Assembly: GCA_023382175.1 (NCBI GenBank)
Contig: JAMCQB010000029.1
Location: forward strand, 1-48,914
Reading direction: 5' to 3'
DNA: 48,914 nucleotides
DNA from: Nitrospirota bacterium
GTDB taxonomy: Bacteria; Nitrospirota; Thermodesulfovibrionia; Thermodesulfovibrionales; UBA9159
Shown: in pieces, positions 1 to 48,914 of the stretch
How positions within the stretch are numbered: the first letter of the stretch is position 1
Layout: every line of letters starts with the position of its first letter
Translations under genes and position numbers: made by a program
Notes under the pieces: generated by a model
What the model saw: the letters and a program-made list of their open reading frames with translations, nothing else
What the model was told of the DNA's origin: nothing
Database searches by the model: none

Positions 1-25
1 TCCACCGAGGTCATCTGACAGATCA

Positions 26-53
26 TGACCGGAAGTGCAAAAACTTCCGGTCA
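26..53. repeat. Perfect 11-bp inverted repeat (hairpin)
   Basis: The arms at 26-36 and 43-53 (tgaccggaagt and its complement) pair perfectly around a 6-base loop. No T-run follows on either strand, so this does not look like an intrinsic terminator. It sits beside the direct repeats at 49-109 and may belong to the same mobile-element end. Confidence 0.5.
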
Positions 54-109
54 GTCTATTATGAGAGGGTCAGATTATTGTGAGAATTTGGGGTCAGAAT
101 AATGTGAGA
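49..109. repeat. Three degenerate 18-19 bp direct repeats, probable IS end
   Basis: Copies at 49-66, 67-85 and 91-109 share the pattern ggtcag-(A/T-rich 6-7)-tgaga; the last two match at 17 of 19 positions. Tandem repeats of this length are typical of transposase-binding ends of IS21-like elements, but no transposase gene lies in the window. The repeats cut into the 3' end of the RHS-like reading frame, which supports insertion followed by decay. Confidence 0.4.
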
Positions 110-368
110 CGTTACACCCTGTCTCTTTGTCCTTCTCCTTGCCGACGAACTTCTCGTTATTCTCAAGCGTGCCTGTTATTGATTGTTCTTCGCCGAACGG
201 CTTATAATCAGCCCTCCAGACCACGGTGCCATTCGCATCGGTCATCGCCAGCGGCGTCCCTGCCGGGTCGGTATGATAGAAAAAGACCTTTTCGTCGGCA
301 AAGACACTTAGTGATAAGGAGATAATTGTAATAACTATGACACTGAATAGCCCAAAAATCTTCTCCAT
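75..368 (-). pseudogene. Truncated RHS/YD-repeat secreted protein fragment
   Basis: The frame has 97 codons. Residues 1-24 are a Sec signal peptide (hydrophobic stretch, cleavage after VFA). An RHS core signature follows (HTDPAGTPLAMTDANG, then KPFGEE and FVGKEKDKETG). In full RHS proteins this segment leads into a GxRYYDP-type core end and a variable C-terminal toxin; here the match stops at ETG and the last 13 residues are read from the direct repeats at 67-109. A good ribosome binding site (AGGGGG, 6 bases before ATG) remains. It is either the 3' stub of a larger RHS gene given a new start or a decayed cassette. Toxin activity is unlikely because no effector domain is left. Confidence 0.55.
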
Positions 369-438
369 AATTTCCCCCTTTTGAAGAGATCCATGTTATG
401 TCAGTGATACCGTATCACAGTGTTTCGAAAAATGTCTA

Positions 439-472
439 AACATTTTGTCACTTTTATTCAACATTTTGTCAC
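439..472. repeat. Two 13-bp direct repeats (aacattttgtcac), 21-bp period
   Basis: Identical copies lie at 439-451 and 460-472, with a related half-site just upstream (aaatgtc). Spacing of two helical turns fits either regulator binding or a mobile-element end. The stretch 369-545 has no gene and lies between the RHS fragment and the regulator gene. Confidence 0.4.
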
Positions 473-545
473 AGGCGGTCCAGTATGAGAGACTGCTTCG
501 CTGTTATTGCAAAGACTTGGTGGGACAAACGGGAGAAGTGTTAAT

Positions 546-1334
546 TTACGATTGCAGGGAAGTCTCCTCGTCTTGTCGTTTCAATCTGTTTCTGTACTTA
601 CGGGGAGACATCCCGCATTCTTCCTTAAACACCCGCTCAAAATGGGTAACACTCTCGTAGCCCACAAGATTCGATATCTCCTGGATGCTTAAATCGGGAT
701 TCTTGAGAAGTCTGGCAGCGTTCTCGACCCTGACGTCCCTTAAATAAGTCTTGAAAGAGATTCCGAAACGGTCTTTGAATGCCCTGGTGAACTTATTTCT
801 GTTCATCTGTGTCATTCGGGTTATTTTCTCCCGCGTCAGTTCCCTCATATAATGTTCTTTTATATAGAGGGCAACTCCGTCCATTACGAATTCATCCCTC
901 TTTTCCAAGGTAAGTGGTTCCTCTGTAAACCTGCTTCCCCGAAGTATCTCCGACACCTTACCCAGGAGGTATTTAAAACATATCGGTTTTTTTATGTAGT
1001 CTACAACGCCTGACCTGAACGCCTTTATCACGAGTTCTTCGTGACCGTATGCAGTTATCAGTATTACGGGGATAGCCTGGTTTAATTCTCTTATTGCTTT
1101 CAGCACCTCGAAGCCGTCACCGTCCGGCAGGTCATAATCGAGGAGGGCGAGATCTATGGGATTCTTGAGATGACTGACCGCCTCGGAACACTTCGACGCC
1201 TCCAGGACGCCATATTCCCGTTCAAGGGTTCCCCTTATCATGTCCCTCACTACGGAGTCGTCTTCAACGAGCAGAACGGATTTCTTCTCCAACCTCTCCC
1301 CGTCAAGCCTCCCGGCTGTCTTCCAATCCGGCAT
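546..1334 (-). CDS. Response regulator with AraC-type DNA-binding domain
   Basis: 262 aa. The N-terminal receiver domain (about residues 18-135) has the acidic pair D25/D26 (VEDD), the phospho-acceptor D66 (LLDYDLPDGDG), T94 (LITAYG) and K116 (IKKP), so it should be phosphorylated by a histidine kinase. An AraC/XylS two-helix-turn-helix domain fills about residues 155-255 (FKTYLRDVRVENAARLL, then SVTHFERVFKEECGMSPRKYR). No sensor kinase is nearby, so this is an orphan regulator with unknown partner and targets. No clear ribosome binding site precedes the ATG; a TTG at codon 15, behind GGGGAG, is another possible start. It has its own promoter (1402-1431) downstream of cdd. Confidence 0.85.
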   Translation of the reverse strand: MPDWKTAGRLDGERLEKKSVLLVEDDSVVRDMIRGTLEREYGVLEASKCSEAVSHLKNPIDLALLDYDLPDGDGFEVLKAIRELNQAIPVILITAYGHEELVIKAFRSGVVDYIKKPICFKYLLGKVSEILRGSRFTEEPLTLEKRDEFVMDGVALYIKEHYMRELTREKITRMTQMNRNKFTRAFKDRFGISFKTYLRDVRVENAARLLKNPDLSIQEISNLVGYESVTHFERVFKEECGMSPRKYRNRLKRQDEETSLQS

Positions 1335-1401
1335 GATGCGATTGCTGAAGGTGATTCAACGGTAGCTTTCCTGATCCGGCCCCCCACCGGAAAGGTATAT
1401 A

Positions 1402-1431
1402 TTTATAGCAACCTCTTTCGTTATCTGTCAA
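1402..1431 (-). promoter_or_regulatory. Sigma-70-type promoter for the REC-AraC gene
   Basis: On the minus strand a perfect -35 TTGACA (1426-1431) and a -10 TATAAA (1402-1407) are separated by 18 bases. It lies between the cdd stop and the regulator gene and points at the regulator. Confidence 0.6.
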
Positions 1432-1439
1432 GGGGGGAT

Positions 1440-1458
1440 ATCGGGATTTTATCCCGAT
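1440..1458. repeat. 8-bp inverted repeat just after cdd
   Basis: ATCGGGAT (1440-1447) and ATCCCGAT (1451-1458) pair perfectly around a 3-base loop. The T-run (ctttt) is on the plus-strand side, where no gene points toward it. It may still mark the 3' end of the cdd message. Confidence 0.35.
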
Positions 1459-1461
1459 CTT

Positions 1462-1848
1462 TTACCGCTTGAACGTATAGGGAAGGAGTTCCTGAACCGA
1501 ATATTTTTTGATACCCTTATCAGATACCAGATATATTTCTATATCAGGGGCGAATTCGGCAAGCATCTGCCTGCACCCTCCGCAGGGGAAGCAGTATCTT
1601 CCGTCACCTGATACAATGCCCATAGCCTTAAAATCCCTTTCACCTTCTGTCAATGCCTTTATGAGGGCGGACCTCTCGGCGCAGAAACTGAGCATCAGGG
1701 AAGGGTTTTCGATGTTGCATCCACGATATATTCTGCCGCCATCAGTCACAAGGGCAGCGCCGACAGTGAAGCCGGAATAGGGCGCAATGGCATGCTTCTT
1801 TGCCTCTTCAGCCTCTTTTATTAATGTATCAACGTCAACAGGAAGCAT
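1462..1848 (-). CDS. cdd: Cytidine deaminase
   Basis: 128 aa, the normal length of the small tetrameric homologues. It hydrolyses cytidine/deoxycytidine to uridine/deoxyuridine in pyrimidine salvage. The zinc site is complete: the CAE motif (FCAERSAL) supplies one cysteine and the catalytic glutamate, and PCGGCRQ supplies two more cysteines. The N-terminal substrate motif (APYSGFTVGAAL) and GCNIEN are also present. It lies 103 bp downstream of the TPR gene across a repeat array and ends at a stem without a U-tract (1440-1458). Confidence 0.95.
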   Translation of the reverse strand: MLPVDVDTLIKEAEEAKKHAIAPYSGFTVGAALVTDGGRIYRGCNIENPSLMLSFCAERSALIKALTEGERDFKAMGIVSGDGRYCFPCGGCRQMLAEFAPDIEIYLVSDKGIKKYSVQELLPYTFKR

Positions 1849-1860
1849 AAATAAAAGAAA

Positions 1861-1951
1861 TCAGAGGTTAAGGTCAAGGTTAAGGTTGAGAATCTTATCT
1901 GAGTTAAGTCTTCGTTTCAGTCTTAATCTTAACCTCAGCCTCAACCTGTTA
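1861..1951. repeat. 6-bp-periodic array with inverted partner arm
   Basis: The first arm repeats a ggttaa/ggtcaa-like hexamer four times; the second arm (about 1919-1947) repeats the complementary tcttaa/cctcaa type. The arms can fold on each other. Same architecture as the 7- and 8-bp arrays elsewhere in the window. Confidence 0.6.
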
Positions 1952-2683
1952 TTAATAATTCATTATCTCTAACAGGTCTTCCATATCCTTTTCTTCGTCG
2001 CCTTTAAGAAGCAGCTTCTTTTCCCTCATATCGTTTATGGCCTTTTCCCTGTTCCCCCGGTAGGCAGGGTACATATCCACAGCCTTTTTCAGGGCGGTGG
2101 CGGCATCCCCGTATCTTCCCAGGGCGTTGAAACAGAGGGCAAGCCCGTAATAGGGCAGATGAAAATCGGAATTTCTCTTTATCGCCTCCCGATAGGCATC
2201 TATTGCATCATCATATCTCTTTATCCTGTAGTATGCCCTCCCCAGATTGTTGAATGCCTTGTCTGTGTTCCGGTAAAGGGGATTCGCAATGGCAGCCTTA
2301 TAGGAACTCACGGCCTCATCGTACTTCCCGAGCTTTTCATAGGCGACCCCGAGATTGTTTGATGCCTCCGAGAAGTTTTTGTCCACCGTGAGGGACCTCT
2401 GGAAATAGTCTATGGCCTTGGGATAGTCCTCGAGTTTCAGAAGGTAGATGACACCGATGCCGTTGAGGACCTCCTTGTCATTGGGGTTAAGTTCCAGGGC
2501 TTTCTGGAACTCCACAAAGGCCGGCTGGATATTATTGTCATTGAGATAGGATATGCCCAACTGGTAGTGGGCTGATGCCTTTTGGACCTTATCCTCACTG
2601 GACGTGGTGGCACAGGCCCCCAGGAACAGAAGGGGCATGAAGGTTAAAACAACCAGTTCGCAGACGAATTTCTGTCTTTTCAT
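1952..2683 (-). CDS. TPR-repeat lipoprotein
   Basis: 243 aa. A lipoprotein signal peptide ends in the lipobox LGAC with the lipidated Cys24, so the mature protein is membrane-anchored on the periplasmic side. About five or six tetratricopeptide repeats (residues 37-220) follow, with motifs such as AHYQLGISYLNDNN, ALELNPNDKEVLNGIG and AFNNLGRAYYRIKRYDDAI. The size and layout resemble the PilF/PilW pilotin-like TPR lipoproteins that help assemble type IV pili, but no pilus gene is adjacent, so a generic scaffold role is as far as the sequence goes. It follows mfd by 49 bp and may be co-transcribed. Confidence 0.85.
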   Translation of the reverse strand: MKRQKFVCELVVLTFMPLLFLGACATTSSEDKVQKASAHYQLGISYLNDNNIQPAFVEFQKALELNPNDKEVLNGIGVIYLLKLEDYPKAIDYFQRSLTVDKNFSEASNNLGVAYEKLGKYDEAVSSYKAAIANPLYRNTDKAFNNLGRAYYRIKRYDDAIDAYREAIKRNSDFHLPYYGLALCFNALGRYGDAATALKKAVDMYPAYRGNREKAINDMREKKLLLKGDEEKDMEDLLEIMNY

Positions 2684-2732
2684 ATCGTTTACTAAAATTA
2701 TCAGAAAGTCGTGAACAAGTAAAGAGGAATCT

Positions 2733-5700
2733 TCAGGCGTTCAGGGCCGACATTGCCCGATGGATTGCCTTATAGGACTCGTCCCCGGGAAGTCCCTTGA
2801 AACTGAATTCAAACCCGTCCTTGTGGAATCGAATCCCCTGGAAGGTCTTCTGGAGCCCGAATATCTGATCAGGTCTCACAGGTGTTCCTTCTGCAAAGAC
2901 AAACCTTGCCTTTCCATCAGTCTCGGAAATTCTGGTAATGAGAAGCTTCCTCGCCATGACCTTCAGCCTCATGATTTCAAGGAGGTTTCCGACCTCATCC
3001 GGCAGAACCCCAAAGCGGTCCTTCATCTCTGATTCCATATCTTCAAGATCCTCCATGTTCTTTGCATTGGCTATCCGCCTGTACACACTTAACCGGACGG
3101 TCATGTCTTCAATATAGCTTTCCGGAATGAGGGCCGCCACCTTCAGGGTGATGGACGGTTCTATCTCCTCTTTCACCTCCAGGCCCTTCAGCTCTGCAAC
3201 GGCATTTTCGAGCATCTCCACATACATGTCGAATCCCACGGCATGGATGTGTCCTGACTGTTCAGCGCCCAGGAGGTTCCCGGCACCCCTCATCTCCAGA
3301 TCTTTCATGGCCAGCCTGAACCCGGCCCCGAGATAGCTCATCTCCCTGATCGCCTGGAGCCTCTTTTTCGCTTCCTCGGTGATACTATCCATCCCCGGCA
3401 CAAGGAAATATGCATACGCCCTCACATTGCTCCTTCCGACCCTCCCCCTGAGTTGATAGAGGTCTGAGAGCCCTATCTTGTCGGCCCGGTCTATGATGAT
3501 GGTATTGGCGGTGGGGATATCAATGCCGGAACCGATGATGGTCGTGGAAACCAGCACATCGATCTCCCTTTTGATGAACTTCAGCATAACCTCTTCGAGC
3601 CTTTTCTCCGCCATCTGGCCATGGCCAACGGCAAAACGTGCATCCGGCAGGAGCCGCTTCAGCAGATCAGCCATCTTTTCGATGTCATATACTGTGTTAT
3701 GCACAAAGAGGACCTGGCCGCTCCGCTGGAGTTCCCTTTCTATGGCCTCCTTTATCAGACCTTGATCAAAAACCACCACAACGCTCCTCACCGCAAGCCT
3801 CTCTTCAGGAGGCGTCTCGATGATGCTCATTCCCCTGATCCCCGAAAGGGCCATGTGGAGCGTCCGCGGGATGGGAGTGGCGGTCATGCTCAGGACATCC
3901 ACACCTTTTTTCAGTTCCTTGATCTTCTCCTTCTGGGCAACGCCGAACCTGTGCTCCTCATCAATGATCAGAAGGCCGAGATCGCTGAAGGAGATATCCT
4001 TCCGGAGAAGGCCGTGGGTGCCGATGATGATATCGATCTCGCCCTTTGCCAGTGACCTTATGGTGAGCTCCTGCTCCTTCTTTGATTTGAACCTGCTCAG
4101 GTAATCTATTCTTACCGGAAATCCCGAAAACCTGCTTTTGAACGTGAGATAATGCTGCTCGCACAAAATGGTGGTAGGCACCAGGACCGCAACCTGTTTG
4201 CCGTCATACACAGCCTTGAATGCTGCCCTCATGGCTACCTCAGTCTTCCCGTACCCCACATCACCGCATAAAAGCCTCTCCATGGGCCTTTCCGACTCCA
4301 TGTCACGGCTGATCTCTTCTACGGCCTTTATCTGGTCAGGCGTCTCTTCATAGGGAAAGAATTCATGGAACTCCCTGTGAAGTTCTGTATCGAGGCTGAA
4401 GGAGAAACTGTTCGTCACTTCCCTTTCCGCATAGAGTCTGAGGAGCTTTTCTGCCATCTCCTTGACGGCCCTCCTGACTTTTTCCCTCCTCCTCTGCCAT
4501 GTCTTTCCGCCAAGACGGTCGAGGGAATGAGACATCCCCTCCTCTGCGCTGTATTTCTTTATCCTGTCGATGTTGTAAAGGGGGATATAGAGCCTGTCAC
4601 CGCCGGCATATTCAAGGACCATGAGGTCCCCTTCCAGGTCGTGTGTTTCCTCCTTCCTGATGCCGATGAATCTTCCTATGCCGTGGTCCCTGTGAACCAC
4701 GAAATCACCCGGGGCGATGTCCTCCATGGAAGTGAGCAGATGGGATACCTTTGATTTCTTCAGCGGCCTGTACAGGGGCCTTTCGCCGAAGATCTCTTTT
4801 TCCGTGAGAACCAGAAGGCCGGGGAGGAAAAAGCCTGATGAGAGCTTCCCCTTTGTTATGGCAACAACGCCTTCGTATGTCACGAGTTCTCCGCTGTCGA
4901 TTACGGGCGCAATAACGCCGCCATCAAAGAGAATATCCTTCACCCTCTCAGCCTGGCCCTCTGAAGAGGAAACAATGATCACCCGGTTGTCCCTGCTGAG
5001 GGACGATACCGCATGGGGGATATCGTCGAGGGATCTCCTCTCATCAGGGTATATCCCCAGCCCCCTCAGCGAGAGAAGCCCTGCGTCGTACCCTTCGCCC
5101 TTAATGTCAAACCTTGAGAGGTGAACGGAATTGTCCGGGACAGAAGATGGATCATCAAATCCTTCTTGTTCCTCTCTAACCCCTCCTTGCCCCCCCTTAG
5201 CAAGGGGGGGATGGGGGGGTGAAAGGGGAGGGTGATGATCTACAAAAAACTGCGCGGCATTGACGAGAGACGTTATCCTCGTTTCTCTGGAGGGAGGCGA
5301 GGCGGGAAGAACGAGAATATGTTCGACCTTGCCGATAGAGCGCTGGGTGTCTATGTCAAAGGACTTTATCTGTTCGATCTCATCCCCGAAAAATTCTATT
5401 CTCAGGGGGTATTCCGTGGTTGACGGGAAGACGTCCAGCAGCCACCCCTTTGTGCTGTATTCGCCCTTTTCGAGCACAATGGAGACTCTCCGGTATCCGA
5501 GGGTTCTAAGACGCTTCTCCACGACGTCCCGCTCCATTTCCTTTCCCGTTTCAAACACGAGGGAGTTCCTTCTCAGTTCTTCCGGAAGCCATACCGGCGC
5601 GTTCATGCCGTTGGCAGAGGTTACGATGGAATCTTTTTCCGTGACCTCATGGACAACCTGAGCCCTTCTCCCGGAAACTTCAGGCCCATTGGGTTCAGGA

Positions 5701-5918
5701 AGGAAGTGTATTTTTCTTTGAGCACTACCGAACATGGTCAGGAAAAACCGGATATCGTCAAAGAGACGTGATGCGGCCTCTTCTGTCTGCTCAGCCACAA
5801 TAAAGGGCTCCTCCTGCAGGCTCAGGAACAGAGCCACCGAGGAGCCTGCAAGGTTGTAAATGTGAGCAGTGCCTTGCGGTATGCTGAAGAAATTCCTAAT
5901 GTCGGAAATTGATATCAT
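2733..5918 (-). CDS. mfd: Transcription-repair coupling factor Mfd
   Basis: 1061 aa. This ATP-driven translocase removes RNA polymerase stalled at DNA lesions and recruits UvrA. Visible in order: the UvrB-like N-terminal region, the RNA-polymerase-interacting module around residues 400-460 (APGDFVVHRDHGIGRFIG), helicase motif I (GDVGYGKTEVAMRA), motif II (IIDEEHRFGV), motif III (TATPIPRTL), motif VI (QLRGRVGRS) and the C-terminal TRCF domain. It is somewhat shorter than the E. coli protein of about 1150 aa. Residues about 228-250 are a proline/glycine-rich insert (PPHPPLAKGGQGG) translated from a palindromic repeat. The start has no strong ribosome binding site. Confidence 0.97.
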   Translation of the reverse strand: MISISDIRNFFSIPQGTAHIYNLAGSSVALFLSLQEEPFIVAEQTEEAASRLFDDIRFFLTMFGSAQRKIHFLPEPNGPEVSGRRAQVVHEVTEKDSIVTSANGMNAPVWLPEELRRNSLVFETGKEMERDVVEKRLRTLGYRRVSIVLEKGEYSTKGWLLDVFPSTTEYPLRIEFFGDEIEQIKSFDIDTQRSIGKVEHILVLPASPPSRETRITSLVNAAQFFVDHHPPLSPPHPPLAKGGQGGVREEQEGFDDPSSVPDNSVHLSRFDIKGEGYDAGLLSLRGLGIYPDERRSLDDIPHAVSSLSRDNRVIIVSSSEGQAERVKDILFDGGVIAPVIDSGELVTYEGVVAITKGKLSSGFFLPGLLVLTEKEIFGERPLYRPLKKSKVSHLLTSMEDIAPGDFVVHRDHGIGRFIGIRKEETHDLEGDLMVLEYAGGDRLYIPLYNIDRIKKYSAEEGMSHSLDRLGGKTWQRRREKVRRAVKEMAEKLLRLYAEREVTNSFSFSLDTELHREFHEFFPYEETPDQIKAVEEISRDMESERPMERLLCGDVGYGKTEVAMRAAFKAVYDGKQVAVLVPTTILCEQHYLTFKSRFSGFPVRIDYLSRFKSKKEQELTIRSLAKGEIDIIIGTHGLLRKDISFSDLGLLIIDEEHRFGVAQKEKIKELKKGVDVLSMTATPIPRTLHMALSGIRGMSIIETPPEERLAVRSVVVVFDQGLIKEAIERELQRSGQVLFVHNTVYDIEKMADLLKRLLPDARFAVGHGQMAEKRLEEVMLKFIKREIDVLVSTTIIGSGIDIPTANTIIIDRADKIGLSDLYQLRGRVGRSNVRAYAYFLVPGMDSITEEAKKRLQAIREMSYLGAGFRLAMKDLEMRGAGNLLGAEQSGHIHAVGFDMYVEMLENAVAELKGLEVKEEIEPSITLKVAALIPESYIEDMTVRLSVYRRIANAKNMEDLEDMESEMKDRFGVLPDEVGNLLEIMRLKVMARKLLITRISETDGKARFVFAEGTPVRPDQIFGLQKTFQGIRFHKDGFEFSFKGLPGDESYKAIHRAMSALNA
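5171..5232. repeat. C/G-rich palindromic repeat inside mfd
   Basis: The core is CCCCCCCTT (5190-5198), loop AGC, AAGGGGGGG (5202-5210), flanked by C/T-rich and G-rich tails. A second copy of the core is at 8513-8533 between genes. It is read in frame as a P/G-rich peptide in Mfd. Confidence 0.8.
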
Positions 5919-6140
5919 TTTGTTCTCTCTGTGCCATGGCTCCCTGAAAAAAATTTACCCCGGGTTTCTTGCTCACTACCACAAAACTTGTTTCACCGAT
6001 CTCAGACAATCAAACCTCACATTTGTCGATGCGGACTATGGTAAATTTTTTGAAGGGGACTATGGCACAGAATGAAAGTCAATTCTCTGTATCTCAAGGA
6101 CAGTGGGAGTACGACGGTTGGCCTTATATTCAAGGGAAAA

Positions 6141-6602
6141 TCAGACTCCAAGCTTCTTTATCTTCTCTATGATCTCCGTGGTCGATACCCCTTTGATGTA
6201 CGGCAGGCTGCGGGTGTCGAAAACAATATCGGAGCCGACAATCTCCTCCCTTTTCCAGTCCCCTCCCTTCACCAGCACATCAGGCTTCAGGAGCTTGATC
6301 AGTTCATAGGGAGTATCTTCTCCAAACATGGTGACGAAATCCACCATATGGAGGCTCGCAACCACTTCTGCCCGTTGCCCTTCAGGGGTTACCGGTCTTC
6401 CCGGTTTGATCCTCGACACGGAACAGTCCGTGTTCAGCGCCACAACAAGAACATCACCCAGGCTTCTTGCTTCCCTCAAATACCTCACATGGCCTATGTG
6501 GATGATATCAAAACAGCCATTGGTAAAGACTACCCTTTTGCCGGCGGCCTTTGCAGTATCCACAGCCTCTTTCAGTTCATTCCATCCCAGTATCCGACCC
6601 AT
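6141..6602 (-). CDS. rfaE2: RfaE2-type D-glycero-beta-D-manno-heptose 1-phosphate adenylyltransferase
   Basis: 153 aa, equal to the adenylyltransferase half of HldE as a stand-alone protein. It would transfer AMP from ATP to heptose 1-phosphate to make ADP-heptose for the lipopolysaccharide inner core, implying a Gram-negative envelope. The cytidylyltransferase-fold signature is clear: FTNGCFDIIHIGHVRYL (the TNGCFD and HxGH motifs bind nucleotide), then VVALNTDCSV, PGRPVTPEGQRAEV and GVSTTEII. The kinase half (HldE-N/RfaE1) is not in the window. The gene is 77 bp downstream of the NUDIX gene, across a 7-bp array. Confidence 0.9.
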   Translation of the reverse strand: MGRILGWNELKEAVDTAKAAGKRVVFTNGCFDIIHIGHVRYLREARSLGDVLVVALNTDCSVSRIKPGRPVTPEGQRAEVVASLHMVDFVTMFGEDTPYELIKLLKPDVLVKGGDWKREEIVGSDIVFDTRSLPYIKGVSTTEIIEKIKKLGV

Positions 6603-6605
6603 ATC

Positions 6606-6680
6606 AGTAACGCGTAACGCGTAACGTGTAACGTGTAACGAAGACTAACAACTTGTCGCTCGTCGCTTGTCACTTGTTAC
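6606..6680. repeat. 7-bp-periodic array with second, different arm
   Basis: The first arm (6606-6642) is about five copies of taacgcg/taacgtg at exact 7-bp spacing. The second arm (6651-6680) is four copies of an acttgtc/gcttgtc heptamer. Together they fill the gap between rfaE2 and the NUDIX gene. Confidence 0.75.
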
Positions 6681-7117
6681 TATTTTAAAAGCAGCTCCTT
6701 TGCCTTCCGGACGATCTCCCTGTCACCCTTATAGCTTACCCTGTTCAGCGCCTCTTCCAGGGGAAACCATTCTGCAGCGTCCACCTCCCAGTTGTGGTCT
6801 GATGTGCTGCCGCTCACGTACTCAATCAGATAGAAGTGCACCGTTTTCCTGCACTTTGCATTATCCTCTTTAATATAGTACCAGTAGGAGATATCCCCTA
6901 TCTTTTCCACGATCCTGCCGGAAAGCCCTGTCTCCTCCCTCACCTCCCTCACTGCGGTGTCCGAGGCTTCCTCACCCTTTTCTACGATCCCCTTGGGCAG
7001 GGACCAGACCTTGCCGTCCTTCACCGCCACAAGAGCGATCTCCAGGGTATTTTCCGGAGTCTTCCTGAATATCACGCCTCCTGAGGAGACCTGTGTTTTT
7101 ATGGTTGCAGGCCTCAT
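6680..7117 (-). CDS. NUDIX hydrolase (Ap4A/MutT-like)
   Basis: 145 aa. The Nudix box G-x5-E-x7-REUxEExGU is complete (GIVEKGEEASDTAVREVREE, then TGL), giving Mg-dependent hydrolysis of a nucleoside diphosphate linked to another group. The N-terminal SSGGVIFRK strand and KVWSLPKG before the box resemble bacterial Ap4A hydrolase/ADP-ribose pyrophosphatase homologues; the substrate cannot be fixed from sequence. The start codon shares one base with the rseP stop (TAATG), so the two genes are translationally coupled. Confidence 0.9.
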   Translation of the reverse strand: MRPATIKTQVSSGGVIFRKTPENTLEIALVAVKDGKVWSLPKGIVEKGEEASDTAVREVREETGLSGRIVEKIGDISYWYYIKEDNAKCRKTVHFYLIEYVSGSTSDHNWEVDAAEWFPLEEALNRVSYKGDREIVRKAKELLLK

Positions 7118-8460
7118 TACGGCATCATCTTCCCGGTGATGAGCCTCATGATATCGTTATAGAAGGCAAAGATCATCAGGGTGATGATCACTGCCAGCCC
7201 CGCCCTCTGGGCGATCATGATGACCTTTTCACTCACGGGTTTCCTCCGCGCCGCTTCGATCAGGAGGAACAGCACATGACCTCCGTCGAGCATCGGGATA
7301 GGGAGGAGGTTCAGTACGCCGAGATTGATGCTGATAACCGCCAGGAACGTGAAGAAGCTCAATGGCCCGTGGGCAGCCTGCTGCCCTGCCATCTGGAAAA
7401 TGAGTATGGGTCCGCCGATGGTCTCCGCAGGGATGATGCGCTGGATGAGCTTTACGATGGAAACCACCGTGAGCGCCGAAACATCCCAGGTCCTCATCAC
7501 TCCAAAGCGGATGGCCTCCACAGGACCATACCTCTTTATGAAATCGTTTCCCAGAGGCCTTACCCCGATGAGGCCGATCTCTTTCTTCTCTCCGCCGGGA
7601 CCGGTGAAGGCGCTCTTCTCAGGGGTTATGGTAACCTCCGTAAGACGGTCGCCCCTCTTTATCCTGAACTTCAGCGGTTTTCCGGGACTCTCATGGATGA
7701 TTGCGGTCATATCCTGCCACGTCTTAAGGGCAGCGCCCTCTATCTCCACGATCCTGTCGCCTTTTTGAAGTCCCGCCTTCTCAGCAGGGGAGCCTTTCGT
7801 CACTTCCCCGACGTCAGGGTAAAGGAGGGGGGAGATGCCGATATTCCAGACTTCCCTGCTCTCGCCGAACATGTCCTTTTCAGACTTTTTCTCCGGGGTT
7901 ACGGAAAGCTCTTTGACCGCTTCTCCTCTTTTTATCGTAAAGAGAAGTGTTTTCCCCTGGTTTTTGTTCATGAACGACTCTATTTCATCCCAGCTTTTCA
8001 CTGCACTTCCGTCGATCGCCATAACCCGGTCACCCGTCATGAGACCGGCCCTGGCAGCAGGGGAGTTTTCCGCAACCTTTCCAATGTCAGGGTAGGGAAC
8101 GGGAACGCCTGAAGCGGATATCAGGGCAAATACAAGAGCGGCAAAAAGAATATTGAAGACGGGACCGGAGAGCACGATGAGGATCCTCTTCCCCACCGGC
8201 TGAAAGTTATACGCCCTTGCCCTGTCCTCCGCCGAAATCTCGTCCCCGGTTTCCTCACCCAGCATCTTCACATATCCGCCCAGGGGAACCGCAGAGATCA
8301 AATATTCGGTATCCCCGTATTTTTTCCCCACGACTCTGGGGCCGAATCCCAGGGAAAACTTCAGGACCTTCACCTTCGCCAGCTTTGCAAAGAGAAAATG
8401 GCCCAGTTCATGCACAAAGATAAGAATGCCCAGAAGTATGAGTGCGTAAAAAATTGTCAT
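7117..8460 (-). CDS. rseP: RseP-family site-2 zinc metalloprotease
   Basis: 447 aa. This inner-membrane intramembrane protease cleaves membrane-anchored regulators such as anti-sigma factors, and remnant signal peptides. The zinc-binding HELGH motif is in the first transmembrane helix (H17, E18, H21); the third-ligand motif LDGGH lies near residue 380. Two PDZ domains sit between them (about 125-190 and 215-280; AENSPAARAGLMTGDRV and TKGSPAEKAGLQKGDRI). C-terminal helices close the protein. The length matches the E. coli protein (450 aa). The position after uppS-cdsA-dxr is the classic bacterial order, here with a 96-bp repeat-filled gap after dxr. Confidence 0.96.
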   Translation of the reverse strand: MTIFYALILLGILIFVHELGHFLFAKLAKVKVLKFSLGFGPRVVGKKYGDTEYLISAVPLGGYVKMLGEETGDEISAEDRARAYNFQPVGKRILIVLSGPVFNILFAALVFALISASGVPVPYPDIGKVAENSPAARAGLMTGDRVMAIDGSAVKSWDEIESFMNKNQGKTLLFTIKRGEAVKELSVTPEKKSEKDMFGESREVWNIGISPLLYPDVGEVTKGSPAEKAGLQKGDRIVEIEGAALKTWQDMTAIIHESPGKPLKFRIKRGDRLTEVTITPEKSAFTGPGGEKKEIGLIGVRPLGNDFIKRYGPVEAIRFGVMRTWDVSALTVVSIVKLIQRIIPAETIGGPILIFQMAGQQAAHGPLSFFTFLAVISINLGVLNLLPIPMLDGGHVLFLLIEAARRKPVSEKVIMIAQRAGLAVIITLMIFAFYNDIMRLITGKMMP

Positions 8461-8475
8461 TGTATCTCCTTAAAA

Positions 8476-8568
8476 CCGTGATGCGTAATCCGTAACGCGT
8501 GACAGGTAATTACCCCCCTTTAGCAAAGGGGGGATAGGGAGGCTACGCATAACGCGTTACGGATTACG
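8476..8568. repeat. 7-bp-periodic inverted array with a C/G palindrome nested in the loop
   Basis: The left arm (8476-8510) repeats gcgtaat/ccgtaac/gcgtgac; the right arm (8541-8568) is its complement type (cataacgcgttacggattacg region). Between them lies CCCCCCTTT-AGC-AAAGGGGGG (8513-8533), the same palindrome as in mfd. It separates dxr from rseP, and its right arm encodes the end of Dxr. Confidence 0.75.
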
Positions 8569-9714
8569 TTTTTTTATATATTCCTCGGCCTTTTCCCGCG
8601 CCCACCGGTCGGCCTCGATCACTGCATCCAGTTCTGCCGCCTTCTGCGTTTTGTGGGAATGCATTGTCTTCTTAATTATAACAGGGATCTGCGTAAATGA
8701 TATCCGCCCCTTGAGGAAGGCATTTACCATCACTTCATTGGCAGCATTGAGCACTGCCGGCATCGTTCCTCCTTCCCTCAGGGCATCGTATGCAAATCCC
8801 AGACAGGGAAAGCTCTCTGAATCAGGCCGGTAAAAGGTGAGTTTCCCGATGGTGTCAAGCTCCAGGGGCGGCACCGTATTTTCCAATCTCTGGGGATACG
8901 AAAGGGCATAGGCGATGGGTCCTCTCATATCGGGCATGGATATCTGGGCCAGCAGGCCTCCGTCAGAGAACTCCACCATGGAATGCACGATGCTCTGGGG
9001 GTGCACAAGCACATCGATCCGGTCAGCCTCGAGACCGAAAAGATGGGAAGCCTCAATGACTTCAAGGCCTTTGTTCATCAGCGTCGCAGAGTCGATGGTC
9101 ACCTTCTTGCCCATATTCCACTTCGGGTGTTTCAGGGCATCTTCGGGTGTAACCACTTTCAATTCCTCGATGGTCTTCCCCATGAAGGGACCGCCTGATG
9201 CAGTGAGAATCACCCGCTTCACATACCTCCTGTCGTGACCTTCAATGCATTGAAAAATCGCACTGTGCTCGCTGTCAACAGGCAGGATCACAACCCCGTG
9301 GCCCTTTGCTTCCTCCATGACGATGGTGCCCGCTATGACAAGAGTTTCCTTGTTGGCAAGGCCTATCGCCTTGCCTGCCCTGATGGCATGAAGGGTCGGC
9401 ATCAACCCGCTGAACCCGACCATGGCAGACAGTACAAAGTCAGCTCCGCCATATGCCGCGACCGCATTTATTCCCTCCCCGCCGGCCAGGACCTCAGGCC
9501 TCGGACCGAGTCTTTTCCTGAGCTTCTGCGCATCGCCCTCGCCTGCCACCGCCACGATTTTGGGCTGGAAGGTTTTTACCTGGCTTTCCAGGAGATCGAT
9601 ATTCTTCCCTGCAACCAGCCCGATCACGGAGAACCGGTCCCTGCTCCGTGAGATCACGTCAAGGGCCATTCTGCCGATGGAACCGGTAGAACCGAGGATC
9701 ACTATTTTTTTCAT
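8557..9714 (-). CDS. dxr: 1-deoxy-D-xylulose 5-phosphate reductoisomerase
   Basis: 385 aa from the chosen start. It converts DXP to 2-C-methyl-erythritol 4-phosphate with NADPH, the committed step of the MEP isoprenoid pathway. The NADPH-binding motif GSTGSIG is at the very N-terminus. Metal/substrate motifs are present (ILPVDSEHSAIFQ, TASGGPF, HPKWNMGKKVTIDSATLMNK). ATG 9714 is preferred over an upstream TTG (9744) because it overlaps the cdsA stop as ATGA and puts the nucleotide-binding strand at the protein start, as in the family. The last residues (IKKRNP) are encoded by the arm of a 7-bp array. Confidence 0.97.
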   Translation of the reverse strand: MKKIVILGSTGSIGRMALDVISRSRDRFSVIGLVAGKNIDLLESQVKTFQPKIVAVAGEGDAQKLRKRLGPRPEVLAGGEGINAVAAYGGADFVLSAMVGFSGLMPTLHAIRAGKAIGLANKETLVIAGTIVMEEAKGHGVVILPVDSEHSAIFQCIEGHDRRYVKRVILTASGGPFMGKTIEELKVVTPEDALKHPKWNMGKKVTIDSATLMNKGLEVIEASHLFGLEADRIDVLVHPQSIVHSMVEFSDGGLLAQISMPDMRGPIAYALSYPQRLENTVPPLELDTIGKLTFYRPDSESFPCLGFAYDALREGGTMPAVLNAANEVMVNAFLKGRISFTQIPVIIKKTMHSHKTQKAAELDAVIEADRWAREKAEEYIKKRNP

Positions 9715-10502
9715 TTCACCAGGCCCGCAGCGAGAGAGATCCAATAAAGGACAGGCCCCGCAAAGAGCGCGCCATCGATTTTATCAAGGACGCCTCCATG
9801 TCCAGGAATGATGGCGCTGGAATCTTTAACGCCGGCATCCCGCTTGAACATGGACTCCACGAGGTCCCCCACTATGGTGGTCGCCCCTATAATGATGCCG
9901 AACATGAGGGATCCAAACAGAGTCATTGCATGCACCAGGAGGAGATTCAGGAGCCAGCCGGAAAAGGCTCCGCCCAGGAGTGAGCCCGCTCCCCCCGCAA
10001 CGGTCTTGTTCGGGCTTACCGCCCTGTACAGCTTTCTCCGGCCAAGGGTCTTTCCCACATAGAGCGCAAAACTGTCCGACGCCCACACGCATCCGTAGAG
10101 AAAAATAATCCATTCGGGGCCCATTCCCCTCAGCGAGAGCTGTGAAGCAAGAAGTCCCGGGATATAGAGCAGTGCCAGAAGGGAAGGCGAAAGATCACGA
10201 AGGGATGAAACAGGGTCCCTCTTGCCGAAGAGCCTGACGGCAGCAGCAGCCATGACGGAGAACATAAGGACATGGGGGAAAAGATTTCTTGACAGGTATG
10301 CGGCAACAAGCAGAAGGACGCCGAAGAGTATCCCCGAATTCTTCATAAGTCCGTCTATGCGATACATGGAATAGAACTCCCACTGGGCAACAATGGATGC
10401 GGTAAGGAGGAGTACAAAGAAAAAAACATCCGGCAGTTTCATCACAGCAAAATAGAAAAGGGGAAGGAGGATGACCGCCACCACCACTCTTTTGGCGTGC
10501 AT
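9711..10502 (-). CDS. cdsA: Phosphatidate cytidylyltransferase
   Basis: 263 aa, polytopic membrane protein with about seven or eight hydrophobic helices. It makes CDP-diacylglycerol from phosphatidic acid and CTP, the precursor of all phospholipids. The family signature is at the C-terminal end (MFKRDAGVKDSSAIIPGHGG, then LDKIDG). The cytosolic DSFALYVGKTLGRR loop is also typical. One base separates it from the uppS stop, and its own stop overlaps dxr. Confidence 0.95.
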   Translation of the reverse strand: MHAKRVVVAVILLPLFYFAVMKLPDVFFFVLLLTASIVAQWEFYSMYRIDGLMKNSGILFGVLLLVAAYLSRNLFPHVLMFSVMAAAAVRLFGKRDPVSSLRDLSPSLLALLYIPGLLASQLSLRGMGPEWIIFLYGCVWASDSFALYVGKTLGRRKLYRAVSPNKTVAGGAGSLLGGAFSGWLLNLLLVHAMTLFGSLMFGIIIGATTIVGDLVESMFKRDAGVKDSSAIIPGHGGVLDKIDGALFAGPVLYWISLAAGLVK

Positions 10503-10503
10503 C

Positions 10504-11220
10504 TCAGCGTTCTGCCCTTGCGTTGACGGTGCCGAATCTCCTCTCCCTCATCTGGTAGTCATGCAGGGCAAGGAAAAACTCTTCCCGTGTGAAATCAGGC
10601 CACAGGGTATCGGTAAAATGCAGCTCCGCATATGCAGCCTGCCAGAGGAGGAAATTGCTTATCCGCTTCTCACCGCTGGTCCTGATAATAAGGTCCGGGG
10701 CAGAAAGGCCCGATGTATCAAGCAGTGAATCGAAATATGCCTCGGTGACATCCCCGGGCTTCACCCCCAGATTCATCGCCTTCTTCACCGCCCGTATGAT
10801 CTCATTCCTGCCGCCGTAACTCAGGGCCAGCACAAGGTTCATCCCTTTATTGCGGAGCGACTTCTCTTCCGCGTCCTTCAGGAGCGCCTGTATGTTTTCC
10901 GGCAGCCTCCAGATCTCCCCGATGGTCCTGAATACGATCCCCCTCTTTATCAGTTCGCTGAATTCCTTTTTCAGGTAGAACTCCAGGAGCTTCATGAGCA
11001 TGGATACCTCTTCATCCGGCCTCTTCCAGTTCTCAAGGGAAAAGGCATAGAGGGTAAGGGTATTGACCCCCACCTCGGTAGCCGCGGTAATAACCTCCCT
11101 TGTCCTCTCAGCGCCCCTCTTGTGGCCCTCGATCCTCGGCAGGCCCCGCATCTCTGCCCACCTCCCGTTGCCATCCATTATGATGGCCACATGTGCCGGT
11201 ATCCTTCCTGATAAGAGCAT
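10504..11220 (-). CDS. uppS: Undecaprenyl diphosphate synthase
   Basis: 238 aa, standard length. This cis-prenyltransferase adds eight isoprene units to farnesyl diphosphate to make the C55 carrier lipid of peptidoglycan and O-antigen synthesis. Catalytic Asp16 lies in IIMDGNGRWAEMRG; the RTSGEKRISNFLLWQAAYAE segment holds the C-terminal diphosphate-binding residues. It begins the uppS-cdsA-dxr-rseP lipid/isoprenoid run, 12 bp after the FG-GAP gene. Confidence 0.97.
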   Translation of the reverse strand: MLLSGRIPAHVAIIMDGNGRWAEMRGLPRIEGHKRGAERTREVITAATEVGVNTLTLYAFSLENWKRPDEEVSMLMKLLEFYLKKEFSELIKRGIVFRTIGEIWRLPENIQALLKDAEEKSLRNKGMNLVLALSYGGRNEIIRAVKKAMNLGVKPGDVTEAYFDSLLDTSGLSAPDLIIRTSGEKRISNFLLWQAAYAELHFTDTLWPDFTREEFFLALHDYQMRERRFGTVNARAER

Positions 11221-11232
11221 CTTCTGTCCCCG

Positions 11233-12957
11233 CTATCTTCCCTTGAGGGAGTATACATAGAGCATACTTCCCATGGGGCTTTCACCCTTCAGGATGTTCT
11301 TCGGTTTCAACCCGAAAAGGGGCTTGCTGAGGACCACAAGCTTATCCTCTATAAAGGTATAATCCATGATCCCGCCTGATATTCCATCGATCAGCACATT
11401 CTCTTCCATGGAAAGCCCGGTCCACCAGATGGTCTTTAACTGCGAACTCTTATAGCCCAGTCCCCTTGCCATGCTTGCCAGAGGGATCCTCTTCACCACA
11501 AAGGACTCCCTGCTCCTGATGAACAACCTGTCCTTCACCGACCATTCACCCCTGCCGACCATCACAGTGGGTGCGCTTTTCTTGAAAGTATTCCGGAAGC
11601 CCTGATAGCCTTCCTTGCTCTGCCACACCCTCAACCCATCATCATTATAAAGATTCAGGTATCCGGAATTATCATAGGCCAGGGTATATCGCGCGCCGTC
11701 AGGTCCGGCCAGGTAAGTGAAATCATAGATATTCACCCCCAGGGGAAGCTTTACCACGTCTCCCTTTGCGAGGCTGCCGGAGGCATAGTTCATTTTGAAG
11801 ACAGGGCCTCCAAAGCCTTCGGCCTCATCGTAATGCTGGCCAATGAGCCCCAACAGGGGAAGTGCCCTCAGAAAGACGTTTCCTTTCCAGAGCAATGAAA
11901 ATTCAGAACCTTTGCGTTCATAGATAGAGGAGACCACTTTCCCCTCATCTTTGATGGTCGGGTTTATCGTATCACTGGAGGTGTCTACCTGTCTTCCCCT
12001 TATAGCGGTCACGATGATTTCATCCTTCCCGTCGCCGTTGACATCCATGGTGTCGATCCAGAGGTAATCATCACCGCCCGGGCCCTTATGTTCGTAAAGG
12101 GGCACAAGACTTGCGCCGAGGGAATAGACGCGCAGTTCACGTCCGGAGCCAATGATCAACTCCTTGTTGCCGTCCCCGTCCAGATCTCCTGAGGCAAGGA
12201 GACTTGCGCTGAAGGGGAGATCAAAGAAGAGGAGCACATCTCCTGCTGAAGCCAGCGGCCCAAGCATATTCCGGGCGGCGCTGAGCTCCTTCACAATGGC
12301 CATATCCACCCTGACCTCCCGATCATCAAGCCCTGCTGAATCCTCGGTCCAGAGGATTCTCTGCCTCAGGAGCATCTCCTTTTCAGACTCCTGTGCCGTA
12401 AGGATAAGAACTGCCTCTGCATTAAGTCTTTTTGCCTCGGCGATGATCTGTGCATCATTGGCAGAATCAAGGGATGTATCCATCAACTCCAGCCTGCCGC
12501 TCTCCTTCAACGCCTGGTAATAGGCATCCCCAAGGTTCCAGTCCACATTTCTGTCCTGATAAAAGAGGACCCTCGCCTTCATCTCCGAAACCCTCAGGAT
12601 ATCACCCTCCCTGGCGTTGCCCTTGAGGATCTCCAGAGTGGATCCGTCAGAGCTCACATTCTTCACCTCAGCCTTTCCCCCGGGTGTTTCGACCCGGCCC
12701 ATGGGCTCCTTGGTGACAGGGTGAAGGAAAGGCGTTCCCTCTCTGAAGATCGTAACTCGCATGCCCTTTTTTATTCCCGATTGGGCGCCGAGATCCGAAG
12801 TGATGACATTCCCCTTAACAGAAACCACCTTTCCCTTAAGAGGCTTGAAGTACGAAAGGGTCTCTTCCCTGAGCTGATTGATCGCGTCGTCGGAAAATGC
12901 GGCGCCCGATAAAAAGATTACACCGAAAAGAATTGCATAGAAGAACTTCCGCCTCAT
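11233..12957 (-). CDS. Secreted FG-GAP/VCBS repeat protein
   Basis: 574 aa with an N-terminal signal peptide (cleavage near residue 22, GAAFS-DD). Residues about 35-115 form a small beta domain (KGKVVSVKGNVITSDLG, KKGMRVTIFREG) like FlgT/assembly-factor C-terminal domains. A region that may resemble a TolB-type nucleotide-free fold follows (ARVLFYQDRNVDW, AEAVLIL). The middle holds at least two FG-GAP calcium loops (SGDLDGDGNKELIIGSG, DVNGDGKDEIIVTA), suggesting a beta-propeller. Start ATG overlaps the GH57 stop as ATGA. Function unknown; homologues are widespread in delta-proteobacterial and Nitrospirota-type genomes. The link to uppS is positional only. Confidence 0.8.
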   Translation of the reverse strand: MRRKFFYAILFGVIFLSGAAFSDDAINQLREETLSYFKPLKGKVVSVKGNVITSDLGAQSGIKKGMRVTIFREGTPFLHPVTKEPMGRVETPGGKAEVKNVSSDGSTLEILKGNAREGDILRVSEMKARVLFYQDRNVDWNLGDAYYQALKESGRLELMDTSLDSANDAQIIAEAKRLNAEAVLILTAQESEKEMLLRQRILWTEDSAGLDDREVRVDMAIVKELSAARNMLGPLASAGDVLLFFDLPFSASLLASGDLDGDGNKELIIGSGRELRVYSLGASLVPLYEHKGPGGDDYLWIDTMDVNGDGKDEIIVTAIRGRQVDTSSDTINPTIKDEGKVVSSIYERKGSEFSLLWKGNVFLRALPLLGLIGQHYDEAEGFGGPVFKMNYASGSLAKGDVVKLPLGVNIYDFTYLAGPDGARYTLAYDNSGYLNLYNDDGLRVWQSKEGYQGFRNTFKKSAPTVMVGRGEWSVKDRLFIRSRESFVVKRIPLASMARGLGYKSSQLKTIWWTGLSMEENVLIDGISGGIMDYTFIEDKLVVLSKPLFGLKPKNILKGESPMGSMLYVYSLKGR

Positions 12958-15119
12958 TTAGCCTCCCTAAAATCTATATTAAACCCTAACCTCTTACGGC
13001 CATGAAAATCAAGTCTGTTTATGAAAAGAAAGGCGGTCCCCTGGTAAATCCGCTCAACCCCTTCCTCTGAAAGGGAGACAGTCTCAACGGGATAATGCCA
13101 GAGGGCGGTCTCCTCGTCAAAGGAAACCGTGAACTCCAGATCAAGATGCCCGTCCCTGACAGAGAATTCGGCAATACCGTCGTGAGTCCCCCTGTCCTTA
13201 ATGAGGAGGGTCTTATCCTCCACTCTCAGGGATGCGTAAGGTGAGCCGAGGAGGGAAATGTTAAACTCTATTCCGAAAATCCCTGAATAACCGCCCTCAA
13301 GGAGATAATCCACTCTCATGCGGGAATGAATGAATTTCACCGTTTTTTGAATCGTTACCCCATGGCCCGAAACCATCCCTGCCCGCGAGAGGGTGACCTG
13401 CACAGTAGGTCCCTTCTTCTGCGCATTCATCGTATACGACCCGCCGAGGAAATCGCCTGCTTCCTCATACGTATTCTTCATAAGAGAATCTAGGCGTATG
13501 TCGCTGTGGAAGAAATGGTCGAGGAGCGATGCCCTGGCATACGTATCGTAGATAAGATAGTCCGAGAGTCCTTCCTCCTTGGCGATTAACTGCTCGTGTA
13601 TGGTTCTGGTCTCACCTGAATCCCTGACCGCCTCCTTCAGCCGGGCATGATACGCCTCGCGCCTTCGAGAGAGAGTATCCAGGATATTAATGGGCGTGCT
13701 CTTCAGGGAGAGTTCCACCAGACTCCCTCCCCCCTCGGAGAAGTATGCGGCCACATCCGGGGTACTGATGAACAGATCCCTGAAACCGTCAGAGTCGAGG
13801 TCTCCTTCACGTTTCCATGCGGCTCCGGCTTCCTTTGTCCTGCTGCCCCCGGGAGCGGCCGGCTCCCATTGGGAAAGCACTTCCTCAGCCAGAGATTCCG
13901 CTGTGATGAGATGCCGGTAAAGGGCAGAGCGGAGATGGGGAAGATATAATCCTCCGAAAATCCCGTGCCAGTATGCGTCGTTGCACTGACCTTTCCACAA
14001 TTCATGGAGCATTACGTTTTGGGTCTTACGTTTTGGGCTTTTCGTTTTTCCTTTGAACGTGGAACCGTGAACTTTGGACTTCCCTATCGCTTCATGTACC
14101 TTTCCGCTCACCATCAGCATCCGCTTGTGGAGATGATTTGCCTCAGGATACCTCGAGAAGAACGATCTCCATATGCCGCCCCGCACCATGCCCTTGGCAC
14201 GCTCGCCGAAGATCTTCTCCAGCTCATTCAGTGCGCGTTCGTATTCCTGCCCCTTGTCCGGCGGCAGGACCCACTCCCCCATTTCCCTGTATGACGCCGT
14301 AGGGAGATACACGATCCCTCTGGGGCGGAATGCGGAACGATATTCGGAAAAGGTCGTGGTCTCGATCCACTGCGCGTTCCCTTCAAGGGCAGAGAAAAAC
14401 CGTTCAAGCCATCCGTCCTCATAACAGTGTTTATGGGTTTTCGGCCATACACCGAACTTTTCTCCGTCATCCGCCATGGTGAGAAGCGGTGAACCGCCCG
14501 CCATATGCACCTCCCTGAAATAGGAGAGCAATTCGTCAATACCCCTGAAGGGTATGTAATACCTGAGCCTTTCGCTTCCCGGAAAGACATCGATGGAACA
14601 TCCGTTTTCCTCAGTGATGAAATACCCCGTGAGGTTCTTATCGTCAAGGCCGGTCAGTTTAAAATGGTAGTCGTCAATGGGAAAATACTCCATGCCGGCT
14701 GCCGAGAAAGAGCGGGGCATCTGCGGCTCCCAGACCCTTTCCGCAAGCCACATGCCCTGAGGCCTGCAGCCGAACAGCCGTGTAATATATTCCGTCAACG
14801 CCTCCACCTGCATGATCCTGTCAACATCAGGAAGCACGGACAGGATGGGCTCATAGAACCCTCCCGAAAGGAACTCGATCCTCCGGGCCGCCACAAACTC
14901 CCTGAGGATATCGATGGCCTCGGGATGGTTTTCCTCCATCCACGAGAGGAGGTGTCCCGAATAGTGGAGCACAACTTTCACGGATGGATGTCTCTGGAGA
15001 AGCTCAAGGAAAGGCAGGTATGCCTTCCTGTATGCATCCTCCAGCACATGATCAAAGTTTCCTACGGGCTGATGATTGTGGATCGCGAGGATAAGATGGA
15101 GTTTAGAAGCGTTCGACAG
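12954..15119 (-). CDS. GH57 alpha-glucanotransferase/amylase with probable CTG start
   Basis: 721 aa from the proposed start. GH57 enzymes cleave or transfer alpha-1,4-glucan chains by a retaining mechanism. Region 1 (HNHQPVGNF, residues 14-22), region 2 (SGGFYEP), region 3 with nucleophile E127 (WLAERVWEPQ), region 4 with the acid D217/D218 (MADDGEKFG) and QCNDAYWHGIFGG all match the 4-alpha-glucanotransferase (Thermococcus TLGT) subgroup. The first GTG (15047) would remove the essential HQP region. The frame stays open to a stop at 15147-15149 and holds no ATG, GTG or TTG; CTG 15119 lies 7 bases after a perfect AAGGAGG. Residues about 345-368 are a Lys/Ser/Thr-rich insert from a 7-bp array. 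Confidence 0.9.
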   Translation of the reverse strand: MSNASKLHLILAIHNHQPVGNFDHVLEDAYRKAYLPFLELLQRHPSVKVVLHYSGHLLSWMEENHPEAIDILREFVAARRIEFLSGGFYEPILSVLPDVDRIMQVEALTEYITRLFGCRPQGMWLAERVWEPQMPRSFSAAGMEYFPIDDYHFKLTGLDDKNLTGYFITEENGCSIDVFPGSERLRYYIPFRGIDELLSYFREVHMAGGSPLLTMADDGEKFGVWPKTHKHCYEDGWLERFFSALEGNAQWIETTTFSEYRSAFRPRGIVYLPTASYREMGEWVLPPDKGQEYERALNELEKIFGERAKGMVRGGIWRSFFSRYPEANHLHKRMLMVSGKVHEAIGKSKVHGSTFKGKTKSPKRKTQNVMLHELWKGQCNDAYWHGIFGGLYLPHLRSALYRHLITAESLAEEVLSQWEPAAPGGSRTKEAGAAWKREGDLDSDGFRDLFISTPDVAAYFSEGGGSLVELSLKSTPINILDTLSRRREAYHARLKEAVRDSGETRTIHEQLIAKEEGLSDYLIYDTYARASLLDHFFHSDIRLDSLMKNTYEEAGDFLGGSYTMNAQKKGPTVQVTLSRAGMVSGHGVTIQKTVKFIHSRMRVDYLLEGGYSGIFGIEFNISLLGSPYASLRVEDKTLLIKDRGTHDGIAEFSVRDGHLDLEFTVSFDEETALWHYPVETVSLSEEGVERIYQGTAFLFINRLDFHGRKRLGFNIDFREAK
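14014..14081. repeat. 7-bp-periodic array inside the GH57 gene
   Basis: Heptamers of the type acgtttt/gggtctt/acgtttt/gggcttt run through 14014-14055 and continue as aacgtgg/aaccgtg/aactttg. They are translated in frame as a basic low-complexity peptide (STFKGKTKSPKRKTQ) just before the conserved LHELWKGQCNDAYWHG segment. Confidence 0.7.
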
Positions 15120-15133
15120 AGAAATTCCTCCTT
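15117..15133 (-). promoter_or_regulatory. Ribosome binding site that decides the GH57 CTG start
   Basis: AAGGAGG (15127-15133 on the minus strand) is followed by 7 bases and CTG (15119-15117). No other in-frame start codon lies between it and the first GH57 motif. ATT at 15125-15123 is the only rival and is too close to the Shine-Dalgarno. Confidence 0.65.
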
Positions 15134-15164
15134 CCGGAATACCGGTTCAAGTTCCTAAGAGGAA

Positions 15165-15173
15165 ATTATAACA
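15165..15173 (-). promoter_or_regulatory. Extended -10 promoter for the GH57-FG-GAP-uppS run
   Basis: The minus strand reads TGTTATAAT, an extended -10 (TGnTATAAT) with no convincing -35. Transcription would start near 15158, giving a leader of about 40 bases that contains the AAGGAGG before CTG 15119. Confidence 0.6.
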
Positions 15174-15236
15174 TACCGGCAGGGTTTATCCCCAAAGGGT
15201 GGCGATACCTATGGCACTTTTCCTGCCGACAAACTA

Positions 15237-17879
15237 TCACGCAGTCAATTCAGAAACTGATGATATCGGCCCTTTAAATGATACATCTTCAAACTGCGCA
15301 AAGTGGGCTTCACCGCAAGTGATTTTCATTTGCTCGCTGGGTCTCAGTTCTTGTGCTTTTCCTTTTGTCTCCGCGACGAAATAGATCTTCTTTTCGCCTT
15401 TGAAGACTATCGCCCAGTCGGGATTATAGGTGCCTATGGGCGTCTTTATCCTGAACCAAAAAGGAAGCTTGAAATAAAACTCGATATTCTCACTGCTCTC
15501 GCAATCTCTGGCAAACTGATTTTCCACCGACGACTCAAGCGGGATGAAGTTCTCATAAATGGTCTTGTCCCGGTTGTTCACCGCGAAGGTGAATTGGTCA
15601 AGGTATATTTCCAGCTCGTTATCTTCAAATAACTTCATTTCATAAATCTTATCGCCGATCTTTTCATACTTGATTCCGTCCACCATTAACTCGTACAGCG
15701 CCGATTTGATTGCAGTGACCGCATTATCCATAAAGAGCTGGGGATTCAGCAGCAATTCATTCAGTCTCGCCGACTTCTTGAGGATTTCCAAAATGGTGTG
15801 GCGCGTTAATTCGGTCTTTGATTGAATGTAAGCCAGCATATCAGGTATTTCAAACCCGATTTCGTCATAGTCGTCAAGGCTGTCACTTACCAACTGGCCG
15901 TCGATCCCCTCCTTGGTAAAGAAGACCCTTTTCTTGGTTGATTTGACAGTCGGCTTTCTGGTTTCCGCCATATTCATCACTGCCTTTGCAGCCCGGATAA
16001 TCAATTCATCTGTTTTGTATTCAACACGGTATCGGGTATGGAATCTTATCTTCTCCCAAATCTGCAGGAATTTAGGGTCTGCCTCAAACCCTTTACGAAG
16101 AGTGACCTTTTGCCTGTCGCCTCTGTTCTTAACCCTTCCTGTAAAATCCACTCCACAATCTTCCTGTATTTCATTCTGCAAGGCCCTGGCAAAATCTTCA
16201 TAACGCTCATTGGCTACAACCGTCAGCTTATTGACATTGCGGTCAAAGATACGCTGACCGTTTTGATTTACTGATAACCGTAAACCCCTGCCTATTTCCT
16301 GCCTCTTCTTGAGTTCCGATTTTGTCTCGTTCAACGTGCATATCTGGAACACATTCGGGTTGTCCCATCCTTCCCGCAATGCGGAGTGGCTGAATATAAA
16401 ACGAAGCGGAGTATCAGGATCAAGCAGTTTCTCCTTGTCCTGCATTATCAACTTGTAGGTGTCATCATCCGCCTGGCTTTCACCTCCCGTGTCTTTCACT
16501 CTGCCCTTGCTGTCCTGTGAAAAGTAACCGTTGTGAAGCATATCAATGGTATAGGGAAGCAAGTCATTGAAAGCAGGCTTGGCAACCTCTTGCTGAAATA
16601 TCTCCTCAAACCACCCGGCAAACTTGCCTTTCACGGGATTTCCGTTTGTGTCGTACTCCCGATAGTTCTTAACCCTGTCGATGAAGAAGAGAGACAGCAC
16701 TTTAATCCCTTTGCTTTTGTAACCTCTCTCCTTTTTGAGGTGCTCTTCAACGGTCCTGCGAATCATGAACTTCATCACCTCATCATTCATCCCGCCTTGC
16801 GTTTCGCCTACTGAAAGCATTAAACCGTTGGTGAGAGTGATAGCGCCGTTGCCCGCGTCGATTTCATCGATGATGAACCCGTCCTTGTATATCTCTCTCT
16901 GGTTGCTGAGCTTAAAAATATCATCACCGGCCTTGACAGTGACGGATTTCTTCAGCACTCCTTTGTTTGTGTTGCAATCAATCTTAATCCTGGCGGTGAT
17001 CCTGGTTTTTGTCGCACTCACCCTTTCCAACTGAACGAATGCCTCATTCATGGCATTTTCACTCACTACGGAATCGACTTCGATCTGCTTCACAAACCCC
17101 AAATCATACGCCTTCACCGGGTTGAGGGAATAGACCAGGTTGTAAAGGTTGGTGTGGGTAGCGGAATAGCGCAGGGTGCAAAGAGGATTGAGATTTTCAA
17201 TCGCCTTCTTGCGGATATCCGTTTCCATATTCTGAGGTTCATCAACAATCACAATCGGATTGGAGCTTTGGAGAAATTCAATCGGCCTTTTGCCGGTGAG
17301 CTTGTCGTTGGGTTTGTTGATGATGTTTTCGTCTTTGGCAAAGGCATCAATATTTATAACCAATATCTGAATGGCATTCCCGGCAGCAAAGCCCCTTAGA
17401 TTGGAAACCTTCTTGCTGTCATACACATCAAAATTGATCTGTACCTTGTCATAGAGGGTTTGGAAATGTTCGTTGGTAATTTGCAGGTTTTTCAAAACAC
17501 CTTCACGGATGGCAATTGACGGAACCACAATCACAAACTTCTTAAATCCATAAAGCTTGCTCAGTTCATAGATGGTCCGCAGATACACGTAAGTCTTGCC
17601 TGTGCCCGTCTCCATCTCCACGGAAAAATGCATCCCTTGCAACTCCGTGTTCTCACTCTTTATGTCATTCCGCTCTTGTATCCTTCCAACGTTCTCCCAA
17701 ATCTGTTCGTCTGTCAATGTCAGCCTGTTACCCACCCCGTTTTCGGAAAGCATAGCGCCCGTTTCGGTCAATGAAAATTCAAAATCCCCGCCGCTCAAAG
17801 GCTGCCCCTCAAATATGTCCGTGACAGCCCTGATGGCCTCTATCTGGTATTCCTGGTTGCTGTCAAAGTGAAGTTTCAT
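15237..17879 (-). CDS. res: Type III restriction enzyme Res subunit
   Basis: 880 aa. Superfamily 2 helicase/nuclease that, with Mod, translocates or slides from unmethylated asymmetric sites and cuts DNA. Walker A is ETGTGKT (residues 90-96), the DEAD-box-like motif is DEPQ (213-216), motif III is RYSATHTNLYNLVY, and motif VI lies in QEIGRGLRLSVNQ. The C-terminal PD-(D/E)XK nuclease shows PDWAIVFKGEKKIYFVAETKG. Length and order match EcoP1I/EcoP15I-type Res. It is separated from mod by the AlbA_2 gene and a 463-bp AT-rich stretch, which is unusual because mod and res normally adjoin. Confidence 0.93.
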   Translation of the reverse strand: MKLHFDSNQEYQIEAIRAVTDIFEGQPLSGGDFEFSLTETGAMLSENGVGNRLTLTDEQIWENVGRIQERNDIKSENTELQGMHFSVEMETGTGKTYVYLRTIYELSKLYGFKKFVIVVPSIAIREGVLKNLQITNEHFQTLYDKVQINFDVYDSKKVSNLRGFAAGNAIQILVINIDAFAKDENIINKPNDKLTGKRPIEFLQSSNPIVIVDEPQNMETDIRKKAIENLNPLCTLRYSATHTNLYNLVYSLNPVKAYDLGFVKQIEVDSVVSENAMNEAFVQLERVSATKTRITARIKIDCNTNKGVLKKSVTVKAGDDIFKLSNQREIYKDGFIIDEIDAGNGAITLTNGLMLSVGETQGGMNDEVMKFMIRRTVEEHLKKERGYKSKGIKVLSLFFIDRVKNYREYDTNGNPVKGKFAGWFEEIFQQEVAKPAFNDLLPYTIDMLHNGYFSQDSKGRVKDTGGESQADDDTYKLIMQDKEKLLDPDTPLRFIFSHSALREGWDNPNVFQICTLNETKSELKKRQEIGRGLRLSVNQNGQRIFDRNVNKLTVVANERYEDFARALQNEIQEDCGVDFTGRVKNRGDRQKVTLRKGFEADPKFLQIWEKIRFHTRYRVEYKTDELIIRAAKAVMNMAETRKPTVKSTKKRVFFTKEGIDGQLVSDSLDDYDEIGFEIPDMLAYIQSKTELTRHTILEILKKSARLNELLLNPQLFMDNAVTAIKSALYELMVDGIKYEKIGDKIYEMKLFEDNELEIYLDQFTFAVNNRDKTIYENFIPLESSVENQFARDCESSENIEFYFKLPFWFRIKTPIGTYNPDWAIVFKGEKKIYFVAETKGKAQELRPSEQMKITCGEAHFAQFEDVSFKGPISSVSELTA

Positions 17880-18342
17880 GAGTGGTTTTTTCAGCTTGCG
17901 AACAAGAAAGCTTATCTATTTGATTTTTCATGTTTTAATCAGCAAACTCTTTTAGGAACTCTTTTAAATCCTTTTAAGACTTTTTTGATTAAGCGACCAA
18001 GTAGAGTAACCAATGTTACTTATTTTCCCATCGTATTACTTCCTATCAAATAGCCATCAAATAAGAAGTACTCATCTATCTAAGTAAAGCTTACTTTATT
18101 ATCATCACGTTATACGATCAGCCCAAAGCGACAATTGTTCATCCGCCTTGGCTCTGTCAAATGACCGTCAAATAAAAATAGTCATGCCCAAAATGGACAT
18201 ATTTCGAAAATTTCTTCGACATATGATCTTCGCTAATAATGCCCACTGCTTCCATCAACAATATTAGAGCCTATAACCCCTTGTCCTTATTTAACTCTCA
18301 AAAGTTATTTTCTAATAGGCATCTAATAAAATTTTTCTTAGC
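17880..18342. other. AT-rich intergenic stretch with three copies of a 21-bp motif
   Basis: 463 bp without a credible gene. It holds three copies of a 21-bp motif built from two 6-7 base half-repeats 11 bp apart (tcaaatagccatcaaataag type): 18046-18066, 18157-18177 and 18311-18331. Pairs compared match at 17 of 21 positions. It lies upstream of res, so the copies may be operators or transcript elements controlling the nuclease gene. Confidence 0.6.
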
Positions 18343-20007
18343 TCATGGGCCTATTAGAACCCACTTGGATTTATTGAAAGACCCCTTGTTACTAATTTTT
18401 CCTCCTCTTCTGAGCTCTGACAACAGGTTGTTTATCTTTATCTTCTTTTGTTTGTCGCTCATCCAGTCTGGTAACTTTTTCCAAAGAAGTTCATCCACAT
18501 CTTTTCTTTCTACGTATCCATGCTCTCCAATAGCTTTTTCAATCAGGTCTAAGTAATATGTTTTATCAAAAGGCCTGTTCCTGGTGTAAGCAGCCTTCTG
18601 CCCGGTCTGCTGTGCCACCTTGGCAGAGATAAAATAATTTGGCTTTCTCCCCTCAATCAGTTTTTTCCTTCTTAAATGACCTTCTTCTGTTAGGCTAAGT
18701 TTCTTTTTCTTCTGGACTTTATCCAGCATGATAATTTCATCCAGCGTTAAATCACTGCTTCGGGCCAGTACCCTTGCAAAATCCATATCCAGCACCTTGC
18801 CGATCACCGTTACTTTTACCTTCCCTCCAGACAAGTCATAATCGGGCATTGGGAAAAAACGCTCCCTCTGATAATTAAACATTTTTCTTATGCCGCCGCC
18901 TGCTGTATCAACCATCTTCAAATTAAACATAGCCGTTGCCAGAAATCTGTTTCGGTAGTGCTCTTCAGGAGCATCCTCCTTAACTACTTTCTCTACCGAA
19001 CCCGGGATAAAATTGCCGAGATTTGAAAATATCAGTTGATCTTCCATTTCGACCACATTGATACGTCCTCCTTTAGTGTAGTCCTGATGTGCAATGCAAT
19101 TGTTTATTGCCTCGCGGATTACAAATGGTTCGTACTGGTCAATCTCGTCAGGGAAAAGAGTGCCGTCTTTAATATAGCGATATTTAAGATTGCGGATTTT
19201 TGCATATATTTTGTCGACTGCAAGCAGCAACGGACAGCTTTCAATGCGATAATCCTTATCATTTCCTTTGGCATCTTTCAATAACCATCGTATCTTTGCC
19301 TCAGCAGGGCTGAGAAAATGCTCCGCTTCTGTTTTCCCCAGCAGGATTATTGCCGCACGGGTAATCTTGCCTTTTATGGTTACTTTGGCTTTGTTCAGAA
19401 AAGCGATATCATCCCAAAGGTCAACTTCTTCTGCTTGCTCCCGGAACTTGTTCTTGAAGTTTTCTCTTGCTTTCGCAATGGCCGACGGATCAAGGTCTTC
19501 CATATCCGCTCCATACACAATGGCTGCACTCCAATCGTCTGTAGCCGTATGAGTCCTGATTCGCTCGATTTCTTCCAGATTCAATGGCGATAATTCTTCT
19601 CCGTCCCTCCCGTAATAATGGCCATCAAATGCAATGGGGATTCCCTTGGGGGCGGCGGGTATTTGGAACATAAGCACCCGTCCCTCGGGCAAATTCAGTT
19701 CATGGATTTCGACAAAAGTGATACGATTAGTGGTCTTATTGGCTATCTCTCCCTTGAGGCTGTCAAGGTCTTTGCGGTCAGGCCGAAAGCGGCTGCCGAC
19801 TACCGTCCTACCCCTATCTCTAATGCCGAAAATCAGCCACGCGTAAGGACTGCTCTTGAGATTTGCTTCATTGGACAAGGCAGAAAAATACTTACCCAAC
19901 TTGCCGAAATCATAGCCATTCTTAGCCTCTTTGAATTCAAATACCTCTGTTTCGGCTGGCAGGCTGCGGAGCTCGTTCAGTTTATTAAGCAATTTCTGCT
20001 CTGTCAT
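18343..20007 (-). CDS. AlbA_2/Schlafen-like ATP-binding protein with C-terminal winged helix
   Basis: 554 aa. The N-terminal AlbA_2 (Schlafen-type) domain spans about residues 15-140 (ETEVFEFKEAKNGYDF, WLIFGIRDRG, GHYYGRDGEELSPL). A GHKL-like ATPase region follows with FVIREAINNCIAHQDY (N-box-like) and MVDTAGGGIRKMF. The rest, from about residue 430, looks like winged-helix DNA-binding segments (KLSLTEEGHLRRKKLIEG). AlbA_2 proteins are annotated as transcriptional regulators or RecG-like proteins, and some act in phage defence. Its place between mod and res suggests a regulator or extra effector of this type III system. The role is inferred from position. Confidence 0.85.
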   Translation of the reverse strand: MTEQKLLNKLNELRSLPAETEVFEFKEAKNGYDFGKLGKYFSALSNEANLKSSPYAWLIFGIRDRGRTVVGSRFRPDRKDLDSLKGEIANKTTNRITFVEIHELNLPEGRVLMFQIPAAPKGIPIAFDGHYYGRDGEELSPLNLEEIERIRTHTATDDWSAAIVYGADMEDLDPSAIAKARENFKNKFREQAEEVDLWDDIAFLNKAKVTIKGKITRAAIILLGKTEAEHFLSPAEAKIRWLLKDAKGNDKDYRIESCPLLLAVDKIYAKIRNLKYRYIKDGTLFPDEIDQYEPFVIREAINNCIAHQDYTKGGRINVVEMEDQLIFSNLGNFIPGSVEKVVKEDAPEEHYRNRFLATAMFNLKMVDTAGGGIRKMFNYQRERFFPMPDYDLSGGKVKVTVIGKVLDMDFARVLARSSDLTLDEIIMLDKVQKKKKLSLTEEGHLRRKKLIEGRKPNYFISAKVAQQTGQKAAYTRNRPFDKTYYLDLIEKAIGEHGYVERKDVDELLWKKLPDWMSDKQKKIKINNLLSELRRGGKISNKGSFNKSKWVLIGP

Positions 20008-20053
20008 GTCACGTCATTGCAGAGGTTATTCGGAGAGTGCTTGTTATTATCAG

Positions 20054-20080
20054 CAGCTATTCGAATTTTTCGAATAGCTG
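20054..20080. repeat. Perfect 12-bp inverted repeat between mod and the AlbA_2 gene
   Basis: CAGCTATTCGAA (20054-20065) and its complement (20069-20080) enclose a 3-base loop. There is no T-run in the minus direction, so an operator or mRNA-processing hairpin is more likely than a terminator. It lies 46 bp before the AlbA_2 start. Confidence 0.6.
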
Positions 20081-20104
20081 AATCTTTTGCTATAAGCTCA
20101 TGAC

Positions 20105-22120
20105 TCATATCGTCTTAAAATCTATCCCAGCATCGCGCACCTGCAACACGGTGTTCGTCTTCAACTGATCGTTACCGGCGAACAGACTATCGAGGGTGAT
20201 GACCTTTTGCGGTTTGGCTGCGATGATTTGCTCTATCAGTTCTTCATTCATGCCATCCAAGGCAATGATGAGTTCGTTATTGTTGATGCTGTAAAAACCT
20301 ATACTGTCATTGTGCGAGTCCGTAGAGCCCGAAGCAATCTTTTTGCCTTTTTGAGAATGCTTCGCTCCGCTCGCAATGACATACTGGACAGCACTGGTGA
20401 GCTCATAACCAGTTTTGAGCATTAGCTCATACAGCATATTTTGCTTTTCGGCTCCGGGCTTGATGGGGTTAGTAAAGGCGTCGAGCTGCTCCACCAGTTT
20501 TTCTTCGCTGTCTATTTCACTGCCTCTCCAGATTTTGAAACTGGAGGACGAAAGCTTGAATACCTTGAAACCCAAATCCGGCTTGCCCTCGGCAAACAAA
20601 TCAGGTTTCTGTAATTTCTCTTTCTCAATCTTCTGAATTACTTTACGGATACGTTCTTTTGCAACATCCGCTATTGATTTGCATCCTGCTTTATAAGAGA
20701 GGCCTTCTGCACTACAATGCTCCGGCAATTGAACAACTATAAACTTAATTCTTTTTGGTGCAAACTTGGATTTCTGCGAATTAATTTCCAAGACGGCTTG
20801 CGCAAGAGTCCCTGAGCCACCGAAGAAATCCAGTGCAATAAATTCTTCACCCTCATTCATTGAGAGCAGATACTTTTCCAGTTGAACTGGTTTTGGATAG
20901 TCGAAATGGATATTTTCCCTCTTCAGATTCGCGCTTGTTGTCTGTGTATTTCCAAGATTGGTCAAAACGGATATGACATAGCTGTGATTTTCTTTTCTTT
21001 TCTTTATTACTTCTAAAGCACCTGTCCTGGTAATGACAAAAGCTGTTTCCTGCTCTTTTCCATCAAAGATAGGCTTCAAGCCACTCTTGATAAATTCAAG
21101 CACTAAGTCCTTGGAACTCCAGCCACTCTCAATCGTTGTTTCATTTGTGATTCTAAAATCCTCAACTATTGCATCATTCAAATATCTTGGCCATGCATTA
21201 TCTCGTTTCTCAATCCTCCCTTTTTCGAAATCTGTCGGAAATCCAACAGGTAGAACAAGTTTACTAACCGGATTTGCAGGACCATTCTTTACAATAGTGT
21301 TTCTTATTTCCTCTTTGAACAGTTTACTGCTCGAATCTATGCTTGGGTCAATTACTGGAGGCGGTGGGAAAAAATTCAAATTCTTACAGTAAGCATTAAT
21401 GTATTCGTGACAAACCTTCACTTTAGCTTGATTATCAAAGTTTCCGTCAGTCCTCCAAACGAACTGTGCCACAAAATTCTCTTCCCCAAAAATCTCATTC
21501 ATAACCATACGAAGATTATGAACCTCATTATCGTCAATGTGGACGAAGATGACTCCGTCATCACGCAACAGATTTTTGGCGAGGAACAGGCGGGGATACA
21601 TCATGCTGAGCCAGTTGCTGTGATAGTGACCGCTGTCTTTGCTGTTCTTGCGGAACAGGCCCTCTTTCATGAGGTAACCTTCTTCATCCTTATCGCCGAT
21701 GCGCTTCAGATAATCTTCCTTTTTCTCGCTGAATTTGTCGGGGTAAATAAAGCTGTCGCTGCCTGTATTGTATGGCGGGTCAATGATGATGCACTTCACC
21801 TTGCCATAATATGCTTTTTGAAGAACTTTGAGGACTTCAAGGTTTTCACCTTCAATAAAGAGGTTTTCGGTTGAGTTAAAGTTGACGGATTCTTCCGGCG
21901 CGGGCTTCAACGTGGTTGTGGTGGGTTGCTGCAATATCTTAAAGGCATCGGACTTTCCCGCCCAATTCAGGACATAGCGCTCATTGGCAAAGTTGATGTC
22001 ATCGCCAAAAGCCGCTTTCAGCTTTTCCCAATCCAGCTGGCTCTCTGCAAAGAGCTCGGGGAAAAGCTCTTTCAGTCTTTGCAGCCTGGCTTGCTTAATG
22101 TCTATTGAGTCTCCGTCCAT
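20105..22120 (-). CDS. mod: Type III DNA methyltransferase Mod subunit
   Basis: 671 aa. Beta-class N6-adenine methyltransferase that recognises the site and modifies one strand; it also forms the restriction complex with Res. Catalytic motif IV is DPPYNTG (114-120), and the SAM-binding motif I comes later (LDFFGGSGTLAQ, about residue 430), the beta-class order. The variable target-recognition region lies between them. Residues about 580-605 (YVIASGAKHSQKGKKIAS region) are translated from a 75-bp palindromic element found elsewhere between genes. The start overlaps the DinD-like fragment by 19 bp. Confidence 0.94.
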   Translation of the reverse strand: MDGDSIDIKQARLQRLKELFPELFAESQLDWEKLKAAFGDDINFANERYVLNWAGKSDAFKILQQPTTTTLKPAPEESVNFNSTENLFIEGENLEVLKVLQKAYYGKVKCIIIDPPYNTGSDSFIYPDKFSEKKEDYLKRIGDKDEEGYLMKEGLFRKNSKDSGHYHSNWLSMMYPRLFLAKNLLRDDGVIFVHIDDNEVHNLRMVMNEIFGEENFVAQFVWRTDGNFDNQAKVKVCHEYINAYCKNLNFFPPPPVIDPSIDSSSKLFKEEIRNTIVKNGPANPVSKLVLPVGFPTDFEKGRIEKRDNAWPRYLNDAIVEDFRITNETTIESGWSSKDLVLEFIKSGLKPIFDGKEQETAFVITRTGALEVIKKRKENHSYVISVLTNLGNTQTTSANLKRENIHFDYPKPVQLEKYLLSMNEGEEFIALDFFGGSGTLAQAVLEINSQKSKFAPKRIKFIVVQLPEHCSAEGLSYKAGCKSIADVAKERIRKVIQKIEKEKLQKPDLFAEGKPDLGFKVFKLSSSSFKIWRGSEIDSEEKLVEQLDAFTNPIKPGAEKQNMLYELMLKTGYELTSAVQYVIASGAKHSQKGKKIASGSTDSHNDSIGFYSINNNELIIALDGMNEELIEQIIAAKPQKVITLDSLFAGNDQLKTNTVLQVRDAGIDFKTI
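20306..20380. repeat. 75-bp palindromic element (gtcattg...caatgac family) inside mod
   Basis: Outer arms gtcattgtgcgag and ctcgcaatgac bracket a central gaagcaatc/gcttcgctc region. Length 75 bp (25 codons) keeps the frame. Relatives without coding potential lie at 38480-38533 and 42820-42900. Confidence 0.75.
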
Positions 22121-22374
22121 CTATCGCCCCTTCTCACGGCTAAACAGTAATTGACCATTTTGCCGGCGCCGGCAAAATGGTTTTCAGGCTTATTCCCTGA
22201 TTGTTTACAAGAGATTATAGCTCTGTTAATGGCATCTTCAAAACCCCGCCACTGAGTATAGCCCAAAAGCGGCTGAAGGTCTCTTGCGCTCCAATATTCC
22301 GCACCATATTCGTTTGCTTTTTTTAAATCCTCGAACGACTTACTCCCCATAGGCACCAAATCTCTTTCCGGCAT
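22102..22374 (-). pseudogene. DinD-like protein, truncated
   Basis: 90 codons. The N-terminal half matches the DNA-damage-inducible protein D/BRO-N type (KSFEDLKKANEYGAEYWSAR, DLQPLLGYTQWRGFEDAINR, NHFAGAGKM). The family continues for some 200 residues more; here the match ends at GKM and 17 unrelated residues lead to a stop inside the mod start. Such genes travel with restriction-modification loci. The NHFAGAGKM codons form a perfect 26-bp palindrome (22155-22180). Confidence 0.65.
22155..22180. repeat. Perfect 26-bp palindrome in the DinD fragment
   Basis: The sequence ccattttgccggc is followed by its exact complement with no loop. A near copy (23042-23067) lies on the other side of the ORF6N gene, within matching flanks (gacc before, ttttcaggct after). 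Confidence 0.8.
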
Positions 22375-22387
22375 AATTCCTCCCTCT

Positions 22388-22927
22388 TCATCCCTCTTCT
22401 CTGTGAAATCCGATCTTTCTGCGTTTCGGCTGTGGAGGTGTCATTAATTGCCGTATAGCATCAAAGACTACTTTGAACTGGGAGTCATATTTCTTTTCCA
22501 TGTCGGCAAGTTTCCGGGCTAGGTCTTTGTGGGTCGCAAGCATCTGCCTAAGACGAATGAATGTTCTGACAACATGAACGCTCATCGCTACTGCCTGCTT
22601 GCTGTTCAGGACAGTCGCTGCCATTATAGCACCGTGTTCGGTGAAAACCCACGGCAAGAATCGAGGATCACGGTGCTTCTGGGAACCGGTCGCAAATTGC
22701 GACCGGTTCGATTCATTGTTTAGCGCCTTCAGCTGTTCCCATTCTTCAGAGGTTAACTGAAAAGCGAAATCCGCCGGAAATCTGTCTGAGTTGCGCTTTA
22801 CTTGTTCGTTCAGACGCTTTGTCGTGACCCCATAAAGCTCGGAAAGATCGGCATCCAACATCACCTTTTCTCCCCGAATCAGCAGAATCTTCCTTTCAAT
22901 CATTTCAACTGGTATAAGTGCCTTCAT
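22388..22927 (-). CDS. ORF6N-domain protein (phage antirepressor-like)
   Basis: 179 aa. The N-terminal ORF6N domain covers residues 1-100 (PVEMIERKILLIRGEKVMLD, ADLSELYGVTTKRLNEQVKR, NSDRFPADFAFQLT, FLPWVFTEHGAIMAA). The C-terminal part is helical and probably coiled (RLRQMLATHKDLARKLADME). ORF6N is a DNA-binding domain of phage and plasmid antirepressors and is common beside restriction-modification operons. It precedes the DinD fragment by 13 bp and may regulate the locus. An 8-bp inverted repeat (22940-22966) lies 12 bp upstream of its ATG. Confidence 0.85.
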   Translation of the reverse strand: MKALIPVEMIERKILLIRGEKVMLDADLSELYGVTTKRLNEQVKRNSDRFPADFAFQLTSEEWEQLKALNNESNRSQFATGSQKHRDPRFLPWVFTEHGAIMAATVLNSKQAVAMSVHVVRTFIRLRQMLATHKDLARKLADMEKKYDSQFKVVFDAIRQLMTPPQPKRRKIGFHREEG

Positions 22928-22939
22928 TTTTTCCCTAAA

Positions 22940-22983
22940 CTTGAGGTGCCAAATTGTGACCTCAAGAAATCACCATATGTGAT
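22940..22983. promoter_or_regulatory. Two inverted repeats upstream of ORF6N (operator candidates)
   Basis: CTTGAGGT (22940-22947) pairs with ACCTCAAG (22959-22966) across 11 bases. Immediately beyond, ATCAC-CATAT-GTGAT (22969-22983) is a second symmetric site. Both sit where a regulator of the ORF6N-mod-res run would bind. Confidence 0.45.
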
Positions 22984-23007
22984 ATGTTCAATATCGGAAT
23001 TTATAAG

Positions 23008-23090
23008 GTCACTTGCCATAACGCTCCTTTTCTTCCGTCGACCATTTTGCCGGCGTTGGCAAAATGGTTTTCAGGCTCATTTCCCCTTCT
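23008..23090 (-). pseudogene. Relic of a second DinD-like gene
   Basis: The minus-strand frame reads EPENHFANAGKMVDG and soon stops, matching the PENHFAGAGKM segment of the fragment at 22102-22374. Only about 15 codons are recognisable. The rest of the 22928-23191 gap shows no gene. Confidence 0.5.
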
Positions 23091-23174
23091 AAACTCCCTA
23101 AATACTAAATAATATCAAGCATGAATTGCAATGTCTCACGGCCGGTCGTTTCTCCCTTATTCCACTTGTGGTTG

Positions 23175-23183
23175 TGATACAAT
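23175..23183 (+). promoter_or_regulatory. Extended -10 promoter for the glycosyltransferase gene
   Basis: TGATACAAT lies 8 bases before the ATG at 23192, so transcription would begin at or just before the start codon. No Shine-Dalgarno is visible: a leaderless message is likely. Confidence 0.5.
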
Positions 23184-23191
23184 AGAATCCC

Positions 23192-24043
23192 ATGAAGATT
23201 TCCCTCATTATACCCACGCTCAATGCCGGCTCGCAGATAGAACCCCTTCTCTCACGAATTTCGACCCAGCACGTGAAGCCGTACGAGACCATCGTCATTG
23301 ATTCTTCATCAGAAGATGCCACAGTGGAGATCGCACAACGGTTCAACGCGAAAACGATAATAATTCCGCGAGAGACTTTCAACCACGGCGGGACGAGAAA
23401 TTTGGCAGCCGGGGAGGCCGGGGGAGATGTCCTCGTCTTCATGACACAGGACGCTTTGCCCTTCGATAACAGGTTCCTGGGCAATTTAACCGCTCCCCTG
23501 GCAGAGCATGATATCGCTGGGGCATATGGAAGGCATATCCCCCGGCACGACGCATCACCGCCTGAGATCTTTGCAAGGCAGTTCAACTATCCGGAGTCGT
23601 CAGTCATAAAATCGATGAGCGACCTCAGCGCCTGCGGCATCAAGACTTTTTTTTTCAGCAATGTATGCTCTGCGGTCAAGAGGGAGATATTCTTTAAGGT
23701 CGGGATGTTCCCGGAGAGGGTGAGGGCAAATGAGGACATGCTCCTCGCTGCAAAGATTATCCTGAACGGGTACAGGATTGCCTATGCTCCTCATGCCATG
23801 GTTATCCATTCCCATACCTATTCGCTTTTTCGGCTGTTTACGCGGTATTATAATATCGGGGCATCCCTGAAGAGCAATAAATGGGTACTGAAGTATGCTC
23901 GTTCCGAGGGGGAAGGGTTGAGATTCCTTGAAGAGGAGTTTCGTTTTCTTCTGAACCGGCAGCAATACGCCTGGATACCGTATATTTTTCTGGAAGCCCT
24001 GGCAAAATATGCGGGATACAGGATCGGTTTGATTGCAGGATGA
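23192..24043 (+). CDS. Family 2 glycosyltransferase (rhamnosyltransferase-like)
   Basis: 283 aa. GT-A fold enzyme: N-terminal SLIIPTLNAG, then IDSSSEDATVEIAQRF and GGTRNLAAGEAGGDVLVFMT. QDALPFDNRFL holds the position of the metal-binding acidic motif, and RANEDMLLAAKI resembles the ED catalytic motif. It would transfer a nucleotide-activated sugar to a lipid-linked acceptor. The stop overlaps the next gene as ATGA, so it works with the phosphoglycosyltransferase in one surface-polysaccharide pathway. The exact sugar is unknown. Confidence 0.88.
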   Translation: MKISLIIPTLNAGSQIEPLLSRISTQHVKPYETIVIDSSSEDATVEIAQRFNAKTIIIPRETFNHGGTRNLAAGEAGGDVLVFMTQDALPFDNRFLGNLTAPLAEHDIAGAYGRHIPRHDASPPEIFARQFNYPESSVIKSMSDLSACGIKTFFFSNVCSAVKREIFFKVGMFPERVRANEDMLLAAKIILNGYRIAYAPHAMVIHSHTYSLFRLFTRYYNIGASLKSNKWVLKYARSEGEGLRFLEEEFRFLLNRQQYAWIPYIFLEALAKYAGYRIGLIAG

Positions 24044-25488
24044 AAGAAATCGTCAAGGCATTAGGAATGTTCTTTAAGATTATCTGCCTTGTCATCATAG
24101 ACCTCCTTGCGTTTTACGCTTCCCTTTTTGTCGCCTGGGCGCTGAGGGCAGAGGTTCTGTCCTCGTTCGTACCGGATCTCCCGGCATTCGACCAGTTCTC
24201 CTACCCCTATTTCCTTTCTCTGTGGTGGATACCTGCCCTTTTCATATTCTTCATCCTTTATGAAGGCCTCTACGACGGGAGCCAGCCCTTCTGGGACGAG
24301 GTGAGGGTGATGGTGAAGGCCATTTCCCTCGCAACCCTCACGGTGATGGCCATCGTCACCCTGGGGAAGATGCAGGACAGGATATCGCGCCTCGTCCTCC
24401 TGGGGATGTGGACTGTGTCCCTCTTTACCTTCCCCCTCTTCAGACTCTGGGGGAAGCGGCTCCTCTACCGCACGGGCATCTGGAGGGAGAGGGCCCTGAT
24501 ACTGGGAGCGGGGAACGCAGGGAGGCTGGTCATGGAAGGTCTCCAGAGAGAGACACACATGGGATATGAGGTAATCGGCTTTCTGGACGATGATGAAAAA
24601 AAATGGGGAGAGGTCATCAGCGGGAAGAAGGTCTTCGGACGGATCAGACACTTTCCCAGGTTTATCAGAGATCTCAGAATAGTCACCATCATCATCGCCA
24701 TGCCCTCCCTTCCCCCGGAACGACTCTCTGCCCTAACCGCCAGCGTCCAGAATCATGCCACCAATACCATGCTGATTCCTGATCTCAGGGGCATTGCGCT
24801 TTTGAATACAGGACTCCTTCATCTTTTCTATGAAGAGATATTCCTGATGAACATACGGAACAACCTCAAATCCGCTCCCAACAGGTTCGTCAAGAGACTC
24901 TTCGATGTCACTTTGGGAATCATCGCCATGCCCCTCCTTCTGCCCCTCATCGGAATCATCGGTCTGGCGATACGCCTGGAGACCCCGGGACCTGCAATCT
25001 ATGCCCACGACAGAATCGGCAAAGGGGGAAAGACCTTCCGGTGCTACAAATTCAGAACCATGCTGCGGGATGCGGAAGAACGGCTCAGGGAGATCCTCGA
25101 AAACAACGACGAGATCCGCAGTGAGTGGGAGAAGAACTGGAAGCTGAAGGACGACCCACGGATCACAAAAATCGGCCGTTTCCTCCGGAGGACATCCCTT
25201 GATGAGCTTCCCCAGATATTCAATGTGCTTAAAGGGGAGATGAGTTTCGTCGGCCCGAGACCGTATCTCCTGAGAGAACAGAAGGTTCTTGAGGAACAGC
25301 TCCCGGTCATCTGCAGTACCAAGCCCGGCATCACCGGACTATGGCAGGTTTCGGGAAGGAGCAACACCGGCCACGAGTACCGGCTGAAACTGGATGCGTG
25401 GTATGTGATGAACTGGTCCCTCTGGTTTGACATTGCCATACTGTTCAAGACGATACGGGTGGTCGCGAAGATGGAGGGCGCATACTGA
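24040..25488 (+). CDS. WbaP-type polyprenyl-phosphate sugar phosphotransferase
   Basis: 482 aa. The first step enzyme: it moves a sugar 1-phosphate from a UDP-sugar to undecaprenyl phosphate, the lipid made by the UppS pathway. Four N-terminal transmembrane helices (about residues 8-140), a Rossmann-like domain (RALILGAGNAGRLVMEGLQ, VIGFLDDDEKKWG), a re-entrant helix near 285-305 and the catalytic bacterial-sugar-transferase domain (FRCYKFRTM, DDPRITKIGRFLRRTSLDEL, MSFVGPRPYL, KPGITGLWQVSGRSN). This is the full-length topology of WbaP (476 aa in Salmonella). The donor could be galactose, glucose or an N-acetylhexosamine. Confidence 0.92.
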   Translation: MKEIVKALGMFFKIICLVIIDLLAFYASLFVAWALRAEVLSSFVPDLPAFDQFSYPYFLSLWWIPALFIFFILYEGLYDGSQPFWDEVRVMVKAISLATLTVMAIVTLGKMQDRISRLVLLGMWTVSLFTFPLFRLWGKRLLYRTGIWRERALILGAGNAGRLVMEGLQRETHMGYEVIGFLDDDEKKWGEVISGKKVFGRIRHFPRFIRDLRIVTIIIAMPSLPPERLSALTASVQNHATNTMLIPDLRGIALLNTGLLHLFYEEIFLMNIRNNLKSAPNRFVKRLFDVTLGIIAMPLLLPLIGIIGLAIRLETPGPAIYAHDRIGKGGKTFRCYKFRTMLRDAEERLREILENNDEIRSEWEKNWKLKDDPRITKIGRFLRRTSLDELPQIFNVLKGEMSFVGPRPYLLREQKVLEEQLPVICSTKPGITGLWQVSGRSNTGHEYRLKLDAWYVMNWSLWFDIAILFKTIRVVAKMEGAY

Positions 25489-25524
25489 CGCTATTGGCCG
25501 GAACGTAGCGATAAACAGCGTTTA

Positions 25525-25533
25525 TGATATAAT
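25525..25533 (+). promoter_or_regulatory. Extended -10 promoter for the type II secretion operon
   Basis: TGATATAAT, a perfect extended -10, lies 39 bases before the TTG start of gspE. No -35 at usual spacing is seen. Confidence 0.6.
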
Positions 25534-25571
25534 AAAACAATTTCCACATTGTCTCCGAGGAGCGTGTAACA

Positions 25572-27095
25572 TTGATCAAAGAAATACGGTATCTTACTGC
25601 GGATGATCTTCCCAAGGTCCCCTTTGTCCTTGAGGGCATATCATCACGGTTTATCCGTGAATACATGGCGGTCCCTCTTGAGTTGAAAAACAATGTCCTC
25701 AAGGTGGTGATGGCGAACCCGGAGGATAAGGAGACCATTGACGCCCTCAGAGTGGCCACCGGCGCCGATGTGGCGGTCTTCGGAGCCGGCGCAGAGGTCC
25801 TCAATGAGTTCATATCCAAGTTCTACGGCCAGGAATCTCAGAACATAAACAGGATCATTGAGGACATCGGCGAAAAGGGCCTGGAATTCATCAGGGAAGA
25901 GGAAGAGGACATCGGCCATCTCAAGGACCTTGCCTCGGAAGCGCCCATCATAAAACTCGTCAACCTCCTTATCTCAAGGGCGGTGGAGGGTAGGGCAAGC
26001 GATATTCACATCGAGCCCTTTGAGGATGAATTGAAGGTGAGATACCGCATTGACGGCGTGCTCCATGATGTGGAATCCACCCCGAAGAAACTCCAGGCTG
26101 CCATTGTATCGAGAATAAAGATCATGGCGAAACTGAACATCGCCGAACGGAGACTGCCCCAGGACGGCCGCATCAGGCTGAAGGTGGGCGAGAGCGAGAT
26201 AGACTTAAGGGTATCCACCATCCCTGTGCTCTATGGCGAAAGCGTGGTTATGAGGATCCTCCGCAAGGAGGGCATTGTGATAGACCTCGAGCAGCTCGGA
26301 TTTCCTGCAGATACCCTTTCCGGCTTCAACCACCTCATCACAAAACCGAACGGCATCATCCTTGTCACCGGCCCTACGGGAAGCGGGAAAACCACAACCC
26401 TTTACGGCGCGCTGGACAAGATCAATTCCCCTGATAAAAAGATCATCACGGTGGAGGACCCCGTAGAGTACCAACTCAAGGGGGTGAACCAGATACAGGT
26501 GAAACCCCAAATAGGGCTGAATTTTGCCAATACCCTGAGACATATTGTGAGGCAGGACCCTGATATTATCATGATCGGAGAGGTCAGGGATCTTGAAACA
26601 GCAGAGATCGCCATACAGTCCGCTCTGACCGGGCATCTCGTTTTTTCGACACTCCATACGAACGACGCGCCCAGCGCCATCACACGACTCCTCGATATGG
26701 GAGTGGAAAATTTCCTCCTCTCTTCCACTGTTCGCGGCATCCTTGCACAGCGGCTCGTAAGGATGATCTGCCCTTCCTGCAGGGAAGTGGACCGCTCCGC
26801 AGCAGACAAGGAAGAACTTGCCGTCTTCGGCATCGGAAGCGATATCACCCTCTATGCAGGGAAGGGGTGCGAGCAGTGTGCCTACACGGGATATTACGGC
26901 AGGTCGGGGATATTCGAACTGCTCATGGTGGATGACGAAATCCGCAAGCTGATCCTCAAGAACGCCGATGCAAACCAGCTGAGGGCGACGGGGAGGCAGC
27001 GCGGCATGAAAACCCTCCTCGAGAACGGTGCGGAAAAGATAAAGGCAGGCATTACCACCCTGAGCGAAGTCCTCAGAGTTACCCAGGAGGCTTAA
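25572..27095 (+). CDS. gspE: Type II secretion ATPase GspE
   Basis: 507 aa. Hexameric cytoplasmic ATPase that drives pseudopilus assembly. An N-terminal T2SSE_N domain (about 1-115) binds GspL. Then come ASDIHIEPFEDELKVRYRID, Walker A GPTGSGKT (267-274), the Asp box (VEDPVEYQLKGVNQIQV), Walker B (IIMIGEVRDLETAEIA) and a His box (STLHTNDAPSAITRLLDM). A zinc-binding C-loop with CPSC and CEQC is typical of GspE. TTG 25572 is chosen: GAGGAG lies 9 bases upstream. It starts the eight-gene gsp operon. Confidence 0.95.
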   Translation: MIKEIRYLTADDLPKVPFVLEGISSRFIREYMAVPLELKNNVLKVVMANPEDKETIDALRVATGADVAVFGAGAEVLNEFISKFYGQESQNINRIIEDIGEKGLEFIREEEEDIGHLKDLASEAPIIKLVNLLISRAVEGRASDIHIEPFEDELKVRYRIDGVLHDVESTPKKLQAAIVSRIKIMAKLNIAERRLPQDGRIRLKVGESEIDLRVSTIPVLYGESVVMRILRKEGIVIDLEQLGFPADTLSGFNHLITKPNGIILVTGPTGSGKTTTLYGALDKINSPDKKIITVEDPVEYQLKGVNQIQVKPQIGLNFANTLRHIVRQDPDIIMIGEVRDLETAEIAIQSALTGHLVFSTLHTNDAPSAITRLLDMGVENFLLSSTVRGILAQRLVRMICPSCREVDRSAADKEELAVFGIGSDITLYAGKGCEQCAYTGYYGRSGIFELLMVDDEIRKLILKNADANQLRATGRQRGMKTLLENGAEKIKAGITTLSEVLRVTQEA

Positions 27096-28289
27096 GTGGC
27101 CACCTTTTCTTACCGGGCGACCACGAGAGAGGGCACCATCGTGGAAGGCGTCGTCGATGCGGCGGACGAAAGGGCTGCTGTCGAAAAGTTGAGAAACACC
27201 GGCGTCATTCCCCTGAAGATCGCCGCCCCAAGGGAAGGCATCAGGCGGAAGTTCACGCTGAAATCTTCGAAGGGCGACCTCCTCACTTTCACCACGGAAC
27301 TCTCTGCTCTGCTCGGAGCCGGATTACCCCTCGACCGGAGCCTGAACATCCTCTCCGATATCTCTGAAAGCAAGGAGATGAAGGGCATCATCCATTCCAT
27401 CCTCAAGTCGATCCGGGAGGGGAGCGCATTCTCCGACGCACTGCTGAGACATCCGAGGGTTTTCCCCAAGATATATGTAAACATGATACGGGCGGGAGAA
27501 GCAGGCGGCGTGCTGGATGTGGTGCTGGACAAACTCAATGAGTTCCTGGAGACTTCCAAGGAACTGAAAGAACACATATTTTCCGCAATGATCTACCCCA
27601 CCATACTGAGCGCAACCGGGGGGATATCGATCATTATTCTCCTCACCTATGTGCTCCCGAAATTCTCAGTGATATTTGCAGAGCTCGGCAGTGCATTGCC
27701 CCTCCCCACGCAGATTGTTCTGGCTTTCAGCAATTTCCTCAAGACATTCTGGTGGGGCGCTTTATTACTGGCGATGGGGGCGTGGTTCATTCTCAGAAGT
27801 TATGTGAAATCTCCTGCGGGCAGATATAAGTGGGATTCCTTCAAACTGAAGCTGCTTGGCGAAGTCATAACAAAGATCGAGACGGCACGTTTTTCGCGGA
27901 CCCTGGGAACGCTCCTGAAAAGCGGGGTTCCCCTCCTGCAGGCCCTGAACAACTCAAAGGATGTTGTCAGCAATCAGGTGATCGCTTCCGCTATTGACAG
28001 GGTCTCAAAGGGCGCAAAGGAAGGGAAAGGCATCGCGGTCCCTTTGTCCGATGCCGGCGTCTTCCCTCCCCTTGCCTTATCCATGATCAAGGTCGGCGAA
28101 GAGACCGGCCAGCTCGACACCATGCTGATGAAGGTCGCATCCACGTACGAAAAGGGCCTGAGGCTTGCCGTCAAAAGATTTGTGAGCTTCCTTGAACCCG
28201 CAATGATTCTCGGTATGGGCCTGATCATCGGCTTCATCGTGGTCTCGATGCTCATGGCCATCTTCAGCATAACGGAACTGCCGTTCTAA
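27096..28289 (+). CDS. gspF: Type II secretion inner-membrane platform protein GspF
   Basis: 397 aa. Two T2SSF domains (about 60-180 and 265-385), each ending in hydrophobic helices, three transmembrane segments in all. Hallmarks: LSALLGAGLPLDRSLNIL, MIRAGEAGGVLDVVLDKL, FSRTLGTLLKSGVPLLQAL and MIKVGEETGQLDTML. It connects GspE to the pseudopilus. GTG 27096 abuts the gspE stop, behind CCAGGAGG. Confidence 0.95.
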   Translation: MATFSYRATTREGTIVEGVVDAADERAAVEKLRNTGVIPLKIAAPREGIRRKFTLKSSKGDLLTFTTELSALLGAGLPLDRSLNILSDISESKEMKGIIHSILKSIREGSAFSDALLRHPRVFPKIYVNMIRAGEAGGVLDVVLDKLNEFLETSKELKEHIFSAMIYPTILSATGGISIIILLTYVLPKFSVIFAELGSALPLPTQIVLAFSNFLKTFWWGALLLAMGAWFILRSYVKSPAGRYKWDSFKLKLLGEVITKIETARFSRTLGTLLKSGVPLLQALNNSKDVVSNQVIASAIDRVSKGAKEGKGIAVPLSDAGVFPPLALSMIKVGEETGQLDTMLMKVASTYEKGLRLAVKRFVSFLEPAMILGMGLIIGFIVVSMLMAIFSITELPF

Positions 28290-28292
28290 CTG

Positions 28293-28372
28293 AAACGTAA
28301 TGGGTGATGCGTGACGCGTAACGAGAGAATAGACAAAAACCCATCACGCGTCACAGGTCACGTGTCACGCTG
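28293..28372. repeat. 7-bp-periodic inverted array spanning the gspH start and leader
   Basis: The left arm (28293-28325) carries gtaatgg/gtgatgc/gtgacgc/gtaacga heptamers; the right arm (28341-28372) carries ccatcac/gcgtcac/aggtcac/gtgtcac. The arms are mutually complementary. The GTG start of gspH lies in the left arm, and the right arm encodes the pseudopilin leader up to the cleavage site. Confidence 0.8.
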
Positions 28373-28796
28373 CAGGGGCTTCACCCTTCTGGAGCTGCTC
28401 ATCGTACTGTTCCTCGCCGTCCTTATGGTCATGCTCTCTGCTGTGCTCTTTACGAACACCCTTTCTTCCAGCAGGCTCAATGCAGCCGCCCGGGAGATAT
28501 CCGCTTCCATAAGACATGCCAGAACCCTTGCACAGATCCACGGCGAACGGCAGGCCGTCGTCATAGACCTTGACGCAAAACAGTATGGGGTAGAAGGCCG
28601 CGCCTTAAGAAGCATACCTCCGGACGTCAATATAAAGGTAACCGACCCCTTTTCGGGGGATGTCTACTCAGGCAAGTACCTTATCGCGGCGAGCGCCACC
28701 GGCGCGGTGAACGGTGGCGCCATCGTTTTGTGGAATAAAAAAAGGACAATGACTATCCAGCTGGATCCCATAGTAGGGGCGGTGGTGATAAAATGA
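28311..28796 (+). CDS. gspH: Minor pseudopilin GspH
   Basis: 161 aa. A type III (prepilin) signal is cleaved after Gly23 (CRG|FTLLELLIVLFLAVLMVMLS), with Glu5 of the mature protein present. The GspH/FimT domain follows (AAREISASIRHARTLAQIHG). GspH belongs to the pseudopilus tip complex. The start is uncertain: GTG 28311 lies within a 7-bp array and has no clear ribosome binding site; the leader (NPSRVTGHVSRCRG) is repeat-encoded and longer than the usual 6-10 residues. The stop overlaps gspI as ATGA. Confidence 0.87.
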   Translation: MTRNERIDKNPSRVTGHVSRCRGFTLLELLIVLFLAVLMVMLSAVLFTNTLSSSRLNAAAREISASIRHARTLAQIHGERQAVVIDLDAKQYGVEGRALRSIPPDVNIKVTDPFSGDVYSGKYLIAASATGAVNGGAIVLWNKKRTMTIQLDPIVGAVVIK

Positions 28797-29254
28797 CAGG
28801 AACAGACGGAACAACATTTGTGACGCGGAGACGCGGGGTTAGGAACGCGTCGCGCGTCGCGCGTCACGCTTTACGAAGCAGCGCCGGCTTCACCCTTCTT
28901 GAGGTGCTCGTGGCCGTAGCCATTTTGGGCATTGCGATCGCGGTGATCCTGCAGCTTTTCTCCGCTGATCTGAGAGCCATATCGGTATCCGGGAATTATG
29001 TTGCAGCCGCTGCAAAGGCAGAGGCAAAGATGAGGGAGGTGCTGGATGACGACGCCCTTACGGAACGCTCTCTCAGCGAGACGACCGATGACGGGTACAG
29101 AATCGATGTCGCGGTCACCAGGGCATTAGGGAACAGAACGGAAAATCTGCCGGTGATGCTCCTGGATGTATCCCTCACCGTACACTGGACAAAGGGAACA
29201 AAAGAGAGAACACTCACCCTGAGAACAATGAAGATGGTGGAAAAGAAAATATGA
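28793..29254 (+). CDS. gspI: Minor pseudopilin GspI
   Basis: 153 aa. Prepilin cleavage is after Gly32 (SSAG|FTLLEVLVAVAILGIAIAV). The rest resembles GspI: AAAKAEAKMREVLDDD, a short beta region and LTVHWTKGTKERTLTLRTMK. GspI nucleates the tip trimer with GspJ and GspK. The 32-residue leader (TRRRGVRNASRVARHALRSS part) is entirely encoded by an 8-bp then a 7-bp periodic array. ATGA overlaps link it to gspH and gspJ. Confidence 0.88.
   Translation: MTGTDGTTFVTRRRGVRNASRVARHALRSSAGFTLLEVLVAVAILGIAIAVILQLFSADLRAISVSGNYVAAAAKAEAKMREVLDDDALTERSLSETTDDGYRIDVAVTRALGNRTENLPVMLLDVSLTVHWTKGTKERTLTLRTMKMVEKKI
28819..28878. repeat. Periodic array encoding the GspI leader
   Basis: 8-bp units (tgtgacgc/ggagacgc/ggggttag) run into 7-bp units (gcgtcgc/gcgtcgc/gcgtcac/gctttac). 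The array ends about 10 bases before the codon of the cleavage glycine. Confidence 0.75.
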
Positions 29255-29964
29255 CCGGTGATGAAATGACAGAGAGAACATCCTTTCCGACGCGGAGACG
29301 CGGGGGCAGGAACGCATCACGCATCACGCACCACGCGTTACGAAGCGGGAGCGGCTTCACCCTCCTTGAACTGGTCATATCCATCACTATCATCGGTATT
29401 ATCGTCCTGATCATTGCCGGCGCTACGCGACTGGGGTTCCGTTCCGTGGACGCAGGGGAGAAAAAGATCGAATCCCTTGAGAGGATGAGATCGTCTCTGT
29501 GGCTCATCAACTCCCAGATCCAGTCGGAAATCCCCCTGACGTTCGACGAAGACGGTTCCCGGAAATATTACTTTAAGGGAACCAGGGAATTTCTGCAGTT
29601 CTCTACCAACTATTCCCTTGCGGGAGGAGAGAGGGGTTATGTTCTGGCCGCTTACAAGGTAGTTCCCGATGATCGCGGAAAGCAGGTTCTCTATCTGACC
29701 GAGAACGGTATCGGCATGACCAACGGGACCGAGACAAAACTCCTGGACGTCTTTGACGAGATATATTTCGAGTATTTTTACAAAGAACCTGCAGCAGAGC
29801 AGGGGAGCTGGGTCCAGCAGTGGACGGACGAGACAGCAATTCCTGAAAAAGTGAGGGTCCATTTTGTGGAAGGGACAAAGGATCTCGCCCTGATCATTCC
29901 CATGAGATCGAGGGGATCCCTGGCGCAGAGGCCCTCTGCAGCGCCCGGCTTTACGATTCGATGA
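29251..29964 (+). CDS. gspJ: Minor pseudopilin GspJ
   Basis: 237 aa. Prepilin cleavage is after Gly34 (SGSG|FTLLELVISITIIGIIVLII). The C-terminal GspJ domain is evident (LERMRSSLWLINSQIQSEIP, FLQFSTNYSLAG, LYLTENGIG, VRVHFVEGTKDLALIIPM). The leader (NASRITHHALRSGSG end) is again repeat-encoded and closely parallels that of GspI. Both ends overlap neighbours as ATGA. Confidence 0.88.
   Translation: MTGDEMTERTSFPTRRRGGRNASRITHHALRSGSGFTLLELVISITIIGIIVLIIAGATRLGFRSVDAGEKKIESLERMRSSLWLINSQIQSEIPLTFDEDGSRKYYFKGTREFLQFSTNYSLAGGERGYVLAAYKVVPDDRGKQVLYLTENGIGMTNGTETKLLDVFDEIYFEYFYKEPAAEQGSWVQQWTDETAIPEKVRVHFVEGTKDLALIIPMRSRGSLAQRPSAAPGFTIR
29286..29345. repeat. Periodic array encoding the GspJ leader
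   Basis: 8-bp units (tccgacgc/ggagacgc/gggggcag) followed by 7-bp units (gcatcac/gcatcac/gcaccac/gcgttac). The 8-bp part is nearly identical to that in gspI; the 7-bp units differ in sequence but keep the period. Confidence 0.75.
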
Positions 29965-30959
29965 ACAGGAAAGTGTGCATACCGCTGTTCCGCGGTCCTT
30001 TAAAGGCCGTTCCCCTGTCATCGGAAAAAGGGATCGCCCTTCTCATGGTGCTGTGGGTTCTCACCGTCCTCATGGTGATCGTCCTCTCCTTTTCCTTTAT
30101 GACAAGGACGGAAACCCATGCCACGCTATCCTTCAAGGAGGGGATAGAAAAGAAATTCCTTGCAGAGGCAGGGATAGAAAGAGGGATGGTGGAGATGCTT
30201 TACAGAAGGCAAAACCTGAATGCCGGAGACAGCGAAATATGGAAGGCGGACGGCACGCCCTACAGCGATCAGCTGAGTAACGGAAAGTATACGGTCAGGA
30301 TTATGGATGAATCGGGGAAACTGGATATCAACACACTCAATGACAGTTCTGCTATACTATTCAAGAATCTCCTGATAAATGCGGGCGTAAAGGCAGAAGA
30401 CGCGGATACCATTGCGGATTCCGTCCTGGACTGGAAAGATGCAGATGACCTTCACCGCCTCCATGGAGCCGAGAGCGATTACTACAGGTCACTGCCGAAC
30501 CCGTACAAGGCAAAGAATGCAGATTTTGATACGGTTGAGGAACTGCTCATGGTGAAGGGCATGACGCCCGAGATACTGTACGGGACTGAAGAAAAGAGAG
30601 AGATCATCGGTTCCCTCACGGTGAATTCAAGGGTGGGCTCAATCAATCTGAATGCGGCTCCCAGGGAGCTCTTAATGGCCCTGCCCGGCATGACTGCGGA
30701 AATAGCGGACGGAATAATAAAAATCAGGGAGAAAAAGGAGATTCAGGGGTTGCAGGATGTTCAGGCTGTCCTTGGAGAAAGTTATAAGCTTATGGCATCA
30801 TACGTCGGTTTCAGCGCTTCCAATGCATTCACCATCGACGCCGTCGGCTTTAAGGACAGTGAGGCAAAAGGGTATCGCGTCACGGCAACCGTCATCATGG
30901 AGAGCAATAACAAATACAGATATGTATACTATAAAAGCCCGATGAACGTAACCCGATGA
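29961..30959 (+). CDS. gspK: Pseudopilus tip protein GspK
   Basis: 332 aa. N-terminal prepilin helix EKG|IALLMVLWVLTVLMVIV, without Glu5, as expected of GspK, which caps the tip. Residues about 105-250 form the inserted helical domain (KLDINTLNDSS, DADTIADSVLDWKDADD, VEELLMVKGMTPEILYG). SINLNAAPRELLMALPGM is the SAM-like hairpin. Length fits the family. ATGA overlaps both neighbours. Unlike gspH-I-J, its leader carries no periodic array. Confidence 0.92.
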   Translation: MNRKVCIPLFRGPLKAVPLSSEKGIALLMVLWVLTVLMVIVLSFSFMTRTETHATLSFKEGIEKKFLAEAGIERGMVEMLYRRQNLNAGDSEIWKADGTPYSDQLSNGKYTVRIMDESGKLDINTLNDSSAILFKNLLINAGVKAEDADTIADSVLDWKDADDLHRLHGAESDYYRSLPNPYKAKNADFDTVEELLMVKGMTPEILYGTEEKREIIGSLTVNSRVGSINLNAAPRELLMALPGMTAEIADGIIKIREKKEIQGLQDVQAVLGESYKLMASYVGFSASNAFTIDAVGFKDSEAKGYRVTATVIMESNNKYRYVYYKSPMNVTR

Positions 30960-32506
30960 CAGAAACCATAGCAGTGAAGAAAGTGACAGCCGTCATCTCC
31001 GGCTCCCTGGCACGGCTGAGGGCAATGGGGAAGCCTCTGCAGAGGGTTCTCACCTTCAGTCTCGCTGATGATTCCCTTGCGCCTGCGAAAAACGTTTGTG
31101 CTGCCATCGAGAGGGGCCTTCTGTCCATAGCCTACGGTTCACGGATACTGTCCCGGATTACCCTCAAGGGATGCAAGCTGTACCCCCTGGAGGAAAAGTA
31201 TCCGACCCCTGAGGGCCTGGCTTCCTCTGCGGCGCTGACGCTCAATACCCTGGGCGCATCAAAGGCAGAGATGACGCTGAGCATTCCCAAGGCATGGACG
31301 GTTATCAAAATTGCGGAGTTTCCCTCCACGGTCAGGGATAACCTCTCTGACGTGGTTTCCTACGAAATGGACCGGCTCACCCCCTTTGGTCCTGGGGAGG
31401 CATTCTATGATTTCAGGATCGTGAGGGAAGACAGTGAGAAACTCACGTTACTGGTGGTGGCGGTGAAGACCGATCTTATAGGGCCGTATCTTGAAGCGCT
31501 GAGGGAAAAAGGCTTTAACGTCAGCAGGGTGACCGTCAATCTTTCCGCCGTTGGCGCCCTCTGCCGGTATGCAAACAAATGCGCTGACTCCGTCTTTATC
31601 AAGATCAGCGAAAAAGAATACGAGGGCGCCGTATTCCTGGGTGGTTTTATCACCGGCGCCTTCGCGGGTTCTTTCGGGTCTGACGATGACAGGGAAAAAC
31701 TGGATACCGTAATGGCAGAGATGGAACCCCTTCTGGACAGTGCCAGGAAGGAGGGAAAATCACCGCAGGTTATCGTATCGGTGAAAGACAAGAACTCAGC
31801 CCTCGGGGAAATGATGAAACTGAGGATGACCCTTCCCTTCAAGATACTTGAGGAGACTGGTATCCCCCTGGGTCTCTCAAAGAAAGAAATCTCTTATGAA
31901 GCGGTGGGAGGAGTAATCGAATCCCTCTGGCCCCCCGCAGGGGGATTGAATCTGCTGGGCAAGGGCCGGCAGACAAAGGAAAAGCCTCCCCTTGCCCTTA
32001 CCGTTATCCTTGCCATTGGAGTCGTTGCCGTGTGGGCCCTCTCCCTCGTTGCCCCTGTCAAAATTGAGGGGACAAGGCTCAGAGAAATGGATCGGCAGAT
32101 CGCCATGAGAAAAGACGAGATCAAGAAGATCGAGGCGTTGAAAAAAGACGTCGCTGCGCTGGAGAGTGATATTGCGGCCATCAACAATTTCAAGGGGAAC
32201 AGGCCGATGGCATTGAATATTCTCAAGGAACTCACGAGCGTTCTTCCGAAGACTGCATGGCTGACACGAACAAGGATAACCGAGACAACGGTTGACATTG
32301 AGGGCTATGCAGGGTCAGCCACCGAGCTTATACCGAAACTGGAGGCCTCACCCTATTTCAGAAAAACGGAATTTGCATCCCCTACTTTCAGGGACGCAAG
32401 GATGAATGCGGACAGGTTCACTATCAAGATGGAGATCGAGGGCGTGAAAAAGACCGAAGGGGAAAAGACAAACGGGCGGGGGAAACCGAAAAGTGAAAAG
32501 AAGTAA
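30956..32506 (+). CDS. gspL: Type II secretion protein GspL (PilM/PilN-like fusion)
   Basis: 516 aa. The N-terminal two-thirds is an actin-like cytoplasmic domain (about 40-330; VSYEMDRLTPFGPGEAFYDF, EKEYEGAVFLGGFITGAF) that binds GspE. One transmembrane helix (about 345-365, ALTVILAIGVVAVWALSLVA) and a periplasmic PilN/GspL-C domain follow, with a coiled stretch (RLREMDRQIAMRKDEIKKIE) and LTSVLPKTAWLTRT. It anchors the ATPase to the membrane platform. The end overlaps gspM by 14 bp. Confidence 0.88.
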   Translation: MTETIAVKKVTAVISGSLARLRAMGKPLQRVLTFSLADDSLAPAKNVCAAIERGLLSIAYGSRILSRITLKGCKLYPLEEKYPTPEGLASSAALTLNTLGASKAEMTLSIPKAWTVIKIAEFPSTVRDNLSDVVSYEMDRLTPFGPGEAFYDFRIVREDSEKLTLLVVAVKTDLIGPYLEALREKGFNVSRVTVNLSAVGALCRYANKCADSVFIKISEKEYEGAVFLGGFITGAFAGSFGSDDDREKLDTVMAEMEPLLDSARKEGKSPQVIVSVKDKNSALGEMMKLRMTLPFKILEETGIPLGLSKKEISYEAVGGVIESLWPPAGGLNLLGKGRQTKEKPPLALTVILAIGVVAVWALSLVAPVKIEGTRLREMDRQIAMRKDEIKKIEALKKDVAALESDIAAINNFKGNRPMALNILKELTSVLPKTAWLTRTRITETTVDIEGYAGSATELIPKLEASPYFRKTEFASPTFRDARMNADRFTIKMEIEGVKKTEGEKTNGRGKPKSEKK

Positions 32507-33044
32507 GACGTTCATCATTACCATACCGTTGATGGCCCTGCTGCTGGGGTTTGTTGCCTATCAGTATGGGTATGTAAAGATCCGGGGAGAGATCCAGTCC
32601 ATCAAAGAAGACCAGAGGATAAGGGCAAAGACCCTTCAAAAATATATTGAACTCATTGCTGAAAAACCTCTCCTGGAGAAGAAGTTTGCGGCGCTGACAG
32701 AGGAGCGGAAGGCCGACAATTCAAAACTCATCGAAGGGCAAACCCTTTCCCTGGCTGCAGCAACCCTTCAGGATACGGTGAAGGGCATTATCATCAGCAG
32801 AGGAGGGACAATATCCAGCGAACGGGTGGGCAAGCCCGAAGATATCGGAAAGTTCAAGGCAATTACGGTAACCATTGACGCCGTTGTTCCTGATGCCCGG
32901 GCGCTGAGCGATATCCTTTACTCCATAGAGACCCGGACTCCCCACCTTGTGATAAAAGAGCTCGATACAAGGGTGAGGGATTTCCGAAACCCCAGGGAAC
33001 TCATGGTGAAACTGGATATTTCCGCCATGACTGCCGGGAAATAA
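32493..33044 (+). CDS. gspM: Type II secretion protein GspM (PilO-like)
   Basis: 183 aa. One N-terminal transmembrane helix (ITIPLMALLLGFVAYQYG), a coiled-coil (KTLQKYIELIAEKPLLEKKF) and a ferredoxin-like periplasmic domain (RVGKPEDIGKFKAITVTIDA, LSDILYSIETRTPHLVIKEL) give the GspM/PilO layout. It pairs with GspL in the inner-membrane platform. GTG 32493 starts inside gspL. Last gene of the gsp run. Confidence 0.82.
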   Translation: MKRSKTFIITIPLMALLLGFVAYQYGYVKIRGEIQSIKEDQRIRAKTLQKYIELIAEKPLLEKKFAALTEERKADNSKLIEGQTLSLAAATLQDTVKGIIISRGGTISSERVGKPEDIGKFKAITVTIDAVVPDARALSDILYSIETRTPHLVIKELDTRVRDFRNPRELMVKLDISAMTAGK

Positions 33045-33179
33045 GTTCCTCCGGGCGAGCTGAAAAGGGGCATGCTCCACCATCCCTTGACAATTCCTGT
33101 ATTTTATGAGGCGGGCGAACCAACCTCTCAGCAAAAATGCAACATATTCAATGAGCGATTGGGAATCGTCTCGATTGTT

Positions 33180-33248
33180 GTCATTCCGGGCTTGACCCGG
33201 AATCCAGTATATTTCTTGCTTCTGGATTCCCGCTTTCGCGGGAATGAC
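33180..33248. repeat. 69-bp palindromic element (gtcattcc...ggaatgac family)
   Basis: The arms gtcattccgggcttgacccg and its partner ending cgggaatgac enclose aatccag/ctggatt. This is a widespread bacterial intergenic palindrome type. It lies between gspM and murA, just before the murA ribosome binding site. Confidence 0.8.
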
Positions 33249-33268
33249 GTGCTAAGGTGAGCGGATCT

Positions 33269-34528
33269 ATGGACAAACTGGTAATAAACGGCGGCAAGAG
33301 ACTGAAAGGCGAAGTGACCATCAGCGGCGCAAAGAATGCAGCCCTGCCCATCATGGTATCCTCCATACTTGCCTCGGGTGAAAGTACCATACAAAGGGTT
33401 CCGGAATTGATGGACGTCATGACCATGGGGAAGCTCCTTGACAACCTCGGAGCCGGCTTTCATTATGAACCGGGTACGGCCGTCATCAATACTGCGCACA
33501 TCAACAACCATGTGGCGCCCTATGACCTTGTGAAGACCATGCGCGCGTCGGTTTTGGTCCTCGGTCCGCTTCTCGCCCGCACCGGAAAGGCAAGGGTCTC
33601 TCTGCCGGGAGGATGCGCCATCGGCGCCAGGCCCATCAACCTTCATCTCATGGGTCTGGAGAAGATGGGGGCAACCATTGAACTGGACAGAGGGTATGTG
33701 AATGCCAGCGCAAAGGGGTTGAGAGGCTCGGCAATATATCTCGATATGCCCACGGTGACAGGCACCGAGAACCTCCTCATGGCTGCGTCCCTTGCGAAGG
33801 GCACTACAGTGATCGAAAATGCCGCAAAGGAACCCGAAGTCGTTGATCTCGCCAATGCCCTCTCGTCCATGGGCGCCAGGATAAGCGGCGCGGGTGAGAG
33901 CACCATCGAGGTGGAAGGGGTGGATGAGCTCAGGCCGCTGCACTATTCCGTCATACCGGACAGGGTGGAGACGGGAACCTTCATGACCATAGCGGGAATA
34001 ACCGGAGGCGAAATCCTCATCAAAGGATGCAGGCCGGAACACTCTGAAGCGTTGATTACGAAATTAAGGGAAGCAGGCCTTGAGATCGAAATTGAGAGCG
34101 CCGGGATGCGGGTTACGGGTCCAGACCGGCCCAGCGCAAAGGATATAAAGACGATGCCCTACCCGGGATTTCCCACGGATATGCAGGCTCAGTTCATGGC
34201 GCTGATGGCCGTGGCTGAGGGAACAAGTGTCATACGGGAAACCATTTTTGAAAACAGGTTCATGCACGTGGCCGAACTGAGAAGGATGGGCGCTGATATA
34301 GAGATCGAAGGGGGAGTAGCGACCGTGAGAGGCGTACCGAAACTGAACGGTGCGGACGTTATGGCCACGGACCTCAGAGCCAGCGCTTCCCTCATTGTTG
34401 CAGGTCTGGGTGCAGAGGGGAGAACGACCATTCACAGGCTTTATCACCTGGACAGGGGCTACGAACGGATAGAAGAGAAACTGAAGGGGCTGGGCGCTAC
34501 TGTGGAGCGGATGAAAGATGCCCGATAA
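33269..34528 (+). CDS. murA: UDP-N-acetylglucosamine 1-carboxyvinyltransferase
   Basis: 419 aa, the standard length. First committed step of peptidoglycan synthesis: adds enolpyruvate from PEP to UDP-GlcNAc. The inside-out alpha/beta barrel motifs are clear: [20 protein letters not shown] at the N-terminus, the PEP-binding catalytic Cys in [15 protein letters not shown] (so fosfomycin-sensitive type), and [17 protein letters not shown] 33269 is preferred to GTG 33257: AAGGTGA lies 8 bases before it. Its 3' end overlaps accD on the other strand by 32 bp. Confidence 0.97.
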
Positions 34529-35342
34529 GCATCCCCAGGGTTTCCTTAAGGTCTTTCCTGTCAACCACCATATCGATCATCCCATGTTCAAGAAAGAATT
34601 CGGCCCTCTGAAAGTTTTCGGGCAGTTGCTGTTTGATCGTCTGTTCGATCACCCTTTGCCCTGCAAAGCCTATGAGGCTTTTCGGCTCTGCAATGATGAC
34701 GTCCCCGAGCATGGCAAAGCTTGCCGTAACCCCTCCGAAGGTCGGATCTGAAAGAATGGATATGTAGAGTATCCCCGCCTCTTTCAGCCTTCCTATGGCA
34801 GCAGAGGTCTTTGCCATCTGCATGAGGGAAAAGATTCCCTCCTGCATCCTGGCGCCCCCTGAGGATGCAACGGTGACAAGGGGGATTTTCTTCTCCATTG
34901 CCAGTTCTGCCGCTCTTACGATCTTTTCGCCTACGGCGGAGCCCATGCTCCCCCCGTGAAAGGAAAAATCCATAACCGCGATCACAACGGGGTATCCGTT
35001 GATGAGGGCATCCCCTGTGATGATCGCCTCCCTGAGTCCGCTCCTCTTCTGATACTCTTTGACCCTGTCCCTGTAAGGAATGGTGTCCTTAAAACCAAGG
35101 GGGTCCCCGGAGGTCACCTCCGGATTTATCTCGACGAAGCTCCCTTCGTCCACAATGAGATCCAGACGCTCCATGGCGCTGATCCTGAAGTGGTAGTTAC
35201 ACTTCGGGCAGACCTTGAGGTTCTTTTCGATCTCCTTCTTATAGACGATCTCCTTGCAGTTCTCGCACTTGACCCACAATCCCTCGGGGATCTTAACCTT
35301 CTTGTCGATCTTCTGTTCCCTTGTCTTCTTAAACCACGCCAT
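34497..35342 (-). CDS. accD: Acetyl-CoA carboxylase carboxyltransferase beta subunit
   Basis: 281 aa. With AccA it transfers CO2 from biotin to acetyl-CoA, making malonyl-CoA for fatty acids. The N-terminal zinc ribbon has four cysteines (CENC and CPKC, about residues 25-50). The carboxyltransferase core shows [44 protein letters not shown] and [11 protein letters not shown]. It lies downstream of trpA across a 7-bp array. Confidence 0.97.
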
Positions 35343-35420
35343 GATCAGTGATCAGTGATCAGTAATCAGTGAACAGTTGTGATGTTTCTGCTCATCACTA
35401 TTCACTCATCACTCGTCACT
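35343..35420. repeat. 7-bp-periodic inverted array between trpA and accD
   Basis: The left arm is four or five copies of atcagtg (35344-35376); the right arm is catcact/attcact/catcact/cgtcact (35392-35419), its complement type. The two arms can form a long hairpin in the transcript. Confidence 0.85.
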
Positions 35421-35424
35421 GCCG

Positions 35425-36198
35425 TTAAATTGCCCTCCTCAGTTCAGACATAAGTTTCCCAAGGTTTTCAGGTGACTCATGGAGCTTTTTCACAATGGCG
35501 CTGCCGATGATCACTCCATCAGCAGACTCAGACACTGCCTTAGCCTCCTCAGGAGTAGAAACACCAAAACCCACAGCAACGGGTTTCTTCGTAATTCCTC
35601 GGATGGCGCTCAATGATTCCCGGATCGAACTGTCCAGGGAGAGTTTCGATCCCGTAATCCCGGTTATGGAGACATAGTAGATAAAACCCGTTGATGCACC
35701 GGCGATCTTTTTTATCCTCTCCCCTGTCGACGTCGGCGCCACAAGGAATATGGTGGCAAGATGAGTTGCACTCGCGTAGCGGCGCAATTCCCCTGCCTCT
35801 TCAGGCGGGAGGTCAGGGATGATCACGCCATCCACTCCCGCATCAACAGCATCTCTCACAAACCCTTCCACTCCATATTTGAAAACCGGGTTGTAGTAGG
35901 TCATGAGGACAAGGGGTATCTGACAATCCGGTCTTATATCCCTTACAAGACCGATTACCTTCCTCAGCGTAACGCCCGCCTGAAGCGCCCTCTCCGCCGC
36001 CCTCTGAATGGTCGGCCCATCAGCAAGGGGGTCAGAAAAGGGTACGCCCAATTCAACAATATCAGCGCCTGATCTCTCAAACAAAAGGACCGTCTCCTTC
36101 GACTTTTCAAGGGAAGGGTCCCCCGCCATGACATAGGGTATGAATGCCTTTTTATTCTGAGCCCTCAGTTTCTTGAATGTCTTGTCGATCCTGTTCAT
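35425..36198 (-). CDS. trpA: Tryptophan synthase alpha subunit
   Basis: 257 aa. Splits indole-3-glycerol phosphate to indole and glyceraldehyde 3-phosphate and channels indole to TrpB. The catalytic Glu and Asp lie in VELGVPFSDPLADGPTIQRA. The phosphate-binding parts of the barrel (GFGVSTPEEAK, GVIIGSAIV) and flexible-loop region (STGERIKKIAG) are present. Start is 7 bp after the trpB stop, as in classical trpBA operons. Confidence 0.97.
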   Translation of the reverse strand: MNRIDKTFKKLRAQNKKAFIPYVMAGDPSLEKSKETVLLFERSGADIVELGVPFSDPLADGPTIQRAAERALQAGVTLRKVIGLVRDIRPDCQIPLVLMTYYNPVFKYGVEGFVRDAVDAGVDGVIIPDLPPEEAGELRRYASATHLATIFLVAPTSTGERIKKIAGASTGFIYYVSITGITGSKLSLDSSIRESLSAIRGITKKPVAVGFGVSTPEEAKAVSESADGVIIGSAIVKKLHESPENLGKLMSELRRAI

Positions 36199-36205
36199 AG
36201 CGGTC

Positions 36206-37396
36206 TCACAATTCTATTCCCCTGATCTGTGCCACCTGGTGCACATCCTTATCACCGCGACCTGATAAATTCACCACAATGATTTCGTTGCGTGCCAGCT
36301 TCGGCGCACGTTTCACCGCTTCAGCCAGCGCATGGGCTGATTCGAGGGCAGGGATGATCCCCTCTGTCCTGCTGAGAAGCTCGAAAGCAGACAGCGCCTC
36401 TTCATCCGTGGCATAGGTGTACTCGACGCGGCCCAGGTCCTTCAGGTAGGGGTGCTCGGGACCCACGGCAGCATAGTCCAGTCCCGCTGAAACGGAATGG
36501 GTGCCGAGGACATTGCCTGCTTCATCCTGAAGGAGATAGGTCTTCGTCCCCTGGAAAACCCCAAGGGATCCTCCCGCAAACCTTGCAGCATGCTCACCAC
36601 CTGCGATCCCTCTGCCGCCGGCCTCAACCCCGACCATCTTCACCCCGTCATCCAGAAAAGCATAAAAAAGCCCCATGGCATTGCTTCCGCCGCCGACGCA
36701 CGCTATAAGATGCCCGGGTAGCTTTCCCTCTGCAGCGAGTATCTGTTTCCGTGCCTCCCTGCCGATGACAGCCTGAAAATCCCTGACCATCACAGGAAAA
36801 GGATGGGGTCCGAACACTGTTCCCAGGACATAGTGGGTGCTCTGCACATTGGTAGTCCAATCCCTCAGCGCCTCGTTTATGGCGTCCTTCAGGGTCCTTG
36901 AGCCTATGGGCACTTCCGTGACCCTGGCCCCGAGGAGCCTCATCCTGAAGACATTCAACGCCTGTCTCTTCATATCCACAGAGCCCATGTATATCTCGCA
37001 TTCCAGTCCCACGAGAGCCGCGCCTGTTGCAGTGGCAACTCCGTGCTGTCCGGCCCCTGTCTCTGCAATGAGCCTCTTCTTCCCCATCTTTTTTGCGATC
37101 AATGCCTGGCCGAGGGCATTGTTGATCTTGTGGGCTCCGGTATGTGCAAGGTCCTCCCGTTTAAGGTATATCTTCGCTCCCCCGAGGTGCTCGGTAAAGC
37201 GTTTTGCATAGTACAGCGGGGTAGGTCTTCCGACATACGTCATCTGGAGGCGGGCAAGTTCTTTCTGAAACTCCCTGTCGGTCTTGGACTTGAGATAAAC
37301 GCCCTCAAGCTCCCTAAGTGCAGGCATCAGCGTTTCGGGGACAAACCGGCCGCCGTACTGCCCGAAATAGCCTCTTTTGTCAGGTACCTTCTTAAT
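36206..37396 (-). CDS. trpB: Tryptophan synthase beta subunit (TrpB1) with probable ATT start
   Basis: 396 aa from the proposed start. PLP enzyme joining indole and serine. The PLP lysine is in HTGAHKINN, the catalytic Glu in ETGAGQHG, and the phosphate cup in GGGSNAMG. The first ATG in frame (37327) would remove the conserved family N-terminus ([20 protein letters not shown]), which is encoded just upstream. The frame is open to a stop with no ATG/GTG/TTG. ATT (37396-37394) lies 6 bases after GGAGG and aligns with the usual Met. Coupled to trpA. Confidence 0.93.
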
Positions 37397-37406
37397 GATT
37401 CTCCTC
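37394..37406 (-). promoter_or_regulatory. Ribosome binding site that decides the trpB ATT start
   Basis: On the minus strand GGAGGAG is followed by AATC and ATT. The next codons read KKVPDKRG, the expected TrpB N-terminus. ATC directly before ATT is the only neighbouring alternative. Confidence 0.65.
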
Positions 37407-37431
37407 CGGAATGAGACCGTAATAAAATGTT

Positions 37432-37440
37432 ATTATAGCA
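37432..37440 (-). promoter_or_regulatory. Extended -10 promoter for trpBA
   Basis: The minus strand reads TGCTATAAT, a perfect extended -10, 35 bases before the ATT start. No clear -35. Confidence 0.6.
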
Positions 37441-37458
37441 TAACCGGCTTGCAAGCAG

Positions 37459-37545
37459 GGTTCAAGGATTCGAGGACTCGAGGGTTCAAGTCTTTGTCTT
37501 TCTTGAACATTTCACTTTAGTCACTTGATTCCTTGACCCCTCGGA
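37459..37545. repeat. 7-bp-periodic inverted array between ROK gene and trpB
   Basis: Left arm ttcaagg/attcgag/gactcga/gggttca type (37459-37490); right arm cacttga/ttccttg/acccctc (37520-37545). The right arm runs into the ROK gene and encodes its last residues (GPRGQGIK). Confidence 0.65.
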
Positions 37546-38375
37546 CCCTTTTTCCCTAATAGATGCAATGCCCCATACAGTCCGCCGAAGTCGCCGAGGA
37601 CAGCGTTCTCGATCAGGGGAGGTTCAGGGAATATCTTCAAGATTTCTGCAAGGGAGGAGCGGACTTTGTCCATAGGGATTTTATTGATCACTGATCCTCC
37701 CAGGATAACCATGTCAGAGGACCAATGGACAATGGTGTTGTTAAGGCCGTAGGCAAGGAAGCGTGCCACCTCATCCCAGACAGCCGGATCGTTAATTTCG
37801 GATGCCTTCTTTCCATAACGCATCTCGATGGCAGACCCTGAGATATACCGTTCAAGATACCCGGGAATACTCTTGCATTCAGGACAGAGGGTGCCGTCCG
37901 CATCAATGATTTGGTGGCCCGGCTCAAATCCCATGGCACTGGCATCAATTTCGCCATCAATGATCCTCGCCCCTCCGACGCCGGTGCTGACGGTCATATA
38001 GACGACAATCCTTTTCCCCTTGCCTGTTCCCTTTACGGCCTCTCCCAGTCCCACCATGGCGGCATCATTTTCGAGAAAGACAGGTGCACCGAGAATGTTC
38101 TGGAACTCCTCCTTCAGGGGTTTCCGGATCCATCCCGGAATATGCGGGGAATTCACCAGTTTTGTCTTGTCCCGGTCGAGGGGTCCCGCAATGCCTCCGG
38201 CAGCAGCTCTGATTTTCTTTCCCCCTGAGAGTTCAAAGGCAGCATGCTTGAAGAGCTTCATGCCCTCATCGAAATCTTCTGGCGTGGGGATGACCATGGG
38301 TTCTCCAAAATCCCTGCCGTCACCTGAGAAAGCGATCCGCATCTTTGTCCCACCTATGTCAAAAAGGAGATACAT
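37521..38375 (-). CDS. ROK-family sugar kinase (glucokinase-like)
   Basis: 284 aa. ASKHA-fold kinase: phosphate-1 motif DIGGTKMRIA (residues 6-15), GGIAGPLDRDKTKLVNSPHI, the catalytic Asp in LENDAAMVGLGEAV, and VSTGVGGARII. The ROK signature is altered: EPGHQIID is followed by CPECKSIPGYLE, so the third zinc cysteine of the usual CxCGxxGCxE is absent (Tyr instead). It could phosphorylate glucose or an N-acetylhexosamine. The C-terminal tail is repeat-encoded. Alone on the minus strand, with its own -10 (38394-38399). Confidence 0.88.
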   Translation of the reverse strand: MYLLFDIGGTKMRIAFSGDGRDFGEPMVIPTPEDFDEGMKLFKHAAFELSGGKKIRAAAGGIAGPLDRDKTKLVNSPHIPGWIRKPLKEEFQNILGAPVFLENDAAMVGLGEAVKGTGKGKRIVVYMTVSTGVGGARIIDGEIDASAMGFEPGHQIIDADGTLCPECKSIPGYLERYISGSAIEMRYGKKASEINDPAVWDEVARFLAYGLNNTIVHWSSDMVILGGSVINKIPMDKVRSSLAEILKIFPEPPLIENAVLGDFGGLYGALHLLGKKGPRGQGIK

Positions 38376-38393
38376 GCCATCGTCCCTTTTTTT

Positions 38394-38399
38394 ATTATA
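38394..38399 (-). promoter_or_regulatory. -10 box for the ROK gene
   Basis: The minus strand reads TATAAT 18 bases before the ATG; a GGGA Shine-Dalgarno lies between. No good -35 was found. Confidence 0.4.
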
Positions 38400-38479
38400 G
38401 TGAACAAAAGGAATATCTGCACTGGGGTTTATATAGATCCGAAAAATTGACAGAGAACAATGAAGGCATTGAATTGCTT

Positions 38480-38533
38480 GTCATTGCGAAGCAATCTCAT
38501 GCAAAAAGGAGGGATTGCTTTGCTCGCAATGAC
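38480..38533. repeat. 54-bp palindromic element (gtcattg...caatgac family)
   Basis: Arms gtcattgcgaagcaatc and gattgctttgctcgcaatgac. Intergenic relative of the element inside mod and of 42820-42900. Confidence 0.8.
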
Positions 38534-38571
38534 AGATGTCTATGTCCATTTTTCGGTATAAATTCCTTCGT

Positions 38572-38601
38572 TTGACACCCTCTCCATGTATTCTTTATAC
38601 T
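38572..38601 (+). promoter_or_regulatory. Sigma-70-type promoter for the cooT-like/lipoate pair
   Basis: TTGACA (38572-38577) and TATACT (38596-38601) with an 18-base spacer. The start site would be near 38608, about 70 bases before the CooT-like gene. Confidence 0.55.
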
Positions 38602-38675
38602 TCATAAAAGAGGAAAGGTAATCGCGCTTTTCATGAAGACTGCCTTTCCCTCATCTGAAAATCAGGAGGAATTCC

Positions 38676-38864
38676 GTGTGCGAAGTAAACGCATATATCG
38701 TTAAAGACGGAAAAGAGGAGCTGTATCTCGAAAATGTGAATGTGGCGAAATCAGAGGAAGGCAAGGTCTTTCTTAAAAACCTTTTTGGCGAGCAAAAGGT
38801 ATTTGAGGGCGTAATCACAGAGTTTTCTCTCCCCGGGCACAGGATAGTATTAGAGGGCAAGTAA
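38676..38864 (+). CDS. CooT-family small nickel-binding protein
   Basis: 62 aa. The N-terminal MCEVNAYIVKDGKEELYLEN pattern, with Cys2 exposed, and the C-terminal FSLPGHRIVLEG strand match the CooT family, small dimeric SH3-like proteins. CooT of Rhodospirillum binds nickel through Cys2 for CO dehydrogenase maturation; no CODH gene is in the window, so the client is unknown. The GTG start is set by AGGAGG six bases before it. 28 bp before the lipoate transferase gene. Confidence 0.82.
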   Translation: MCEVNAYIVKDGKEELYLENVNVAKSEEGKVFLKNLFGEQKVFEGVITEFSLPGHRIVLEGK

Positions 38865-38892
38865 CGCTCCGGCCTCCCGACGTGGATATGCG

Positions 38893-39684
38893 ATGACAGA
38901 GTGGCGCCTTGTTGACTCCGGACCGTGTGCTGCATCTTACAATATGGCCCTTGATGAGGCCATTGCCACGGAAGTGCGAAAAGGGAATGCTCCCGCCACG
39001 CTGAGATTCTATGGCTGGGAAAGAGCGTCGGTAAGTCTCGGCTTATTCCAGAAGATCACCGATCTGAATCTTCCCTACTGCATCAGCAATAGCATTCCTG
39101 TGGTGAGAAGACCCACCGGCGGCAGGGCCATCCTCCACGGAGACGAACTCACCTTCAGCTTCTCCGCAGGAAATGAAGGATTTTTTTCCAGGGGACTTCT
39201 GGATACCTACCGGCAGCTGAGCGCTGCGCTGAAGTCTGCTCTGGATATGCTCGGCGTAGATATCACGATGAAGACAGAGCGGGAATCAGGGAAAACCCTT
39301 ACGCGAAGCCCCCTCTGTTTCAAGTCCACATCATACGGGGAGATCAGCTGCAGAGGCAATAAGCTCATCGGTTCGGCACAGAAACGCTGGAAGGACGGCT
39401 TCCTTCAGCAGGGTTCCATTCCCTATGTCATAGACGAGGAGAGCACACGAAAAATTTTCAACTTCGCCCCTTTTTCGGACATAAGAGACGGGATGATCGG
39501 TTTGAGGGAGGTACTTCCCGACCTTGACCCTGAACAGTTCAAAGAAGCCATCCGAATTTCTTTTGAAAAAACGTTCCGGCTCAGATTCCGCTGCTCGGGT
39601 CTCTCTCCGGAGGAAGTCCGCCTTGCCCGGGAGCTTGCGGTTCAGAAGTATCGGTCTTCTCACCGAAATCTCCCGGAGGAGTGA
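38893..39684 (+). CDS. Lipoate-protein ligase/octanoyltransferase (LipM-like)
   Basis: 263 aa, BPL_LplA_LipB family. Signature RRPTGGRAILHGDELTFS binds the lipoyl/octanoyl group; LIGSAQKRWKDGFLQQGSIP carries the conserved Lys and the GS-Q-R pattern. A Cys in SPLCFKSTSYGEIS is where LipM enzymes place the acyl-thioester Cys, so an octanoyltransferase role fits slightly better than an ATP-using LplA, which would have an extra C-terminal domain. It modifies lipoyl domains such as GcvH. The 3' end overlaps the membrane protein gene on the other strand by 104 bp. Confidence 0.87.
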   Translation: MTEWRLVDSGPCAASYNMALDEAIATEVRKGNAPATLRFYGWERASVSLGLFQKITDLNLPYCISNSIPVVRRPTGGRAILHGDELTFSFSAGNEGFFSRGLLDTYRQLSAALKSALDMLGVDITMKTERESGKTLTRSPLCFKSTSYGEISCRGNKLIGSAQKRWKDGFLQQGSIPYVIDEESTRKIFNFAPFSDIRDGMIGLREVLPDLDPEQFKEAIRISFEKTFRLRFRCSGLSPEEVRLARELAVQKYRSSHRNLPEE

Positions 39685-40693
39685 CCGCAGGAGGGGGGCC
39701 CTGTTCCTCCTCAAGCGCTACCGTTGTTGAGAAATAATAGTAGCAAAAGAGTGTTGCGATCATCACAAGTCCAAGATAACTCTGGATGACATATGCGCCA
39801 AAATGGTACACAAGGGCCAGCAGGGACCCTATCAGCGGAATCATTCCTAAAGGATAACTCACTGATACCACCAGGAAGCTTACGATGAGGTATCCAAAGA
39901 AGACCAGGCAATAGAGGTAGAATGCATGTGAGTGCGCATAGAGATAGCGCACAGACTCCTTGAGAGACTTAACAGGACCCTCCCCTCTCACCGCCATGAT
40001 AGCCGACCCATAGGCCGTGACAGAGAGCGTGACCAGAATAAGGGTCAGTCCGATAACAAAAAGAATGAGGGAAAAGAAGACGCCGAGGAAAAGGGCAAGG
40101 GTCGCCTCCTGCTCCCTTGCAATGGAAACAACTGCTGAAATCAAGCCTCCAAAAAGGCCAAGGACAAAGGCCACCAGGATGAATATCAGTCCCACCAGCG
40201 ACGTGAACCCGATTAAGGGGAAAAACAATCGCTTCCCCTCGGAGAGGAATACCCTGGCCTGAAACTTCTCAGCACTGCCGGTAATGGACCTGCTTATAAC
40301 GCCGATAGAGCCTCCGAAGAAGAAAATGCCCACGGCCAGCACAGCCGTAATGTAGAGGAGAAGACTGGTGAGGACAAGGATCACCAGCGCGAAATATTTT
40401 GAGAGAATCTCTGAAGGCTCTCTGAATGTTCTGAAGACATCTTCAAAACGCGACAGTTCGGTAAGGTCCAGACCGAAGATGATGAATGCGATTGCCAGGG
40501 GAATTCCGACGACAATGAAGAATCCGACAAAACTCACAAACATGGCGCCCACCTGAATGAGCACAAGCTGCCAGTTCTTATTGATGATCCTGCTGCCGCT
40601 CTGTATCGCCTCTGTGTATCTCACTGTTCGTTCCACACTCTTCAGAAAATATGAATCCGTCCTCTCTTGATAAGTGATTATATTGTAGTGCAA
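39581..40693 (-). CDS. Integral membrane protein, DUF4013-like
   Basis: 370 aa. Six or seven long hydrophobic helices between residues about 40 and 325 (e.g. VLIQVGAMFVSFVGFFIVVG, FALVILVLTSLLLYITAVLA, FFSLILFVIGLTLILVTLSV, CLVFFGYLIVSFLVVSVSYP). The pattern of a repeated pair of helical hairpins resembles DUF4013 and similar glycerophosphodiester-phosphodiesterase-type membrane domains. No catalytic motif is seen. The cytosolic C-terminal tail (from about 330) is Pro/Gly-rich and disordered, and its last 35 codons lie opposite the lipM-like gene. Function unknown. Confidence 0.75.
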   Translation of the reverse strand: MHYNIITYQERTDSYFLKSVERTVRYTEAIQSGSRIINKNWQLVLIQVGAMFVSFVGFFIVVGIPLAIAFIIFGLDLTELSRFEDVFRTFREPSEILSKYFALVILVLTSLLLYITAVLAVGIFFFGGSIGVISRSITGSAEKFQARVFLSEGKRLFFPLIGFTSLVGLIFILVAFVLGLFGGLISAVVSIAREQEATLALFLGVFFSLILFVIGLTLILVTLSVTAYGSAIMAVRGEGPVKSLKESVRYLYAHSHAFYLYCLVFFGYLIVSFLVVSVSYPLGMIPLIGSLLALVYHFGAYVIQSYLGLVMIATLFCYYYFSTTVALEEEQGPPPAVTPPGDFGEKTDTSEPQAPGQGGLPPERDPSSGI

Positions 40694-40715
40694 ACCCGGC
40701 GGAAGGGCAACAGGT

Positions 40716-41327
40716 TTATAAAACGCTCTTCGCCCGTTCGATGAAGAGCTTCAACTTCTTGTGGTCTTTTTTGCCCTTTTCTTCTTCCACCCCGCTGCTG
40801 ACATCCACTGCATACGGCCTTACCCACCGAACGGCCTTCTCGATATTGTCGGGATTGAGCCCGCCTGCAAGGACTATCTTGCCGAACTGCTTTGCGTCCA
40901 CTGCAATGTCCCAGTTGAATATCTGGCCTGTACCCCCGAAAGACTCTGGGGTATAGGTGTCCAGAAGAAAGGCGGAGACATGGTAATGTTTCAGGGAATC
41001 GAGGTCGGTCAACTCCTTTATCCTGATGGCCTTTATGACACTCCTGCCGATACTACAGGCCTCAGGCGGCTCATGACCATGGAACTGTGCCACGTCGATG
41101 GCCGCGTGTTTCATGATCCTTTCCACCTCTTCCGGCTTCTCATCAACAAAGACACCCACTGCCGTGATGAAAGGCGGCAAATCAAGAATGATCTTCCCTG
41201 CTTCATCAGGCGGGATGTACCTTGGACTTCCCTTAAAGAAGACAAACCCCAAGGCATCAGCGCCGAACTCCGCTGCCACGAGGGCGTCACCCAGGTTTGT
41301 GATGCCGCATATCTTGACTTTAACCAT
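40716..41327 (-). CDS. trpF: Phosphoribosylanthranilate isomerase
   Basis: 203 aa, a typical single-domain TrpF barrel. Converts PRA to CdRP in tryptophan synthesis. Catalytic Cys in VKICGITNLGDAL, general acid Asp in FLLDTYTPESFGGTG, phosphate-binding ends LAGGLNPDNIEKA and VDVSSGVEEEKGKKD. Downstream of trpB2 across an 8-bp array; the membrane protein gene follows 22 bp later. Confidence 0.96.
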   Translation of the reverse strand: MVKVKICGITNLGDALVAAEFGADALGFVFFKGSPRYIPPDEAGKIILDLPPFITAVGVFVDEKPEEVERIMKHAAIDVAQFHGHEPPEACSIGRSVIKAIRIKELTDLDSLKHYHVSAFLLDTYTPESFGGTGQIFNWDIAVDAKQFGKIVLAGGLNPDNIEKAVRWVRPYAVDVSSGVEEEKGKKDHKKLKLFIERAKSVL

Positions 41328-41340
41328 GAAACCTCACCAA

Positions 41341-41412
41341 ATCAGGACACGGTGAAACGGAGAAGGGGTGAAACGGCGAACAAAATTTCCCCGGGTCTCC
41401 GTGTCTCTTTTC
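41341..41412. repeat. 8-bp-periodic inverted array between trpF and trpB2
   Basis: Left arm acacggtg/aaacggag/aaggggtg/aaacggcg; right arm cgggtctc/cgtgtctc/ttttcgtc. Same architecture as the heptamer arrays but with an 8-bp unit. Confidence 0.65.
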
Positions 41413-41413
41413 G

Positions 41414-42769
41414 TCACGCAATCGTTGGCAATTTTGCCAGGGCTTCCTTTATCTTTTCGTCAGGATATGCGTAATCCTCAAGTTTGCCCGCAAGAAAATC
41501 CGCATAGGCAGTGAGATCAAAATTGCCATGCCCGCTGAGGTTGAAGAAGATCGTTCTCTGCTTGCCTTCCTCTTTGCATCTGATGGCCTCATCCATGGCC
41601 GCCCTTATGGCGTGCGCGCTCTCCGGAGCGGGGATTATGCCCTCGGATTTGGCAAAACTGATCGCCGCATCAAAGACCACGGTCTGGCCGTAGGAAACCG
41701 CCTCGATCAACTTATCATGATAGAGCTGACATACAAGGGGCGCATCAGCGTGATACCTCAACCCGCCTGCGTGTATTCCCGGCGGCACAAAATCATGACC
41801 CAGCGTATACATCATGAGAAGAGGAGTAAGACCGGCAGTATCACCAAAATCATACCTGAATTCACCCTTTGTGAGCGTAGGACATGAGGTGGGCTCCACA
41901 GCAATTACCCTCAGGTCTTTTCCGTTTATCTTATCATGAAGGAATGGAAAGCTCACCCCAGCCAGATTACTTCCCCCTCCACAGCACCCAATAATAATAT
42001 CAGGGTAATCGCCGATCATTTCAAACTGCTTTTTCGCCTCCAGCCCGATAACGGTCTGGTGGAGAAGGACATGGTTTAAGACAGAGCCCAGGGCATAGTT
42101 TGTATCACTGTGGGTTGCGGCATCTTCCACTGCCTCTGAGATAGCAATGCCGAGACTACCGGGGCTGTTGGGGTCCGCCTCAAGGATCTTTCTCCCTGAA
42201 TTCGTGACGGTTGACGGGCTCGGGTGAACCGTTGCCCCCCAGGTCTCCATGGCGATCCTCCTGTACGGTTTCTGGTCGTAGCTTACCTTCACCATGTAAA
42301 CCGTCACCTCAAGGCCGAAGAGACACCCTGCGAGAGCCATGGCAGAGCCCCACTGTCCCGCCCCGGTTTCCGTGGCGATCCTCTTGATACCCGCCGCCTT
42401 ATTATAATAGGCCTGGGGGATGGAGGTATTGGGTTTATGGCTGCCGGCAGGACTCACCCCTTCGTACTTGTAATATATCTTCGCCGGAGTGCCCAGGGCC
42501 TTCTCAAGCCTGTGTGCCCGGTAAAGGGGAGCAGGCCTCCAGAGGGTATAGATATCCAGGATCTCCTCAGGGATGTCGATCCAGCGCTGGGTCGAAACCT
42601 CCTGTTCGATGAGGGCCATGGGGAATATGGCCGAAAGGTCATCAGGCCCCACGGGTTTAAGGGTTCCGGGATGGAGCGGCGGCTTGGGGAGATTCGGCAT
42701 GTCAGCCATGATGTTGTACCACTGTTTCGGGATCTCTCTGTCAGAGAGCACTACCTTTGTTTCCTTCAT
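41414..42769 (-). CDS. trpB2: TrpB-like tryptophan synthase beta chain (TrpB2 type)
   Basis: 451 aa, longer than TrpB1 because of N-terminal and internal additions, as in the TrpB2 family. The PLP lysine is in AGSHKPNTS, then [12 protein letters not shown] (Trp in place of TrpB1 His), [11 protein letters not shown] and [10 protein letters not shown]. TrpB2 enzymes do not couple tightly with TrpA and may use free indole or O-phosphoserine. AAGGAGG lies 5 bases before the ATG. Placed between trpC and trpF, while TrpB1 sits with trpA 4 kb away, so the cell has both. Confidence 0.93.
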
Positions 42770-42819
42770 CTTATCCTCCTTCGTATAAACTACATTGAAT
42801 GCAGCAAGTGTCGCCGAAT

Positions 42820-42900
42820 GTCATTGCGAGCGACCAACGGGAGCGTGGCAATCTCACCGTGACACCGAGATTGCTTCGTCGCTTCGCTCCTCGCAATGAC
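42820..42900. repeat. 81-bp palindromic element (gtcattg...caatgac family)
   Basis: Arms gtcattgcgagcgac and gcttcgctcctcgcaatgac, with an inner ggcaatctc/gagattgc pair. It fills much of the gap between trpC and trpB2. Confidence 0.85.
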
Positions 42901-42946
42901 CAAGAAATCAAAATGTCCATCAAAATGCACAATCAATGGAATCTTA

Positions 42947-43726
42947 CTATCCCACGAGTTCATCAACCCTTTTCCCCATGATTTCTGCTTCCATGAGGGA
43001 TGTGCCGACGAGGACTGCATCCACCCCTGCGCTGTGGAGCCTCAGCATATCGCCCCTTGTCTTTATTCCGCTTTCGCTCACCACGATCCTATCAGGGGGG
43101 ATCTCCCTTCTCAGCAGGAAAGTAGTGTTGAGGTCCACCGTGAGGGTTTTCAGGTCCCTGTTGTTGATCCCGATGATATCCGCATTCACGCGCAACGCTT
43201 TCTCCAGTTCATCGAAACTATGCACCTCGAAAAGAACGGCGAGTCCCAGTTCCCTGCAAAGGGCGAGATATTCTTCAGCCTGATCCCTGTCTAGAAGCGA
43301 TGCGATGAGGAGGATGGCGTCTGCACCCCATGCCCTTGATTCATGGATCTGGTACTCGTCAAAGATGAAATCCTTCCTGAGGAGCGGCTTCGTCACAAAG
43401 CCTTTCACTGCGGGGATATACTTCAGGTCGCCGCAAAAAAAGTCCTCTTCGGTGAGCACTGAGATAGCGTCCACAGGTTTCTCCTCATAGATACGGGCAA
43501 TGCCGGCCAGGTCGAAATCTGTTCGTATTGCCCCCCTGGAGGGTGATGCCTGCTTTATCTCGGCAATGAGCCTGATGCGCCCCTTTTCTCTCCTGACAGC
43601 GCCTCCAAAGTCGCGGGGCTTTTCCGCTTCCGCAATCCGCGCCCTGAGGTCGCTGAGAGGAACCTTCCCCTTTACCTGATCGAGCCTTTCCCTTTTTTTC
43701 TCGGTTATCCTGTCAAGAATGGACAC
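42947..43726 (-). CDS. trpC: Indole-3-glycerol phosphate synthase
   Basis: 259 aa, monofunctional. Closes the indole ring from CdRP. The catalytic Lys is in LIAEIKQASPSRG, Glu in SVLTEEDFFCGDL, Lys in LLRKDFIFDEYQI, and IGINNRDLKTLTVDL, VVSESGIKTRGDM and VLVGTSLM complete the barrel. The GTG start is 6 bases after the -10 box, so the message is probably leaderless. No trpE, trpG or trpD is in the window. Confidence 0.96.
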   Translation of the reverse strand: MSILDRITEKKRERLDQVKGKVPLSDLRARIAEAEKPRDFGGAVRREKGRIRLIAEIKQASPSRGAIRTDFDLAGIARIYEEKPVDAISVLTEEDFFCGDLKYIPAVKGFVTKPLLRKDFIFDEYQIHESRAWGADAILLIASLLDRDQAEEYLALCRELGLAVLFEVHSFDELEKALRVNADIIGINNRDLKTLTVDLNTTFLLRREIPPDRIVVSESGIKTRGDMLRLHSAGVDAVLVGTSLMEAEIMGKRVDELVG

Positions 43727-43732
43727 TTATGA

Positions 43733-43761
43733 ATTTTAAGGCAAATACAGGGATTTTTCAA
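43733..43761 (-). promoter_or_regulatory. Sigma-70-type promoter for trpC
   Basis: TTGAAA (43756-43761) and TAAAAT (43733-43738) on the minus strand, spacer exactly 17. The start site would fall on or next to the GTG at 43726. Confidence 0.6.
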
Positions 43762-43787
43762 CACTTTTCCGCCCTTAGAGGATTTTC

Positions 43788-43796
43788 TGCTATAAT
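43788..43796 (+). promoter_or_regulatory. Extended -10 promoter for the MNT-HEPN pair
   Basis: TGCTATAAT, a perfect extended -10, ends 5 bases before the ATG at 43802. There is no room for a Shine-Dalgarno, so a leaderless transcript is likely. Confidence 0.55.
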
Positions 43797-43801
43797 TAGC
43801 T

Positions 43802-44215
43802 ATGAATGAAACGGAACTCAAAAAATTATCGGACAGAATCGGCAAACATCCGGTTAAAGTCGCATATCTTTTTGGTTCTGAGGCAAAGGGTGAGTCAGGT
43901 CCTTTGAGCGATATTGATGTTGCTGTGTTTATTGACAAGAGAGTGGACAAATCTGGGCGTTTTGACACGAGACTCAGGCTGTCAAATGAGTTATCAGCAA
44001 TCATGGGGAAAAGGGTTGACCTTGTCGTGCTGAACGATATGCCCGTCCAGCTTTCCTTCGAGGTCATAAAATATGGAGAGTTGCTATATTGCAGCGATAA
44101 AGCCGCCAAAATTGACATAGAGACGGAGATATTATCGAAGTATCTTGACAGGAGATACTATGATAAAAGACATGCGGAACTGGCTCTGGAAAAAATAGCG
44201 TCAAGAGGACTTTAA
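43802..44215 (+). CDS. mntA: MNT-domain nucleotidyltransferase antitoxin (MntA-like)
   Basis: 137 aa. Minimal nucleotidyltransferase with the G25-S26 ... D37-x-D39 motif (FGSEAKGESGPLSDIDVAVF). In characterised pairs MntA adds AMP groups to a tyrosine of the HEPN toxin and so silences it. HEPN gene follows after 5 bp. Confidence 0.87.
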   Translation: MNETELKKLSDRIGKHPVKVAYLFGSEAKGESGPLSDIDVAVFIDKRVDKSGRFDTRLRLSNELSAIMGKRVDLVVLNDMPVQLSFEVIKYGELLYCSDKAAKIDIETEILSKYLDRRYYDKRHAELALEKIASRGL

Positions 44216-44220
44216 TACGT

Positions 44221-44646
44221 ATGAGCCTGAAAGAAAAAGTAAGCAGGAAATTGGAGAGTCTCAGAGAGTATGTGGGTTATCTGAAAGGGTATCAGAGCCG
44301 CACGATAGAGGACATGAAAAAAGACCCGACACTGAGAGGCGCTGTGGAGAGATACCTGCATCTTTCTGCTGAATGTGTGATAGACGTTGCTGAGATGATG
44401 ATTTCCGAGCTTGGCCTCAGAAAACCTGAAGAGTATAGAGAAAGCATCGATATACTCGGAGAAGCCGGGATCATCCCGGATGAATTTGCCATCGAATTTT
44501 CACCCGTAGCAGGGTTCAGGAATATCCTCGTTCATGAGTATACAAAAATAGACTTAACTGAAGTGTATAGACATCTCCAGAAGGACCTTGAGGATTTTGA
44601 AAGGTTCGCTAAATATATTGTTGACTATTTGAAGAAGACGGCCTAA
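44221..44646 (+). CDS. hepT: HEPN-domain toxin (HepT-like, DUF86)
   Basis: 141 aa, all helical. The RNase motif R-x4-H-x-Y is intact (R100, H105, Y107 in FRNILVHEYTKID); Y107 is the residue that MntA homologues AMPylate. Upstream helices show RYLHLSAECVIDVAEMMISE as in DUF86 proteins. The toxin should cleave RNA when unmodified, probably in stress or phage defence. Both active-site residues are kept, so the pair looks functional. Confidence 0.88.
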   Translation: MSLKEKVSRKLESLREYVGYLKGYQSRTIEDMKKDPTLRGAVERYLHLSAECVIDVAEMMISELGLRKPEEYRESIDILGEAGIIPDEFAIEFSPVAGFRNILVHEYTKIDLTEVYRHLQKDLEDFERFAKYIVDYLKKTA

Positions 44647-44774
44647 ATCCGATTATCATCCTTCTCACAATATCCGTTACTTCTCATAGGGGCTGAATAA
44701 TATTTAATTGGGGAACATCATTTTTCTTATATCTGTTTCCGGAAAATTTCTCCGAACGTCCTGGAAAATCTTAC

Positions 44775-44804
44775 GAGGCGGAGCCAACTCAGTGGCCCCG
44801 CCTC
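44775..44804. terminator. GC-rich hairpin between convergent genes
   Basis: GAGGCGG (44775-44781) pairs with CCGCCTC (44798-44804), extended by an inner GCCA/TGGC pair. No U-tract on either side, so termination is only likely. It lies between hepT (plus) and the kelch gene (minus). The rest of 44647-44853 shows nothing further. Confidence 0.4.
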
Positions 44805-44853
44805 TATGCCGGATGACTTCAGAAAGATGCCCGGAGGTTCGGTTCAATCTTTC

Positions 44854-46815
44854 TTACTTCAGCGAGAAATTAGCACTATACTGTTTTCCGTCATTCAACC
44901 TCAGGAGCAAGACGTAGCAATTCCCTGCCCATGATTTTGACGTCTGCCAGTTGTAAATATACTGATTGGCCGTAAAGTCATAGCGCAGGCCCGTGCCTCC
45001 GGTGGCTGTTGTCTCTACTGGATCAGTTATGGTGGTAGAGACGTTCGCGCAGTTCACCTGCTGGAACTGAATTGAAGTCACCGCGCCGAGGTCGCTTATG
45101 AATCCTCCGTACCCGTCAGGCAACTGCCATTTCACCGGTGTGGTGCTCCCCGCCTTCGCAGTATTCAACACAGGCGGATTGTTTATAGGGGGATGGAAGC
45201 CTCCGGCACCCATGAAATCGTAGATGACATTGTAAGTGCAGGAAGCGGAGCTGCCATTGCCGGCGTTATCAACTGCCGTCACCGTAAAGGTCTTTGTCCC
45301 CACCGTTGATGTGTCGAGAGAGTTCGGCCCGTTTGGCGCACTCTGTGATGCCACCCCCGAGCAGCTATCGGTGACGTCAACGGTTACCGAAGCCGTCGCG
45401 CCGAGGTAAACCTCACCGGTACATCCGCTTATATTAATGACTGGCGGCAAAGTGTCCACTACCGTGACTGTCCCCGTACATGTGCTTGATGCGCCTCCAT
45501 CATCAGTCACCGTCAGAGTTACAGATGTGGTTCCAAGGCCGTAAGGCCCCGCCGGTGATTGTGTGAGAGTAATAGGGTCTCCATCCGGATCATATGAGCC
45601 GTTGTCGATAGAGGCGGAGGCTATACAACTCGAATCTGCTGACACCGTCACATCCTGGCATTGGGCCATCGGCGGCTGGTTGAGCGTATAAAGCTCTGCG
45701 CTGGAGAGCACGGTCCTGTTCTGGGTTATCGCGCCGCCCGCTAAGAGAACCTCACCGTTGTTGAGAAGCGTCGCCGTGTGTAATACGCGGGGTGCGGTCA
45801 TGCTGCCGATAAGCGTGAAGGTACCTGTTGCAGGATCATAGAGTTCTGCGCTGGCAAGCGTGAAGGAACCATCATTTCCTCCTGCGATGAGGACCTCACC
45901 GCTGTCCAGGAGCGTCGCCGTGTGGGCGTTGCGAGGTGTGCTCATGCTGCCCGTGAGTGTGAAGGTGCCGCTTATCGGGTCGTAAAGCTCAGCACTGGCA
46001 AGACGCGGGTTAATATCACCCCCCCAACCTCCAACTATAAGCACCGCACCATTATTGAGCAGTGTGGCCGTATGATAAGCACGCGGCGTGCTCATGCCGC
46101 CGGTAGGCGCAAAGGTGCCCGTGTTAGGGTCATACAACTCAGCACTGGCAAGAGGCGGGCCTTCAAGAGAACCCCCAGCGATGAGAACCTTACCATTGGC
46201 AAGCAATGTCGCCGTAGGCTGTTGGCGCACCCCGCTCATACTGCCAGTGGGAGAGAAGGTGTCTGTGACTGGATCATAGATCTCAGCGCTTGCAAGTCCG
46301 CCACCGGGTAATGAGTTTGCCTGCCCTCCCACTATGAGGACTTTACCATTTGCTAACAGTGCTGCCGAGTGACCAGCACGATGTGTGGTCATGCCGCCAA
46401 AAGTCAACGTGAAGGTACCGGCATCAGGATCGTAAAGTTCCGCAGTAGCAAGTGGCCCATACGGCCAAGAAGCATCGGCTCCCCCCGCGATCAACACCTT
46501 ACCGTTGTTGAGCAACGTCGCCGTGTGGACGTTGCGAGCGGTGCTAATGCTGCCGGTAGCGGCGAAGGTGCCTGCTACAGGGTCGTAGAGTTCTGCGCTC
46601 GTAAGGAAGTAGCAACAATTATAAGCACTTTGTCCCCCCACGAGTAAGACCTCACCGCTGCTGAGCAATGTTGCCGTGTACTGATGACGGCTCGTAGTCA
46701 TGCTGCCGGTTGCAGTAAACGTACCCTGTGCCAGTGTCTGGCCGGCTGTCAGTACCAAAAGGATTGAGGCCAGTCCAAGAATCAGGAATTTCTTCTTTTC
46801 TCTTAGCGTTTTCAT
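44854..46815 (-). CDS. Secreted kelch-repeat/PxKF-domain surface protein
   Basis: 653 aa. Signal peptide (about 1-30, LASILLVLTAGQTLA). Seven kelch repeats of about 48-52 residues form a complete beta-propeller (unit: HTATLLNNGKVLIAGG, LASAELYDP, GTFTLTGSMSTPR). Two Ig-like/HYR-type modules follow (PMAQCQDVTVSADSSCIASA, VTVDVTDSCSGVA) and a C-terminal PxKF domain (PVKWQLPDGYGGFISDLG, LRYDFTANQYIYNWQTSKSW). A cell-surface or released adhesin-like role is inferred. ATG 46815 is chosen over GTG 46833: AAGGAG lies 7 bases before it. The leader holds a GEMM-like RNA, micro-ORF and hairpin. Confidence 0.88.
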   Translation of the reverse strand: MKTLREKKKFLILGLASILLVLTAGQTLAQGTFTATGSMTTSRHQYTATLLSSGEVLLVGGQSAYNCCYFLTSAELYDPVAGTFAATGSISTARNVHTATLLNNGKVLIAGGADASWPYGPLATAELYDPDAGTFTLTFGGMTTHRAGHSAALLANGKVLIVGGQANSLPGGGLASAEIYDPVTDTFSPTGSMSGVRQQPTATLLANGKVLIAGGSLEGPPLASAELYDPNTGTFAPTGGMSTPRAYHTATLLNNGAVLIVGGWGGDINPRLASAELYDPISGTFTLTGSMSTPRNAHTATLLDSGEVLIAGGNDGSFTLASAELYDPATGTFTLIGSMTAPRVLHTATLLNNGEVLLAGGAITQNRTVLSSAELYTLNQPPMAQCQDVTVSADSSCIASASIDNGSYDPDGDPITLTQSPAGPYGLGTTSVTLTVTDDGGASSTCTGTVTVVDTLPPVINISGCTGEVYLGATASVTVDVTDSCSGVASQSAPNGPNSLDTSTVGTKTFTVTAVDNAGNGSSASCTYNVIYDFMGAGGFHPPINNPPVLNTAKAGSTTPVKWQLPDGYGGFISDLGAVTSIQFQQVNCANVSTTITDPVETTATGGTGLRYDFTANQYIYNWQTSKSWAGNCYVLLLRLNDGKQYSANFSLK

Positions 46816-46876
46816 GTAATTACTCCTTTCCACGCGTTCTCGCCATTGAGAACTGTAAATCTTCTCTGCCGGAATG

Positions 46877-46912
46877 GTTTCTCTTCGTGCCTCAAAGAGA
46901 GTGAAGAGAAAC
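46877..46912 (-). promoter_or_regulatory. Leader hairpin of the kelch gene (conserved)
   Basis: GTTTCTCTTC and its exact complement form a 10-bp stem 60 bases upstream of the start. The same stem, with one wobble, and the same following bases (CCATTCCGGCA) occur at 48591-48624. Confidence 0.55.
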
Positions 46913-46924
46913 GCCCAAAATCAA

Positions 46925-46954
46925 TCAGCCGCACATTGTGATTGCCTTTCCCAT
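46925..46954 (-). CDS. Conserved 9-codon micro-ORF in the kelch leader
   Basis: ATG behind GAGAGGGGG reads MGKAITMCG and TGA. A counterpart at 48637-48666 reads MGKVMMMYG at the same place in the leader. First three, seventh and ninth residues are shared. Possibly a leader peptide; translation is not proven. Confidence 0.35.
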   Translation of the reverse strand: MGKAITMCG

Positions 46955-47092
46955 GAAACCCCCTCTCTTCCGTCTACTTCTTGAGTAGCACGTCAGGATT
47001 TTCTACCATTCAGACTGCTTCTAAAGGAAAACTAATCCTTTGGGAAAAGTCTGTTCCCCCTCCTCAACGAGAAATACCACTTTCACGACAAT

Positions 47093-47236
47093 AAAAAGGC
47101 CGAGCTTACCGAAGTTTCATCCTTCGGCAGATCCCGCCAAACTTAAGGCGGGCAAGCAGCCATCCTTTGATAAACTCAGGATCCACCGCTTTCTATTCCT
47201 TCCTTGCAGACGATTTTGCTTTGTCGGCAAATACGA
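47093..47236 (-). promoter_or_regulatory. GEMM-I-like (c-di-GMP-I) riboswitch, interrupted, before the kelch gene
   Basis: Starting just after the stop of the upstream gene, the RNA reads CCGACAAAGCAAAATC, a hairpin with GNRA loop GCAA, then AATAGAAAGCGGTGGATCCT and later TGCCGAAGGATGAAAC. This aligns closely with the switch at 48802-48914. A 20-bp palindrome (47133-47152, cccgcc/ggcggg arms) is inserted in the 3' part of the aptamer, and the terminator stem is cut down to CCGAAG/CTTCGG before the U-run. Ligand class is by resemblance to the GEMM-I consensus. Confidence 0.6.
47133..47152. repeat. Small palindrome inserted in the kelch riboswitch
   Basis: CCCGCC and GGCGGG arms around AAACTTAA. 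It is absent from the two related RNAs and sits between ATGGC and TGCCGA of the conserved aptamer 3' strand. Confidence 0.65.
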
Positions 47237-47237
47237 G

Positions 47238-47738
47238 TTATGGTGCATAGCAAGTAACTGTTATGAACAACGGATTAAGGTGAATGTATTCGTTTGCGAT
47301 TACCAAATATGGGATGTATCCACTGTATGTCTGGTACTCGACACAGTATGCGTGCCATACGATATATCCAGCACCATCGAGATCAAGTGGATGTGATCGC
47401 TCCAGGAGATACGTAAACGTATTACCGTAAAGGTCGCTGTACGCAGTAGGGCATTGGGCTCCGCCGGTGAGAAGAACATCATCGCCGTTACAGGCGCAAA
47501 CTGAGGTGCTGGGGCAATCCTTTATGTAGACTCTGTCACGGTCGAAACCTGCCTGATTCCATGAGATTGGGGTTTCAGGTTTTCTGCAATTGTCTGGTCC
47601 ACTCACTATTCTTAAAGACCCGGACGATTGCATATAACATCCATAAATCGTTGCCGCCTCACCGAACGTAGGAAATCCAGCGATGATTGACATGGTGAGG
47701 CAAATTCCGATCACCATTGCTGTAGTTATCTTCTTCAT
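47238..47738 (-). CDS. Small secreted Cys-rich protein of unknown function
   Basis: 166 aa. Signal peptide residues 1-29 (cleavage near FGEA-AT). The mature N-terminus has TIYGCYMQSSGSLRIVSGPD and NCRKPETPISWNQ, a module seen at the start of many secreted bacterial proteins. Eight or so cysteines in the mature protein suggest disulfides. No enzymatic motif recognised. ATG 47738 is preferred: AAAGGGGG lies 4 bases upstream; an upstream ATG (47789) would bury the signal peptide. It sits between two GEMM-like elements. Confidence 0.7.
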   Translation of the reverse strand: MKKITTAMVIGICLTMSIIAGFPTFGEAATIYGCYMQSSGSLRIVSGPDNCRKPETPISWNQAGFDRDRVYIKDCPSTSVCACNGDDVLLTGGAQCPTAYSDLYGNTFTYLLERSHPLDLDGAGYIVWHAYCVEYQTYSGYIPYLVIANEYIHLNPLFITVTCYAP

Positions 47739-47754
47739 ATGTCCCCCTTTCTTC

Positions 47755-47802
47755 TTAAGAAGCAGCTTCAAATAAGATTGAATAGACATAACCGTATATC
47801 AT
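47755..47802 (-). CDS. 15-codon micro-ORF before the small secreted protein
   Basis: ATG behind AAAGGAGG reads MIYGYVYSILFEAAS and TAA, ending 16 bases before the main start. It has a better ribosome binding site than most genes here. No relative in the other two leaders. Confidence 0.3.
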   Translation of the reverse strand: MIYGYVYSILFEAAS

Positions 47803-47822
47803 CTCCACCTCCTTTGACCAAT

Positions 47823-47945
47823 AAGATGGCCGAGCTCACCGAAGTATCATTCCTTCGGCAGCTCGGCCATCTTGATTTATAAGACCCACCACCTTTTTGA
47901 ATCTTCCTCCCGATGGAGGGGTCCTCCATGCATCCATTATCAGAC
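47823..47945 (-). promoter_or_regulatory. GEMM-like RNA element before the small secreted protein
   Basis: The RNA contains AAAAAGGTGGTGGGTCTTA and AAGATGGCCGAGCTGCCGAA, which match the 3' half of the switch at 48802-48914, but its 5' half (a CCTCC/GGAGG hairpin without GNRA loop) differs. A 20-bp-class stem (47823-47873, AAGATGGCCGAGC with its complement) has no U-run; the ribosome binding site of the micro-ORF follows 13 bases later, so control may be translational. Confidence 0.5.
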
Positions 47946-47967
47946 CGGATATCATCAAATAACCAAA

Positions 47968-48519
47968 TCACTGAGGATCGACACCCTGTCCACCCCGCAC
48001 ACACCAGGCGCCGAGGACGATGGTAATCTTATCGGCAGGGCCCACCACACCGGAACCGTTAACGGCCACGAACCACGCCTGGCTAGTATCTGCGCTATAG
48101 GTAGTCGCCGACCAGAAGTCGACCCACCCCCCAATAACAAAAGGGTGGCCAGGAGGGAGGGTAGGGCCCGGAAAAGGCACTGAAGGGTCCATGAGGCTCT
48201 CGATCTCCTGGAGCGTAGGAAGCCTCCAGCCCATACGGTTACCCTTGGTCAGGGTATTGCAATGGGTTTGGGCATCATACCAGTTGAAATTGACCAGCAT
48301 CGGCGACTGCTCCCAGGCAAGCCCTGTCTCCTTATCCAGGACGCCCTGACCGCTTAGCACAAATTGAAAGCGAACCGGACTATTTATTTCCTGATTCCAG
48401 GCAGGTGATATTTTATTGTCTACGATTATGTTACCGGCAACGCTCAGACCAGGGAGAAACAATCCTATGGTAATAGCCAGGATCGCTCCCACTACTATTG
48501 ACCTTTTCTTGTGACACAT
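47968..48519 (-). CDS. Secreted DUF1566 (Lcl C-terminal domain) protein
   Basis: 183 aa. Signal peptide residues 1-29 (GLFLPGLSVAG). DUF1566 core: VLDKETGLAWEQSP, YDAQTHCNTLTKGNRMGWRL, PTLQEIESLMDPS, FWSATTYSADTSQAWFVAVN, and GAWCVRGG. The fold is C-type-lectin-like (formylglycine-enzyme-type) and is common in secreted or adhesive proteins. ATG 48519 is chosen: TTTGGAGG lies 7 bases before it and the signal peptide follows directly. First visible gene of the riboswitch-linked cluster. Confidence 0.87.
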   Translation of the reverse strand: MCHKKRSIVVGAILAITIGLFLPGLSVAGNIIVDNKISPAWNQEINSPVRFQFVLSGQGVLDKETGLAWEQSPMLVNFNWYDAQTHCNTLTKGNRMGWRLPTLQEIESLMDPSVPFPGPTLPPGHPFVIGGWVDFWSATTYSADTSQAWFVAVNGSGVVGPADKITIVLGAWCVRGGQGVDPQ

Positions 48520-48590
48520 TTTGCAACCTCCAAATACTCCTTTCCGGGCGAACCTGCCCGGAAGAACTGTCAATTGTTTTTGCCGGAATG

Positions 48591-48624
48591 GCTTCTCTTC
48601 GTATATTCAAAAACGAGGAGAAGC
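48591..48624 (-). promoter_or_regulatory. Leader hairpin of the DUF1566 gene (conserved)
   Basis: GCTTCTCCTC pairs with GAAGAGAAGC (one G-U), as at 46877-46912, and is followed by CCATTCCGGCA. A second stem (48542-48562, TTCCGGGC/GCCCGGAA) lies closer to the gene. Confidence 0.55.
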
Positions 48625-48636
48625 AATCCAAAAAAA

Positions 48637-48666
48637 TCAGCCATACATCATCATTACCTTTCCCAT
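48637..48666 (-). CDS. Conserved 9-codon micro-ORF in the DUF1566 leader
   Basis: ATG behind AAAGGAG reads MGKVMMMYG and TGA, matching MGKAITMCG at 46925-46954 in length, start context and stop. Confidence 0.35.
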   Translation of the reverse strand: MGKVMMMYG

Positions 48667-48801
48667 GATGACTCCTTTCTTTCGTCTACTCCTTGAGTAG
48701 TACGCTGGAATTTTTCTTCGACCAGACTTCCAAAAGAAATGGGCAAATCCCGTAGAAAAAGTCTGTTCCCCCTCTGCGAGAAGCAATTCTTTTCCACCAA
48801 T

Positions 48802-48845
48802 AAAAAAAGCCGAGCTACCAAAGGTTCATCCTTCGGCAGCTCGGC
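48802..48845 (-). terminator. Intrinsic terminator of the DUF1566-gene riboswitch
   Basis: The 5' arm GCCGAGCTGCCGAAGG pairs over 16 bp (two G-U) with CCTTTGGTAGCTCGGC, loop ATGAA, and TTTTTT follows. Its 5' arm is also the 3' strand of the aptamer, so ligand binding and termination exclude each other. Confidence 0.75.
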
Positions 48846-48914
48846 CATCTTCTCTAAGACCCGCCGCTTTCTGTCCCCTTCTCACGAAGGGTTTGGCTTT
48901 ATCGGGACAGCTTA
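48846..48914 (-). promoter_or_regulatory. GEMM-I (c-di-GMP-I class) riboswitch aptamer before the DUF1566 gene
   Basis: The RNA reads GATAAAGCCAAACC, a CCCTTC-GTGA-GAAGGG hairpin with a GNRA tetraloop, GGGACAGAAAGCGG, CGGGTCTTA and AAGATGGCCGAGCTGCCGAA. These match the GEMM-I layout (GGCAAACC, GNRA hairpin, GACGCAAAGCC, CGGGUCU, and a GCCGxGUUGCCGA-type 3' strand). Ligand may be c-di-GMP or cyclic GMP-AMP, as GEMM members vary. The 5' arm of P1 reaches the window edge. Confidence 0.72.

Follow-up and report, generated by a model that had tools for sequence, protein, structure and literature searches.

A predicted c-di-GMP-I riboswitch and two diverged copies in an exported-protein gene cluster of a Nitrospirota bacterium

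Results

Genes and leaders at the locus

The window analyzed here is a 48,914-nucleotide stretch of DNA from a Nitrospirota bacterium of the order Thermodesulfovibrionales (assembly GCA_023382175.1, contig JAMCQB010000029.1). Three genes on its minus strand encode proteins with signal-peptide-like N termini, and each lies downstream of one of three related RNA elements, called units 3, 2, and 1 in the order in which they would be transcribed. Unit 3 is followed by the gene of a 183-residue Lcl_C (DUF1566) protein (47968..48519; PF07603, E = 2.3e-18). Downstream of unit 2, the gene at 47238..47738 encodes a 166-residue Cys-rich exported protein, for which no Pfam or NCBIfam match was found. Unit 1 is followed by the gene of a 653-residue exported protein with kelch repeats, HYR, and PxKF (44854..46815), which matched PF13418 (E = 1.5e-36), PF02494 (E = 3e-5), and NF038114 (E = 5.2e-38). 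A first-pass annotation of this DNA had described each element as lying directly before a signal-peptide gene. The gene type was confirmed in all three cases, but the close spacing applies only to unit 2, which lies about 83 nt before the start codon; for unit 3 the distance is 311 nt and for unit 1 it is 331 nt. On the plus strand, an MNT nucleotidyltransferase/HepT-like ribonuclease pair, a toxin-antitoxin module, adjoins the kelch gene (43802-44646).

Units 3 and 1 have in common a leader of about 280 nt that separates each of them from its start codon. The unit 3 leader runs from the terminator to the start codon (48520..48800, minus strand) and is 72% identical to its paralogue in unit 1 (46816..47092, minus strand). 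These are the two copies in the genome, and apart from them a BLAST search of 60 relatives turned up a single match, short and weak. A second structured RNA within the leader was considered and set aside, because the two copies fold differently (folding z-scores of -2.48 for unit 3 and -0.96 for unit 1); the leader was kept as a lead only. A block of about 50 nt within it (47020-47060 and 48722-48772, minus strand; core TTTTCTAYRGGATTWRT) is a possible conserved leader element. The block resembles leaders behind aptamers in G001 (C311 and C442) and in one Desulfobulbaceae MAG, with weak statistics. Each of the three leaders also has, on the minus strand, a short upstream ORF with a good ribosome-binding site, at 46925-46954 (MGKAITMCG), 48637-48666 (MGKVMMMYG), and 47755-47802 (MIYGYVYSILFEAAS). 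The first two are paralogous, and all of the differences between them are amino-acid-changing substitutions.

Detection and homology of the three elements

Aptamers of related genomes were collected with the RF03167 model, and 93 matches were read out: 92 from a search of the genome itself and 60 relatives, plus unit 1. Thirty-six aptamer-plus-platform sequences, chosen because their core and platform are of the local type, were aligned and used to build a covariance model, R1, from which every window element was left out. In this alignment, 91.5% of the cells were paired compared with 88.1% in shuffles, and nine pairs showed changes on both sides compared with 5.2. The covariation score of 0.219 (0.161 in shuffles) was reached by none of 500 shuffles. 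The aptamer fold is thus backed by covariation in 36 homologues.

The R1 search of the whole window returned exactly three good matches, all on the minus strand: unit 3 (48792-48906, aptamer and platform; 120.7 bits, E = 4.8e-31), unit 1 (47082-47228, a diverged aptamer and terminator; 52.9 bits, E = 2e-12), and unit 2 (47812-47944, a decayed relative; 45.5 bits, E = 2e-10). The next-best matches, at 16.9 and 13.1 bits, were the reverse strands of terminator palindromes. Calculated over the whole 2.85-Mb genome, the E-values were 2.8e-29, 1.1e-10, and 1.3e-8 for units 3, 1, and 2, respectively. The model therefore recovered all three minus-strand elements at the places where the first-pass annotation had recognized them.

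The sequence blocks GGCGGGTCTT, GGTGGGTCTT, and GGTGGATCCT are common to the units, and all three have kept P3, the ligand strand CUGCCGAAG, and a strong hairpin. Units 3 and 1 further have in common AAAGC-AAA and a GNRA loop (GTGA in unit 3, GCAA in unit 1), as had been noted from the letters. The block GGCCGAGCTGCCGAAGG, also put forward as shared, occurs unchanged in units 2 and 3, whereas an inserted hairpin splits it in unit 1.

A search of the whole window against Rfam at curated cutoffs gave unit 3 as its single match (RF03167, c-di-GMP-I-GGC; 48831-48906, 63.5 bits against a cutoff of 59), and the same place also exceeded the cutoff of RF01051, c-di-GMP-I (57.2 bits against 35). Unit 1 remained below both cutoffs, with 21.7 bits for RF03167 (47147-47228, at E ≤ 1) and 16.7 bits for RF01051. 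Unit 2 had no match among 4,227 Rfam families even at E-values up to 1, and no c-di-GMP-II family matched anywhere in the window at that limit. The first-pass annotation had proposed this covariance-model check, with the lack of any significant match as the refuting outcome, and had regarded all three elements as GEMM-like riboswitches resembling GEMM-I. Because unit 3 matched, that outcome did not occur. The assignment stands for unit 3, which is a member of the c-di-GMP-I (GEMM-I) family, but does not extend to three working switches. By homology, units 1 and 2 descend from the GEMM-I kind. Taken together, the results confirm all three elements as homologues, far beyond chance, but the three are unequal.

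Unit 3 combines an intact aptamer with a terminator

The unit 3 aptamer (48831..48906, minus strand), recognized by RF03167, RF01051, and R1, is complete. It has P1, P2 with a GUGA (GNRA) loop, and P3, and in Vc2 numbering, transferred by way of the Rfam alignment, position 20 is G and position 47 is A. The ligand-pairing C is situated in CUGCCGAAG. In its three-helix architecture, P2 GNRA loop, G20, A47, and ligand-pairing C, unit 3 agrees with the Vibrio Vc2 type of RF01051. The units differ from that type in having CC/GG rather than GC/GC at the base of P2, a short P1, and a terminator platform that makes use of an aptamer strand. The best-scoring Rfam family for unit 3 was RF03167, the consensus of which has G at Vc2-47. 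This core letter was not found in unit 3, which has A, as do 83 of 84 scorable relatives. We take the GGC of the family name to refer to this position, a naming rule that we presume from the RF03167 consensus. If so, these aptamers would have an ordinary c-di-GMP-I core, and the RF03167 score would reflect overall shape and sequence.

The terminator scan and folding placed the expression platform of unit 3 at 48801..48846 (minus strand), a 17-bp intrinsic terminator hairpin (-32.4 kcal/mol) followed by U7. The CUGCCGAAG strand is at once the 3′ strand of the aptamer and the 5′ strand of the terminator. When unit 3 was folded at increasing transcript lengths, the aptamer-like P2/P3 hairpins yielded to the terminator once the 3′ strand of the terminator had been made. 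The same strand sharing is found in the GEMM-Ib riboswitches of Geobacter, where in the pilM riboswitch the aptamer and terminator are mutually exclusive and the ligand blocks the terminator, giving an ON switch (PMC9262584). Because of this likeness, the prediction for unit 3 is an ON switch that acts on transcription. At low c-di-GMP, the long terminator hairpin with its U7 tail would capture the aptamer's 3′ strand, ligand-pairing C included, and transcription would stop. When c-di-GMP is bound, the aptamer would retain that strand, no terminator would form, and the genes would be made.

The cluster is probably one operon

Unit 2 begins 23 nt past the stop codon of the Lcl_C gene (47968) and unit 1 begins 9 nt past that of the Cys-rich gene (47238). 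In the relatives, few aptamers lie so near to a real gene on the same strand. On account of this spacing, the three genes probably form one operon with partly decayed internal copies and a promoter beyond the contig end, and we infer a single transcript through them. Upstream of unit 3 the contig stops after 8 nt, and because unit 3 sits on this assembly junction, the true start of the operon was not assembled. The last 126 nt of the contig (48789-48914) recur exactly at the end of contig C136 (G000:C136:17973-18098) and then differ in the 3′ flank.

The genes could instead be separate, each with a promoter inside the upstream coding region, in which case the spacing would be coincidental and regulation independent. 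Most aptamers elsewhere in the genome and in the relatives do head a single gene or a short operon, as this would require. However, the very short distances from stop codon to aptamer speak against such an arrangement, as does a scan of 46700-48914 on the minus strand, itself a weak one, which found no sigma-70-like promoter. We regard separate genes as unlikely, although promoters that use another sigma type or lie within the upstream genes may still be compatible with the sequence.

Aptamers of the same type elsewhere in the genome and in relatives

In the whole genome (2.85 Mb, 171 contigs), R1 gave nine matches. Four further aptamer loci lie outside the cluster, on C73, C148, C57, and C54; the first three were in the R1 training set and C54 was not. 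Some of these precede other kinds of genes, for example, that of a CBS-domain protein. A regulon of surface proteins, as first suggested, therefore reduces to one three-gene cluster plus four aptamer loci elsewhere. A general link between these aptamers and surface proteins was not borne out either: signal peptides were not enriched among the first genes behind aptamers (42 of 87) relative to control ORFs (10 of 16), as judged with a crude predictor and a control set that was too small.

In a pattern scan of named genomes, aptamers with this type of platform came mainly from Nitrospirota/Thermodesulfovibrionia and from MAGs of Desulfuromonadales type. A protein that has the same N-terminal module (GCY...LRIV...C...ISWN) as the Cys-rich protein of the window is encoded behind a GEMM-I aptamer at G005:C102:41523-42700, and the window protein matched this relative weakly in tblastn (42% over 36 residues, E = 0.001).

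c-di-GMP is the predicted ligand

The position equivalent to Vc2-20 is G in each of the six aptamers read from this genome, units 3 and 1 among them; the GEMM-Ib hallmark A20 was found neither in these units nor in the other aptamers read there. Across the sample, G occupied this position in 78 of 92 aptamers and A in 14, counted by raw position, so that the register may be off for a few divergent aptamers. Eight of the 14 were among the 16 aptamers of the sister genus G001.

The GGDEF proteins of this genome number at least 12. One of them, a GAF-GGDEF protein (G000:C150:51268-51741; L144:610-1995) whose gene is directly followed by that of an MglA-like GTPase, resembles the cGAMP-synthesizing Hypr GGDEF enzymes and has Ser at the selectivity position of that family (NDHYGHLVGS). 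Its best PDB match was the GGDEF fusion structure 6d9m (E = 1.8e-49), which we take from its description to be a Geobacter Hypr construct. Orthologues with at least 67% identity were found in 41 of 61 genomes, clearly apart from other GGDEF proteins (at most 51%), and all 30 orthologues read had the Hypr serine. This conserved protein is a candidate cGAMP synthase in the Nitrospirota order, and because it is encoded and conserved, cGAMP may be present in these cells.

Together with the CC/GG pairs at the base of P2, which are typical of Geobacter cGAMP aptamers, the conserved enzyme would fit switches of the GEMM-Ib type that sense 3′,3′-cGAMP made by this GGDEF protein, as in Geobacter. The identity of position 20 argues against this. 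The Geobacter GEMM-Ib aptamers, including pilM, have A20 and bind cGAMP, whereas the window units have G20 in a lineage that does use A20. In the Geobacter aptamers A20 is cGAMP selective, and replacing A20 with G in Gmet_0970 switched the aptamer to c-di-GMP by experiment (PMC6456294); the equivalent position has also been named a selectivity factor (PMC9262584). We consider cGAMP sensing by the units unlikely, and the choice between c-di-GMP and cGAMP left by the first-pass annotation narrows to c-di-GMP, which is predicted as the ligand from G20 and the Geobacter rule.

Aptamers of the A20 (cGAMP) type beside G20 aptamers in the same genome suggest control by two messengers. The A20 loci are G001:C176, C414, C442, C279, C311, C287, and C140, G002:C252, and G043:C12.

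Units 1 and 2 are damaged

Each of the other two units is without pieces that are nearly invariant in the relatives. Unit 1 keeps G20, A47, the GCAA loop, and P2, with pairs 12-35 and 18-29 broken. The base of its P3, C41-G75, is interrupted by the hairpin GCCCGCCTTAAGTTTGGCGGGAT; this pair is invariant in all 36 relatives. The unit 1/3 alignment defined the insertion as 23 nt (GCCCGCC-TTAAGTTT-GGCGGG-AT; 47131..47153, minus strand) at the P3/P1 junction. A pattern search with up to three mismatches returned this one copy in the genome, and a genomic repeat was ruled out as its source. In folding, the outer stem of the unit 1 terminator was partly rebuilt from the inserted side. Unit 1, with its ligand core kept but a hairpin inserted, may respond weakly or not at all.

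Unit 2 keeps P3 and the terminator stem, AAGATGGCCGAGCT...AGCTCGGCCATCTT, with a hairpin of -39.1 kcal/mol. Its P2 region (39 nt) was unaligned to R1; no P2 with a GNRA loop could be aligned, and this part is replaced by other hairpin-forming sequence. The U-run of the terminator is lost and now reads CCATCTTATT. With neither a U-run nor a recognizable ligand pocket, unit 2 probably forms a fixed hairpin that terminates weakly or not at all. From this damage we infer a loss of function in both units, although a diverged aptamer may still bind ligand.

That all three units nevertheless work as switches in series, c-di-GMP relieving each intercistronic terminator to give graded, multiplicative control, would agree with the features that all three retain, with the core and loop kept in unit 1, with the intercistronic position that serial gating requires, and with the aptamer-gene cassette clusters found in relatives (G036:C12 and G009:C35), but it is improbable given the missing P2/GNRA domain and U-run of unit 2 and, in unit 1, the broken invariant pair and a score far under the Rfam cutoff.

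Discussion

We favor, as the probable reading of the locus, a tandemly built operon for exported proteins in which unit 3 is the one functional GEMM-I switch and the other units are decayed copies. The shared leader and aptamers point to duplication of a riboswitch-leader-gene cassette. Units 2 and 1 would be copies of the aptamer-terminator module, placed directly past stop codons, that were duplicated together with genes and then decayed. As an ON switch, unit 3 would couple the expression of the surface proteins to the sessile state.

More than one GEMM aptamer per transcript is likewise seen at Geobacter GSU2885 (PMC6456294) and at G036:C12. Those loci have two aptamers before one gene, whereas in the window the copies lie between genes and two of the three are damaged. 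The kind of riboswitch is already known; a series of one intact and two decayed copies within an operon is uncommon. A bolder proposal, which we think unlikely, is that c-di-GMP gates a series of intercistronic terminators along a single transcript, those of units 3 and 1 with or without that of unit 2, in a lineage with both G20 and A20 riboswitches and a conserved Hypr GGDEF protein. If this is true, serial gating would let c-di-GMP set how much of the three surface proteins is made and in what ratio.

These results extend GEMM-I control of exported proteins to a Nitrospirota order, for which no earlier report was found in the literature searched. The natural series of intact, inserted, and eroded forms of one riboswitch in one operon is useful for the study of module duplication and decay. 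Finally, with G20 and A20 aptamers and a conserved Hypr-type GGDEF protein in the same lineage, dual control by c-di-GMP and cGAMP becomes directly testable.
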